Of a stretch of 40,340 nt of DNA, positions 1 to 40,340 are shown piece after piece. The stretch lies in the NCBI GenBank assembly GCA_937867415.1, contig CALMKO010000087.1:1-40340 (forward strand). Reading direction: 5' to 3'. Positions within the stretch are counted from its first letter, which is position 1; each line of letters begins with the position of its first letter. The translations under genes and the position numbers were made by a program. The notes beneath the pieces are model-generated. The model was given only the letters and a program-made list of their open reading frames with translations, did no database searches and was not told the origin of the DNA. The stretch comes from an uncultured Verrucomicrobiota bacterium (lineage in GTDB: Bacteria; Verrucomicrobiota; Verrucomicrobiia; Verrucomicrobiales; Akkermansiaceae).

Positions 1-1033
1 CGTCGGGGTTCAGGGAGACCTCCGCCTCGACCTGGCTCCAGAGGGCGTATTTCGGAGTCATCCAGGTTTGTTTGAAATAGGCGTTCTTGGTGCCGGAGAC
101 ATAGCGCTGGGCGACGCTGTAGCGGGTATAGGGTGTGGAGCGGTCGGTGGCGGCGGCGATGATTTCCGCAGGCAGGCCGGGGAAATCGGGCAGGGCGTAT
201 TGGGCGTGGAGGTTGAGATTGAGTTTTGCGACGGGATCGGGTCCGCCGAACATCAGCCACCAGCCGAGGGCGGTGGTGCCTCTGTAGTCCTCCTGGGGCG
301 GGGCGACGCGGCCGCGACTGTTGGAGATGCAGGCGTAGCCATTGAGCCAGGACGGAGCAGTGTCGGCGACCATCCAATCGAAGCCCATGCGGGCCTTTTG
401 GCGGAGGAGGGGATCCGGGGCGAAGTTGGCGAGGGTGTGGAAAGGGCCGAGGTTGAAGGTGAGGTATTGGCCGGAGTTGTGTTCCTCGCTGTTGTAGCGG
501 GGGAGGTTGGTGAGGAGGTGATCGATGAAGGTCTTTCCGCTGGGATCGCCGGTGCCGTTGGAGCCGCTGGAAACGGCGGTGACCGGGCCGACGCCCCAGA
601 TTTCCGAGGCGAGGTAGGCGGCGGTGGCGCCCATCAGGCGTTGGTTCGGCGTGGAGCCGCCGTAGTAGCGCGCGCCGACGTATTCATCCCGATACTTGTC
701 CCTGAGTTCCTGGGGGAAGATCGCGTTGTGGCGGTACCAGGCGTCCATGCCGGGCCAGAGCGAGAAGCCCGCGTTGGCGACTTCCGCATCCGCATCGCCG
801 ACAGCAGCGGAGATGTAGCTGAGGCCGGTGGCGGTGTTGCCGCGGGCGATCCTGCCCTGACCATACCAGAAGCCGGTGCGGCCGATGCGGTTCGGGCCGC
901 CACCGGTCTGGCCGACGTTGGGAGTGGTCGAGTTCAGGTGGTCGAGCAGGGTGTCGACGCGTCCCTCGAAAGTGCTCTGTGCAAAAGCGGAAACCGAGAG
1001 AGTCAGGGCTGCGACGATGGGTGTTAGATTCAT
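1..1033 (-). CDS. Secreted protein of unknown function, C-terminus cut by the window edge
   Basis: The open frame starts at an ATG at 1033 and runs off the left edge, so 344 residues are visible and the C-terminus is missing. It begins with a short signal peptide (MNLTPIVAALTLSVSAFAQS, cleavage probably after A-F-A). The rest is soluble and rich in aromatic and small residues, with stretches such as GFWYGQGRIARGN and WPGMDAWYRHN, and a predicted mostly helical character that would suit an (alpha/alpha) toroid. I do not recognise the family. The start codon overlaps the stop of the upstream lyase gene by four bases (ATGA, 1030-1033), so the two are probably translationally coupled and work together. 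A role in handling the polysaccharide cut by the lyase is an inference from position only. The signal peptide and coupling are seen directly; the fold is a guess. Confidence 0.8.
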   Translation of the reverse strand, partial: MNLTPIVAALTLSVSAFAQSTFEGRVDTLLDHLNSTTPNVGQTGGGPNRIGRTGFWYGQGRIARGNTATGLSYISAAVGDADAEVANAGFSLWPGMDAWYRHNAIFPQELRDKYRDEYVGARYYGGSTPNQRLMGATAAYLASEIWGVGPVTAVSSGSNGTGDPSGKTFIDHLLTNLPRYNSEEHNSGQYLTFNLGPFHTLANFAPDPLLRQKARMGFDWMVADTAPSWLNGYACISNSRGRVAPPQEDYRGTTALGWWLMFGGPDPVAKLNLNLHAQYALPDFPGLPAEIIAAATDRSTPYTRYSVAQRYVSGTKNAYFKQTWMTPKYALWSQVEAEVSLNPD

Positions 1034-4000
1034 GGGTTTGAGATCTTGAGACGGAAAAAGCGGCGTGCGCCTGGGCCCTCGGGGATGCTGGCGCGGACGC
1101 TTTGGGTGGAGCCTTCGCTTTCAACGGTGCCCGGGCCGACAGAGCTCCAGGAGTGAGGCGCGAGGGTGTCGGAGTGTTCGACGGCGAAGATGTAGCCCGC
1201 ATCGAAGGCTTCCTTGCTGCGGGTGTAGGTGAAGTCAAGATGGGTCCCGTTTCGCGAAATTTCCGTCAGACAGCGGGTGGCTGTGTGAGGATTCTGGCCG
1301 GTGGCGAACTCGATGAGGTTGGATTCGCCATCGTTGTTAGAATCGAAGCTGTCGGCGGCGTTGCCGGAGTTGGCGGTGGTGCCGAAATGGGTTTGGCGCC
1401 AGGATGCGGCGGGGCTTAGCACTGCGCCGACCTGGATGGTCACGGTGTTGGTGGCGGTGGTGCCACCTAGGCGGGCGACGGGCTGGGTAGCGAGGAGTGC
1501 GATTTCCTGGGTGGTGAGTGCGGCTTTGACGATGACGGCTTCGTCGATCCTGCCGTTGAACCAACGGGATGAAGCCGACCACGACTGGGCGTGGCCACCG
1601 ATGTTCACGGGGTGGGTATCATTAAAATTGAAGGGGATGTTTGCTGCGGAGCCGGCGGGGCTGCCGTTGAGGAAAAATGCAACGTTGCCCCGGTTGGGCG
1701 AAATGCGGGTGTAGGTGAGTGCGACGTGGTGCCATTGTCCGGCGGTGGCGACGTTGCTCGAGGCGAGGTTTATGTCCGCAGAGGTGCCGTTCCAGTGGGC
1801 GAGGCTGACGCGGTTGTTCCCTGCTTGGCACCAGAGCTGGAGTTCCTCCTCGGCTCCGAAGCCGTTGCCGCTGCCGAGATGGAAGATGAAGTCGTCGTTG
1901 GTGGTGTTGGTGCGCTTGAACCAGCAGGCGAAGGTCCAGTTTTGGTCGTTGAGGTTGAGATCTGCTGAGCTGATGGTGCGGCGGATGCGGGCGGCATTGT
2001 TGTCGCCATTTTCGGTGAGCTGGATGGACTGGGTGTCGAATGCGGCAAGAGCGGTTGGCGCATCGGTGACCCATTGTGCGCTGCCGGTGCCGACGGTGTT
2101 GATGTCGGCCGGGCGATTGTTTAGCGAGGTGTCCGGGACGAGGGTGGAGGTGAGGTCGTCTGGCGCGGCCATGTCGTAGTGGGCGTAGATGCGCGGGTCG
2201 TTGCCGAGATCGGCGGAGCTGTATTGGAAGCTCGCGATTCCGGTGAAGTTATTCGCCGGGGTGAAGCGGGCGGTGCGACCGTCGGGCAGGAGGGTGACGC
2301 TGCCGGCGGTCGGATTGCTGACTCTGAAAAGCAGGCTGGAGTCCGGGGTTTCGGCGTCGGAGACCAAAGTGCCGAGGTCGATGTTCAGCGGGGTGTTAGG
2401 AGGTGTGCCGGCGGTTCCGGGGGTGGCGACAGGCGGCGAGTCCGGCGGATAGGCGGCTACGATTTCGATGGCTTCGCTGGTGGTGGAACCGTCCGGATCG
2501 AGAGCGGTAATGACGACGGTGGCGGTGCCTTTTCTGTTAGGTGCAAGGGTGATGCCGAGTGTGCGCTGGGTGCCCGATCCTGATAGGTTGAGATTTGCAT
2601 GAGGAATGAGTGATGGGGTGAGGGAGCGGGCGGTGAGTGTTACGGTGGGGGAGTTGTCAGTGACGGTGAAGGGTAGCGAAATGGCGGCGTTTGGTGCGAG
2701 TGTCTGGTTGATAAGGCCCGTGATGACCGGTGGGTTGTTGCCGGCACCGACGTAGCGGTTGGTGGAATTGTCCGGGAGGATTTCGGTGAGTTTGAGGCCG
2801 CGGGTGGGATCGGTATCCGCTTCGGCTAGCAGGCGGCGGCCATCGGTGAGGGTGACCAGCGCGGAGGTGGCGGTGGGGTTGGTGATGGAGGCGACCGGGT
2901 TGCTCTGGCCGGGTCTGAGGGGGAGGAATAGGGTGAGAAAGTGGCGGGTGCCGGTGCCGGAAAGCGTCTGGGTGACGGTGGTGGCGGGCGTTTGGCTGCC
3001 GAAGGAGAGGTTGGGCTGGTCCCAGCCGAGCATTTCGGAGAGCACGGGGGTGGTGGAGCCGCTGTTCGCCAAGCGGGCGCTGACGCTTTCTACGTTAAGT
3101 CCGCTGCCGAGGCAGGGGACGACGGCGAGATTTGCCTGGCCTGCGTCGGTGGTGGTGACGGTCTTCGTGAGCGGGTCAAGGGTGGTGTTGGTTGTCAGTA
3201 AATGCCAGCGGGCTTGGTAGGTGCGCGATGTCGTGGTGTCATTGGGGACCATGGTGTCGGCGACGAGGTAGATGTCCGGCTTCACGAAGAGGACGCGGCG
3301 GGTTTGGGCGGCGGGACGGTTGTTATAACTTGCGCCATAGCCGCGGTTGTAGGTTCCGGCGGCGAAGTCGTGGAGTGCGCCGGATTCCCAGCGCATCTCG
3401 ATGGGGGCCTGCGATTGGTAGTCGGCGTCGGTGGGGGAGTAGGTTCCATCGCCGCCTCTTTGGGAGAGTCCGTCCACGGTGATGCAGTTATGGGAGTAGC
3501 TGCTGGTGCCCCAGGTGCGCCAGATGCTGGATTCGTAGGAACCGCCGCCGCTGTCGAAGAGAATTTCGCGGCCATGGGCCCAGAGGACGATGTTGAGTTT
3601 GTCTTCGTGGCGATGGCTGCTGGCGCCGAGCGGGCCGGCATCGAAGCAGAGGAAGTTCGCGTTGCTTTCCCAGCCGGAACGCATGGCGGCGAATCCGGCG
3701 TAGGGGAAATTCCACGAGGTCTTGGCGGGCTTGGTGCCACCGCCGCTGGTCCAGAGGAAGTCGCTGCGGTGGGGGAACAACTTGAAGCCGTCTTGGAGGT
3801 GGGTGCGGCTGTCTTCATTGGCCGCGCCGCAATTGTTGAAGGGCGGCATGAGGCGGGTAGGGGCGGAGTTGTAGAGAAGAAATTCGTAGGCCTTCTCGGT
3901 GGAGGCGATGAAGCCGGGGGGGAGATCGGCGATGCGGTTGTTCAGGGACGCGAGTTCGTGGATGCCTTTGATAAATTCCAGGGTGCCGATGTGATAGCGT

Positions 4001-6174
4001 GGGGAGAGCTCGATGTGGGCGCCGTCCGGATAGAACTGGAGTTGCTTCTGGGCATCCATCTGGGTCGCTGCGTAGCTACGCCATTCGGCGGCTTCGTTGA
4101 GCTCGGGAAAGAGAGTGGCTGAGGTGTAGAGGCCGTTGAGTTCCCAGGCATCGATGTTGAAATTCATGGCGGGGCCGATTGAATTTTGCCGCAGGTGGCG
4201 GGTGTTCTCGATGGTGGATTTCAAATAGAGCACGACATCTTCATCGGTGAAGGAGGGCGAGAGAATGAAGCGCAAGAAGGTATCCGGCCAGGTTCTCATG
4301 CGCTCGGCGGCTTGGATGGTGGCCCATGGGGCGAGGATGCTTTGGGGGTTGGTGGGTACCGGGCACTGGGTGATCCAGCTGCGGAGTTGGCTGGCCCAGG
4401 CGATGGTGTAGTTTTCATTTCCGGTTCCCCAATAGGTGGTGCCGAGGTTTGGCCAGAAATTCATGCGGTTGATCAGGCTGATCCATTGGGAAGTCTGAGC
4501 GGGGGAGAAGAGCCAGTTGATCTCGCCATTCGGGAAGCTCTGGGTGTGGCCGGCGAAGGAAAAATTTCCAGCGATCTGGGTATCGGCGGTGGTTTGATCG
4601 AAGGAAATGTTGGTGGTGGGACTGCGCCAATTGAAGGTCCAGTTCACATTGGTGCGGGTGCGGAGGTAGGACGCGAGCGCGGTCTTCGCAGCGGGGAAGT
4701 TGCCGGCGGTGGCGAGAGACTTGACGGTTTCCAGACCGGGATGGTCGAGATTGAGGGCGCTGAAAAGTTGGGTATCTGATAGGGTGGGCGTGTAGTCGTC
4801 GATGACGAGGAAGAGGGTGTTGCCGGTGATTTCGAGGCGGGCGGTGGTCGGGTTGGAAGTGGTGAGCGTGAGTGTGGATGGCGGGGTGCCGGTGGTGCTG
4901 CCCCAGGTGATGAGCGGGAATCTGGCACCGATGGGGCCGAGGTTGGAGTCGGCGATGATGTTGATGTGGGGGAGGGTGGTGAAGTCTGCCGCGCCGGTGA
5001 TATGGAGTGGTGCCAGCGTGGTGCTGGGGGTGATGGTTCCGAAGTTGAACTCAAGGTTCGAGGCGGTGCCGCCGTTGTTGACGGTGAGGCTGGCGCAGGT
5101 CCAGCGTTTGGTGGGATCGGTGATGGAGAGGCCGAGAGTGGCGGTGTTTCCGGTGGTGGCTGTGACTGAAACAGCGCTGTTTTCCGAGGAGCCGCCGACC
5201 ACGCCGATGAGTTTTCCGGAATGGATCGTGGTGGTGCCGGAGTAGGTGTTGGTGGCGGATAGGGACCAGGTGCCGCTGCCGATTTTCTGGACTGAGTTGT
5301 GGTTTCCTCCATTGCTGATCGCACCGCTTACGGTGTTGGCGCCGGAGGATGTGCCTGCAAGAACGAGGGTTCGGGAGCTGGTTCCGGCATTGACTGTTCT
5401 GAGTGTCAGGCTGCCACTATCGCTGACAATGGCGGTATCTCCCGCGCCGGTATTCATTTGAATGTTACCATTGATGACATTGTCTCCGGAAAGGTTTCTG
5501 ATGGCGCCGTTAGAAGAGTTGGGATTGCTGGTGATGAATGAGATGCCGGATGGCAGCGCGATATTTCCGTCGGAGCCGTCCAGCTCGATGCGTGTTCCTC
5601 CATTTCTGATGAACACGGTTTTGTTTCCGGCTCCCAAAGCGCCGCTGTGTTTAAGTTGGACAACACCTCCATTGAGCGTGCCGTTGGTGTCACCGAGCAC
5701 AACATTGCCGCCGAATGAATTGGCTTGTGTTAGGATCAGGCGGCCTGTGCCGCGCTTGGTGAGGCCACTGGAACCCGCGATCAGCGAGTGGATGGTGGCG
5801 GTGACACTCGCTGCGGTGGTGAGCGTGGGAGTGCTGCCGTTGAGGGTGAGGGTGTGGCTATGAATGGAAAATCCAGAGGCGTTGAAGGTGAGGTCGTTGG
5901 CGGTGACGCCGCCACTGGCGAGGTTGATGGTTCCGGGAGTGCCGGAGAAGACGGCGTCGTCATCGGTGCCGCCGGGAGCGGGCCAGGGCACGGCGCTGCT
6001 GCCATTGAACCAGTTGGCGGTGGTGGCGGCGTCCCAGGTGCCCGAGTTGCCGGTGCCGGCGGGACCCCATGTGAGGGTGGCGGCAGTCAAGAGTTGGCAG
6101 CTCAGGCAAACCAGCATGAGTCCAAGCCCCCGTCGGAGTCCTTGAGTTCGTGAAATTGAAAGGCCAGTGAGCAT
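1030..6174 (-). CDS. Giant secreted heparinase II/III-like polysaccharide lyase with beta-strand repeats, Ig-like and LamG domains
   Basis: This is a 1714-residue exported protein with a signal peptide in residues 1-31 (a twin-Arg-like start, then a hydrophobic core ending L-L-T-A-A). Residues ~35-460 carry autotransporter-associated beta-strand repeats (motif TYSGTTTIHSGKL near 308). Residues ~470-820 are helical like the alginate-lyase/heparinase toroid. Residues ~828-1135 are the heparinase II/III beta-sandwich, with the hallmark SSHRHEDKLNIVLWAHG followed by LFDSGGG and SYSHNCITVDG, which supply the conserved His, Asp and Tyr/His positions of PL12/15/17-type lyases. Two Ig/cadherin-like segments follow (~1145-1325), then a LamG/concanavalin-like domain (~1330-1560). 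The last ~125 residues form a module with D-S-N-N-D-G-E-S-N-L-I-E-F-A and a final F-F-R-L-K. The likely reaction is beta-elimination on a uronate-containing glycan; the substrate cannot be read from the sequence. It is first in its unit, and ATGA-coupled to the next gene. Confidence 0.9.
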   Translation of the reverse strand: MLTGLSISRTQGLRRGLGLMLVCLSCQLLTAATLTWGPAGTGNSGTWDAATTANWFNGSSAVPWPAPGGTDDDAVFSGTPGTINLASGGVTANDLTFNASGFSIHSHTLTLNGSTPTLTTAASVTATIHSLIAGSSGLTKRGTGRLILTQANSFGGNVVLGDTNGTLNGGVVQLKHSGALGAGNKTVFIRNGGTRIELDGSDGNIALPSGISFITSNPNSSNGAIRNLSGDNVINGNIQMNTGAGDTAIVSDSGSLTLRTVNAGTSSRTLVLAGTSSGANTVSGAISNGGNHNSVQKIGSGTWSLSATNTYSGTTTIHSGKLIGVVGGSSENSAVSVTATTGNTATLGLSITDPTKRWTCASLTVNNGGTASNLEFNFGTITPSTTLAPLHITGAADFTTLPHINIIADSNLGPIGARFPLITWGSTTGTPPSTLTLTTSNPTTARLEITGNTLFLVIDDYTPTLSDTQLFSALNLDHPGLETVKSLATAGNFPAAKTALASYLRTRTNVNWTFNWRSPTTNISFDQTTADTQIAGNFSFAGHTQSFPNGEINWLFSPAQTSQWISLINRMNFWPNLGTTYWGTGNENYTIAWASQLRSWITQCPVPTNPQSILAPWATIQAAERMRTWPDTFLRFILSPSFTDEDVVLYLKSTIENTRHLRQNSIGPAMNFNIDAWELNGLYTSATLFPELNEAAEWRSYAATQMDAQKQLQFYPDGAHIELSPRYHIGTLEFIKGIHELASLNNRIADLPPGFIASTEKAYEFLLYNSAPTRLMPPFNNCGAANEDSRTHLQDGFKLFPHRSDFLWTSGGGTKPAKTSWNFPYAGFAAMRSGWESNANFLCFDAGPLGASSHRHEDKLNIVLWAHGREILFDSGGGSYESSIWRTWGTSSYSHNCITVDGLSQRGGDGTYSPTDADYQSQAPIEMRWESGALHDFAAGTYNRGYGASYNNRPAAQTRRVLFVKPDIYLVADTMVPNDTTTSRTYQARWHLLTTNTTLDPLTKTVTTTDAGQANLAVVPCLGSGLNVESVSARLANSGSTTPVLSEMLGWDQPNLSFGSQTPATTVTQTLSGTGTRHFLTLFLPLRPGQSNPVASITNPTATSALVTLTDGRRLLAEADTDPTRGLKLTEILPDNSTNRYVGAGNNPPVITGLINQTLAPNAAISLPFTVTDNSPTVTLTARSLTPSLIPHANLNLSGSGTQRTLGITLAPNRKGTATVVITALDPDGSTTSEAIEIVAAYPPDSPPVATPGTAGTPPNTPLNIDLGTLVSDAETPDSSLLFRVSNPTAGSVTLLPDGRTARFTPANNFTGIASFQYSSADLGNDPRIYAHYDMAAPDDLTSTLVPDTSLNNRPADINTVGTGSAQWVTDAPTALAAFDTQSIQLTENGDNNAARIRRTISSADLNLNDQNWTFACWFKRTNTTNDDFIFHLGSGNGFGAEEELQLWCQAGNNRVSLAHWNGTSADINLASSNVATAGQWHHVALTYTRISPNRGNVAFFLNGSPAGSAANIPFNFNDTHPVNIGGHAQSWSASSRWFNGRIDEAVIVKAALTTQEIALLATQPVARLGGTTATNTVTIQVGAVLSPAASWRQTHFGTTANSGNAADSFDSNNDGESNLIEFATGQNPHTATRCLTEISRNGTHLDFTYTRSKEAFDAGYIFAVEHSDTLAPHSWSSVGPGTVESEGSTQSVRASIPEGPGARRFFRLKISNP

Positions 6175-6423
6175 CGTAATGGAGTGGGATTCTGGATCAC
6201 GGCGCGTCCGGCCCGCAGCTGGCGAGTGGATACAATTCTCCGGAGGCGAAAAATCGATAAGACATGGGTTGTATAGTGGGTAAATGCGCGGTTATCGGTA
6301 CAATTTTGATAACATAGCACAAAGTCGCCCACGGACACTACAAATTACAAGTCAAAGGGAGTCATCCTTTTGGCGGATGTTCTGGTTCTTGAATCCCATG
6401 GTTTCGTATGATAAACCTAATCT
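6175..6423. promoter_or_regulatory. Divergent promoter region between the lyase and GH43-like genes, with GATAA half-sites
   Basis: This 249-base gene-free stretch is more AT-rich than its flanks and must drive both divergent genes. It contains a perfect inverted repeat, GTTATC at 6291-6296 and GATAAC at 6308-6313, separated by 11 bases. A third half-site GATAAG lies at 6256-6261, 52 bases (about five helical turns) from the 6308 copy. This arrangement would suit a dimeric repressor or a looping regulator; the XylR-like and two-component regulators in this window are candidates, but nothing ties them to the site. A TATGAT hexamer at 6407-6412, directly before the plus-strand start, could be a -10 element, but no good -35 is correctly spaced from it. 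Confidence 0.4.
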
Positions 6424-7404
6424 ATGAACCCAATCCACGTGACTGCGGCTTTTCTCGTGAGTATTTCAAATTTGGCAATGGCCGTTGAGCCATCAAATTT
6501 GCCGGAAATGCACTGGGCGGATGAATCGAGCGGCAGGCCGTTTTCCAAGGATCCATCGGTGATTCGGTTTGGTGGTGAATATCTGATGTATTATTCGCTT
6601 CCCGGTCCGTCGAATGGGATGGGTGGGTGGAGTGTGGGAATCGCGCGCAGCAAGGATCTTGTGAAGTGGGAGAAGGCGGGCGTGGTTGGTCCTGCGCAGG
6701 AGTGTGACAAGAAGGGGCTGGCCGCTCCTGCGGCGTGGGTTCACGAGGGGAAGGTGCATTTGTTCTATCAGACTTATGGAAACGGTCCCAAGGATGCGAT
6801 CTGTCATGCGTGGTCGGTGGATGGTTTGAACTTCACCCGTAATCCGGAAAATCCGATCTTTGCGCCAACGGGTGCGTGGACGGTAGGTCGGGCGATCGAC
6901 GCGGAAGTATTTCCTGTGGGGGGCAAGTTGTTCTTGTGGTATGCCACGCGTGATCCGGAGATGAAGATCCAGATGCAGGGTGTCGCATCGGCTCCGTTAG
7001 GTTCCGACTTTGGGAAGAAGCAGTGGACGCAGATCGGAGAGGGGCCGATCATGAAGCCGGAGCTGCCTTGGGAGACGAAATGCATTGAAGCCGCTTCTGT
7101 CATGAAGCGTGATGGCAAGCTATGGATGTTCTATGCCGGTGGCTATAACAACGAGCCTCAGCAGATCGGAGTGGCCTCATCGGTGGATGGGATTTCATGG
7201 ACGCGCCTCTCGGACAAGCCGCTCCTGCCGAACGGGCCTCCGGGATCCTGGAATTCCTCGGAGTCCGGTCACCCCGGCATTTTCAATGATGTTGATGGAA
7301 AGACCTACCTCTTTTTCCAAGGGAACAACGACAAGGGGAAAACCTGGTATCTGTCCAAGGTGAGGATTGATTGGAAGGATGGCGTGCCGGTGTTGGCGGA
7401 TTGA
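6424..7404 (+). CDS. Secreted GH43/GH32-superfamily (five-bladed beta-propeller) glycoside hydrolase
   Basis: The protein has 326 residues with a signal peptide in residues ~1-20 (L-A-M-A end). The remainder shows the repeated aromatic blade pattern of the GH43/62/32/68/117/130 propellers: GGEYLMYYSLP, GKVHLFYQTYG, GGKLFLWYATRD, DGKLWMFYAGG and DGKTYLFFQGN. Three acidic residues sit where the family triad is expected: Asp43 in K-D-P-S-V, Asp159 in A-I-D-A-E-V-F, and Glu222 in C-I-E-A-A-S-V. The enzyme is therefore probably active on an arabinan, xylan or other furanoside/pyranoside side chain, in the periplasm or outside the cell. It is monocistronic, divergent from the lyase and convergent with the response regulator, with only nine bases between stop codons. 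The superfamily is clear; the exact GH family and substrate are not. The ATG at 6424 is chosen because the signal peptide starts there. Confidence 0.85.
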   Translation: MNPIHVTAAFLVSISNLAMAVEPSNLPEMHWADESSGRPFSKDPSVIRFGGEYLMYYSLPGPSNGMGGWSVGIARSKDLVKWEKAGVVGPAQECDKKGLAAPAAWVHEGKVHLFYQTYGNGPKDAICHAWSVDGLNFTRNPENPIFAPTGAWTVGRAIDAEVFPVGGKLFLWYATRDPEMKIQMQGVASAPLGSDFGKKQWTQIGEGPIMKPELPWETKCIEAASVMKRDGKLWMFYAGGYNNEPQQIGVASSVDGISWTRLSDKPLLPNGPPGSWNSSESGHPGIFNDVDGKTYLFFQGNNDKGKTWYLSKVRIDWKDGVPVLAD

Positions 7405-7413
7405 TCTCCGCGC

Positions 7414-8040
7414 TCAACTCCTCAGCAAGCCGCGCTCCATCGCCAGGGTGACCGCCCGGGTGCGGTCCGGTGCCCCAAGCTTGTCCAGAATGTGGGCGAC
7501 GTGGCTTTTCACGGTGGGTTCGCCGATTGCGAGTTCTGATGCGATTTGTTTGTTGGCCATGCCTTTGGCGACAAGGCGCAGGACATCCATTTCCCGGCTG
7601 CTGAGGAGTGGTTGGAGGTTTCTTTCCGCCAGTTTACGCGAGAGTTCTGGGGCGAGGTAACGTTCTCCCGCGGCCACGGTCCGGATCGCGCTTACGATGG
7701 CATCCTTCTCGCAGGATTTCGGAATATAACCCCATGCTCCTGCTTGCAGGGCGCGGTGAATGTCCTCTGCGGTGTCATTGATCGACACGAGGATGATCCG
7801 TGCTGTTGGGAATGATTCGAGGATCGCGCGCGTTACGTCGACCCCATGCCTGTCAGGCAGGATTCCGTCCATGAGCGTGACATCAGGCTTGAGTTTGCCA
7901 AAACACGCGATGGCCTCAGCACCGCTGGCTGCCTCCCCGACGACGTCGATATCCGTCTCGGTGGAGATGGCTCCGATGAGTCCAAGGCGGACCATGAAAT
8001 GATCATCGACGACTAAGATACGGATGGGTTTTGTCTTCAT
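7414..8040 (-). CDS. NarL/LuxR-family two-component response regulator
   Basis: This is a 208-residue cytoplasmic transcription factor. The receiver domain spans residues ~6-122: acidic pocket Asp12/Asp13 in V-V-D-D-H, phospho-acceptor Asp58 in T-L-M-D-G, and the conserved Lys in Y-I-P-K-S. The LuxR-type helix-turn-helix occupies ~143-208 (SSREMDVLRLVAKGMANKQI, then P-T-V-K-S-H-V). Length and layout are those of standard NarL/FixJ regulators. Its ATG overlaps the kinase stop codon (ATGA, 8037-8040), so the two are translationally coupled and almost certainly partners. The coupled kinase, oxidoreductase and transporter upstream suggest that it controls sugar or sugar-acid uptake and metabolism, but no target site is visible. 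Confidence 0.95.
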   Translation of the reverse strand: MKTKPIRILVVDDHFMVRLGLIGAISTETDIDVVGEAASGAEAIACFGKLKPDVTLMDGILPDRHGVDVTRAILESFPTARIILVSINDTAEDIHRALQAGAWGYIPKSCEKDAIVSAIRTVAAGERYLAPELSRKLAERNLQPLLSSREMDVLRLVAKGMANKQIASELAIGEPTVKSHVAHILDKLGAPDRTRAVTLAMERGLLRS

Positions 8041-10070
8041 ATGGATGATTCGTTGGGGAGGCTTATGGTGATCGTGCAGCCTTGGGAGGGTGCGGAATCG
8101 AGGGCGAGGGTGGCGTTGATCTTGGCGGCGCGTTCGTGCATGCCTAGCAGTCCGAAGTGGGGGCCGGGTGAAGGCTGTGAGGTGGCAGGATCGAAGCCGC
8201 AGCCGTCGTCCTTGATTTGGAGGCGGGTCAGTTCAGGGAGGTATTCCAGGCCGATGTTGATATGGGTCGCATTGCCGTGTTTGATGGCGTTTGTGGTGGC
8301 CTCTTGGGCGATACGGAGCAGGTGGAAATCCACTCCGGCGTTGAGTGGGTGTTCCTTCCCCTGGACCTCGACCTCAATGTTAGGGCCGGTGGGGCCACTG
8401 GTTTCAGCGATGGCTCGGAGGGCGGCGGACAGACCGTGTTTTTCGAGGACTTTCGAGCGCAGATCCCAGACGGAGCGGCGTGCTTCGAGGCGGGTGTAGC
8501 GGAGCATGCGGCGTGCGAGGGACAGGGTGCTGGATGCGGCAGCGGGGTTCTGATTTACCGCGTGGTCGAGGCTGTCTAGCTGGAGTGCCACGCCGGATAG
8601 TTGTTGTTCGAGCGTGTCATGAAGCTCGCGGGCCATCCGGTCGCGTTCCTCGCCGATGGTCTCGGTGCGCAGCTTGTCGCTGATGATCTGCATTTGGGAC
8701 TTCACTTGCCGCCGCATGAGCCAGGTGCCGCAGAATCCGAGCAGTGCGATGCTACTCATGATGGCCAGTGCGACTAACAAACGGCGTGTGGTCCACCATG
8801 GGGCGCGGCGGATGATGTCGATGCCGTCGTTTTGGGGGAGATGAATTCGGAATCCATCCACCCATTCGATGCGTGGCAGGGCGTGGCTGGTGGTGAGCTC
8901 GCAGATGCCCGTTAACCGCACCCGGTCGCCGCTGGTGAGGATGAGTTGGTGGTCGTGTCCTTTGTTCGGCAGAAGCGCCTCAAAAAACTGGCCGTCTTTG
9001 CTGAATTGCAGAATTCCATCGATCCTTCCCTCCCTGCGTCCAAGATAGTCCGCTTCCAAGGTGATCCACTCGGAGTGGAAGATGGAGAGATCGTCTGATT
9101 TGAAGTTAAACGGCACCGGCGAGATGGAAGTGGGGGTGGCGGTCTTGATCACGCGGATGGCGCGGAGCACGGGGCGAAAAGCGGCAACCGCGCCGAATCC
9201 ATCGACCTCCACCGGCGTGCCGGGCAGGAAGTCATTAGGCCTGGCGGCTTGAATCAGGGTGCTGCCGGTTGAGTCTCGCAGATAGAATCCCTTGGGGTCC
9301 AGCTGGGTAATCGTGCCTTGCAGGCGGACAGGACTGGTCGGGCCCAATGACCCTGTCAGAAGCTGGGAGACGGTGAGAAGTGGGTGGTTATCACCGTTTT
9401 CCGTGGCTGCCTGGGGAAGGATGGCGCCGAATGAGGAGACGAAGAAATGTCGATCGGTCATCTGGCGCTGACGGTTGAAAATGGTGCCCATGATGCCTCG
9501 CAGGCGGACCGGTTGCTGCATGAGGGACGCGGCGGTTTCCTCGGCATGGGGCGACATGGGGAGTTCCGCCTTGAATGGCAGGCCGTGGACATCGACTGCC
9601 AGAGTGATCCGGTCATCACCGATTTCATAGCCTGTCACCACGGCCGGGACCTCGACCCATTGCGAGTCGAGTTGGGGGGAGAAAATTTCACCCGCGCCCG
9701 GTTCAAGCGGGCGGGGCAGCGGACGTTTTCCGAGTATCTTCACGCGACCCTCCTTGATGCTGGGGTAGTAGCCAAGTGCGTCGGAAATACCCTCCACGCT
9801 GACTTGATCGCCGGGTGCGACGGGTTTTTCCGGCCTGCCTTTGCGGGTTGTTTTGATGAAGCAACCGGTGCTGCCGTCATGGATGAAGAAGTGGAAGGAA
9901 GCGCTGGGTTCGATGCCAACCACGATGCCTTCGATGCGCACAGGAACGCCGCTGGCCGCCTGTTCCGCCGTCAGTTCACGCAACTTGGTAAGGTCGGTGA
10001 TGGGCTCAAGGGCGGACGCCGCCTGGGAGAAAACCAAGGCGGCTGAGAGAATGGCAAGCAGACGATCCAT
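8037..10070 (-). CDS. Membrane sensor histidine kinase (HisKA_3 type) with OB-fold-like sensor repeats
   Basis: A 677-residue kinase. I place the start at the ATG at 10070, because the signal peptide MDRLLAILSAALVFSQAAS begins there; a longer frame upstream adds 66 residues of unlike composition. The exported sensor (~25-425) contains repeated OB-fold-like units with the pattern G-x-(I/V)-x(6-8)-F-F-I-H-D-G-S-T-G (V-R-I-E-G-I-V-V-G-I..., V-R-L-Q-G-T-I-T-Q-L-D...). One transmembrane helix follows W-W-T-T-R-R at ~430-455. The dimerisation helix has ERDRMARELHDTLEQQLSG with phospho-acceptor His484, then a W-D-L-R motif. The ATPase domain has N box (EATTNAIKHGN), G1 (D-D-G-C-G-F-D) and G-L-L-G-M-H-E-R. 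It phosphorylates the overlapping response regulator. The ligand is unknown; a polysaccharide fragment or sugar acid is inferred from neighbours. Confidence 0.93.
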   Translation of the reverse strand: MDRLLAILSAALVFSQAASALEPITDLTKLRELTAEQAASGVPVRIEGIVVGIEPSASFHFFIHDGSTGCFIKTTRKGRPEKPVAPGDQVSVEGISDALGYYPSIKEGRVKILGKRPLPRPLEPGAGEIFSPQLDSQWVEVPAVVTGYEIGDDRITLAVDVHGLPFKAELPMSPHAEETAASLMQQPVRLRGIMGTIFNRQRQMTDRHFFVSSFGAILPQAATENGDNHPLLTVSQLLTGSLGPTSPVRLQGTITQLDPKGFYLRDSTGSTLIQAARPNDFLPGTPVEVDGFGAVAAFRPVLRAIRVIKTATPTSISPVPFNFKSDDLSIFHSEWITLEADYLGRREGRIDGILQFSKDGQFFEALLPNKGHDHQLILTSGDRVRLTGICELTTSHALPRIEWVDGFRIHLPQNDGIDIIRRAPWWTTRRLLVALAIMSSIALLGFCGTWLMRRQVKSQMQIISDKLRTETIGEERDRMARELHDTLEQQLSGVALQLDSLDHAVNQNPAAASSTLSLARRMLRYTRLEARRSVWDLRSKVLEKHGLSAALRAIAETSGPTGPNIEVEVQGKEHPLNAGVDFHLLRIAQEATTNAIKHGNATHINIGLEYLPELTRLQIKDDGCGFDPATSQPSPGPHFGLLGMHERAAKINATLALDSAPSQGCTITISLPNESSI

Positions 10071-10200
10071 GGGATGGAATCCTAGCCGATGGATTGAAAG
10101 AGTCGAGAGCTTGAGTAAGGAGGCATGGAAACCCGTGAATTTGCACCCGTGGGAGCTCCGCCTGCATGACAGGGACGGGCAACGGCTTGTTTCCCGAATC

Positions 10201-12540
10201 TCAATAACAACGTATGGCAAACAGGGCTGCGGGGACGTCAATGGAAGGACTGAGGAGCTGGATCTCAAGACGGTCGGTCGTCATCGGAGGGTCGAAGCGG
10301 ATCGTCCGGCGCGTTTGGTGGTTCGCGGCGATTTCTGCGACGATCGAGGTGGCAGCGTGATGAAGCGTGGTGGTGGCCGACTGGCCGCTTCCTGACGGGT
10401 TCCCGGATGGCGGCGAAATGGAGACTTTCACGTTCTGGACGCAGAATGGCATGTCGCGTTCCGGGTGGCCCATGAGGACGGACTCCATGGGATGGTCGAA
10501 GTCGGTATCGAAGTCGAGTTCCACGGTTGTGAGTGTCTGCGGTTCCTTCCAAGCGAGTCGGAGGGTGGGTTGTTCGTGCGAGAAATCGGCCACCCAGGCG
10601 TTGGTGCTCCGGGTGGGGCGGCTGATGCCGTTGGTTAGATTTTCCACGCTGAAGCTGCGCAGCGGGGGATCGAGGGTGAGGGCGAGGTTCTTGCCCGCAG
10701 GGCGGCGCTTGGGTGTCCAGAACTCAAAGGTATCGATGCCGATTCCGGGGGGCGGAGACTGGGTGTTCGACTTGGCGACGGCCTTGTTGCCGGCTTGGCA
10801 AAGCGCCAGGATGCCAGTCAGGCGTTGATCGCTGAGATGGGCGGAAATTTGATCGTTCTTGATCAGGCAGATGAAGGCATACCGAGTGTCCTGAAGCTGG
10901 GTCTCAAAATCCAATGTCACCTTTTGGTCCTTGCCCGACTCGAGTGGGATGGCCAGGGATTTGAGGATCACATCCGGGGTGTGATTGTCCGGTTTTTCAC
11001 TGGTTCTGAGTTCCGCGTGGAGCGTGGTGGGTGCGCTGACATCAAGGGTGAAGGAGATTGCCGGGACCGCACCTTGTGAGACGGGCAACATCATGGCCCA
11101 GGATTCCGCGAGATGGAGGGTCTCGCCGCTCGCAGAGAGTTCGGAAAGCGCGAGCTCACTGGTTGCAGTGATGGTGGCGCTGCGGGCGAGGTCGACGGGT
11201 TCCTCAAGGGTCACGCCCGGGATGTACTGGCCGGTACGCAGCAGCGTGTTTTGGAACTCGCGCATGAGCGACGGCTTGAGGAGTTCGCGCGGATTGACCT
11301 GATGTTTCAGGCAGAGTGCGGCGGCGATCCCGACCGCCTGGCCACCGTGGGCGCAGGTGGCCATGACCCGGGTGCTGGCGAAGGCGACGTGGGAGGCGCT
11401 GATGATCCGCCCGGCGAGCATCAGGTTCGGAATGTTCCGGCTATACATCGAGCGCCAAGGGATCTGATAGGTGCCCTTGGAGTGCCACTGGGTGCAGCCG
11501 GGTTGCGCGCTGAAGACGCCGTCCACCGGGTGGAGGTCGATGGCCCATCCGCCGAATGAGACGGCATCCGGGTGGACGCGCTGTTCCACGATGTCCTGCT
11601 GGGTGACAATGAGATCGCCCTCGAAGCGGCGGCTTTCACGTTTGCCCGGAATGGTGCCGACCCATTCGAGAGTGAGCGTTTCCGCTTCGGGAAACTGGCC
11701 GGAGTTCTTGATGTGGTTCCAGACGCCGTAGGAGACTTTCCAGAGTTCCATTTTGATGGTCTCGCTGTCGTGAATGGTGTCGAGCGCGCCACCCCACTCG
11801 ATCCACCAGAGGCGGCAGCCGGATTCGCCCGCCTTGAAGTCCCGCCAGCGCGGGATCTTGGTGATGTCGGAGAGGGCAAAGCTTGGGGGGGTGAATTTCA
11901 CCGGACGTCCCGTATCTTTGGAATGGAAATATATGGTATGCCCTAACAGCTCCGACGAGGCCTTTTCAGGAGCGAACAGTTCACCGAATTCCTCGCGCCC
12001 TTCCGCGCCGATGCGGAATGCTGCACCTGCGAGGAACCCGACGATGCCATCGCCGCTGGCGTCGCAGAAGAGCGGGGCGGAAATCACATAGCAAGTTGAG
12101 TTCTGGGAGCAAAACGCGGTCACCGAGCGGATGCTGTCGTCCGCGCCTTTCTCAAGATCGTGAACAGCGGTGTTCAGGAGCAGGGTGATGTTGCTTTCCG
12201 CGAGCACCCACTCAAGCAGGATGGTGTCCAGAATGAGGGAGTTCCCTTCGGGGTTGCGGTGCATGTTTTCGACGAGGATTTCATCGATCACGCCACCTTC
12301 GCGGGCCCAGCGGTTGTTATTTCCCATGTGGGAGGTGGCACCGAGGATCCAGAGCCGGACTTCGCTGGAAGCGTTTCCGCCGAGTACGGGGCGGTCTTGA
12401 ACCAGCGTGACCTTGATTCCGGCGCGGGCTGCCGCGATGGCACAGCAGGCACCTGACAGGCCGCCGCCGACGACAACGAGGTCGCAGGATTGGTGAAGGG
12501 TGTGGAGCTCTCTTTGCGGGGCGGGTGCTTCGATGATCAT
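10201..12540 (-). CDS. FAD-dependent oxidoreductase (PF12831-type) with C-terminal beta-sandwich extension
   Basis: The ATG at 12540 gives a 779-residue protein whose Rossmann FAD-binding motif starts almost at once (D-L-V-V-V-G-G-G-L-S-G at ~20-30, then V-L-G-G-N-A-S-S-E-V-R). The second FAD contact region appears near residue 420 (M-L-A-G-R-I-I-S-A-S-H-V-A, C-A-H-G-G-Q-A-V-G). These are hallmarks of the FAD_oxidored family, common in glycan loci of Verrucomicrobiota and Planctomycetes but with few characterised members. From about residue 480 there is a long beta-rich extension resembling tandem carbohydrate-binding or discoidin-like sandwiches. No signal peptide is visible, so it is probably cytoplasmic. 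It overlaps the MFS gene by four bases (ATGA, 12537-12540), linking oxidation of a substrate with its uptake. The 130 bases to the kinase hold no clear terminator. Confidence 0.88.
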   Translation of the reverse strand: MIIEAPAPQRELHTLHQSCDLVVVGGGLSGACCAIAAARAGIKVTLVQDRPVLGGNASSEVRLWILGATSHMGNNNRWAREGGVIDEILVENMHRNPEGNSLILDTILLEWVLAESNITLLLNTAVHDLEKGADDSIRSVTAFCSQNSTCYVISAPLFCDASGDGIVGFLAGAAFRIGAEGREEFGELFAPEKASSELLGHTIYFHSKDTGRPVKFTPPSFALSDITKIPRWRDFKAGESGCRLWWIEWGGALDTIHDSETIKMELWKVSYGVWNHIKNSGQFPEAETLTLEWVGTIPGKRESRRFEGDLIVTQQDIVEQRVHPDAVSFGGWAIDLHPVDGVFSAQPGCTQWHSKGTYQIPWRSMYSRNIPNLMLAGRIISASHVAFASTRVMATCAHGGQAVGIAAALCLKHQVNPRELLKPSLMREFQNTLLRTGQYIPGVTLEEPVDLARSATITATSELALSELSASGETLHLAESWAMMLPVSQGAVPAISFTLDVSAPTTLHAELRTSEKPDNHTPDVILKSLAIPLESGKDQKVTLDFETQLQDTRYAFICLIKNDQISAHLSDQRLTGILALCQAGNKAVAKSNTQSPPPGIGIDTFEFWTPKRRPAGKNLALTLDPPLRSFSVENLTNGISRPTRSTNAWVADFSHEQPTLRLAWKEPQTLTTVELDFDTDFDHPMESVLMGHPERDMPFCVQNVKVSISPPSGNPSGSGQSATTTLHHAATSIVAEIAANHQTRRTIRFDPPMTTDRLEIQLLSPSIDVPAALFAIRCY

Positions 12541-13997
12541 GGTGAAGGCGAGGTGATGGGTGATACGGTCGGGTGGTGAATGCGGGCGAGCCAAAGGAGT
12601 AACCAGGCGGCGGGGTGCAGGAAGGCCATGATCAGGAACCATTGGCCGTAACCGTGTCCTTGGACCTGTTCCAGAAGTCCTCCGAAGACGGACTTGATCG
12701 CTTGGTCGAGGAAGCCTGCCGGCTTGGTGGAAGGTCCGCTGACCATGGTGGCGACGATCATGTTCATCACGATTCCACCGATGGTGCTGCCGGTGGCGAC
12801 CACGCTGAAGACCGTGCCGAGCGAGTGCTTGGGCACGAGATCGACGACAAGCGAGCTGATGTTGATGAGCCAGGCCAACGAGGCCACGACCGTGCACGCG
12901 GCAAGTGTCATGGCGAGGCTGAGACCGGTGATTTGAGAAATGAAGGGGGAGAGCGGCATTAGGCAGGCGCAGCCAAACATCACCCACATGCGGCTTCTGG
13001 CCGGGGCCATGCCCCGTGCCACGAGGCGACCAGACAGCCAGCCGCCTAACAGGCTGCCGATCCCGGCGGCCGCGTAAACCACCCAGGTGATCTTGAGCTC
13101 TTCCTGGCTGAGATGCCTGTCGCTGGAGAGGTATTTGGCGAACCAAAATTGATAGAAATACCAAACGGGATCGGTGATGAGGCGGCCGACCAGAAGATAC
13201 CAAGTGCCACGGTAGGTGAAGACTTGCCCCCATGTCCAAGGGCGACCGGCCTCTTTGGCCGCTTCGACATCGGAGGTTTCCTCGATCAAGGCGAGCTCGT
13301 CAGGGCCCAGAAAACGATTTTCACGGGGTTGGCGGTAGAGGAAAAGCCAAGGAATCAACCAGACCAGCCCGGCAGCACCGGTCACGATGAATGCCACACG
13401 CCAGCCGGTCCCGTGACTGAAGATGTTGGTGACCAGTGGCAGTTTTTCTGCGTAGGGATAGGTGGCCAGGGGGATGACGATGTATGGGGCCAAGGTCGCG
13501 CCGATGGTGGCTCCCATGGTGTAGAATCCGATGGCAAGCGCCCTTTGGCGGGCAGGGAACCACTCTGAGACTGCTTTGGAAGCGGCCGGCCACACACCTG
13601 CCTCGCCAAGGCCGAGGGCGAAGCGGCAGATCGACATCGAGCGCATGCCCTGCGCTCCAGCAGTGATCATGTTGGCGATCGACCACCAGGTGACGAAAAG
13701 GATCATGCCGGCGCGAGTCCCCATGATGTCAGTGATGCGGCCGGAGACCAAATAGGCAATCGTGTAGGCAACGAGGAAGATATTGACCACGTTCGCATAG
13801 TCACGATCATCCATATCGAGGTCCTTCTGGATCGTTGGTGCAAGTGCGGACAAGGTTTGGCGGTCGACGTAGTTGAGGACTGCCGCGCCGAAGAGAAGTC
13901 CGATGATCCACCAGCGCAGGCCGGGGATGACACAACGCTTTTTCCCGCTTGGTGTGACGGGGGCGGTGGGCGTGGTGATTGTCGGATGAGAGGGCAT
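12537..13997 (-). CDS. MFS transporter of the anion:cation symporter family (hexuronate-transporter-like)
   Basis: A 486-residue inner-membrane protein with about 12 hydrophobic segments. TM1 ends with L-N-Y-V-D-R-Q-T, the signature start of the ACS family (ExuT, GudP and relatives). Other family features are R-F-A-L-G-L-G-E-A-G-V-W-P-A after TM3 and E-W-F-P-A-R-Q-R-A in the TM4-5 loop. ExuT-like proteins take up glucuronate and galacturonate with protons, which fits a neighbouring heparinase-type lyase that releases uronates; the exact substrate is inference. It is first in a likely operon with the overlapping oxidoreductase and the downstream kinase/regulator pair. It is divergently transcribed from the XylR-like regulator, which probably controls it. 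The hydrophilic 25-residue N-terminus is slightly long for the family. Confidence 0.9.
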   Translation of the reverse strand: MPSHPTITTPTAPVTPSGKKRCVIPGLRWWIIGLLFGAAVLNYVDRQTLSALAPTIQKDLDMDDRDYANVVNIFLVAYTIAYLVSGRITDIMGTRAGMILFVTWWSIANMITAGAQGMRSMSICRFALGLGEAGVWPAASKAVSEWFPARQRALAIGFYTMGATIGATLAPYIVIPLATYPYAEKLPLVTNIFSHGTGWRVAFIVTGAAGLVWLIPWLFLYRQPRENRFLGPDELALIEETSDVEAAKEAGRPWTWGQVFTYRGTWYLLVGRLITDPVWYFYQFWFAKYLSSDRHLSQEELKITWVVYAAAGIGSLLGGWLSGRLVARGMAPARSRMWVMFGCACLMPLSPFISQITGLSLAMTLAACTVVASLAWLINISSLVVDLVPKHSLGTVFSVVATGSTIGGIVMNMIVATMVSGPSTKPAGFLDQAIKSVFGGLLEQVQGHGYGQWFLIMAFLHPAAWLLLWLARIHHPTVSPITSPSP

Positions 13998-14130
13998 TGG
14001 GCGGATTCGGAGCGGAGGCGTCGGGCTTGCAGGTGAGTTAGATCACCCCTGCGCCATGAGGTTAAAGCAAATTTCCCTTGCCTGTCATGCGAGAGTGCGC
14101 ATTATTTCTGCGATTTTGCGTCCAGCCATT
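13998..14130. promoter_or_regulatory. Divergent control region between the MFS operon and the XylR-like regulator
   Basis: This 133-base region separates the ATG of the transporter from the preferred ATG of the regulator at 14131. On the plus strand, TTGCCT (14078-14083) and ATTATT (14101-14106) are 17 bases apart and could serve as a weak -35/-10 pair, which would favour the internal start at 14131 over the upstream ATG at 14056. I found no strong inverted repeat. Regulators of this type often act on the adjacent divergent gene, so this is the first place to look for their operator. Confidence 0.35.
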
Positions 14131-15303
14131 ATGTCAAAAAATGAAATGAAGTCAGTTCCTGTAAAGCGGGTGGCAATTCTGGTTGACACATCAACCACCT
14201 GGGGGCGCGACGTGATTGCAGGAGTGCATCGGTATAGCCGCGAAAACGTGGGATGGCAATTGTTTGTTGAGCCGCGCGGGGTGGAGCAGCGGCGCTGGTT
14301 GCCGATCGGGTGGAAGGGAGATGGGGTGATCGCGCGGGTGGGTTTCTTGGATTTGGCCAAGAAACTGAAGTCGCTGAAGCTGCCGGTGGTCAATGTCTCC
14401 GGGATCACGCTGCCGAAGCTGGATTTTCCGCGGGTCGTATCGGACCAGGTGGCGGCGGCGAACGTGGCGGCCGAGCATCTGCTGGCACGGGGGTTCCGGC
14501 ATTTCGGATATTTCAGTTTGCTGGGCTTGGAGTATGTGGCGGAGCACCAGCAGGCGTTTTTGGATCGTTTGCGGAGGGAGGGGCACCGTTGTGATGTCTT
14601 CGCGGTGAGTCCTCACCTTGGCGCAGAACCGGATTGGAATCTCGATATGAAACGCTTGGGGAAATGGCTCCGGGAACTTCCCAAGCCTCTCGCCGTCTTT
14701 ACTTGGAACAGCAGCAGCGCGCGGGAGTTGATCTATGCCTGCATGCAGTCCGGCTTGTCGGTCCCTGAGGAAGTGGCGGTGCTCAGTGGCTCGGACGATG
14801 ATTTGTTCTGCGAAGTCACGCCGGTGCCGATTTCCGCAGTGCAGCTCGGCTGCGAGCAAATCGGCTACCGCGCTGCGGCGGAATTGGATACCATGATGAA
14901 GAACCCCACATCGAAGGTGGTCCCCGAGGTGCTGATCCCGCCGCAGGGGGTCGTGGAACGACGCTCGACGGATACTCTTGCGGTGGGCGATCCTGCGATG
15001 GTCAAGGCGTTGCGGTTCATCCGTGAAAATCCGGCGCGGCTCATGAATGTGAGCGACGTGGCCAGGCAGGCCGGGCTCTGCAGGCGTGCGCTGGAGCTGC
15101 GCTTTCAAAACCTGTTAGGGCGTTCGCCGGCGTCCGAGATCCGCCGTGTGCGTCTGGATCATGCGATCGACCTCCTGCAATGCACGAATCTGTCGGTGGC
15201 GACGGTCGCGGAGCGATCGGGATTCAGCAGTCCCGAATACATGGCTTCGGTTTTCAGAAGCCAGCTTGCAAGTACTCCACTCCATTACCGTAAACAGAAT
15301 TAA
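14131..15303 (+). CDS. XylR-like transcriptional regulator: periplasmic-binding-protein fold plus AraC-type DNA-binding domain
   Basis: The protein has 390 residues from the ATG at 14131. A further in-frame ATG at 14056 would add 25 residues not typical of the family, so I prefer the later start. The N-terminal ~275 residues are a LacI/periplasmic-binding-like sugar sensor (K-R-V-A-I-L-V-D-T-S-T-T-W-G-R at the start, A-V-L-S-G-S-D-D-D-L-F-C near 210, P-P-Q-G-V-V-E-R-R-S at the hinge). The last ~105 residues are an AraC/HTH_18 domain with two helix-turn-helix units (N-V-S-D-V-A-R-Q-A-G-L-C-R-R and VATVAERSGFSSPEYMASVF). This is the architecture of XylR from E. coli, which binds xylose. The ligand here is some sugar or sugar acid. 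It is divergent from the MFS/oxidoreductase operon and 64 bases upstream of the ECF sigma gene. Confidence 0.92.
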   Translation: MSKNEMKSVPVKRVAILVDTSTTWGRDVIAGVHRYSRENVGWQLFVEPRGVEQRRWLPIGWKGDGVIARVGFLDLAKKLKSLKLPVVNVSGITLPKLDFPRVVSDQVAAANVAAEHLLARGFRHFGYFSLLGLEYVAEHQQAFLDRLRREGHRCDVFAVSPHLGAEPDWNLDMKRLGKWLRELPKPLAVFTWNSSSARELIYACMQSGLSVPEEVAVLSGSDDDLFCEVTPVPISAVQLGCEQIGYRAAAELDTMMKNPTSKVVPEVLIPPQGVVERRSTDTLAVGDPAMVKALRFIRENPARLMNVSDVARQAGLCRRALELRFQNLLGRSPASEIRRVRLDHAIDLLQCTNLSVATVAERSGFSSPEYMASVFRSQLASTPLHYRKQN

Positions 15304-15343
15304 GCGGCCGCTGTTCGAACGTGATGTGTCGGAATGGCAGGCT

Positions 15344-15352
15344 TGCTACAAT
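15344..15352 (+). promoter_or_regulatory. Possible extended -10 promoter for the ECF sigma operon
   Basis: TG-C-TACAAT matches the extended -10 pattern (TGnTATAAT) with one mismatch. It lies 15 bases before the ATG at 15368, so transcription would start only a few bases upstream of the start codon. No -35 with good spacing is visible, as expected for extended -10 promoters. It could also be chance in a 64-base gap. Confidence 0.3.
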
Positions 15353-15367
15353 TCACCGCAGACGATC

Positions 15368-15952
15368 ATGGTAAACCCCGCACCCGACCCCGAAAATGAA
15401 AGCAAGTGGCTCCGCGAGGCCGCTGCTGGCGACTTGGCAGCGTTTTCCAAGTTGGTCTTGCATCATCAATGGGCGGTCCGGGCCTACCTCCTTGCCCGTT
15501 TAAGCCGGAAACATGAGGCGGAGGATCTGGCTCAGGAGACATTCCTCACCGCTTGGAAAGGGCTCAAAACCTTTGACTCCTCCCGCGCTTTCGCCCCTTG
15601 GCTGCGGGGGATCGCTGAGAATCATCTCCGCAATCACCTGCGGAAGTTCCGGGCCGAACCGATCGGGGGCGATGAGGCCCTCCAACTGCTGCTGGATCGC
15701 CATGCGGATTTTTCAAGCCCCACCGAAGACGAGTCGGATCTCGCCACGGCCTTGCGGGATTGCATGGCGAGGATCGATGACGAGGCGCGCAAGCTTCTGA
15801 TGTCACGCTACGCCGAGGGCCGCAGCATGGCCGAAATCTGCGCGAGCACGGGAAAAAAACATTCCGCCATGACCATGAAACTTCACCGCCTGAGGCTTGC
15901 CCTGTCGGCATGTGTCGCAGGCAAGCTTGCCGGTTCACAATCAGCGATCTGA
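15368..15952 (+). CDS. ECF RNA polymerase sigma factor (Rhodopirellula/Verrucomicrobium-type)
   Basis: A 194-residue sigma-70 family protein with only regions 2 and 4. Region 2 (~25-94) contains A-E-D-L-A-Q-E-T-F-L-T-A-W-K and the -10 recognition stretch A-P-W-L-R-G-I-A-E-N-H-L-R. Region 4 (~125-180) contains L-L-M-S-R-Y-A-E-G-R-S-M-A-E-I-C and the helix-turn-helix K-K-H-S-A-M-T-M-K-L-H-R-L-R. The ATG at 15368 is chosen because homology starts shortly after it; the frame is open further upstream inside the regulator gene. Its TGA shares one base with the ATG of the FecR-LamG gene (TGATG, 15950-15954), so the two are coupled. A sigma factor beside a membrane FecR protein suggests control by a cell-surface signal. 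Confidence 0.93.
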   Translation: MVNPAPDPENESKWLREAAAGDLAAFSKLVLHHQWAVRAYLLARLSRKHEAEDLAQETFLTAWKGLKTFDSSRAFAPWLRGIAENHLRNHLRKFRAEPIGGDEALQLLLDRHADFSSPTEDESDLATALRDCMARIDDEARKLLMSRYAEGRSMAEICASTGKKHSAMTMKLHRLRLALSACVAGKLAGSQSAI

Positions 15953-17550
15953 TGGATATCCCTGACATCGATCTCCTGATCACCCGCTTGCTTGAGGCAG
16001 ACGCGTCGCCGCAGGAGGTGGAGGCCCTGCGATCCGCATGTGCGGCGGATCCGGCGCTCGCTTTGCGCTTGGTTCGCGAGGTCGCCTTGCATCGGCTCAC
16101 AGGCGCGGTCATTGCCGGGACGGATGGTGATGCCCGCTTCGCGGCGGAAGTGGTGGCCCGCATCCAGTCTTCTCCGGCGGGTGAGGCGACTCCTGCTCCG
16201 ACTTCCATCCAGCGGGGTGTTGAAAAACGGGTCCGCCGGACGGTGTTTTTCTCCCGCGTGACCCGTCCGCTGGCGCTCGCTGCGCTGGTAGCCCTGGCGG
16301 TAGGGCTGCCGTTTTTGATGGCCTCGCGCGAGTCGGTGACCTTGACCCGGAGCGAGTCCGTGGTGTGGACGGGCGCGTCCGCCGAGATGGGTGACCTGTT
16401 GCAGGCGGGACGGGTGTTGGAGCTTTCCTCGGGCCTTGCTGAATTGAAGTTTCCTGATGGAGTATCGGTCTTGTTAGAGGGGCCGGCGAGGCTGCAAGTG
16501 ACCGGCTCTAAAAGTGCGCGGGTGGACTACGGGCGTCTCGTCGCGCGCGTGACCGAGGTACGCGGCAGGGGCTTTGTGGTCGACGGACCAAGCGGACGTG
16601 TGGTCGATCTCGGCACCGAGTTCGGCGTCAGTGTGGAGCGTTCGGGAGCTATGGAAGTGCACGTGCTTGAGGGGGCCGTCACTGCGGCATCCCATCAGCA
16701 AAAAGAGTCCGTGGTCACGCTTCAAAAGAACCAGGCGATGCGCCTCGGTTCCGGACCCTCGCAGCGCATCCCTGCGGACGGTGGCGTGTTCGTCACCAAT
16801 CTCCCTCCCGTCCCGGGGCGGGCGCCCGGATTCATCCGTTGGGGCTTTGAAGAGGAAAGCGGCGCGGCCCTGCGCAACAGCGGCACCGGACTTGCCGAGC
16901 CGGAAGCAGGGGCGAGCTTGTTATCGGCAGGCGGAGGGAATGATCTTGCCCGGCGGATTGATGGGAAAATCGGCAAGGCACTCGCATTCGACGGAATCTC
17001 GAATTTCGCGGAGAGCGGGTTCGAAGGGATCGCGGGGCAGGCACCGCGCACCGTCTCGTTGTGGGCCAGAATTCCCGAGGACCTCACCATCAATCAGAGT
17101 TACGCGATGATCGGGTGGGGGCGCGTCGAGGGCTTGGGAAGCGCCTGGCAGATCTCGGTGAACCCGCTGGCGGAGGATGGCCCGCTCGGTGCATTGCGGG
17201 TCGGAACCGGCAAGGCTGCCGTCGTGGGTTCCACGGATCTCCGCGACGGCAAATGGCATCACCTCACAGCCGTGATGTATGGTGGCTCGCCCAATACCGC
17301 CACCCATGTGCTGCTGTATGTGGACGGTGTGCTTGAATCCGCAACCCGGAAATCCGTCAGAAACATCGACACCCAGCCCTCGACGGTATCCCACGGAGTC
17401 TGGATGGGGCGCAATCTCTCGCGAATCAACTCAGAGCCGCCACAGTCCTTCTTTTTCCGCGGCGACCTCGATGAGGTGTATATCTTCTCCGCCGCACTCG
17501 ACCAGCCGATGATCCAGCAAGTCATGAACGGGCTGGCACCCGAGTCCTGA
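15952..17550 (+). CDS. Membrane FecR-domain protein with extracytoplasmic LamG domain (candidate anti-sigma / glycan sensor)
   Basis: The ATG at 15952 gives 532 residues. Residues 1-100 are a cytoplasmic segment with an acidic helical start (MDIPDIDLLITRLLEADASP), comparable in size to anti-sigma regions. A single transmembrane helix at ~105-124 (P-L-A-L-A-A-L-V-A-L-A-V-G-L) follows a positively charged stretch. The FecR domain is at ~150-245 (G-L-A-E-L-K-F-P-D-G-V, G-P-S-G-R-V-V-D-L-G-T-E-F-G-V, V-L-E-G-A-V). A LamG/concanavalin-like domain fills ~297-525 (G-K-A-L-A-F-D-G, G-K-W-H-H-L-T-A-V, F-F-R-G-D-L-D-E-V-Y-I-F). FecR proteins signal to sigma factors across the membrane. The lectin-like domain here could bind glycan directly and replace a TonB-linked partner; that is inference. 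It is coupled to the sigma gene, and the next gene begins 19 bases downstream. Confidence 0.9.
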   Translation: MDIPDIDLLITRLLEADASPQEVEALRSACAADPALALRLVREVALHRLTGAVIAGTDGDARFAAEVVARIQSSPAGEATPAPTSIQRGVEKRVRRTVFFSRVTRPLALAALVALAVGLPFLMASRESVTLTRSESVVWTGASAEMGDLLQAGRVLELSSGLAELKFPDGVSVLLEGPARLQVTGSKSARVDYGRLVARVTEVRGRGFVVDGPSGRVVDLGTEFGVSVERSGAMEVHVLEGAVTAASHQQKESVVTLQKNQAMRLGSGPSQRIPADGGVFVTNLPPVPGRAPGFIRWGFEEESGAALRNSGTGLAEPEAGASLLSAGGGNDLARRIDGKIGKALAFDGISNFAESGFEGIAGQAPRTVSLWARIPEDLTINQSYAMIGWGRVEGLGSAWQISVNPLAEDGPLGALRVGTGKAAVVGSTDLRDGKWHHLTAVMYGGSPNTATHVLLYVDGVLESATRKSVRNIDTQPSTVSHGVWMGRNLSRINSEPPQSFFFRGDLDEVYIFSAALDQPMIQQVMNGLAPES

Positions 17551-17569
17551 AATTTTTTTCGATCCTATT

Positions 17570-20017
17570 ATGAAACTGTTAGCAACCCTGTTCCTGTCCG
17601 CCCTGCCGCTTTTCGCCGCCGAACCTCCTTCATGGAGCGGCATCTATCCGCATCTCGCGTTTTTCAACGAAGAAGGTGAGTGCGGCACCGGTGCCGTCGT
17701 CCCGTGGGCGGATCGCCTGTGGGCCATCACCTACGGTCCTCACCTGCCGCATGGCTCGACGGACAAGCTCTACGAAATCACCCCGGATCTCAAGTTGGTC
17801 GTCCGCCCCGAGAGTGTCGGCGGCACGCCTGCGAACCGCATGATCCACCGTGAATCCGGCCAGTTGATCATCGGCCCGTATCTGATCGATGAGAAGCGGG
17901 AGGTGCGGGTGCTTCCGCCCAAGCTCATGCCCGGCCGCCTCACTGGCAATGCGCGCCATCTCAAGGATCCCGCCGGGAAAGTCTATTTCGCGACGATGGA
18001 GGAAGGCCTGTATGAGGTGGATGTGAAGACCCTCGAAGTCACCGGCCTGATCAAGGACGGGGGAGGGGACAAGGCCGGATTCACCGAGCAGAAGAACCCC
18101 GCCTCTGTCGGTTCGAAGCTTCCCGGCTATCATGGCAAGGGTCTCTACTCCGGCCAGGGGCGCGTGGTTTATGCGAACAATGGCGAGCGGAGCAAGGAGG
18201 CCGAGCGCGATCCACGGACCGCCAGCGGCGCGCTCGCCGAGTGGACGGGCAAGGGTGATTGGGAACTGGTGCGGCGCAATCAGTTCACCGAGGTCACCGG
18301 CCCGGGCGGTATTTCAGGAAGTGAAAACCCCGCCACCGATCCGATCTGGAGCGTGGGCTGGGATTCCCGCTCGTTGATCCTGATGATGCTCGACGGCGGA
18401 AAATGGCATGCTTACCGCCTGCCGAAGGCCAGCCATTGTTACGACGGAGCACACGGTTGGAATACCGAGTGGCCGCGCATTCGTGACATCGGCGAGAAGG
18501 ATCTGCTCATGACCATGCACGGGATGTTCTGGAGGTTTCCCAAAACCTTCAGCGCGAAAAACGCCGCCGGCATCCGGCCGCGCTCGACCTACCTCAAGGT
18601 CATCGGCGACTTCTGCAAATGGAACGACCGGCTTGTCTTCGGCTGCGACGACACCGCCAAGTCCGCCTTCCTCAATGAAAAAATCGGCGATGACTTCCTT
18701 GCCAGCCCCGGCCAGTCCCAGTCGAATCTCTGGTTCACCCCGCCCGCGATCCTGGATGTGTTAGGCCCTGCGCTCGGCCGCGGTGCGGTTTGGCTCCGTG
18801 AGGATGTGAAGGCTGGAACGCCCTCCGACGCCTTCCTCTTCGCCGGCTATCAAAGACGTGTTCTCCACCTCGCTCACAAGTCCGCACAAGCCGTGGAATT
18901 CACCCTTGAGACTGATGCCCGTGGCGATGGAAATTGGCAAACGCTGCGCAAGGTCAGCGTGCCCGCGACGGGATCCGCCATGGTGGAATTCCCGGCAGCC
19001 GACAAAGGGGAGTGGATCCGTGTCCGCTCTGTTAGGGATTGCCTCGCCGCCACCGCCGCATTTGTCTATTCCAATCCCGATACCCGGGAAACGGAGTCTG
19101 ATCCGATGTTCGCCGGCATCTCTGGGGTGGATTCCAAAAGCGAGGTATCCACCGGTTGGATGCGTGCCCGCGGCAATAACAAGCGCAGCTTACTTGTTTC
19201 CCTCGCTTCCGAGCCGGACCAGAAGCCATCCGGGAAAATCTGTTATGAGCTCGATGCGGAGATGAAACTGCGCCCGCTTGCCGATGCTCCCAACCCCGGT
19301 GAACTGAAACTCGGCACCAGCCTCAAGAATGGCACGCTCACCGTCGAGGAATCCGCCGTCATCTTCACCGACCGCACGGGTGCCAAGTGGCGCCTGCCGC
19401 GTGGATCCGCTGCGTTCGACAAGCTCACTGCCAACGGCATCATCCGCCTGCAGCGCGAAATCAGCACTGAGCGCTATCTCCTCAACTGCCACGGAACCTT
19501 CTACGAACTTCCCACCGAGAACGCTGGCGGACTCGCCAAGATCCGGCCGATTTCCAGCCACGGGCGCCTCATCGGCGACTTCGCTTCCTATCGTGGATTG
19601 CTCGTCATCACCGGCATCGAAGCTGCCGCGAAGTCCCCGCACATCATCCGCTCGGATGACGGCAAGGCCGCTGTCTGGGCCGGCGCCATCGATGATCTCT
19701 GGAAGCTCGGCAAGCCCACCGGCACCGGCGGACCGTGGTTGAAGAGCGCCGTCAAAGCCGGCACTCCGTCCGACCCCTATCTCTTCACAGGCTACGACAA
19801 GAAATCCCTGTCACTCACTCACGAAGGCAAGGATGCGGTCTCATTCAAGGTCGAACTGGATGTCACGGGTGAAGGCGACTGGGTGCTCTATCAGGATCTG
19901 AAGGTGAAACCCGGCGAGACCCTGAACCACGAAATCCCGGATACCTGCCAAGCCTACTGGGTCAGAATCACGCCCTCCGCAGATACCACGGCCAGCGCCC
20001 GCTTCGACTATCGATGA
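17570..20017 (+). CDS. Secreted protein of unknown function with a large internal duplication
   Basis: An 815-residue protein with a clear signal peptide (MKLLATLFLSALPLFAAEPP). The first ~300 residues look propeller-like (D-R-L-W-A-I-T-Y-G-P-H, K-L-Y-E-I-T-P-D-L, K-V-Y-F-A-T-M-E-E-G-L-Y-E-V-D). A module of ~190 residues is then present twice, around 280-505 and 600-815. Paired landmarks are HGMFWRFP with HGTFYELP, R-S-T-Y-L-K-V-I-G-D-F with S-H-G-R-L-I-G-D-F, and D-V-K-A-G-T-P-S-D-A-F-L-F-A-G-Y with A-V-K-A-G-T-P-S-D-P-Y-L-F-T-G-Y. Each copy ends in a beta-sandwich. I do not recognise a catalytic motif. It sits between the FecR-LamG gene (19-base gap) and the esterase gene, with which it overlaps by four bases (ATGA, 20014-20017). 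A carbohydrate-binding or glycan-processing role is inferred from context. Confidence 0.88.
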   Translation: MKLLATLFLSALPLFAAEPPSWSGIYPHLAFFNEEGECGTGAVVPWADRLWAITYGPHLPHGSTDKLYEITPDLKLVVRPESVGGTPANRMIHRESGQLIIGPYLIDEKREVRVLPPKLMPGRLTGNARHLKDPAGKVYFATMEEGLYEVDVKTLEVTGLIKDGGGDKAGFTEQKNPASVGSKLPGYHGKGLYSGQGRVVYANNGERSKEAERDPRTASGALAEWTGKGDWELVRRNQFTEVTGPGGISGSENPATDPIWSVGWDSRSLILMMLDGGKWHAYRLPKASHCYDGAHGWNTEWPRIRDIGEKDLLMTMHGMFWRFPKTFSAKNAAGIRPRSTYLKVIGDFCKWNDRLVFGCDDTAKSAFLNEKIGDDFLASPGQSQSNLWFTPPAILDVLGPALGRGAVWLREDVKAGTPSDAFLFAGYQRRVLHLAHKSAQAVEFTLETDARGDGNWQTLRKVSVPATGSAMVEFPAADKGEWIRVRSVRDCLAATAAFVYSNPDTRETESDPMFAGISGVDSKSEVSTGWMRARGNNKRSLLVSLASEPDQKPSGKICYELDAEMKLRPLADAPNPGELKLGTSLKNGTLTVEESAVIFTDRTGAKWRLPRGSAAFDKLTANGIIRLQREISTERYLLNCHGTFYELPTENAGGLAKIRPISSHGRLIGDFASYRGLLVITGIEAAAKSPHIIRSDDGKAAVWAGAIDDLWKLGKPTGTGGPWLKSAVKAGTPSDPYLFTGYDKKSLSLTHEGKDAVSFKVELDVTGEGDWVLYQDLKVKPGETLNHEIPDTCQAYWVRITPSADTTASARFDYR

Positions 20018-21453
20018 AATGGTTGCTCCTGTTTCTCGGGCTTCTTGCACCGCTTCACGCGGGCCAGAAGATCTACCGGATCATGCCGGTGGGCGACTCG
20101 ATCACCGAGGGCGGGAGCTCTTTTTCAAACTGGCGCTACCCGCTCTGGGAGAGACTCTACACGGCGGGGTATTTGGTTAGATTTGTCGGTTCGCGCAGCA
20201 CTCCGTCGCGCATGGGTGACCTGGCGCACGAGGGATATGGCGGGAAGAATTCGACCTTCCTCGCCGCCACCGTGCCGGCCAACTTCAAGAAGCACCCGGC
20301 GGACATCGTCCTGCTTCACGCCGGGCACAACCAGTTCGCCGATCAGAAACCCGTTCCTCAGATCCTCAAGGACACCGAGTCGCTGATCCGGGATTTCCGC
20401 AAGGTGAATCCGCAAGTCACGGTGCTTCTCGCCCAGCCGATCCCGAGCGGCAAGCTGCCGAAGTATTCGTATCTGCCAGAGCTTGGCCGTGAGCTCGGGC
20501 TGCTCGCCAGGCACCTCGACCAGCCAGCTTCCCGAATCATCATCGTCCCCCAGGCCGCTGGCTTTGATCCGGTCAAGGATACCGTGGCCGATCTCGTGCA
20601 CCCGAATGCCACGGGTGCGGCGAAGATGACGCGCCGCTGGTTCGACGCGCTGGTCACGGTCATGGAAAAACCTCCCGCCGTCTATCAGCCGGAACTACTT
20701 CCTTACAAATCGCCTGCCAAGGGAGATCTCACGTTGCATGTCTTCCGCCCGGCCGGGGCGGCGACCCCCGCGCGTCCGGCCATCGTCTTCTTCTTCGGCG
20801 GTGGATGGCAGCGGGGCACGCCGCTCCAGTTCTATCCGGAATGTCGCGCGCTGGCGGCCAGGGGAATGGTCGCCATCAGCGCGGACTACCGCACGGCGTT
20901 CAGCCATGGCACCAGCGCCTTTGAAGCTGTGGCCGACGGGAAATCCGCCATCCGCTGGGTCCGTGCGCACTCCAGCGAGCTCGGGATTGATCCCCACCGC
21001 ATCGCCGCCGCTGGAGCTTCGGCCGGCGGTCAAGTGGCGGCGGCGGCAGGCATCATCACCGGTCTGGATGACGCCACCGAGGATCGAACGGTCTCCTCGC
21101 GGCCGGACGCGCTGGCGCTCTGGTATCCGGTCATCGACAATGGTCCGCTGGGTTATGGTGATGCCGCGGTGAAGGGGCGCTATCAGGAGATTTCGCCGCT
21201 GCACAACGTCTCCGCGCAATCCCCGCCGACCCTCTTTTTCCTGGGGACCAAGGACCCCTTGGTGCCGGTGGCGACCGCGCGGGAATTCGAGTCCCGGATG
21301 AAAAACGCCGGCGTGCGTTGCGAGGTGAAACTCATCGAAGGTGGTGGCCACCCCGTCTATGCGTATCAAGACGGCCCCTCGACCTTGCGGGATGACATGC
21401 TGAACGACTGCGTGATCTTCCTGCGCGCAGGAGGACTGCTTCCACCGGATTGA
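20014..21453 (+). CDS. Secreted two-domain esterase: SGNH/GDSL hydrolase fused to an alpha/beta hydrolase
   Basis: A 479-residue exported protein (signal peptide MKWLLLFLGLLAPLHAG). The SGNH domain covers ~18-220: block I G-D-S-I-T with Ser29, block III G-H-N with Asn106, and block V D-L-V-H with Asp193 and His196. From ~235 a second hydrolase follows: F-F-F-G-G-G-W in the oxyanion position (the usual H-G-G-G has Phe for His), nucleophile elbow G-A-S-A-G-G with Ser336, then G-T-K-D-P-L-V-P with Asp414 and G-G-G-H-P-V-Y with His446. Both active sites look complete, so the protein could remove two different ester groups (for example acetyl groups) from a polysaccharide. Bacterial acetylxylan-esterase-like proteins use both folds, usually in separate proteins. 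It is last in the sigma-factor cassette and coupled to the preceding gene. Confidence 0.92.
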   Translation: MKWLLLFLGLLAPLHAGQKIYRIMPVGDSITEGGSSFSNWRYPLWERLYTAGYLVRFVGSRSTPSRMGDLAHEGYGGKNSTFLAATVPANFKKHPADIVLLHAGHNQFADQKPVPQILKDTESLIRDFRKVNPQVTVLLAQPIPSGKLPKYSYLPELGRELGLLARHLDQPASRIIIVPQAAGFDPVKDTVADLVHPNATGAAKMTRRWFDALVTVMEKPPAVYQPELLPYKSPAKGDLTLHVFRPAGAATPARPAIVFFFGGGWQRGTPLQFYPECRALAARGMVAISADYRTAFSHGTSAFEAVADGKSAIRWVRAHSSELGIDPHRIAAAGASAGGQVAAAAGIITGLDDATEDRTVSSRPDALALWYPVIDNGPLGYGDAAVKGRYQEISPLHNVSAQSPPTLFFLGTKDPLVPVATAREFESRMKNAGVRCEVKLIEGGGHPVYAYQDGPSTLRDDMLNDCVIFLRAGGLLPPD

Positions 21454-21589
21454 CGGCTGGGGAGGAGGCTTGGACGGCCGGGGTGAGGAGCTGTGATGTG
21501 GCGTTTCAGAGGTGATGGGTCGGCTTGGGAACATTCGAGCCATCAAGTCTGGACAAGAAAGAGGGGGATCTTCAGGGTTTTGGGACGTC

Positions 21590-22699
21590 ATGCGAATCTC
21601 AGACCGCTACATTGGCAAACAAGTGCTCTCCGGCACCTTGTATGCCGTGCTTGTGCTGGGCTTGGTGCTGGTGCTGGGGAATCTTTTCAAGCAGATCAAG
21701 CCTTTGCTGGTGGACCAGAGGGCTCCCTTGGAGTTGGTGATCCGGTTTTCGATCAATGTTTTGCCGGTTTCCTTGTTGTATACCATACCGTGGGGATTTC
21801 TGACGGCGGTGTTGTTGGTGTTCGGGCGTTTGTCGGCGGGGCATGAGATTACGAGTTTCCGGGTCGCGGGCTTGAGTCTGGTGCGTTTGGCAGCTCCGGT
21901 GTTTGTCATTGGCCTGATTTTGTCGGTGCTGAGTTTCTGGTTGAACACGACGGTCGTTCCGAACTCCAAGGCGACGGTGAAGCAGTTGATTTACGAGCAA
22001 GCCAAGCGCGATCCGAAGTCCTTGCTGAAGCCGGGTGTCGTGCAAGGGGACTTCAAGGGTGACGGGGACAGCGTGCAGCGGCTCTTGATCGAGGCGCGGG
22101 ATGGGGACTGGGTGGAAGGCTTTCATTTCTACATTTTGCCGAACAGCCGTGAGGTCCGTGGGGCGATGACTTATATCCATGCGGCTAGGGCGGCGCTGGC
22201 GGTGGATGCGGAAAAGAGCCAGCTGCGGGTGAAGTTGGAAGACGCCTACTTCGAGTCCCGAAATGCCAAGGGCGAGGTGGAGATGGCCTTCGCGGGAGAG
22301 GCGGAGCCCTTGGTCATTGATTTGAAAAACCCACGGGACCGGAAGCCCAAAGCGAGCTGGATGTCCAACAAGCAAATCCGGCAGAAGATCGCGGAGAATC
22401 CGGACATGAAGCCGGAAGACATGCTAAAGATGCGGTCAGAGATCATGGGGCGTTATTCATTCTCGCTGGCTTGTTTGTCGTTTGCCTTTGTGGCGGTGCC
22501 GCTTGGTTTGCAGTCCAGCCGGCGTGATACGTCGCGGGGCTTGATCATGAGTCTGCTGATCGGAGCGGGTTACTTTTTGGTCACGACCTTGGCAGATCAG
22601 GTGAAGTCGGAGTCTGCCGCCACCGCGATCCTCTGGGCTCCGAATGTGGCTTGTGTTTTGATCGGGATCTTTCTTTTCCGGCGGGCGCGTTTCCGCTAG
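21590..22699 (+). CDS. LptF/LptG-family permease (lipopolysaccharide transport)
   Basis: I start this 369-residue membrane protein at the ATG at 21590 (M-R-I-S-D-R-Y-I-G-K-Q-V), where family similarity begins; 26 further in-frame residues upstream are unlike the family. Three N-terminal transmembrane helices (~10-115), a periplasmic beta-jellyroll (~140-260) and three C-terminal helices (~285-365) match the LptF/LptG layout. Recognisable pieces are I-P-W-G-F-L-T-A-V-L-L-V-F-G-R-L-S in TM2-3 and P-L-G-L-Q-S-S-R-R in the final region. LptF and LptG pair with LptB to extract LPS from the inner membrane and pass it to LptC/A. Only one of the two paralogues is here; a partner must lie elsewhere. 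The SulP gene follows after 14 bases. Confidence 0.88.
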   Translation: MRISDRYIGKQVLSGTLYAVLVLGLVLVLGNLFKQIKPLLVDQRAPLELVIRFSINVLPVSLLYTIPWGFLTAVLLVFGRLSAGHEITSFRVAGLSLVRLAAPVFVIGLILSVLSFWLNTTVVPNSKATVKQLIYEQAKRDPKSLLKPGVVQGDFKGDGDSVQRLLIEARDGDWVEGFHFYILPNSREVRGAMTYIHAARAALAVDAEKSQLRVKLEDAYFESRNAKGEVEMAFAGEAEPLVIDLKNPRDRKPKASWMSNKQIRQKIAENPDMKPEDMLKMRSEIMGRYSFSLACLSFAFVAVPLGLQSSRRDTSRGLIMSLLIGAGYFLVTTLADQVKSESAATAILWAPNVACVLIGIFLFRRARFR

Positions 22700-22713
22700 C
22701 CTCTGGGTGTGCC

Positions 22714-24603
22714 ATGAGTATTTCACGCAGTTTTTCCAAGGCGTCCCGCAAAGTCCGGGGTTTCTTTGCTGCGGAGCGGGTGGTGTTCGTGCCCTTTGTC
22801 AGGGACCTGAAGCGGTATCGTTGGGATCAATTCCGACATGACGCGCGGGCGGCGGCGAATGTCACGGTGCTGGCGATCGCGCAGGGGATTGCCTTTGCCG
22901 CGATTGCGGGACTGCCGGTGGTGTATGGAATCATCAGCACAGGTGTGGCGGCCTTCGTCGCACCTTTGTTCGCGGGGTCACGTCACACGATCCTCGGTCC
23001 GACGAATGCCACGGCGCTGATGGTTTTCAGCTTTTTCTCGGTGAATCCTGCGTTGGCGGGACGCTGGGGTGAGATTATTCCTTTGTTGGTGATGATGGTG
23101 GGGATCATCGCGACGGTGGGAGCTTTGTTGCGGGTGGCGGATCTTTTGCAATACGTGTCGCGCAGCGTTCTCGTGGGCTATATTTCGGGAGCGGCGGTGC
23201 TGATCATCGCCAATCAACTGACGCCTTTTCTGGGCTTGGAATCCCAGATCAGCCCGGGGACTTCGGCGACTTTTGCCGGGCTGGTATGGGGCCTTGCCGT
23301 GGCGCTGCCGCAGACGGAGTGGGTTTCAGTATGGATCGGCGTGACGACTTTGCTGGTTTTTGCCGGCTTCCGCCGCTGGCGTCCCGCATGGCCTGCGTTT
23401 GCGCTGACCTTGGTGATCGCCTCGATGAGTTTCGGGTCTTTGATTCATGCGGGTGTGGGGCCATTCAAGGGGGCTGCGACGTTTGTGACCTTCGGGATCG
23501 ATGATTTGATGTTGAAAATGCCGCAATTGTTTCGAGCCGGGATATTCAGCGACATCTCGGGTTTGTTGAGCATCGCCTTTGCGATTGCGTTCCTGGCCTC
23601 CTTGGAAAACACGCTGATGGCCAAGACGCTGGCATCCAAGACGGGGGATCGGCCGGATGTGAATCAGGACATGCTCGCGGTGGGGATGGCCAATCTTGCC
23701 AGTGCGGTAGCCGGTGGGATGCCAGCCTCGGGTTCCCTGACGCGGTCGATGCTCAATCACGAATCCGGGGCGAAGACCCGTTTTGCCTCGCTGATTTCGG
23801 GCGTTTATACGATGACCTTCGCGGTCATCATTGCGGCATCCGTGGGCTGGGGTTTGCCGTTGATCGACTTCGTCCCCAAGGCGGCGCTGGCGGCGCTGGT
23901 CATCGCCCTGTCATTTTCCTTGTTCAATCTGAGGCACATTCAGATCTGCCTGCGCTCGACATCGGACGATGCCGCGGTGCTGGTGATCACGATGATTGCG
24001 ACGCTGCTGGCTCCTCTGCACGTTGCCATATTCATCGGAGTAGCGATTTCGATCACGCTCTTTCTGCGCAAGGCGAGTCGGCCGTTTTTGGTGGAGTATG
24101 AGTTCAGCGAGGCGGGTGAGTTGCGGGAGATGGGTGAAAAGAGGCAGCGGCCGATCCCGGCGATTTCAATCGTCCATGTGGAAGGGGATTTGTTCTTTGG
24201 TGCGGCGGAGCTTTTCAGGACCCAGATCCAGCGGACGGTCTCAGATCCTGCGATCCAGGTGATCATCCTCCGGTTGAAGAATGCCCGTCATCTGGATGCC
24301 ACGAGTGTGATGGCCTTGGAGGATTTGATAATTTTCATGAGGCAAAAAGGTCTTCATCTCATCGTCTCCGGTGCCACGCGTGAGGTGTATCGGGTATTCA
24401 AGAAATCGGGGATCCTGGCGACCTTGCAAGAGGGGTGCGACCGGGGGGCGGGCGAGAGTAACATCTTCCTGACGAGCGCGCGGAATCCGAATCTGTCGAC
24501 GCGGGCGGCACTCAAGCGTGCCCAGCAGCTCCTCGGCACGGAGAAGGCGGAAATCCGGATTTTTTATGATCCCAGTCACCAAGCGGGTGCTGCCGGGTCA
24601 TGA
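22714..24603 (+). CDS. SulP-family inorganic anion transporter with STAS domain
   Basis: A 629-residue inner-membrane transporter. The N-terminal segment contains the SulP entry region (Y-R-W-D-Q-F-R-H-D, then A-N-V-T-V-L-A-I-A-Q-G-I-A-F-A-A-I-A-G-L-P), followed by L-F-A-G-S-R-H-T-I-L-G-P-T-N-A-T-A, the conserved substrate loop. About ten to fourteen helices run to ~455. M-P-A-S-G-S-L-T-R-S near 345 is the second conserved substrate-side motif. The cytoplasmic STAS domain is at ~490-600 (I-S-I-V-H-V-E-G-D-L-F-F-G-A, then N-A-R-H-L-D-A-T-S-V-M-A-L-E-D-L). Members carry sulfate, bicarbonate, or dicarboxylates; the substrate here is open. The ATG at 22714 follows the permease stop by 14 bases and has no Shine-Dalgarno. 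The gene is convergent with an unknown gene, with nine bases between stops. Confidence 0.92.
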   Translation: MSISRSFSKASRKVRGFFAAERVVFVPFVRDLKRYRWDQFRHDARAAANVTVLAIAQGIAFAAIAGLPVVYGIISTGVAAFVAPLFAGSRHTILGPTNATALMVFSFFSVNPALAGRWGEIIPLLVMMVGIIATVGALLRVADLLQYVSRSVLVGYISGAAVLIIANQLTPFLGLESQISPGTSATFAGLVWGLAVALPQTEWVSVWIGVTTLLVFAGFRRWRPAWPAFALTLVIASMSFGSLIHAGVGPFKGAATFVTFGIDDLMLKMPQLFRAGIFSDISGLLSIAFAIAFLASLENTLMAKTLASKTGDRPDVNQDMLAVGMANLASAVAGGMPASGSLTRSMLNHESGAKTRFASLISGVYTMTFAVIIAASVGWGLPLIDFVPKAALAALVIALSFSLFNLRHIQICLRSTSDDAAVLVITMIATLLAPLHVAIFIGVAISITLFLRKASRPFLVEYEFSEAGELREMGEKRQRPIPAISIVHVEGDLFFGAAELFRTQIQRTVSDPAIQVIILRLKNARHLDATSVMALEDLIIFMRQKGLHLIVSGATREVYRVFKKSGILATLQEGCDRGAGESNIFLTSARNPNLSTRAALKRAQQLLGTEKAEIRIFYDPSHQAGAAGS

Positions 24604-24612
24604 GTGGATTCC

Positions 24613-25287
24613 TCAGTCTCCCAGGAAAACATATTCATCCGCCACTCGGTTGAGCGAGCGGATGGCAAGTGGCAAGGACTCGGCCAAATGCGCGAGCGTC
24701 GTCCGCGCCGCAGGGGAGGGCGCATGCGGACTTGCGGCGGCGTCTCGGAAGGCCTGCTGCGCGAAGTTTTGGTAAAAGCCGGGATCTTGCGCGCCGCTCT
24801 GGGCCCGGCGTCCGCTGAGAAACCCCGGATAAAGGCCGGCAAGCATCAGGAATTGATTCCCTGCGGCGACCTGAAGATGAAAGCGCATGCGCCCTTGGGC
24901 GCGATTGATGAAAGCGATGAACTCAGAGGCGTGGGTGAATCCTCTTGCAACGTCGCAGAGCGGGTCCCGGTGGGCGGGGCTGACGCTCCGGGTCATCACG
25001 TCCGAGACGTAGTCCGCCACCTCTGGTGCGCGCAGATTGGCTTGTAAAAACGCATGGCGGACGAGGATATAAAAATAAAACCGCGGCGAGATCCGCAGGG
25101 TCTCGGGAGAATTCAGCAAGCTGCGGAATACCTCAGGGAGATCTAACATCCCACGCAGTGCATCCGGGTCGGTCCAGAGCTTCTCCACATGCGGTCTCTG
25201 CTCGCCAGGGACGAGGACCGAGGCAAGAAAATCCAAATCCGCACTCGTGAAACGATTGCGTGTTGTGGTGGTTTTTTGCTTTAACAT
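24613..25287 (-). CDS. Conserved-looking cytoplasmic protein of unknown function
   Basis: A 224-residue protein starting at the ATG at 25287, with a basic, Thr-rich N-terminus (MLKQKTTTTRNRF) and no signal peptide or transmembrane segment. It is predicted mainly helical, with landmark segments W-T-D-P-D-A-L-R-G-M-L-D-L-P-E-V-F, S-P-R-F-Y-F-Y-I-L-V-R-H-A-F-L, and L-A-E-S-L-P-L-A-I-R-S-L-N-R-V-A-D-E-Y. Base composition and codon use fit the neighbours, so it is a real gene rather than a shadow. I do not recognise the family. It lies alone on the minus strand between the SulP gene (convergent) and the RlpA-like gene (divergent, sharing an AT-rich upstream region). Confidence 0.8.
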   Translation of the reverse strand: MLKQKTTTTRNRFTSADLDFLASVLVPGEQRPHVEKLWTDPDALRGMLDLPEVFRSLLNSPETLRISPRFYFYILVRHAFLQANLRAPEVADYVSDVMTRSVSPAHRDPLCDVARGFTHASEFIAFINRAQGRMRFHLQVAAGNQFLMLAGLYPGFLSGRRAQSGAQDPGFYQNFAQQAFRDAAASPHAPSPAARTTLAHLAESLPLAIRSLNRVADEYVFLGD

Positions 25288-25340
25288 TTAAGTTTGGTTA
25301 ACAAAATTTATGCCAAATTGGCCAGAAAATTATTTAAGTT
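25286..25340. promoter_or_regulatory. AT-rich divergent promoter region with a 9-base direct repeat
   Basis: The stretch 25280-25390 is far more AT-rich than the rest of the window and lies between the unknown minus-strand gene and the RlpA-like gene. ATTTAAGTT occurs twice, at 25286-25294 and 25332-25340 (46 bases apart, between four and five helical turns), the first copy starting within the minus-strand start codon. TTTGG near 25293 and CCAAA near 25313 form a short inverted pair between them. It must carry promoters for both genes; I cannot assign -35/-10 boxes with confidence. Confidence 0.35.
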
Positions 25341-25473
25341 ATCTGTATTACTTGCTGAAAATCCTTTGAATTTACAAGGAAATCCGGGTTTTTGGCACCT
25401 GCCAGTTTATCCTTGCTTCCTCATTTCGTGGCTCTTATGCCTCGCTCGTCCCCCAACCCGGGACGACTTAACG

Positions 25474-25923
25474 ATGAACATGACCCGGAACTTCAAATCC
25501 GTGGCCCTGGCACTCGCCGGCGTCATTCTCATTCCCAGCTGCGCATCAACTGGAAATGCCAACTCGAAATCATCCTTCAGTCGGCAGGAATCCCAACTCG
25601 CAGTCAAGGAGGTCCAGCATGGCAAGGCGTCATGGTATTCGATCAAGACGAACTCAGGGACCCGAACGGCCAGCGGGCAACGGTTGTGCAACCAAGGCTA
25701 TACGGCAGCTCATAAGACTTTGCCGATGGGCACGAAGGTGCGCGTCATCAATGAAGCAAACGGCCGCTCCGAGGTGGTGACCATCAACGACCGCGGGCCT
25801 TATACCAAGGGGCGGATCATCGATGTGACCATCGGTTCTGCCGAGCGTCTGGGCTTTGCCAGTCGTGGCGTCGCCAAGGTCAGGGTGGAAGTGCTTGGCA
25901 AAGTCAAGACGCAGGCTGAGTAA
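25474..25923 (+). CDS. RlpA-like septal/envelope lipoprotein (double-psi beta-barrel)
   Basis: A 149-residue protein starting at the ATG at 25474 (another ATG two codons later is possible). Residues 1-22 form a lipoprotein signal with lipobox I-P-S-C, so it is likely anchored by a lipidated Cys. Residues ~50-148 are the RlpA double-psi barrel: G-K-A-S-W-Y-S, R-T-A-S-G-Q-R-L, Y-T-A-A-H-K-T-L-P-M-G-T-K-V-R-V, N-D-R-G-P-Y and G-R-I-I-D-V-T. The His in A-A-H and the Asp in N-D-R-G-P correspond to the residues needed for lytic transglycosylase activity on denuded glycan strands in Pseudomonas RlpA. No C-terminal SPOR domain is present, so septal targeting by that route is absent. A longer in-frame extension upstream to 25294 lies in the AT-rich promoter region and is not part of the gene. 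Confidence 0.88.
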   Translation: MNMTRNFKSVALALAGVILIPSCASTGNANSKSSFSRQESQLAVKEVQHGKASWYSIKTNSGTRTASGQRLCNQGYTAAHKTLPMGTKVRVINEANGRSEVVTINDRGPYTKGRIIDVTIGSAERLGFASRGVAKVRVEVLGKVKTQAE

Positions 25924-25999
25924 ACGGCCTGACGACCCGCGTCCGGCGGAGCTTCAACGGCTCACGCGGAGATCTTGCTGGCCCATCGAGCGAGTGGTC

Positions 26000-26033
26000 C
26001 CACCGCCGGGCCCGAAGTCCGGTGCGGCGGTGG
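26000..26033. repeat. GC-rich perfect 9-base-pair stem-loop between the RlpA-like and TerC-family genes
   Basis: CCACCGCCG at 26000-26008 pairs exactly with CGGCGGTGG at 26025-26033 around a 16-base loop. It lies 77 bases after the RlpA-like stop and 100 bases before the TerC-family start. There is no T-run after either arm, so a standard rho-independent terminator is unlikely. It could be a factor-dependent terminator, an RNA-stability element or part of the leader of the downstream gene. The rest of the 210-base gap shows nothing else I can name. Confidence 0.4.
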
Positions 26034-26133
26034 AGTCCGGGTGCCAGAGCACGAGCAGCCTGAAATGGGTGCCTTGCGAGGGTCGTGCTTGCCAGTCGGT
26101 GCGGGAGTGTAGAGTGTCCCCCCTCTTCCGCTT

Positions 26134-27048
26134 ATGTTATCCGCCATCACTGCTCCCGAACTCTGGTCCAATTTCGTTGAGGCCCTGCCAGTCATTATTT
26201 CCTTGGTGATCATTGAGGGCTTGCTCTCGGTGGACAACGCCCTGGCGATCGCGGCGATGGCGTCCCATCTCCCCGGGAAGCAGAAATTCTGGGCGCTGCG
26301 TGTTGGCATCATCGGTGCCTATGTGTTCCGCGGCCTGGCGCTGTTGCTGGCTGCCTACATCATCGCCAACCCATGGTTGAAGTTTCTCGGGGCCGCCTAT
26401 CTGATTCACCTGATGGCGCACCATTTTGCGGCACGATACAAGGATGGGCAGCAGGAGCTTGATGAAGCAGGCGAGGTGATCGCCCGGTCCGCGGGGCGCG
26501 GGTTCTGGGCCACGGTGGCCTCGATCGAGCTGCTGGACTTGAGCCTCGGGGTGGACAATGTGGTGGCGGCGGTCGCCCTGAGTGACAAGATGTGGGTGGT
26601 CTGCACCGGTGTCTTCATTGGGATTCTGGCGCTGCGTTTCGTGGCGGGGCATTGCATCAAGCTGATAGAAATCTTTCCGGTGCTGGAGCACACGGCGTTT
26701 TTGTTGATCGGCTTTGTCGGAATGTTGCTGGTGACGGAGCTGAGTTTCCATGTGGACATCCACACGACGGAGAAGTTCATCGGCATCGTTTTGATCATCG
26801 CCTTTACGATTTGGTATTCGAAAAGCGAAGTGCTGCGAAGCTTCATGAAGCCGGTGAACGCCGGATTGATGTTGCCGGTGCGGGCTTACGATTATGTGCT
26901 TGGCGGGTTGTTTTCTGCGCTTTGGTTTCCGTTCCGGGTCCTGTTCGCCAAGGTGCGGCTACCGGAGCCGGTCGCGGAGGTGGAGCACGCCGCTGAGATC
27001 ATGCATGATTCCGAGGCGCGGGAAGCGGCTGGTGGCAAGCAGCCTTGA
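26134..27048 (+). CDS. TerC-family integral membrane protein
   Basis: A 304-residue inner-membrane protein with seven to eight hydrophobic segments. It carries the two family signature motifs, each with an acidic residue in a membrane segment: L-L-S-V-D-N-A-L-A-I-A (~residue 35) and L-S-L-G-V-D-N-V-V-A-A-V-A-L (~residue 142). Other marks are L-R-V-G-I-I-G-A-Y-V-F-R-G and a hydrophilic loop near 100-118. TerC-type proteins such as Alx/MntX-like and YkoY export Mn2+ or support metal loading of secreted proteins; tellurium resistance is a historical name. A metal-related role is therefore likely, but the metal cannot be read here. The gene is single, and convergent with the repeat-protein gene with a 30-base gap. 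Confidence 0.93.
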   Translation: MLSAITAPELWSNFVEALPVIISLVIIEGLLSVDNALAIAAMASHLPGKQKFWALRVGIIGAYVFRGLALLLAAYIIANPWLKFLGAAYLIHLMAHHFAARYKDGQQELDEAGEVIARSAGRGFWATVASIELLDLSLGVDNVVAAVALSDKMWVVCTGVFIGILALRFVAGHCIKLIEIFPVLEHTAFLLIGFVGMLLVTELSFHVDIHTTEKFIGIVLIIAFTIWYSKSEVLRSFMKPVNAGLMLPVRAYDYVLGGLFSALWFPFRVLFAKVRLPEPVAEVEHAAEIMHDSEAREAAGGKQP

Positions 27049-27078
27049 CCCGCCGTTGGGTGCCGTCCGCGGAGTGGA

Positions 27079-29631
27079 TCATTTACGCCAGCGGAAGAAG
27101 CCACGGCCGGGGGGGCTTCCCGTCGGCACATCGATCTCCACTCCCCGGTCCACGGACTGGACTTGGGTCTGGGTGACCGGGTAGGGGAGCCAGCCGCTGA
27201 GGTTCGGGGAGAATTCCAATCTCGCTAAGTCTGGCAGGCCGGCGACCGGTTCCAGCACTCTCAAGCGCATGGTTCCCTGGGGCGTGGGCGCGAGCGAGAC
27301 CCGTGCGCCGGGCAAAGGCGGCGCGGGAAAATGCGGGCCGGGCGGCGGACTGGTCGAGCCGGGGAACAGTGCGGCGGAAGAACCCACATTGCCATAGCGG
27401 AAGTCGAAACGACCGATGGAAAAGGAGTAGGTTTGCAGGCCGTCCTGATAGCTTGCTGGAACAGGGTGGTCGGCACGGTTCACCAGGATGAGTTCCACCC
27501 GGTCGGCGGGCTGGACGAGTTGGACCTTGATGGAGCCTTGATCGCTGATGTGTTGCCCGGAGAAGCCGTTGTTGATTTGCACGGCGAAGTTTCCGCTAAG
27601 GGTGTCTCCGGTGCGGGTGAAAGCATTTCCTTCCTGGGAATAAACAGGTGAGGGTAGCTGGCTCGTGCCCAGATACGAACTTACCGTGACGATGTCCTGA
27701 GAGTTGAAGCCCGCCTCGGGCTTGAGCAGGGCGTTGATGCCGTGGAGGAAAAAACTCAGGTTTTCCAGCGGTCGGTTGAATCTGATCGTGATGCGGTAGC
27801 TCGTTTGATCGCCCACGGCGACCCGGGGCCCGTTTGCCGTGCCATCCGTGCCCCAGTACCCCCAGATGCCCAGGACTATGTCGTTGGCGGCGTTGCTCAT
27901 CATTTGCCATGAACCAAGCTGTGTATGAACACCGGATGGGTCTCCCCAGCGGTCGATTTCCCACTTGGAGTAGCTCGGTTTGTTCCCGGTGGTGGCGATG
28001 TGATCCAGCTGGAAGCTGCCGATCACGCCGCCGTCGGCCGATACTGCCTGGTAGGTGGCGGAGGCGTTGGTGAATTCTGGCTTCGAGAGCGTCCCTTGGC
28101 GTGCTGCCCAGCCGATGTTGTTGGTGGTGCCGCACAGGAATGAGAGCTCGCCGATGGAGAACGACCACTTCTGGTCCGCTGGCTGGAAGGCGGCAGGCAT
28201 CGGGTTTTTGGCTTCGTTTACCAGCGTGAGGACCACCTCGTCCACCGCGCTGATGAAGCGTAGGGAGACTGAACCCGCGTCGCCGGTATTGAGGAAGGTC
28301 CCGTTGGGAAGGTTGAGGTCGGCGTTGAGGATGTTGCTGGATTGCGCGAGCGCCGACCCACGATTTGAAAAGACCGGAACCGCTTGCGGGATGTCGCGGA
28401 GGAATGAATCGACCGTGATCCGATCAAATGAGTTCTGTCCATTACCGACGATTGAATCCACGCCGTGGAGCGAAAACTTCAAATCCGTCACGGGCTGGTC
28501 GAACTTGATCCTGAGTTTGTAGGAAGTTAGATCGCCCGGAGCCAGTGGGGGGGAACCTGGGGTGCCGTCGTTGCCCCAGTAACCCCATAGCCCTAACACG
28601 ACATCGTTGGCGACGTTGCTCTGGACTTGCCAGGAACCCGGCAGCGGCGTGGCAGCGGCCGTGGGGTCGCCCCAGCGGTCGATTTCCCATTTGGAGTAGC
28701 TGAACCGGCCGGCGGTGGTGGCCACGTGGGTCATGTCGAAGGTCACCAGGGACTTTTCATCGTGGGAGACGACCTGGGTGCTCGCAGGAGATGAGTCGAA
28801 GGCTGGTTTCGAAAGCGTGCTTCGCCGGTTCTGCCAGGTGACCAGACTTCTGGCCGCCACGGGTGCCGCATCAAATGTGAGATCGCCCAGCGAGATGGAC
28901 CAGTTTTGGGCCTGATCCTGAAGGAGCGCTGGTGTGGGGTGGCGCGCTTCGCTTGTGATGGTGAGGACCACGCGGTCGATGCTGCCGGGGAAGGTGGCAG
29001 TGGCCGTGCCCTGATCCGAAGTCCTCACCTGGCCGGTATCGGTGCCGATGGGATGGGCAAAATCACCCGTGAGGGTGTCGCCTGTGCGGACCACGCCCGT
29101 GCCGACACTGGAGTAAGTCGGGGATGGTTGGGGAGTCCCATCGAAAAAGGATTCCACGGTGATGATGTCGATGGCGTTGTTCCCGCGGGAGTCTGCGAGG
29201 GCGTTGATTCCGCGGAGTGGGAGGGTGAGTGAGGTGACCGGTTGGTCGAAGTCGATGGTGAGCTGGTAGGACGTCGTATCACCGGGGACGAGTGGCGAGC
29301 CGGCATTTCCCCAGTATCCCCAAAGGGTGAGGCCCACTTGGTTGGCGGAGTTACTGACGGCCTGCCATGAGCCGGGTGCGGGCGACAAGCTGCCGGGATC
29401 ACCCCAGCGGTCGATTTCCCATTTGGAATAGGTGAACTTCTGGGCCGTGGTCGAGCGATGGCCCAGGGTGAAGGTCGCTTGAATGCCGCCGCCAGAGCTG
29501 ATGGAGTGTGTTGCCCGCTGGTTGCCGAAGCCAGCCTTCTGAAGCGTGCCCCGCTGGCCGTTCCAGGAAATGGTGTCGGCTCCCGCACGGTGCAAGAGGC
29601 TGAGGGAGAAAAGAAAAAAAAGAAGTCTCAC
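27079..29631 (-). CDS. Secreted protein of three ~243-residue tandem repeats of an unrecognised domain
   Basis: There is no ATG near the start. GTG at 29631 gives the signal peptide MRLLFFLFSLSLLHRAGADT; TTG at 29637 would add two residues. The mature protein (~830 residues) has three tandem units, each opening with a W-x-N/A-R-x-(G/S)-T-L-x-K-x-x-F motif and containing Y-S-K-W-E-I-D-R-W-G-D-P, then L-W-G-Y-W-G-(N/T), then T-S-Y-(Q/K/R)-(L/I)-x-I-x-F-(D/N)-(Q/R)-P, and ending in (W/Y)-S-(I/F)-S-I-G-x-(L/F)-x-F. The pattern is beta-rich and looks like a lectin-type or adhesive sandwich. A Pro-rich linker leads to a C-terminal module ending R-G-F-F-R-W-R-K, like the ends of other secreted proteins here. 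I know no named family for the repeat. It is monocistronic and convergent with the TerC gene. Confidence 0.87.
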   Translation of the reverse strand: MRLLFFLFSLSLLHRAGADTISWNGQRGTLQKAGFGNQRATHSISSGGGIQATFTLGHRSTTAQKFTYSKWEIDRWGDPGSLSPAPGSWQAVSNSANQVGLTLWGYWGNAGSPLVPGDTTSYQLTIDFDQPVTSLTLPLRGINALADSRGNNAIDIITVESFFDGTPQPSPTYSSVGTGVVRTGDTLTGDFAHPIGTDTGQVRTSDQGTATATFPGSIDRVVLTITSEARHPTPALLQDQAQNWSISLGDLTFDAAPVAARSLVTWQNRRSTLSKPAFDSSPASTQVVSHDEKSLVTFDMTHVATTAGRFSYSKWEIDRWGDPTAAATPLPGSWQVQSNVANDVVLGLWGYWGNDGTPGSPPLAPGDLTSYKLRIKFDQPVTDLKFSLHGVDSIVGNGQNSFDRITVDSFLRDIPQAVPVFSNRGSALAQSSNILNADLNLPNGTFLNTGDAGSVSLRFISAVDEVVLTLVNEAKNPMPAAFQPADQKWSFSIGELSFLCGTTNNIGWAARQGTLSKPEFTNASATYQAVSADGGVIGSFQLDHIATTGNKPSYSKWEIDRWGDPSGVHTQLGSWQMMSNAANDIVLGIWGYWGTDGTANGPRVAVGDQTSYRITIRFNRPLENLSFFLHGINALLKPEAGFNSQDIVTVSSYLGTSQLPSPVYSQEGNAFTRTGDTLSGNFAVQINNGFSGQHISDQGSIKVQLVQPADRVELILVNRADHPVPASYQDGLQTYSFSIGRFDFRYGNVGSSAALFPGSTSPPPGPHFPAPPLPGARVSLAPTPQGTMRLRVLEPVAGLPDLARLEFSPNLSGWLPYPVTQTQVQSVDRGVEIDVPTGSPPGRGFFRWRK
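27500..29580 (-). repeat. Three tandem ~726-732 bp coding repeats inside the secreted repeat protein
   Basis: An identical 20-base core, CCCCAGCGGTCGATTTCCCA on the plus strand, occurs at 27944-27963, 28670-28689 and 29402-29421, spaced 726 and 732 bases apart. It encodes W-E-I-D-R-W-G-D. The surrounding bases have diverged, while the protein motifs persist, so the duplications are old and the core is under strong selection. Confidence 0.85.
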
Positions 29632-29637
29632 AATCAA

Positions 29638-29910
29638 GGGGGGCGGGAATTGGCTATCTGCAACAAGGCGCTGGCGATGTCTCTTGGCGGGAAAAACGGT
29701 TGAGGGGCGAAAGTGGGGGATGAGTGGGGCAATGAGGGCCGCAGACGGTCCTTCCCCCCCTGTGCCGCCCGTTGCTTAGCATATTGCTGGCCATAAAACA
29801 TCCCCTATTCGCGTAGGCCGCAGATTACGGATTTTGGGGGATTTTCGCCCCATGGGATGATTTTTTTTAATCCGGTTGAATAAACCGGACTGCCGCCCGT
29901 CTTTTTCCAT
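29638..29910. other. Divergent intergenic region with an inverted repeat next to a T-run
   Basis: This 273-base gap separates the repeat-protein gene from the small lipoprotein gene. TCCGGTT at 29871-29877 and AACCGGA at 29883-29889 form a 7-base-pair stem with a 5-base loop, 21 bases before the GTG start at 29911. A run of eight T lies just before the stem, the wrong side for a plus-strand terminator. TTTAAT at 29866-29871 could be a -10 box for the lipoprotein gene, with a poor -35. If so, the hairpin would be in or beside the leader and close to the start codon. Confidence 0.35.
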
Positions 29911-30174
29911 GTGAAAACGAAACCATCTTGCTCCCGTTGGGCTGTCGTGGCCTTGCTTGTGACCTGTGTCTCTTCCAGCGTCAGTTGTATCACCACCTAT
30001 GATTCGTATGGTCGCCCGGTTCAGTCCGTGGATCCCGGACTGGCGGTGGCGGGTGTCGCGGCCGCTGGGCTCATCGGTTACGCGGCTGCGAACAACAATG
30101 ACCACCATCACTACCATGGCGGTGGCTTCTACGGGCGTGGGCACTACCGCGGAGATTTTGGGCCGTGTTACTAG
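29911..30174 (+). CDS. Small putative lipoprotein with glycine-zipper segment and His/Gly-rich tail
   Basis: An 87-residue protein with a GTG start. Residues 1-25 form a lipoprotein-like signal ending S-S-V-S-C, so Cys26 may be lipidated; the position three before Cys is Ser rather than the usual Leu. Then comes Y-D-S-Y-G-R-P-V-Q-S-V-D-P, a short glycine-zipper helix at ~43-60 (A-V-A-G-V-A-A-A-G-L-I-G-Y-A-A-A), and a tail with N-N-N-D-H-H-H-Y-H-G-G-G-F-Y-G-R-G. The tail could bind metal or simply be disordered. Proteins of this style are common and uncharacterised in Verrucomicrobiota. It lies 252 bases upstream of the phosphatase gene on the same strand. Confidence 0.72.
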   Translation: MKTKPSCSRWAVVALLVTCVSSSVSCITTYDSYGRPVQSVDPGLAVAGVAAAGLIGYAAANNNDHHHYHGGGFYGRGHYRGDFGPCY

Positions 30175-30207
30175 TGCCTTGTAAAACTCAAATTGGCGCG
30201 TAGGAAG

Positions 30208-30227
30208 GCACCACAGTTCTGCGGTGC
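30208..30227. repeat. Short stem-loop between the small lipoprotein and phosphatase genes
   Basis: GCACC at 30208-30212 pairs with GGTGC at 30223-30227, and the 10-base loop can add a further C-A-G/C-T-G pairing. It starts 34 bases after the lipoprotein stop. No T-run follows, so terminator function is doubtful. The rest of the 252-base gap (30175-30426) shows no gene or clear promoter. Confidence 0.25.
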
Positions 30228-30426
30228 TGGTGAATGTGTGGGCCCTTCGAAATGCGCGAAGCTCTCCGCTAAGACCATCTAATCGCTTCAACGACAAGAG
30301 TCTCGTTGCTTCCTACCCTGTCCGTGAGTTTGAATGTGACGCGGCACAAGCGACCTTGATGGCAGGACTCCGCCAGGCGCATGCCTTCGCTTGTCAATGC
30401 TGGGCTGAACTGTCAGGTTGGTGCCC

Positions 30427-31959
30427 GTGAAAGGGAGTGGGCAGTCGAGACGCAGGTTCCTCCTGGGGAGTTCCGCCTGGCTTGGTGCGGCGGCGCTTCA
30501 GGTTCGTGCCGAGCCTGAGCGATTCCGCAGGATTTCGCTGATCCACACCACCGACTTGCACGGGCACATCCTGCCCACTCGAAGTTACGGCGGGATGGAT
30601 GATGTCGGCGGGATGGCCCGCTGTGCCACCATCATCCGCAAGTGGCGACGTGAAAACCCCGACTCGCTGCTGCTTGACATCGGCGATGTCTATCAGGGCA
30701 CCGCCGTCGGTCATGCCACCCGCGGGAATCTGATGATGAAGATTTTCAATCGTCTTGGCTACGACGCCTGGACGCCGGGAAATCATGACTTCGATTGGGG
30801 ACCGGAATGCCTCCGGGAAAACCTGGCGCTTTCCAAACCCGCGGTGCTCGCAGCCAATCTCACGGCTGGAGGGAAATCCATGGGGCGCGCGGATGGGGAT
30901 TGGAAGTCGGTTAGACCATGGGTCATGCGGCACGTGGGGGGCTTCCGCATCGCACTCATCGGCCTGGTGACGCCGGGGCTGCCCTACTGGCTGGCTCCGG
31001 AAACACTCGGCGATGTAGAAGTAAGGCATCCGCTGGAGTCGCTCCGGCGCTCGATCGCCGAGGCGAGGGCAGACAAGGCGGATGCCATCGTGGTCATGGC
31101 GCACATGGGGTGGCGGGTTGCGGATGATTTCGCGAACCCGCTTCGCGAGCTGCTCAAGGAGGCACCCGGCGTGGATGTGCTGCTGGCGGGGCACACCCAC
31201 CAGGACGAGCCATCATGGGATTTTGCCGGGGTGCTTTGTTCGCAGGCTTCCTATCATGGCATCCACTGCGGGCGCATGGATCTGATCTTCGACCCAGACT
31301 CTCGGAGGCTGGTCGGGCGGGAGGCGATGACCCAGTTGATGGATACGACTTACGAACTCGACCCTGCCGTGATGGAGGCGGCGGGGCCGGATTTGGCAAT
31401 GAGCGCCGCTTCGATGACTCGTAAACTGGGGCGCGTCACCCGTGAGATTCGCGGGGCTGGCCGGGACAACGAGCTTGTGAGGCTGTTTTGTGAGTGCTTT
31501 TCCGAGGCGCTCAGCCGGAACGGGACTCCGGTGGACGGGGTGTTTCATGGGACTTTCGGGTCAGGAAATCTGCCGCCGGGGGAAATCACGGTTGGAGATT
31601 GCTGGTCCCTGCTGCCTTATGAAAACCTGCTCATGACCGCTGTGTTAACCGCGGAGGATCTCATCGAGGTGGTCCGTGAGGAGCGCTTGAGGGGTAAATC
31701 CGACCGCATCCTCTGGCCTTTCGAAATCACCTTGAATCGCGCCGGGGAGGTCACCCGCTTCGAGCACCGCGGCAAGCCTGTGGCACCGAAGTCGGAGTTT
31801 ACCATCGCGTTCAACAGTTACGATGGCCAGTCCGCAGGTCAGTCGCTGATGCGGTTGCGGGGCATTCTATCCCAACCCGCCGCCAAGAGGAAGGTGACGG
31901 TGATCGATACCCGTGGCGCGCTGATCGACGGGATCCTCAATCGCGGGGAGATTCCTTGA
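30427..31959 (+). CDS. Tat-exported 5'-nucleotidase-family metallophosphoesterase
   Basis: About 510 residues. There is no ATG; I choose GTG at 30427, three codons after the first in-frame TTG/GTG, because the Tat signal S-R-R-R-F-L-L-G-S-S-A-W-L-G-A-A-A-L follows directly. The metallophosphatase domain shows all motifs: T-T-D-L-H-G-H, D-I-G-D-V-Y-Q-G, P-G-N-H-D-F-D-W-G, M-A-H-M-G and L-A-G-H-T-H-Q-D. The C-terminal 5'-nucleotidase domain follows (~345-505; I-T-V-G-D-C-W-S-L-L-P-Y-E-N, F-N-S-Y-D-G-Q-S-A-G). Family members (UshA, SoxB-like) hydrolyse nucleotides or related phosphoesters in the periplasm. A Tat signal means it folds, probably with its metals, before export. It is convergent with the rhamnosidase gene with 15 bases between stops. 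Confidence 0.92.
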   Translation: MKGSGQSRRRFLLGSSAWLGAAALQVRAEPERFRRISLIHTTDLHGHILPTRSYGGMDDVGGMARCATIIRKWRRENPDSLLLDIGDVYQGTAVGHATRGNLMMKIFNRLGYDAWTPGNHDFDWGPECLRENLALSKPAVLAANLTAGGKSMGRADGDWKSVRPWVMRHVGGFRIALIGLVTPGLPYWLAPETLGDVEVRHPLESLRRSIAEARADKADAIVVMAHMGWRVADDFANPLRELLKEAPGVDVLLAGHTHQDEPSWDFAGVLCSQASYHGIHCGRMDLIFDPDSRRLVGREAMTQLMDTTYELDPAVMEAAGPDLAMSAASMTRKLGRVTREIRGAGRDNELVRLFCECFSEALSRNGTPVDGVFHGTFGSGNLPPGEITVGDCWSLLPYENLLMTAVLTAEDLIEVVREERLRGKSDRILWPFEITLNRAGEVTRFEHRGKPVAPKSEFTIAFNSYDGQSAGQSLMRLRGILSQPAAKRKVTVIDTRGALIDGILNRGEIP

Positions 31960-31974
31960 GAGCCTTGTCCTTGG

Positions 31975-34900
31975 TTATCTGGCAGGCGTCAGGGTTTTCA
32001 GTTGGACCGGTGTCCCGAGTGAGGGTTGGCTTGTGGAGGTGGAGGTCACCAGGACCTGAATTTGGTTTTTTCCCGGCAGGATCGCATCGGTCACATCGAG
32101 GGTGAATGGCGGCATCCAGAGTGTGTCATAGACTTGCTCGTTGAGCTTCACCTTGGCCATCACCTGGACCTTGCCAAGGTCCAGGATCACCCGTTGGCCT
32201 TTTCCAAAGGCGGTGGGAAGGGTGAAGGTGGTTTTCTGCAGAATGGTGTGTTCTCCGTCGTTCTGTTTGGTGGCGATCCACGGGCTTTCGATCGCGAAGG
32301 TCTGTGAGTCTTTGTCGATGACGCACTCGCGGCTGCTGCCGTCGCTCATGGTGAGGGTATAACTTCCGGCTTTTTCGGATTCAGCCTTGAGGGTGTCGTT
32401 CCCCTGGTATGTGAGATGAAGTGCTCCGGGAGGCACCTCCTGGCCGGCGAGTTGCGCCTTCACCACCGACGGCGCTGTCGCTTTCCGGCGAAACACGATG
32501 AAATAGGACTCGGAAGGATCATCGATATGGATCGAAATCCGCGTGCTGCCAGCGCCACAGGTGTAACGTGCCAGGCGGGTGATCTCGCCTGTGACCGGAT
32601 TGAATAACTCGGGAGCCAGGCCATCCACACGCAGCGTCGCCTCGAAGGTTCCGGCCTTGGCAAAGTTGGAGAGGAAAAACATCATCCCGTCCTCAAGGCG
32701 CCGCGCCTTCCAGCGGATCGGGCAGCTCGTGTCTGACACAATCGGCGCGATGCCAGCCTGCTTGAGGGTGGTTGCCGCGATTGGAACCCCCGCGATGATG
32801 CGGCCTCCTTTTGCCCTCAGCTCGGCGAGGCGCTTGGTCACGTGCGGGCGGACGTATCCGGCGTCGGGGGTGGCGAGCACGGGGTAGCGGGACGCGATCC
32901 GCTTGGGGTCGTGCTCGTCATAAACCACCCACTCGCCATGGATGACATCCAGTTTCCGGAGGATCGCATCCGCGCCCATGAAATCGTAGTCATAGCCTGC
33001 GGGCACCGGGTTGGCCGGGCCGGTCATCTGTGGCGCGAAGTCGCCGATGAATACTGCGACATCGGCCACCGGCTCACCTTGCTGCAACAGGGTGTGGCAG
33101 CGTTGGAGGTATTTCACCCAATCCCGGCCCTGCATGAACCATGAGGTATTGCGATGAAAGGCGGTGCCGAACCATGGGTTGTTGCCCGGGCTGCCATCTT
33201 TCGTCTGGTGCGCGTAGACGTGCAGGACGAAGTGGTTGATTCCTTCGCAGAACAATTCCTCGCCGCGAGCCTTGATGGCGTAGGGGTGATGGTCTTGCTT
33301 GAGGGTGCTGGTGAAGGCCTCCGCATAGATGCGGCGCTTTCCGTAGATGTGGCCAGAGGAACTGGCAGCCCGGCACTCGATGGTGCCCAGACTGGTGTCG
33401 GTGGTCCAGAACTCCCCGCCGATTTCGTCGGCTTGGCCGCCATAGATCAGGAATTCGCCGGGAAATCCCCAATGGCCGTAGTTTTCGCACCAGAGTCGCA
33501 AGCCATTCGCATTGGCAATCTCGCGGAGGCCACCGACGTAGTTTTCGGCGATCATGTCCGCGACCGTCCGGCGCAGGTCCCAGAGAAATTGGTCGGAGCT
33601 TTTTGCGCTATCGACCATGCGGCCGGTCATCACTGGCAACATCAGCATGGGGTTGTAACCATTGCGCCTTTCGAACTCCGTTGCGAAGCCGTCGGTCCAG
33701 TTCTGCGAACCGACCTCGTAGCTGTCGATGGTGATGCCCTTGAATACGGCTCGTTCCGCGGGGGGCATTCCTTGGATCAAGGGGGTGATGAATGAGTTGA
33801 AGTGATGCCGGGTGTGGGCTTTGCTCATTTTGTCAACTTCCAGCCCGGTGGCCTCCGGGGCGGCAGGGGCGTTCATTTTTCCGGTGGTGACCATGCCGAA
33901 ATGGATGATGGTCCAGTCCCCGGTGGGCAGGGTGCAGTTCAGAATGCCATCCGCCCCGAGTTTGGCGGTGAGGTTGATGATACGGTTCTGGCTGATCACC
34001 GAGGTGGTGTCTCCGGGCTCGGCGGTGGCGGGGAAGATATAGGATTGCCAGGTCGGGCTGGGGGTGGGGTGCATGCGGCCCATTTGTTTTTCGATGACTT
34101 GGGCGACTGTGGGAGCGGAACTGATTTCGACACGGCAGCCGAAGGCTGGTACCAGTTCGAACGCGCTGGCGCGGATGTCCGGGAAGCTGAATGTCTCGAC
34201 GGCGTTGGGGAGGAAGTCCGTATTCGGCTTGCCTCCAGCGGCGTCGATGTCGGTGATGAATTGTCGCTGCCCATCGCGCAGGGCGTAGAGCCTGCCCTTT
34301 CCTGTGCCATGGACGGTGAGCGAGCGGGCGGTGAAGGGCTGCGCATGGGTGAAGCGCAAGACAGCAGATGTGGATGATTCGGGATTTTTGAGTGCCCAGG
34401 GCATCATTTGCATGGGTCCCAGTGCTTCCGCGGGAACCCAGTTGCCCGTGCCGTCCGGCGATGCCTGCCATGCCGCGTCGGAGATGAGGGTCTGCTCCTT
34501 GCCATCCGTGCCGACGCAGCGAATCGCCGCGAGCAGGCCTGCCGGGCTTTTTTCAGGGTTCGTCACGGCTACGGAGATGGTGTTCGTGCCGTCCTTGAGG
34601 TGTTCCTTGATCGAAGCGGTTTCCGGGGTCTCCCATGCGTCGTCTTTCAAAACCGGCTTGCCATTCACGGTGAGGAGGTAGTGGTTGTCGGCGGTCAACC
34701 GGATATGGGCTGAGAGCAGCGTGGATGGGGTGGCTTGGAATTCGCGTTTGAAATGCCGGGTTCCGACGGGTGCCTCGACCGCTGCATTTTCTCCGGGGTA
34801 CCAGATCCATGAGGATTTCCCGAGTTCGAGGGTGTCACTGATAGGTGCCGGGGAGGCGGCCGCACCATCGACCGACACGGTGGCGAGGCGTGGCACGGCG

Positions 34901-35388
34901 AGCACGGCGACATCCTGGCTCGGGAGTCGGTCGTCTGGGCGGACCTTCCGGGAAAATGTGCCGCCGGTGGTGGGGAACTCGCTCCATGCGATGCGGCGCA
35001 TCGATTGTTCCGGTTTGATCCATGGCCCACCCGACTGGCTCCAGCCCGGTCCGTTGAACATCATGAGCTCGACGGAGAGCCTGCTCGCTTCCTTGAAAGC
35101 GTGACGAGTCAGAGCGTCCCATTCCGGGGATAGCATTTTGACTTGGCCGGGTTCGCCGCCCTCGCCGGAGATGTTACCGATCATCGCAAGCTTGATCCCC
35201 ACCTTGGCCATGGCTTCGAGATCCTTGGTGATGCCTTCTTTGGTGACCTGGTTGTTGAGCCAGTACCAGTAGGTCCAAGGCTTCGACTCTTCGCTTGGAT
35301 TTTGAAAGGCTTTGGCGAGTTCATCCGCCTTGCTGATGCTGAGCGTGGCGGCCAGAAGGAAGGCTTTGAGCAGGAGATTCATGTTCAT
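31975..35388 (-). CDS. Secreted GH106-type alpha-L-rhamnosidase
   Basis: A 1137-residue protein from the ATG at 35388, where the signal peptide MNMNLLLKAFLLAATLSISKA begins; 74 in-frame residues upstream lack homology. The mature N-terminus has the GH106 opening P-W-T-Y-W-Y-W-L-N-N-Q-V-T-K-E-G-I-T-K-D-L-E-A-M. A jelly-roll insert (~185-330; W-I-W-Y-P-G-E, then F-K-R-E-F and L-L-T-V-N-G-K-P-V) resembles rhamnose-binding modules. The catalytic barrel follows (T-I-D-S-Y-E-V-G-S-Q-N-W-T-D near 555, L-W-C-E-N-Y-G-H-W-G-F-P-G-E near 635). The end is a GH2-like galactose-binding sandwich (V-I-L-D-L-G-K-V-Q-V-M-A-K-V-K-L-N). GH106 enzymes release terminal alpha-L-rhamnose from pectic and other glycans. 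It is last in the apparent GH operon, 140 bases after the GH9-like gene. Confidence 0.88.
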   Translation of the reverse strand: MNMNLLLKAFLLAATLSISKADELAKAFQNPSEESKPWTYWYWLNNQVTKEGITKDLEAMAKVGIKLAMIGNISGEGGEPGQVKMLSPEWDALTRHAFKEASRLSVELMMFNGPGWSQSGGPWIKPEQSMRRIAWSEFPTTGGTFSRKVRPDDRLPSQDVAVLAVPRLATVSVDGAAASPAPISDTLELGKSSWIWYPGENAAVEAPVGTRHFKREFQATPSTLLSAHIRLTADNHYLLTVNGKPVLKDDAWETPETASIKEHLKDGTNTISVAVTNPEKSPAGLLAAIRCVGTDGKEQTLISDAAWQASPDGTGNWVPAEALGPMQMMPWALKNPESSTSAVLRFTHAQPFTARSLTVHGTGKGRLYALRDGQRQFITDIDAAGGKPNTDFLPNAVETFSFPDIRASAFELVPAFGCRVEISSAPTVAQVIEKQMGRMHPTPSPTWQSYIFPATAEPGDTTSVISQNRIINLTAKLGADGILNCTLPTGDWTIIHFGMVTTGKMNAPAAPEATGLEVDKMSKAHTRHHFNSFITPLIQGMPPAERAVFKGITIDSYEVGSQNWTDGFATEFERRNGYNPMLMLPVMTGRMVDSAKSSDQFLWDLRRTVADMIAENYVGGLREIANANGLRLWCENYGHWGFPGEFLIYGGQADEIGGEFWTTDTSLGTIECRAASSSGHIYGKRRIYAEAFTSTLKQDHHPYAIKARGEELFCEGINHFVLHVYAHQTKDGSPGNNPWFGTAFHRNTSWFMQGRDWVKYLQRCHTLLQQGEPVADVAVFIGDFAPQMTGPANPVPAGYDYDFMGADAILRKLDVIHGEWVVYDEHDPKRIASRYPVLATPDAGYVRPHVTKRLAELRAKGGRIIAGVPIAATTLKQAGIAPIVSDTSCPIRWKARRLEDGMMFFLSNFAKAGTFEATLRVDGLAPELFNPVTGEITRLARYTCGAGSTRISIHIDDPSESYFIVFRRKATAPSVVKAQLAGQEVPPGALHLTYQGNDTLKAESEKAGSYTLTMSDGSSRECVIDKDSQTFAIESPWIATKQNDGEHTILQKTTFTLPTAFGKGQRVILDLGKVQVMAKVKLNEQVYDTLWMPPFTLDVTDAILPGKNQIQVLVTSTSTSQPSLGTPVQLKTLTPAR

Positions 35389-35528
35389 GGTGAAGAGGAG
35401 AGGGTGACCGGTGGCGCATGGGCGCTTTTCATCCGGAATGACCCGCGCCGGAATCTGAGTGCGCGGGGTTTCCTCGACCAGAGCTTTTTCACCTGCGATG
35501 CTGTTCCCCTGGGAGCGGAGTCCGGGGC

Positions 35529-37268
35529 TCAGAGGTCGGGAGTGCTGGCGGTGCTGTCCATTTTCAGATAGAAAAGGCTGATGCACCAGCTTGCACCGTA
35601 ATTCACCCAACCTTCTGCGTGGCGGAACGGGGCTTCGGGATTGAAGGGAAACATCTCGGAGCCCGGGCCTGAGGAGATGGAGCCGCGGCAGGTTTCCAGC
35701 CGGGCGCAGACGTTGAGCTTGTGGCCGATGGGCCAGCCGCGCTCGATCTCAGGAAAGCCCATCCGGGGGAGGTGGGGTGAGGCGGCGAGGCGGGGATTGC
35801 GGCCGAAGGCGATGTCGATGTGGGAGACGGCGAGTTCTTGCAGGCGGGACTTGAGGGCGGGGTCTTGCACGACCCAGGACGCGGCGGTGGCGATGGCGGG
35901 AAACGAGACCGTGCTGCCGACGTCGTTGAGCTTTGGGATGGTCCAGTGTTCGTTGTCATCGTAGCGGCGGAAGTCCCACATGTTGGCCGAGCGGGCGACG
36001 GCGACCTTGGCCCAGGCTTCGATTTTTTCGCGCAGGCCGGGCGGGGCGTGATCCGGGTATTTTTGCAGCAGCCAAACGAGGTTCGGGATGCTGCGGTGTT
36101 CGCTCATGCGGTGGCCCTTGGTGCTGCGGGGGTCGTTCCAGTCGAGGTGCTCGACGAGGTAGGTGGCTTGCTTGTTGGCGGCGGTAAGATACTGGGCGGA
36201 GTCCGTGCGGTTCTCCCGCTTGGCGACCTCGTGCATGAGGAGATTGGGGACGATCGAGTGGCCGGGAGCATGGCGTCCTTTGTAGGGGTGGAGGCGACCT
36301 GCCATGGGGTTTTGGCCGGTCGGCGGGGGGTCGTAGGATTCCGGATTCCACCATTTTTCATCGATGGCGAGGGATTTTTCCCAGTTGGAAAAACAGAAGT
36401 CGCGGCAACGGTCGTAGAACGATTGGGGGAGCCATTGCTTGAGGGATGGCCAGGCCCAGAGCACGTAGGAAACTTGTTCCACCGTTTGGGCGTGGATTTG
36501 GCGGGGTTCGGGGTCGCCCATGGGGTCTTTGGTGGAAGGTTTCATGAGGTAGAATCCGGCACCCCAGTGGATGAGTTTCACGACGTCCGGAGCCCCGGGC
36601 GAGGGAGGTTCGAGTTCGTTGTAATAGCGGGTGACGGCCTCCATGACGCCACCGCTTTCGGGGTTTTTTACGTCGTATTTGAAGGTGGGATCGAGCACGC
36701 GCTTCTTGTCAGCCTGCCAGTCGATCTGGCGTGGCATGGTGGCGATGTGGGCTGGATCTGCCAGATAGAAAAGGACCAAGGAGGGGATGATGGCGTCGTA
36801 GTAGTTGCCATCCCGCCACGGGCAGCCGCCGAAGGCGCTGGGGTGGGTGCCGGTGACGCTGCGGCTGTCGATGAGGAAGTCCACCGCAGGTTGCCAATAC
36901 TGCTCGCGCAGGATGTCGGGACGGATCAGGAAGGGGTCGCTGATGCCTGGGCTGAGATTGCCGCCGCGGATTTCCACGACGTAGCGTTCGTTCGATACTG
37001 TGGGTTTGAAAGCGCTGAAGTCACCGATGTTGCCCTGGATGGTGCTGCGGTGGAGAATCTGCGGGTTGTCCGCGCGGCGGATGATGAATGGGGTGCCGTC
37101 CGGTGAGAGTGGGGCGGTGAAGCGCTTGGCTTGCGCGGTGGCGTAGCCGATCTGGTTCAGCGCGATGAGATGGGTGTCGCGCGGAAGGGGCGCTTGAGGG
37201 CTCGCGGGTGCCTCCGAATGAAGGGGTGTGGCGAGGAGGAGAAGGATTGCGGAGAGTTTTGGAAGCAT
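35529..37268 (-). CDS. Secreted GH9-like protein: N-terminal Ig-like domain plus (alpha/alpha)6 barrel
   Basis: A 579-residue exported protein (signal MLPKLSAILLLLATPLHSEA). Residues ~30-125 match the Ig-like domain that precedes GH9 catalytic domains (L-I-A-L-N-Q-I-G-Y-A-T-A-Q-A-K-R-F, Y-V-V-E-I-R-G-G). The rest is a helical barrel rich in Trp and Tyr (G-G-C-P-W-R-D-G-N-Y-Y-D-A, V-S-Y-V-L-W-A-W-P-S-L, N-Y-G-A-S-W-C-I-S-L-F-Y-L). The standard GH9 catalytic signatures (the D-A-G-D nucleophile-water motif and the C-terminal D-x-x-x-D-Y-x-x-N-E motif) are not present in recognisable form. It may be a distant glycoside hydrolase or lyase-type toroid with other catalytic residues. It lies between the GH10-like and GH106 genes on the same strand, consistent with action on the same glycan. 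Confidence 0.8.
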   Translation of the reverse strand: MLPKLSAILLLLATPLHSEAPASPQAPLPRDTHLIALNQIGYATAQAKRFTAPLSPDGTPFIIRRADNPQILHRSTIQGNIGDFSAFKPTVSNERYVVEIRGGNLSPGISDPFLIRPDILREQYWQPAVDFLIDSRSVTGTHPSAFGGCPWRDGNYYDAIIPSLVLFYLADPAHIATMPRQIDWQADKKRVLDPTFKYDVKNPESGGVMEAVTRYYNELEPPSPGAPDVVKLIHWGAGFYLMKPSTKDPMGDPEPRQIHAQTVEQVSYVLWAWPSLKQWLPQSFYDRCRDFCFSNWEKSLAIDEKWWNPESYDPPPTGQNPMAGRLHPYKGRHAPGHSIVPNLLMHEVAKRENRTDSAQYLTAANKQATYLVEHLDWNDPRSTKGHRMSEHRSIPNLVWLLQKYPDHAPPGLREKIEAWAKVAVARSANMWDFRRYDDNEHWTIPKLNDVGSTVSFPAIATAASWVVQDPALKSRLQELAVSHIDIAFGRNPRLAASPHLPRMGFPEIERGWPIGHKLNVCARLETCRGSISSGPGSEMFPFNPEAPFRHAEGWVNYGASWCISLFYLKMDSTASTPDL

Positions 37269-37360
37269 CGGAGTATGGGCGACGCTGATGATACCGATTC
37301 AAATCGCGCATCTTCACTGGGAAATTGCGCAAATTTGAGGTGGCCTTGGAGGGGCGGCTC

Positions 37361-39127
37361 CTACTCGGGCGTCGCGGTGGCCGAGGATTTTTTCATGGTG
37401 ACCTGGAATTCGGTTTTTTTACCCTCCTCGGTGGTGAGGTCATACCACCCGGGGAATCCTCTCCAGGTGATGGTTCCTGCGGCGTCGCTGGTGGCGGTCA
37501 CTTCGGTGCGCCAGCGTTTTCCGAGCCATTCCTCCATGACTTCGCCGCGTTTGAGGATGGTCCAGTCCTTTTTCCAGGATGCGGCGGAGGGCTCCCAGTG
37601 GCTTCCTTCCCAGAAGCCCCACCATAAGAAACTGGTGTAGGCGGGGTGGCTGAAGCAGGCGATGAGGATGTCCCGGGTGTAATCGGCTGCGAGTTGCTCA
37701 TCCTCCACGGTTTGCAAGTCGAACTCGGTGATGGATTGATGAGGAGCGAGTTGCGCAAAATGATCCGTGATTTGTAGGATGCTCTCCGGGGAGGGCAGGT
37801 AACTCTCGTGGAGGTGGGCCTGATTGCCGATGCCATCGATTTTGATCCCGTCCTGCTTGAGTTGCTTGAGGTAGGTCCAGGTGTCGTCGGATTGTGCGCC
37901 GGGGCGGAAGAGTTGGTCTTCGTTGACCCACATGGGAAGCTTGGTGAGGCTGCGGGCCTGGGTGAGGACCTCGCGGTCGAGGTTTTCGAGGCCGGGGATT
38001 TTGCTGAAAAGTTTGGCGCCGGTCCAGGCGATCGGGTGGTTGATGGCGTCCCATTCGATGACGCGATTTCCTGCGAATTCGATCCGCTGGCGGGAGGTGT
38101 CGAGAAAGTGGCGACGGATGGCGGCGGCGTCCATTTCCTTGATGTTGCTGGGGATGGCCACCTGCATCAAGTAGTGGCCACGCACGGCGATGTTGCGTTT
38201 TTCCAGCCATGCAAACGCCTGGTTGAGTTCTTCGTTGCGTGCGGTTCGTTCGTGAGGTGGCGTCTTTTCTCCCCACCACATGTCTTTGAGGTCGTTTTCA
38301 AAAACGATGATGCTGAACAGGCGGTCGATGATGTCGCGGTAGCGGCGGGCGTCCGGGGTGTCTTTTGCGTAAAAGGCGGCGGGCGTGGCGGAACCGAATC
38401 CGAATTCATGTCGTCTGAGGGTGAGCTTGACCTTTTGGTTGGCGAAGGGCTTGCCATCGGCCCTGGTGAGGTGGAGGGCACAGTCGGCCTTGCGGATTTT
38501 TTCAATGCGCTCGAGAGCTGCCTGACGCCAAGGTGCGTCCGGCTCACGCCCCTCGTAGGTGCGGCGGATGCGGGGGAACTTGGAGACGTCCGTCTGGGGA
38601 GAATAGCGGAGCACGCGGATGCTCGCGACCTCGACCACTTGGCGGGTCCGTGCGCAGAAAAGAGTCAGGGCGGCCTTGCCCTCGGGAAGCGGGTTTTGAA
38701 CGATGAAAAGCACGGGGAACTCGTTCCAAGTGGAGAGCGGCGTGATCTCCGTGGCCCCGGCTGCTTCGGTAAAGGGTGAACTGGCGAGTTGGAGCTTTAC
38801 CCCTAAGGAGCCCTCACCCGAGCTGGCGCGGGCCTTGATGATTGCGAGCACCTTGTCACCCTTTTCCAAGCCTCCGGCAGGGCAGTTGATGCTGATCTGG
38901 GCGAGGTAGGGTTGGGACGGTTCGGGTGCGGTGATGGAAACCCGGTAGCCGCCCGGAGCGTCAGTGTCGGAGTCCAGGATCTCGGAGGTGCCGACGGTCT
39001 TGTTGACGTAGGCGGAGAGCTTGGCTTCCTTGGTCATTTCCATCCCTTGGTCGGGGATGGTGATGGCGGAGAGAACGCCCGAGTTCACGAGGGCGCACAG
39101 GATGGCGCAGGACAAAAGCGGTTTCAT
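37361..39127 (-). CDS. Secreted GH10-family protein (xylanase-like) lacking the usual acid/base glutamate
   Basis: A 588-residue protein from the ATG at 39127 (signal MKPLLSCAILCALVNSGVLSA; 21 in-frame residues upstream are not needed). Residues ~25-190 are a beta-sandwich like the CBM22/CBM4_9 modules that precede GH10 domains. The TIM barrel (~200-545) shows H-E-F-G-F-G-S-A, F-E-N-D-L-K-D-M-W-W, V-R-G-H-Y-L-M, I-D-G-I-G-N-Q-A-H-L and the nucleophile motif I-T-E-F-D-L with Glu468. The acid/base motif, normally W-D-V-V-N-E, reads W-D-A-I-N-H-P, putting His364 where Glu is expected. A C-terminal tail of ~45 residues resembles an Ig-like strand pair. The fold is clear, but ordinary retaining xylanase chemistry is in doubt. 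It is in line with the GH9-like and GH106 genes. Confidence 0.87.
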   Translation of the reverse strand: MKPLLSCAILCALVNSGVLSAITIPDQGMEMTKEAKLSAYVNKTVGTSEILDSDTDAPGGYRVSITAPEPSQPYLAQISINCPAGGLEKGDKVLAIIKARASSGEGSLGVKLQLASSPFTEAAGATEITPLSTWNEFPVLFIVQNPLPEGKAALTLFCARTRQVVEVASIRVLRYSPQTDVSKFPRIRRTYEGREPDAPWRQAALERIEKIRKADCALHLTRADGKPFANQKVKLTLRRHEFGFGSATPAAFYAKDTPDARRYRDIIDRLFSIIVFENDLKDMWWGEKTPPHERTARNEELNQAFAWLEKRNIAVRGHYLMQVAIPSNIKEMDAAAIRRHFLDTSRQRIEFAGNRVIEWDAINHPIAWTGAKLFSKIPGLENLDREVLTQARSLTKLPMWVNEDQLFRPGAQSDDTWTYLKQLKQDGIKIDGIGNQAHLHESYLPSPESILQITDHFAQLAPHQSITEFDLQTVEDEQLAADYTRDILIACFSHPAYTSFLWWGFWEGSHWEPSAASWKKDWTILKRGEVMEEWLGKRWRTEVTATSDAAGTITWRGFPGWYDLTTEEGKKTEFQVTMKKSSATATPE

Positions 39128-39186
39128 AGAACAAAAAGGATGGGGCGCGTGGCTTGGGGTGACGCTGGCCCAACCCCGAACCGGAT

Positions 39187-40340
39187 TCAAGGCTGCTTTG
39201 GCGTGAGTTTCAAACGAACGAAGCGCTTGGTTCCTGTCGCTGGAATGGTGACGGTGACGGAATGTCGTGTGCCGTCACTAGCAAAGGGCAGTGACTCCGA
39301 GCCCACGCCAAGGGTAGTCCAATGGTTGGTGGATAATTCGGTGCTTTGTTCCACGCTGAAGTTGATTTCCGCGACCGCTGCGATGAGCCGGGTGTAGGTG
39401 AATTGCATGGAGCCGTTTGCGAGCGTCAAGGTGGCTGGGATGGTCGAAGGAGATTTGGGATCCAGGCCGAGGGCGAATTCCGTCAGGTTGACGATGCCGT
39501 CGTGATCCGGGTCTGCGGAGTCTGCGGCGTTGCCTTGATTGTCGTAGGTTTGAAAATGGGTGAAGCGCCAGTCTTCGTGAGGGGTTTTGAGGTCGATGAT
39601 AACCAGTGTTGCGGAGGCTGAGCCGTGGTGGTCGGCGTCAACGACGGTGGCATTGACCGTGTAGGAACCGGCCGCGATGGGTTCGGTGCTGCTGCCGTTG
39701 TAGGTTTTCACCACGAGGAGGCCGGAGGGATTGGTGACCGATGTGGCAGCTTTCGGAGTGCCATCGTAGGTAGCCGTCAAGTTGCCAAGGGTCACGGTGG
39801 CAGGGGCTTTGGCGACGGTGAACGAGCGATCCTGGTCCGGAGCTGCGGCGCGGGTTTCGTCTCCGGCTTGCGAGGCGCGGATGGTGACGGTCCCTGATCC
39901 GGTGATGGTGAGGGTCGCCCCCGCCAAGGTCGCCGGGCCGCTGAGGATGTTGAATGATACCGGCAGCCCGGAACTCGCGGTTGCGGTGAGTGGGAAGGGG
40001 GCGTCCCCAAAGGTTTTGTCCGGAAGCGGATTGAATGTGAGGGTCTGCGGAATCGCTGAGATGATCAGTGTTGCTGAAGCTGCACCTTCGTAGTCGTCGT
40101 CTGCGACGACGGCGGTGACTTCATAACTGCCGACCATCAAGGGGGCGGTCTGTTGGCCGTTGTAGCGGAGATCGACAGTCAGCCCCGCAGGGGTGGTGGT
40201 GACGGCGGCGGATTTGGCGGACCCGTCGTAGACGTGGCTGAGGTTGCCAAGGGTCACGGTGGCAGGGGCTTTGGCGACGGTGAATGAGCGATCCTGGTCC
40301 GGAGCTGCGGCGCGGGTTTCGTCTCCGGCTTGCGAGGCGC
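39187..40340 (-). CDS. Secreted MBG-repeat protein with conserved C-terminal module, N-terminus beyond the window
   Basis: The frame is open to the right edge with no stop, so only the last 384 residues are seen. They contain at least two MBG-type bacterial Ig-like repeats: T-L-G-N-L-(S/T)-x-x-Y-D-G-(S/T)-x-K, then Y-N-G-x-x-T-x-P-(I/L)-x-x-G-S-Y, then G-(S/A)-A-S-A-T-L-(V/I)-I. Spacers have R-A-S-Q-A-G-D-E-T-R-A-A-A-P-D-Q-D-R-S-F-T-V-A. The end is the ~120-residue module D-W-R-F-T-H-F-x-T, G-N-A-A-D-S-A-D-P-D-H-D-G-I-V-N-L-T-E-F-A-L-G, ending R-F-V-R-L-K-L-T-P. MBG repeats form extended stalks on surface or adhesion proteins. Any catalytic part would lie in the missing N-terminus. It is upstream of the GH10-like gene by 59 bases, so it may head the GH operon. 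Confidence 0.85.
   Translation of the reverse strand, partial: ASQAGDETRAAAPDQDRSFTVAKAPATVTLGNLSHVYDGSAKSAAVTTTPAGLTVDLRYNGQQTAPLMVGSYEVTAVVADDDYEGAASATLIISAIPQTLTFNPLPDKTFGDAPFPLTATASSGLPVSFNILSGPATLAGATLTITGSGTVTIRASQAGDETRAAAPDQDRSFTVAKAPATVTLGNLTATYDGTPKAATSVTNPSGLLVVKTYNGSSTEPIAAGSYTVNATVVDADHHGSASATLVIIDLKTPHEDWRFTHFQTYDNQGNAADSADPDHDGIVNLTEFALGLDPKSPSTIPATLTLANGSMQFTYTRLIAAVAEINFSVEQSTELSTNHWTTLGVGSESLPFASDGTRHSVTVTIPATGTKRFVRLKLTPKQP
39781..40340 (-). repeat. Near-identical 98-base direct repeats in the MBG-repeat gene
   Basis: Bases 39781-39878 and 40243-40340 match with a single difference (C at 39822 against T at 40284). The offset of 462 bases is exactly 154 codons, so the reading frame is kept. 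The second copy is cut by the window edge, so the repeat may be longer and further copies may follow. Such identity within a diverged domain array points to recent duplication or gene conversion. Confidence 0.85.

Follow-up and report, generated by a model that had tools for sequence, protein, structure and literature searches.

The window, that is the whole stretch of 40,340 nucleotides analysed here, carries a gene for an ECF sigma factor coupled to one for a FecR-LamG protein, and we read this pair as a variant of known anti-sigma regulation which, in its clade of sigma factors, is often tied to a secreted propeller protein, P3. A dedicated transmembrane switch, in which a signal sensed by the LamG domain would release the sigma factor and lead to P3 transcription, is given a probability of about 0.62. 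What is new is a promoter-like motif that recurs before the sigma genes of the clade and before P3. The initial annotation had proposed that the LamG domain binds polysaccharide itself and frees a sigma factor driving its own esterase operon, without a TonB receptor; this interpretation is partly supported.

Open reading frames and domain searches confirm a cassette of four genes in the order ECF sigma, FecR-LamG, P3 and P4, all on the forward strand. The sigma gene (15368..15952, 194 aa) and the FecR-LamG gene (15952..17550, 532 aa) share one base, the last of the sigma TGA and the first of the following ATG, at 15952 (gap of −1), and P3 (17570..20017, 815 aa) overlaps P4 (20014..21453, 479 aa) by 4 nt; both overlaps had been described at the outset and are borne out. 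The sigma factor is a member of TIGR02989 (Sig-70_gvs1) by curated score (134 bits, cut-off 124.55). Its region 2 is above the Pfam cut-off (E 4e-16), and region 4 reaches 24.4 bits for a cut-off of 25.7. ECF sigma factors are numerous in relatives, with at least 33 matches to the window's sigma in one genome. The coupling and gene overlap also recur widely: in 100 loci plus the window, 90 of 94 ORFs with a FecR domain have a sigma gene directly 5′ on the same strand, overlapping or abutting in 72 cases and within 30 nt in 18. We conclude that the sigma/FecR pair is a general module, found above chance. Among 62 first genes 3′ of FecR (3 of 65, short ones, were left out), the commonest families were DUF1549/DUF1553 (9) and PATR autotransporter-like repeats (8), followed by sulfatase (6), PEP-CTERM (6) and LamG (5). 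Conservation of the whole four-gene order had to be rejected: among the loci read, it is complete only in the window, and P4 was found at none of 46 new clade loci, which are not independent of each other (six lie in genome G307 and three in G161, and L317 and L318 are alike).

FecR-LamG is predicted to be a single-pass anti-sigma factor (PF04773, PF13385, one hydrophobic segment). The predicted topology derives from a single strong hydrophobic stretch preceded by basic residues, with the transmembrane helix at about residues 107-125 (16270..16326; Kyte-Doolittle maximum of 2.31 over 19 residues). The FecR domain (residues 162-243, 16435..16680; PF04773, 38.2 bits for a cut-off of 24, E 2e-9) and a concanavalin A-like LamG_3 domain, the presumed periplasmic sensor (residues 365-521, 17044..17514; PF13385, 45.1 bits for a cut-off of 27.6, E 1.5e-11), come after it; all these segments are on the forward strand. 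The single helix and the LamG domain stand as first described; if the cell has an outer membrane, as Verrucomicrobiota do, the location originally given as "outside" would be the periplasm. Binding-type domains are C-terminal to the FecR domain wherever positions were shown (LamG, and CBM96 in some relatives). The domains found in 89 FecR proteins were LamG_3 (61), CBM96 (12), PA14 (2) and F5/8C-type (2); no recognised sensor domain was found in 8 of 20 LamG-less FecR proteins examined.

The N-terminus (about residues 1-43, 15952..16080, forward strand) resembles class I anti-sigma domains, in line with the proposal that the cytoplasmic end contacts the sigma factor. When a profile built from the first 50 of the 89 FecR N-termini was compared with 177,635 PDB sequences, the N-terminal anti-sigma domains of MucA (6in7, E 4.3e-4) and RseA (8z6g, E 7e-4) ranked as the top two. 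Direct comparison of the FecR-LamG N-terminus with those of E. coli RseA and FecR gave weak similarity. The AlphaFold2 model of FecR-LamG, built from 3 sequences only, is of low confidence (mean pLDDT 44) and was used only for its helical N-terminus, with helices at 6-14, 20-32, 34-49 and 58-73. A coevolution analysis of 90 sigma/FecR pairs (Neff 67) gave no convincing link between the sigma factor and the FecR N-terminus, to which 22 of the top 100 pairs fell, compared with 15% of columns.

A promoter-like site, ATGTGT-N17-TACAAT (15324..15352, forward strand), stands 15 nt 5′ of the sigma start codon, with a leave-one-out score of 11.4. The clade motif, TTGTGT-N17-GACAMT, came from a Gibbs search over 12 upstream regions, in which the start positions of L066 and L069 were set by hand; 10 of the 12 were kept for the weight matrix, L074 and L079, with sites far from the start, being left out. 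Its information content is 9.59, against 7.94-8.77 in 20 dinucleotide shuffles searched with equal effort (60 starts). Among 89 sigma upstream regions scored, none of the 78 outside the clade reached 11. The clade members L074 and L079 were below 11 in this first scoring, although for L074 a more distant upstream site scores 16.2. In out-of-sample scoring, the motif is present at 11 or more before 17 of 46 clade sigma genes (18 at 11.0 if scores are rounded), against 3.6% of 1126 controls (p 2e-13); every ATG-started ORF of at least 120 aa in those loci served as a control, even a spurious one. The other 29 have no motif at 11 bits. We infer that the motif is the promoter recognised by this clade's sigma factor.

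The motif was also found before P3. This protein starts with a stretch that looks by eye like a signal peptide and has no Pfam family above cut-off. Its AlphaFold2 model (pLDDT 90.5) gave beta-propeller matches in a fold search, with Z up to 18.2 over residues 22-400 or so, low whole-model TM-scores and hardly any coverage beyond about residue 400; the propeller is placed at about residues 22-394. An internal repeat (residues ~265-485 versus 593-800) is 32% identical, and a P3 profile had no match up to E 0.1 among PDB sequences. Relatives of P3 occur in 52 of 99 genomes, counting the source genome. P3 lies close to 19 of the 46 new clade sigma loci, where a rough density estimate predicts about 0.1, and was not seen at the other 27. 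Of 18 such P3 loci (22 copies, the best per locus counted), 8 have the motif at 13 or above on the P3 side (p 2.6e-8). Where P3 is placed apart from the sigma gene, the motif precedes it in all 5 such genomes in the sigma group, three of which look like close relatives, and in 0 of 93 other P3 genes (p 1.5e-8). L111, one of the 75 named P3 records, does carry the sigma clade. Scores were 12.5 bits in G020 and 16.1 in G002, G012 and G024, the last assigned to the sigma group by a FecR fragment only, with no sigma match there; in three genomes P3 and its motif are on contigs other than that of sigma. L087 scored 11.5 in a wider upstream window, but not in the one used for this comparison. Neither group of the comparison includes six P3 genes that, counted with the five, would bring the ratio to 5 of 11: those of G000, G038 and G021, which lie within the sigma operon or behind it (0.7, 5.2 and 0.8), and those of the sigma-clade genomes G063, G077 and G098, which have no motif (1.9, 1.0 and −1.2). 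The motif and the P3 target are not universal in the clade.

The link between P3 and sigma is seen when one starts from the sigma loci, but not when one starts from those of P3. A general association of P3 with sigma/FecR was rejected: this sigma and FecR lie nearby in just 2 of the 80 named P3 loci, in a survey where many flanks were cut and the L113 sigma match was weak. Several of the common neighbours of P3 are housekeeping genes.

P4 is a predicted secreted dual esterase with a GDSL and a BD-FAE/abhydrolase half (PF13472 and PF20434, both above cut-off), each with relatives of solved structure; two-domain relatives occur in at least 6 of 98 other genomes, among the matches listed. The best motif scores in the 300 nt 5′ of P4 were at chance level in six loci (1.1, 1.1, 4.9, 6.3, 4.4 and 7.1). 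Because of these scores and of the absence of P4 from the 46 clade loci, the proposal that sigma drives its own esterase operon is weak; P3 recurs instead and would be the recurring target of the clade, with P4 probably a passenger in the window's operon. An F5/8C-GH95-GH29-P4 operon is divergent from sigma in G002 and G012, and in G024 it lies on a contig without sigma. Sigma control of this operon was considered and rejected: the best scores before the F5/8C gene were only 3.0-5.7 in four loci, one of them scored over just 111 nt upstream.

We propose that the N-terminus of FecR-LamG would keep the ECF sigma factor bound to the inner membrane, and that its periplasmic part would take the signal without a FecA-type TonB transducer; the likeliest signal would be a glycan, or a fragment of one, bound by the LamG domain. 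Signal-dependent proteolysis, perhaps by a site-2 protease, would then free the sigma factor; an M50 site-2 protease match is present in the source genome. The freed sigma would recognise TTGTGT-N17-GACAMT and transcribe its own operon and P3; in the window, P3 and P4 would be carried on that operon. As to sensing without a TonB receptor, the source genome has no match to the STN domain (PF07660), although a missed gene is possible in a genome 95.75% complete and in 470 contigs; 4 of 14 control genomes were positive. This part of the original proposal agrees with the data, and a switch without TonB transducer is plausible. Six TonB plug matches in the same genome, with the FecR domain itself, would instead suit a classical FecI/FecR system in which an outer-membrane receptor encoded elsewhere relays the signal and LamG is merely structural; given the lack of an STN match, we consider this very improbable.

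Two further readings concern the cargo and the neighbouring genes. FecR-LamG might report not on a dietary glycan but on its own cargo, meaning how far P3 and the autotransporter-like, PEP-CTERM and pilin-like proteins are secreted or in what form they stand on the cell surface, sigma then tuning the supply of a surface structure. The commonest families 3′ of FecR, PATR and PEP-CTERM among them, point this way, as does the motif 5′ of a divergent operon of other genes in G098 and G063, which includes genes we take to be pilin-like from their FTLVE-type starts. The carbohydrate-binding-type folds after the FecR domain (61 LamG and 12 CBM96 in 89 proteins) speak against it. So do the genes 5′ of the cassette, which suggest sugar use: a XylR-type regulator just 5′ of sigma (14056..15303, forward strand; XylR PBP1 and AraC HTH, PF22177, PF13377, PF12833), a divergent MFS transporter that belongs to the XylR/P3 neighbourhood (12537..13997, reverse strand; PF07690, E 9e-48) and an FAD-dependent oxidoreductase (10201..12525, reverse strand; PF12831), whose relatives appear at 11 of the 80 named P3 loci. 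On balance, this reading seems unlikely, though less so than the others.

The XylR-type regulator could instead control P3 and P4, sigma/FecR having inserted recently between it and P3 and having no regulatory role on them. XylR is found in the same neighbourhood in G038 (L064), ahead of sigma/FecR/P3 as in the window, and in G020 (L061), directly 5′ of P3 without sigma/FecR; in G021 (L067) it adjoins P4. The G020 locus itself has the motif 5′ of P3, however, as do G002, G012 and G024 with their higher score, and XylR relatives occur at only 2 of the 46 new clade loci against 19 for P3, which makes such an insertion improbable.

For the LamG-sensing switch, the closest working analogue is SigI/RsgI of Clostridium thermocellum, which controls secreted proteins, the cellulosome genes; RsgI spans the membrane once, binds sigma through its N-terminal end and carries a variable sensor domain (CBM3, CBM42, PA14, GH10 and others) for extracellular carbohydrate (PMC12203970). 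FecR-LamG is predicted to share this layout, with LamG_3 as the candidate binder in place of the extracytoplasmic domain of RsgI; a paper on Bacteroidota DUF1735 cites carbohydrate binding by LamG3. The systems differ in that the window's sigma is an ECF factor of TIGR02989 (a Pfam ECF match, and no SigI model among the best 25 NCBIfam rows). Its FecR-type anti-sigma, which has CBM96 instead of LamG in some relatives, presumably senses in the periplasm, and what recurs as target is a propeller protein instead of the cellulosome genes. The motif, the recurring target and the candidate sensor domain suggest that anti-sigma factors may have come to sense carbohydrates directly in bacteria other than clostridia too. 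A tentative extension, to which we give somewhat less than even odds, is a large Verrucomicrobiota FecR anti-sigma family that evolved in parallel with RsgI, with an interchangeable periplasmic carbohydrate-binding sensor (LamG, CBM96, F5/8C, PA14) read directly and no TonB transducer, a separate promoter code for each pair and very few secreted targets, in this clade P3. A literature search, mostly without subscription papers, found nothing on the signals or targets of FecR-LamG-type pairs; with a motif, a recurring target and a candidate sensor domain, what these sigma factors sense and control becomes testable.

Like the window, FecI/FecR/FecA of E. coli combines an ECF sigma with a FecR-domain single-pass regulator encoded by overlapping genes; the window's genome differs by having no STN match, FecR-LamG by its extra LamG domain and by an N-terminus closer in profile to MucA and RseA. 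E. coli FecR is cleaved by RseP (PMC8144685) and is unlike other class I anti-sigma factors in that sigma depends on the FecR N-terminus for its activity (PMC7406223). The interacting pair LIC_12757/LIC_12756 of Leptospira interrogans likewise joins an ECF sigma and a FecR-like partner, and the N-terminal extension is reported to be missing from the TonB receptors of that species; there the FecR has 350 aa, the passages do not mention LamG, and the pair is tied to iron and nutrient limitation (PMC12155086). The TIGR02989 model, named for the Rhodopirellula/Verrucomicrobium family, describes the sigma factor alone and not its FecR-LamG partner. In Rhodopirellula baltica, an ECF sigma was proposed to regulate an adjacent DUF1549/DUF1553 gene, in passages that do not mention FecR or LamG (PMC2754498); genes of that family also lie 3′ of 9 of the 62 FecR genes counted here.

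The cassette comprises four genes on the forward strand (15368-21453) of an uncultured Akkermansiaceae genome (4.9 Mb in 470 contigs, completeness 95.75%), encoding an ECF sigma factor (15368-15952), a FecR-LamG protein (15952-17550), P3 (17570-20017, 815 residues) and P4 (20014-21453), a dual esterase with GDSL and BD-FAE domains. The sigma factor is a TIGR02989 member (134 bits against a curated cut-off of 124.55). Both gene overlaps described in the initial annotation were borne out: the sigma stop and the FecR-LamG start codon have one base in common, and the 3′ end of P3 overlaps the 5′ end of P4 by 4 nt; P3 starts 19 bases after the FecR-LamG gene. Domain matches place a XylR-type regulator just upstream of sigma, also on the forward strand, and an MFS transporter and an FAD oxidoreductase upstream, divergent from the cassette.

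Sigma and FecR genes form a general module. The FecR-LamG protein had matches in 71 of 99 genomes, its own included. Over 100 loci plus the window, 94 FecR-domain ORFs were counted, 90 of them with a sigma gene directly ahead on the same strand, overlapping or abutting in 72 cases and within 30 nt in 18; of the remaining four, two were truncated by contig ends and two had no sigma gene. PF04773 was matched by 83 of the 89 complete FecR proteins (E 0.001), and at the same E value the binding-type domains found were LamG_3 (61), CBM96 (12), PA14 (2) and F5/8C-type (2). When 20 LamG-less proteins were inspected singly, CBM96 was seen in nine (seven over cut-off), an F5/8C-type domain in two (one over cut-off) and PA14 in one (just under); no recognised sensor domain was seen in eight. 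Where present, these three domains lie near residues 270-415, C-terminal to the FecR domain. An N-terminal profile built from 50 of the 89 proteins had as its top two matches, among 177,635 PDB sequences, the anti-sigma domains of MucA (6in7, E 4.3e-4) and RseA (8z6g, E 7e-4); comparisons of single sequences with RseA and FecR of E. coli gave weak results. The domain order and the profile matches together point to an anti-sigma-like domain followed by one helix, a FecR domain and a binding-type domain. The window's protein (532 residues, FecR and LamG_3 domains by domain search) has one hydrophobic segment near residues 107-125, in agreement with the single transmembrane helix attributed to it.

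No TonB transducer was found: the window's own genome (95.75% complete) has six TonB plug matches, but no STN domain was matched in it, 4 of 14 control genomes being positive. Because an STN transducer was sought and not found, FecR-LamG is filed as a predicted new variant of FecR-type anti-sigma factor and kept apart from FecIRA systems. An excerpt of PMC12155086 offers a precedent for pairing without an extended receptor, a Leptospira FecR/sigma pair whose host species' receptors are there reported to lack the extension. E. coli FecR is cleaved by a site-2 protease of the M50 class (PMC8144685, excerpt), and M50 matches are present in the window's genome. Our best reading is a candidate direct-sensing anti-sigma switch like clostridial SigI/RsgI (as outlined in an excerpt of PMC12203970), built instead from ECF sigma and FecR parts. 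LamG had been placed outside the cell; it does lie beyond the single helix, but behind an outer membrane it would face the periplasm, so that the putative ligand is probably an imported fragment. Carbohydrate binding is reported for LamG3 domains of other proteins (PMC11216935, excerpt). The signal could instead be cargo or envelope status, in favour of which are the commonest families among the 62 first genes downstream of FecR (DUF1549/DUF1553, PATR, sulfatase and PEP-CTERM).

A promoter-like motif, TTGTGW-N17-GACAMT, was common to the stretches upstream of 12 sigma genes in the window's own clade, with an information content of 9.59 against 7.94-8.77 in 20 dinucleotide shuffles. The window's copy (ATGTGT-N17-TACAAT, 15324-15352) lies 15 nt ahead of the sigma ATG and has a leave-one-out score of 11.4 bits. 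When 89 sigma upstreams were scored, at least 11 bits was reached by 9 of 11 from the clade, all of them training sites, and by 0 of 78 from outside it (maximum 9.9). A strict form occurred 28 times in nine group genomes, against 7 for a backward control. Six of these sites immediately precede either the sigma gene of the window or a gene or operon of the P3 family (window, G002, G012, G024, G020, G021); the other 22 fall within longer reading frames (19), in short doubtful ones (two) or in an intergenic stretch with no ORF behind it (one). A wider search for the clade (386 genomes at order level and 73 at genus level, E 1e-32) was positive in 49 and 13 genomes, the two sets overlapping. In the resulting out-of-sample set of 46 new clade loci, which are not independent of one another, 17 had the motif within 150 nt ahead of sigma, compared with 3.6% of 1126 controls (p 2e-13).

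The recurring target of the clade is predicted to be P3. Separately promoted P3 genes carried the motif in five group genomes (12.5 in G020, 11.5 in G049, 16.1 in G012, G024 and G002, the last three being close relatives by appearance), versus 0 of 93 other P3 genes at 11 bits or more (p 1.5e-8); G024 was counted in the group by a FecR fragment, its assembly having no sigma match at the threshold used. In G020, G002 and G012 the P3 site is on a different contig from the sigma gene. Six further clade genomes belong to neither comparison group: three have P3 within the sigma operon or after it, and G063, G077 and G098 have no motif before P3, the motif in G098 and G063 standing instead ahead of a divergent operon with pilin-like genes. 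Sites also precede P3-like genes: 19.6 at a second, P3-like gene in G020, another of 19.6 at the operon after FecR in G021, and 13.7 and 14.3 on the divergent side in G052. At L111, a named locus outside training, one site (14.4) faces sigma and another (13.7) a divergent P3-like ORF, 64% identical to that of G020, after which P3 comes. Among the new clade loci, P3 was present in the fetched stretch of 19 of 46 (about 0.1 expected), and a motif of at least 13 lay within 400 nt of P3 at 8 of 18 P3 loci (controls 3.1%, p 2.6e-8); other neighbours were XylR (2), MFS (1) and FAD oxidoreductase (8). Neither motif nor P3 target is universal in the clade, since 29 of the 46 had no sigma-side motif and 27 no P3 in the fetched stretch. 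The search suggested in the initial annotation, for a sigma motif before co-conserved genes, led to clade sigma and P3 genes. A conserved four-gene order was not supported, and the esterase operon proposed there is a weaker candidate for the sigma target than P3: P4 occurred in 0 of the 46 fetched stretches.

At the G020 locus, which lacks sigma/FecR, P3 comes straight after XylR and the motif lies between them; the window and G038 have the pair between these two genes. It looks as if the pair was inserted at, or lost from, its own target promoter. P4 relatives over both domains were found in 6 of 98 other genomes. In G002, G012 and G024 they stand in a run with an F5/8C protein, GH95 and GH29, and in G020 near a GH29 gene; the run at L068 (4841-13256) and L069 (1711-10234), divergent from sigma/FecR-LamG, is a probable fucose-glycan degradation cluster. 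Because of this company, we infer that P4 may act as an esterase on a fucose-containing glycan, having joined the P3 operon in the lineage of the window.

P3 itself gave no Pfam family over cut-off and contains an internal repeat. In its structure model (pLDDT 90.5) the N-terminal 400 residues resemble numerous beta-propellers (Z up to 18.2), a fold match that says nothing on function. Relatives number at least 581 stretches in public genomes; the closest named ones, among the matches listed, are Verrucomicrobiaceae and Akkermansiaceae MAGs, with Planctomycetota and Kiritimatiellae also among the record titles, and the best 80 named loci (L080-L159) are 55-71% identical to the window's P3. We consider P3 a large, uncharacterised secreted propeller family, deserving a family of its own.

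In G052 (L076, L184), the neighbours of P3-like genes are sigma/FecR or FecR genes that belong to other clades, and no motif site of 10 or more is placed as a promoter would be, hinting that P3-like cargo joined such modules more than once. Two other dyads, TGTCCGGTTT with GAGATA and TGTCCAA with GCCT, occurred in 7 of the 89 sigma upstreams, against at most 4 in five single-base shuffles, and are possibly promoter codes of other sigma clades. At L077 and L078, pilin-like genes and genes for very long proteins run divergently from sigma/FecR-LamG, and the motif is present on either side. An apparent expansion of the clade was seen in G307, with six sigma copies (L323, L335, L344, L350, L351, L352), and in G161, with three (L330, L339, L348).
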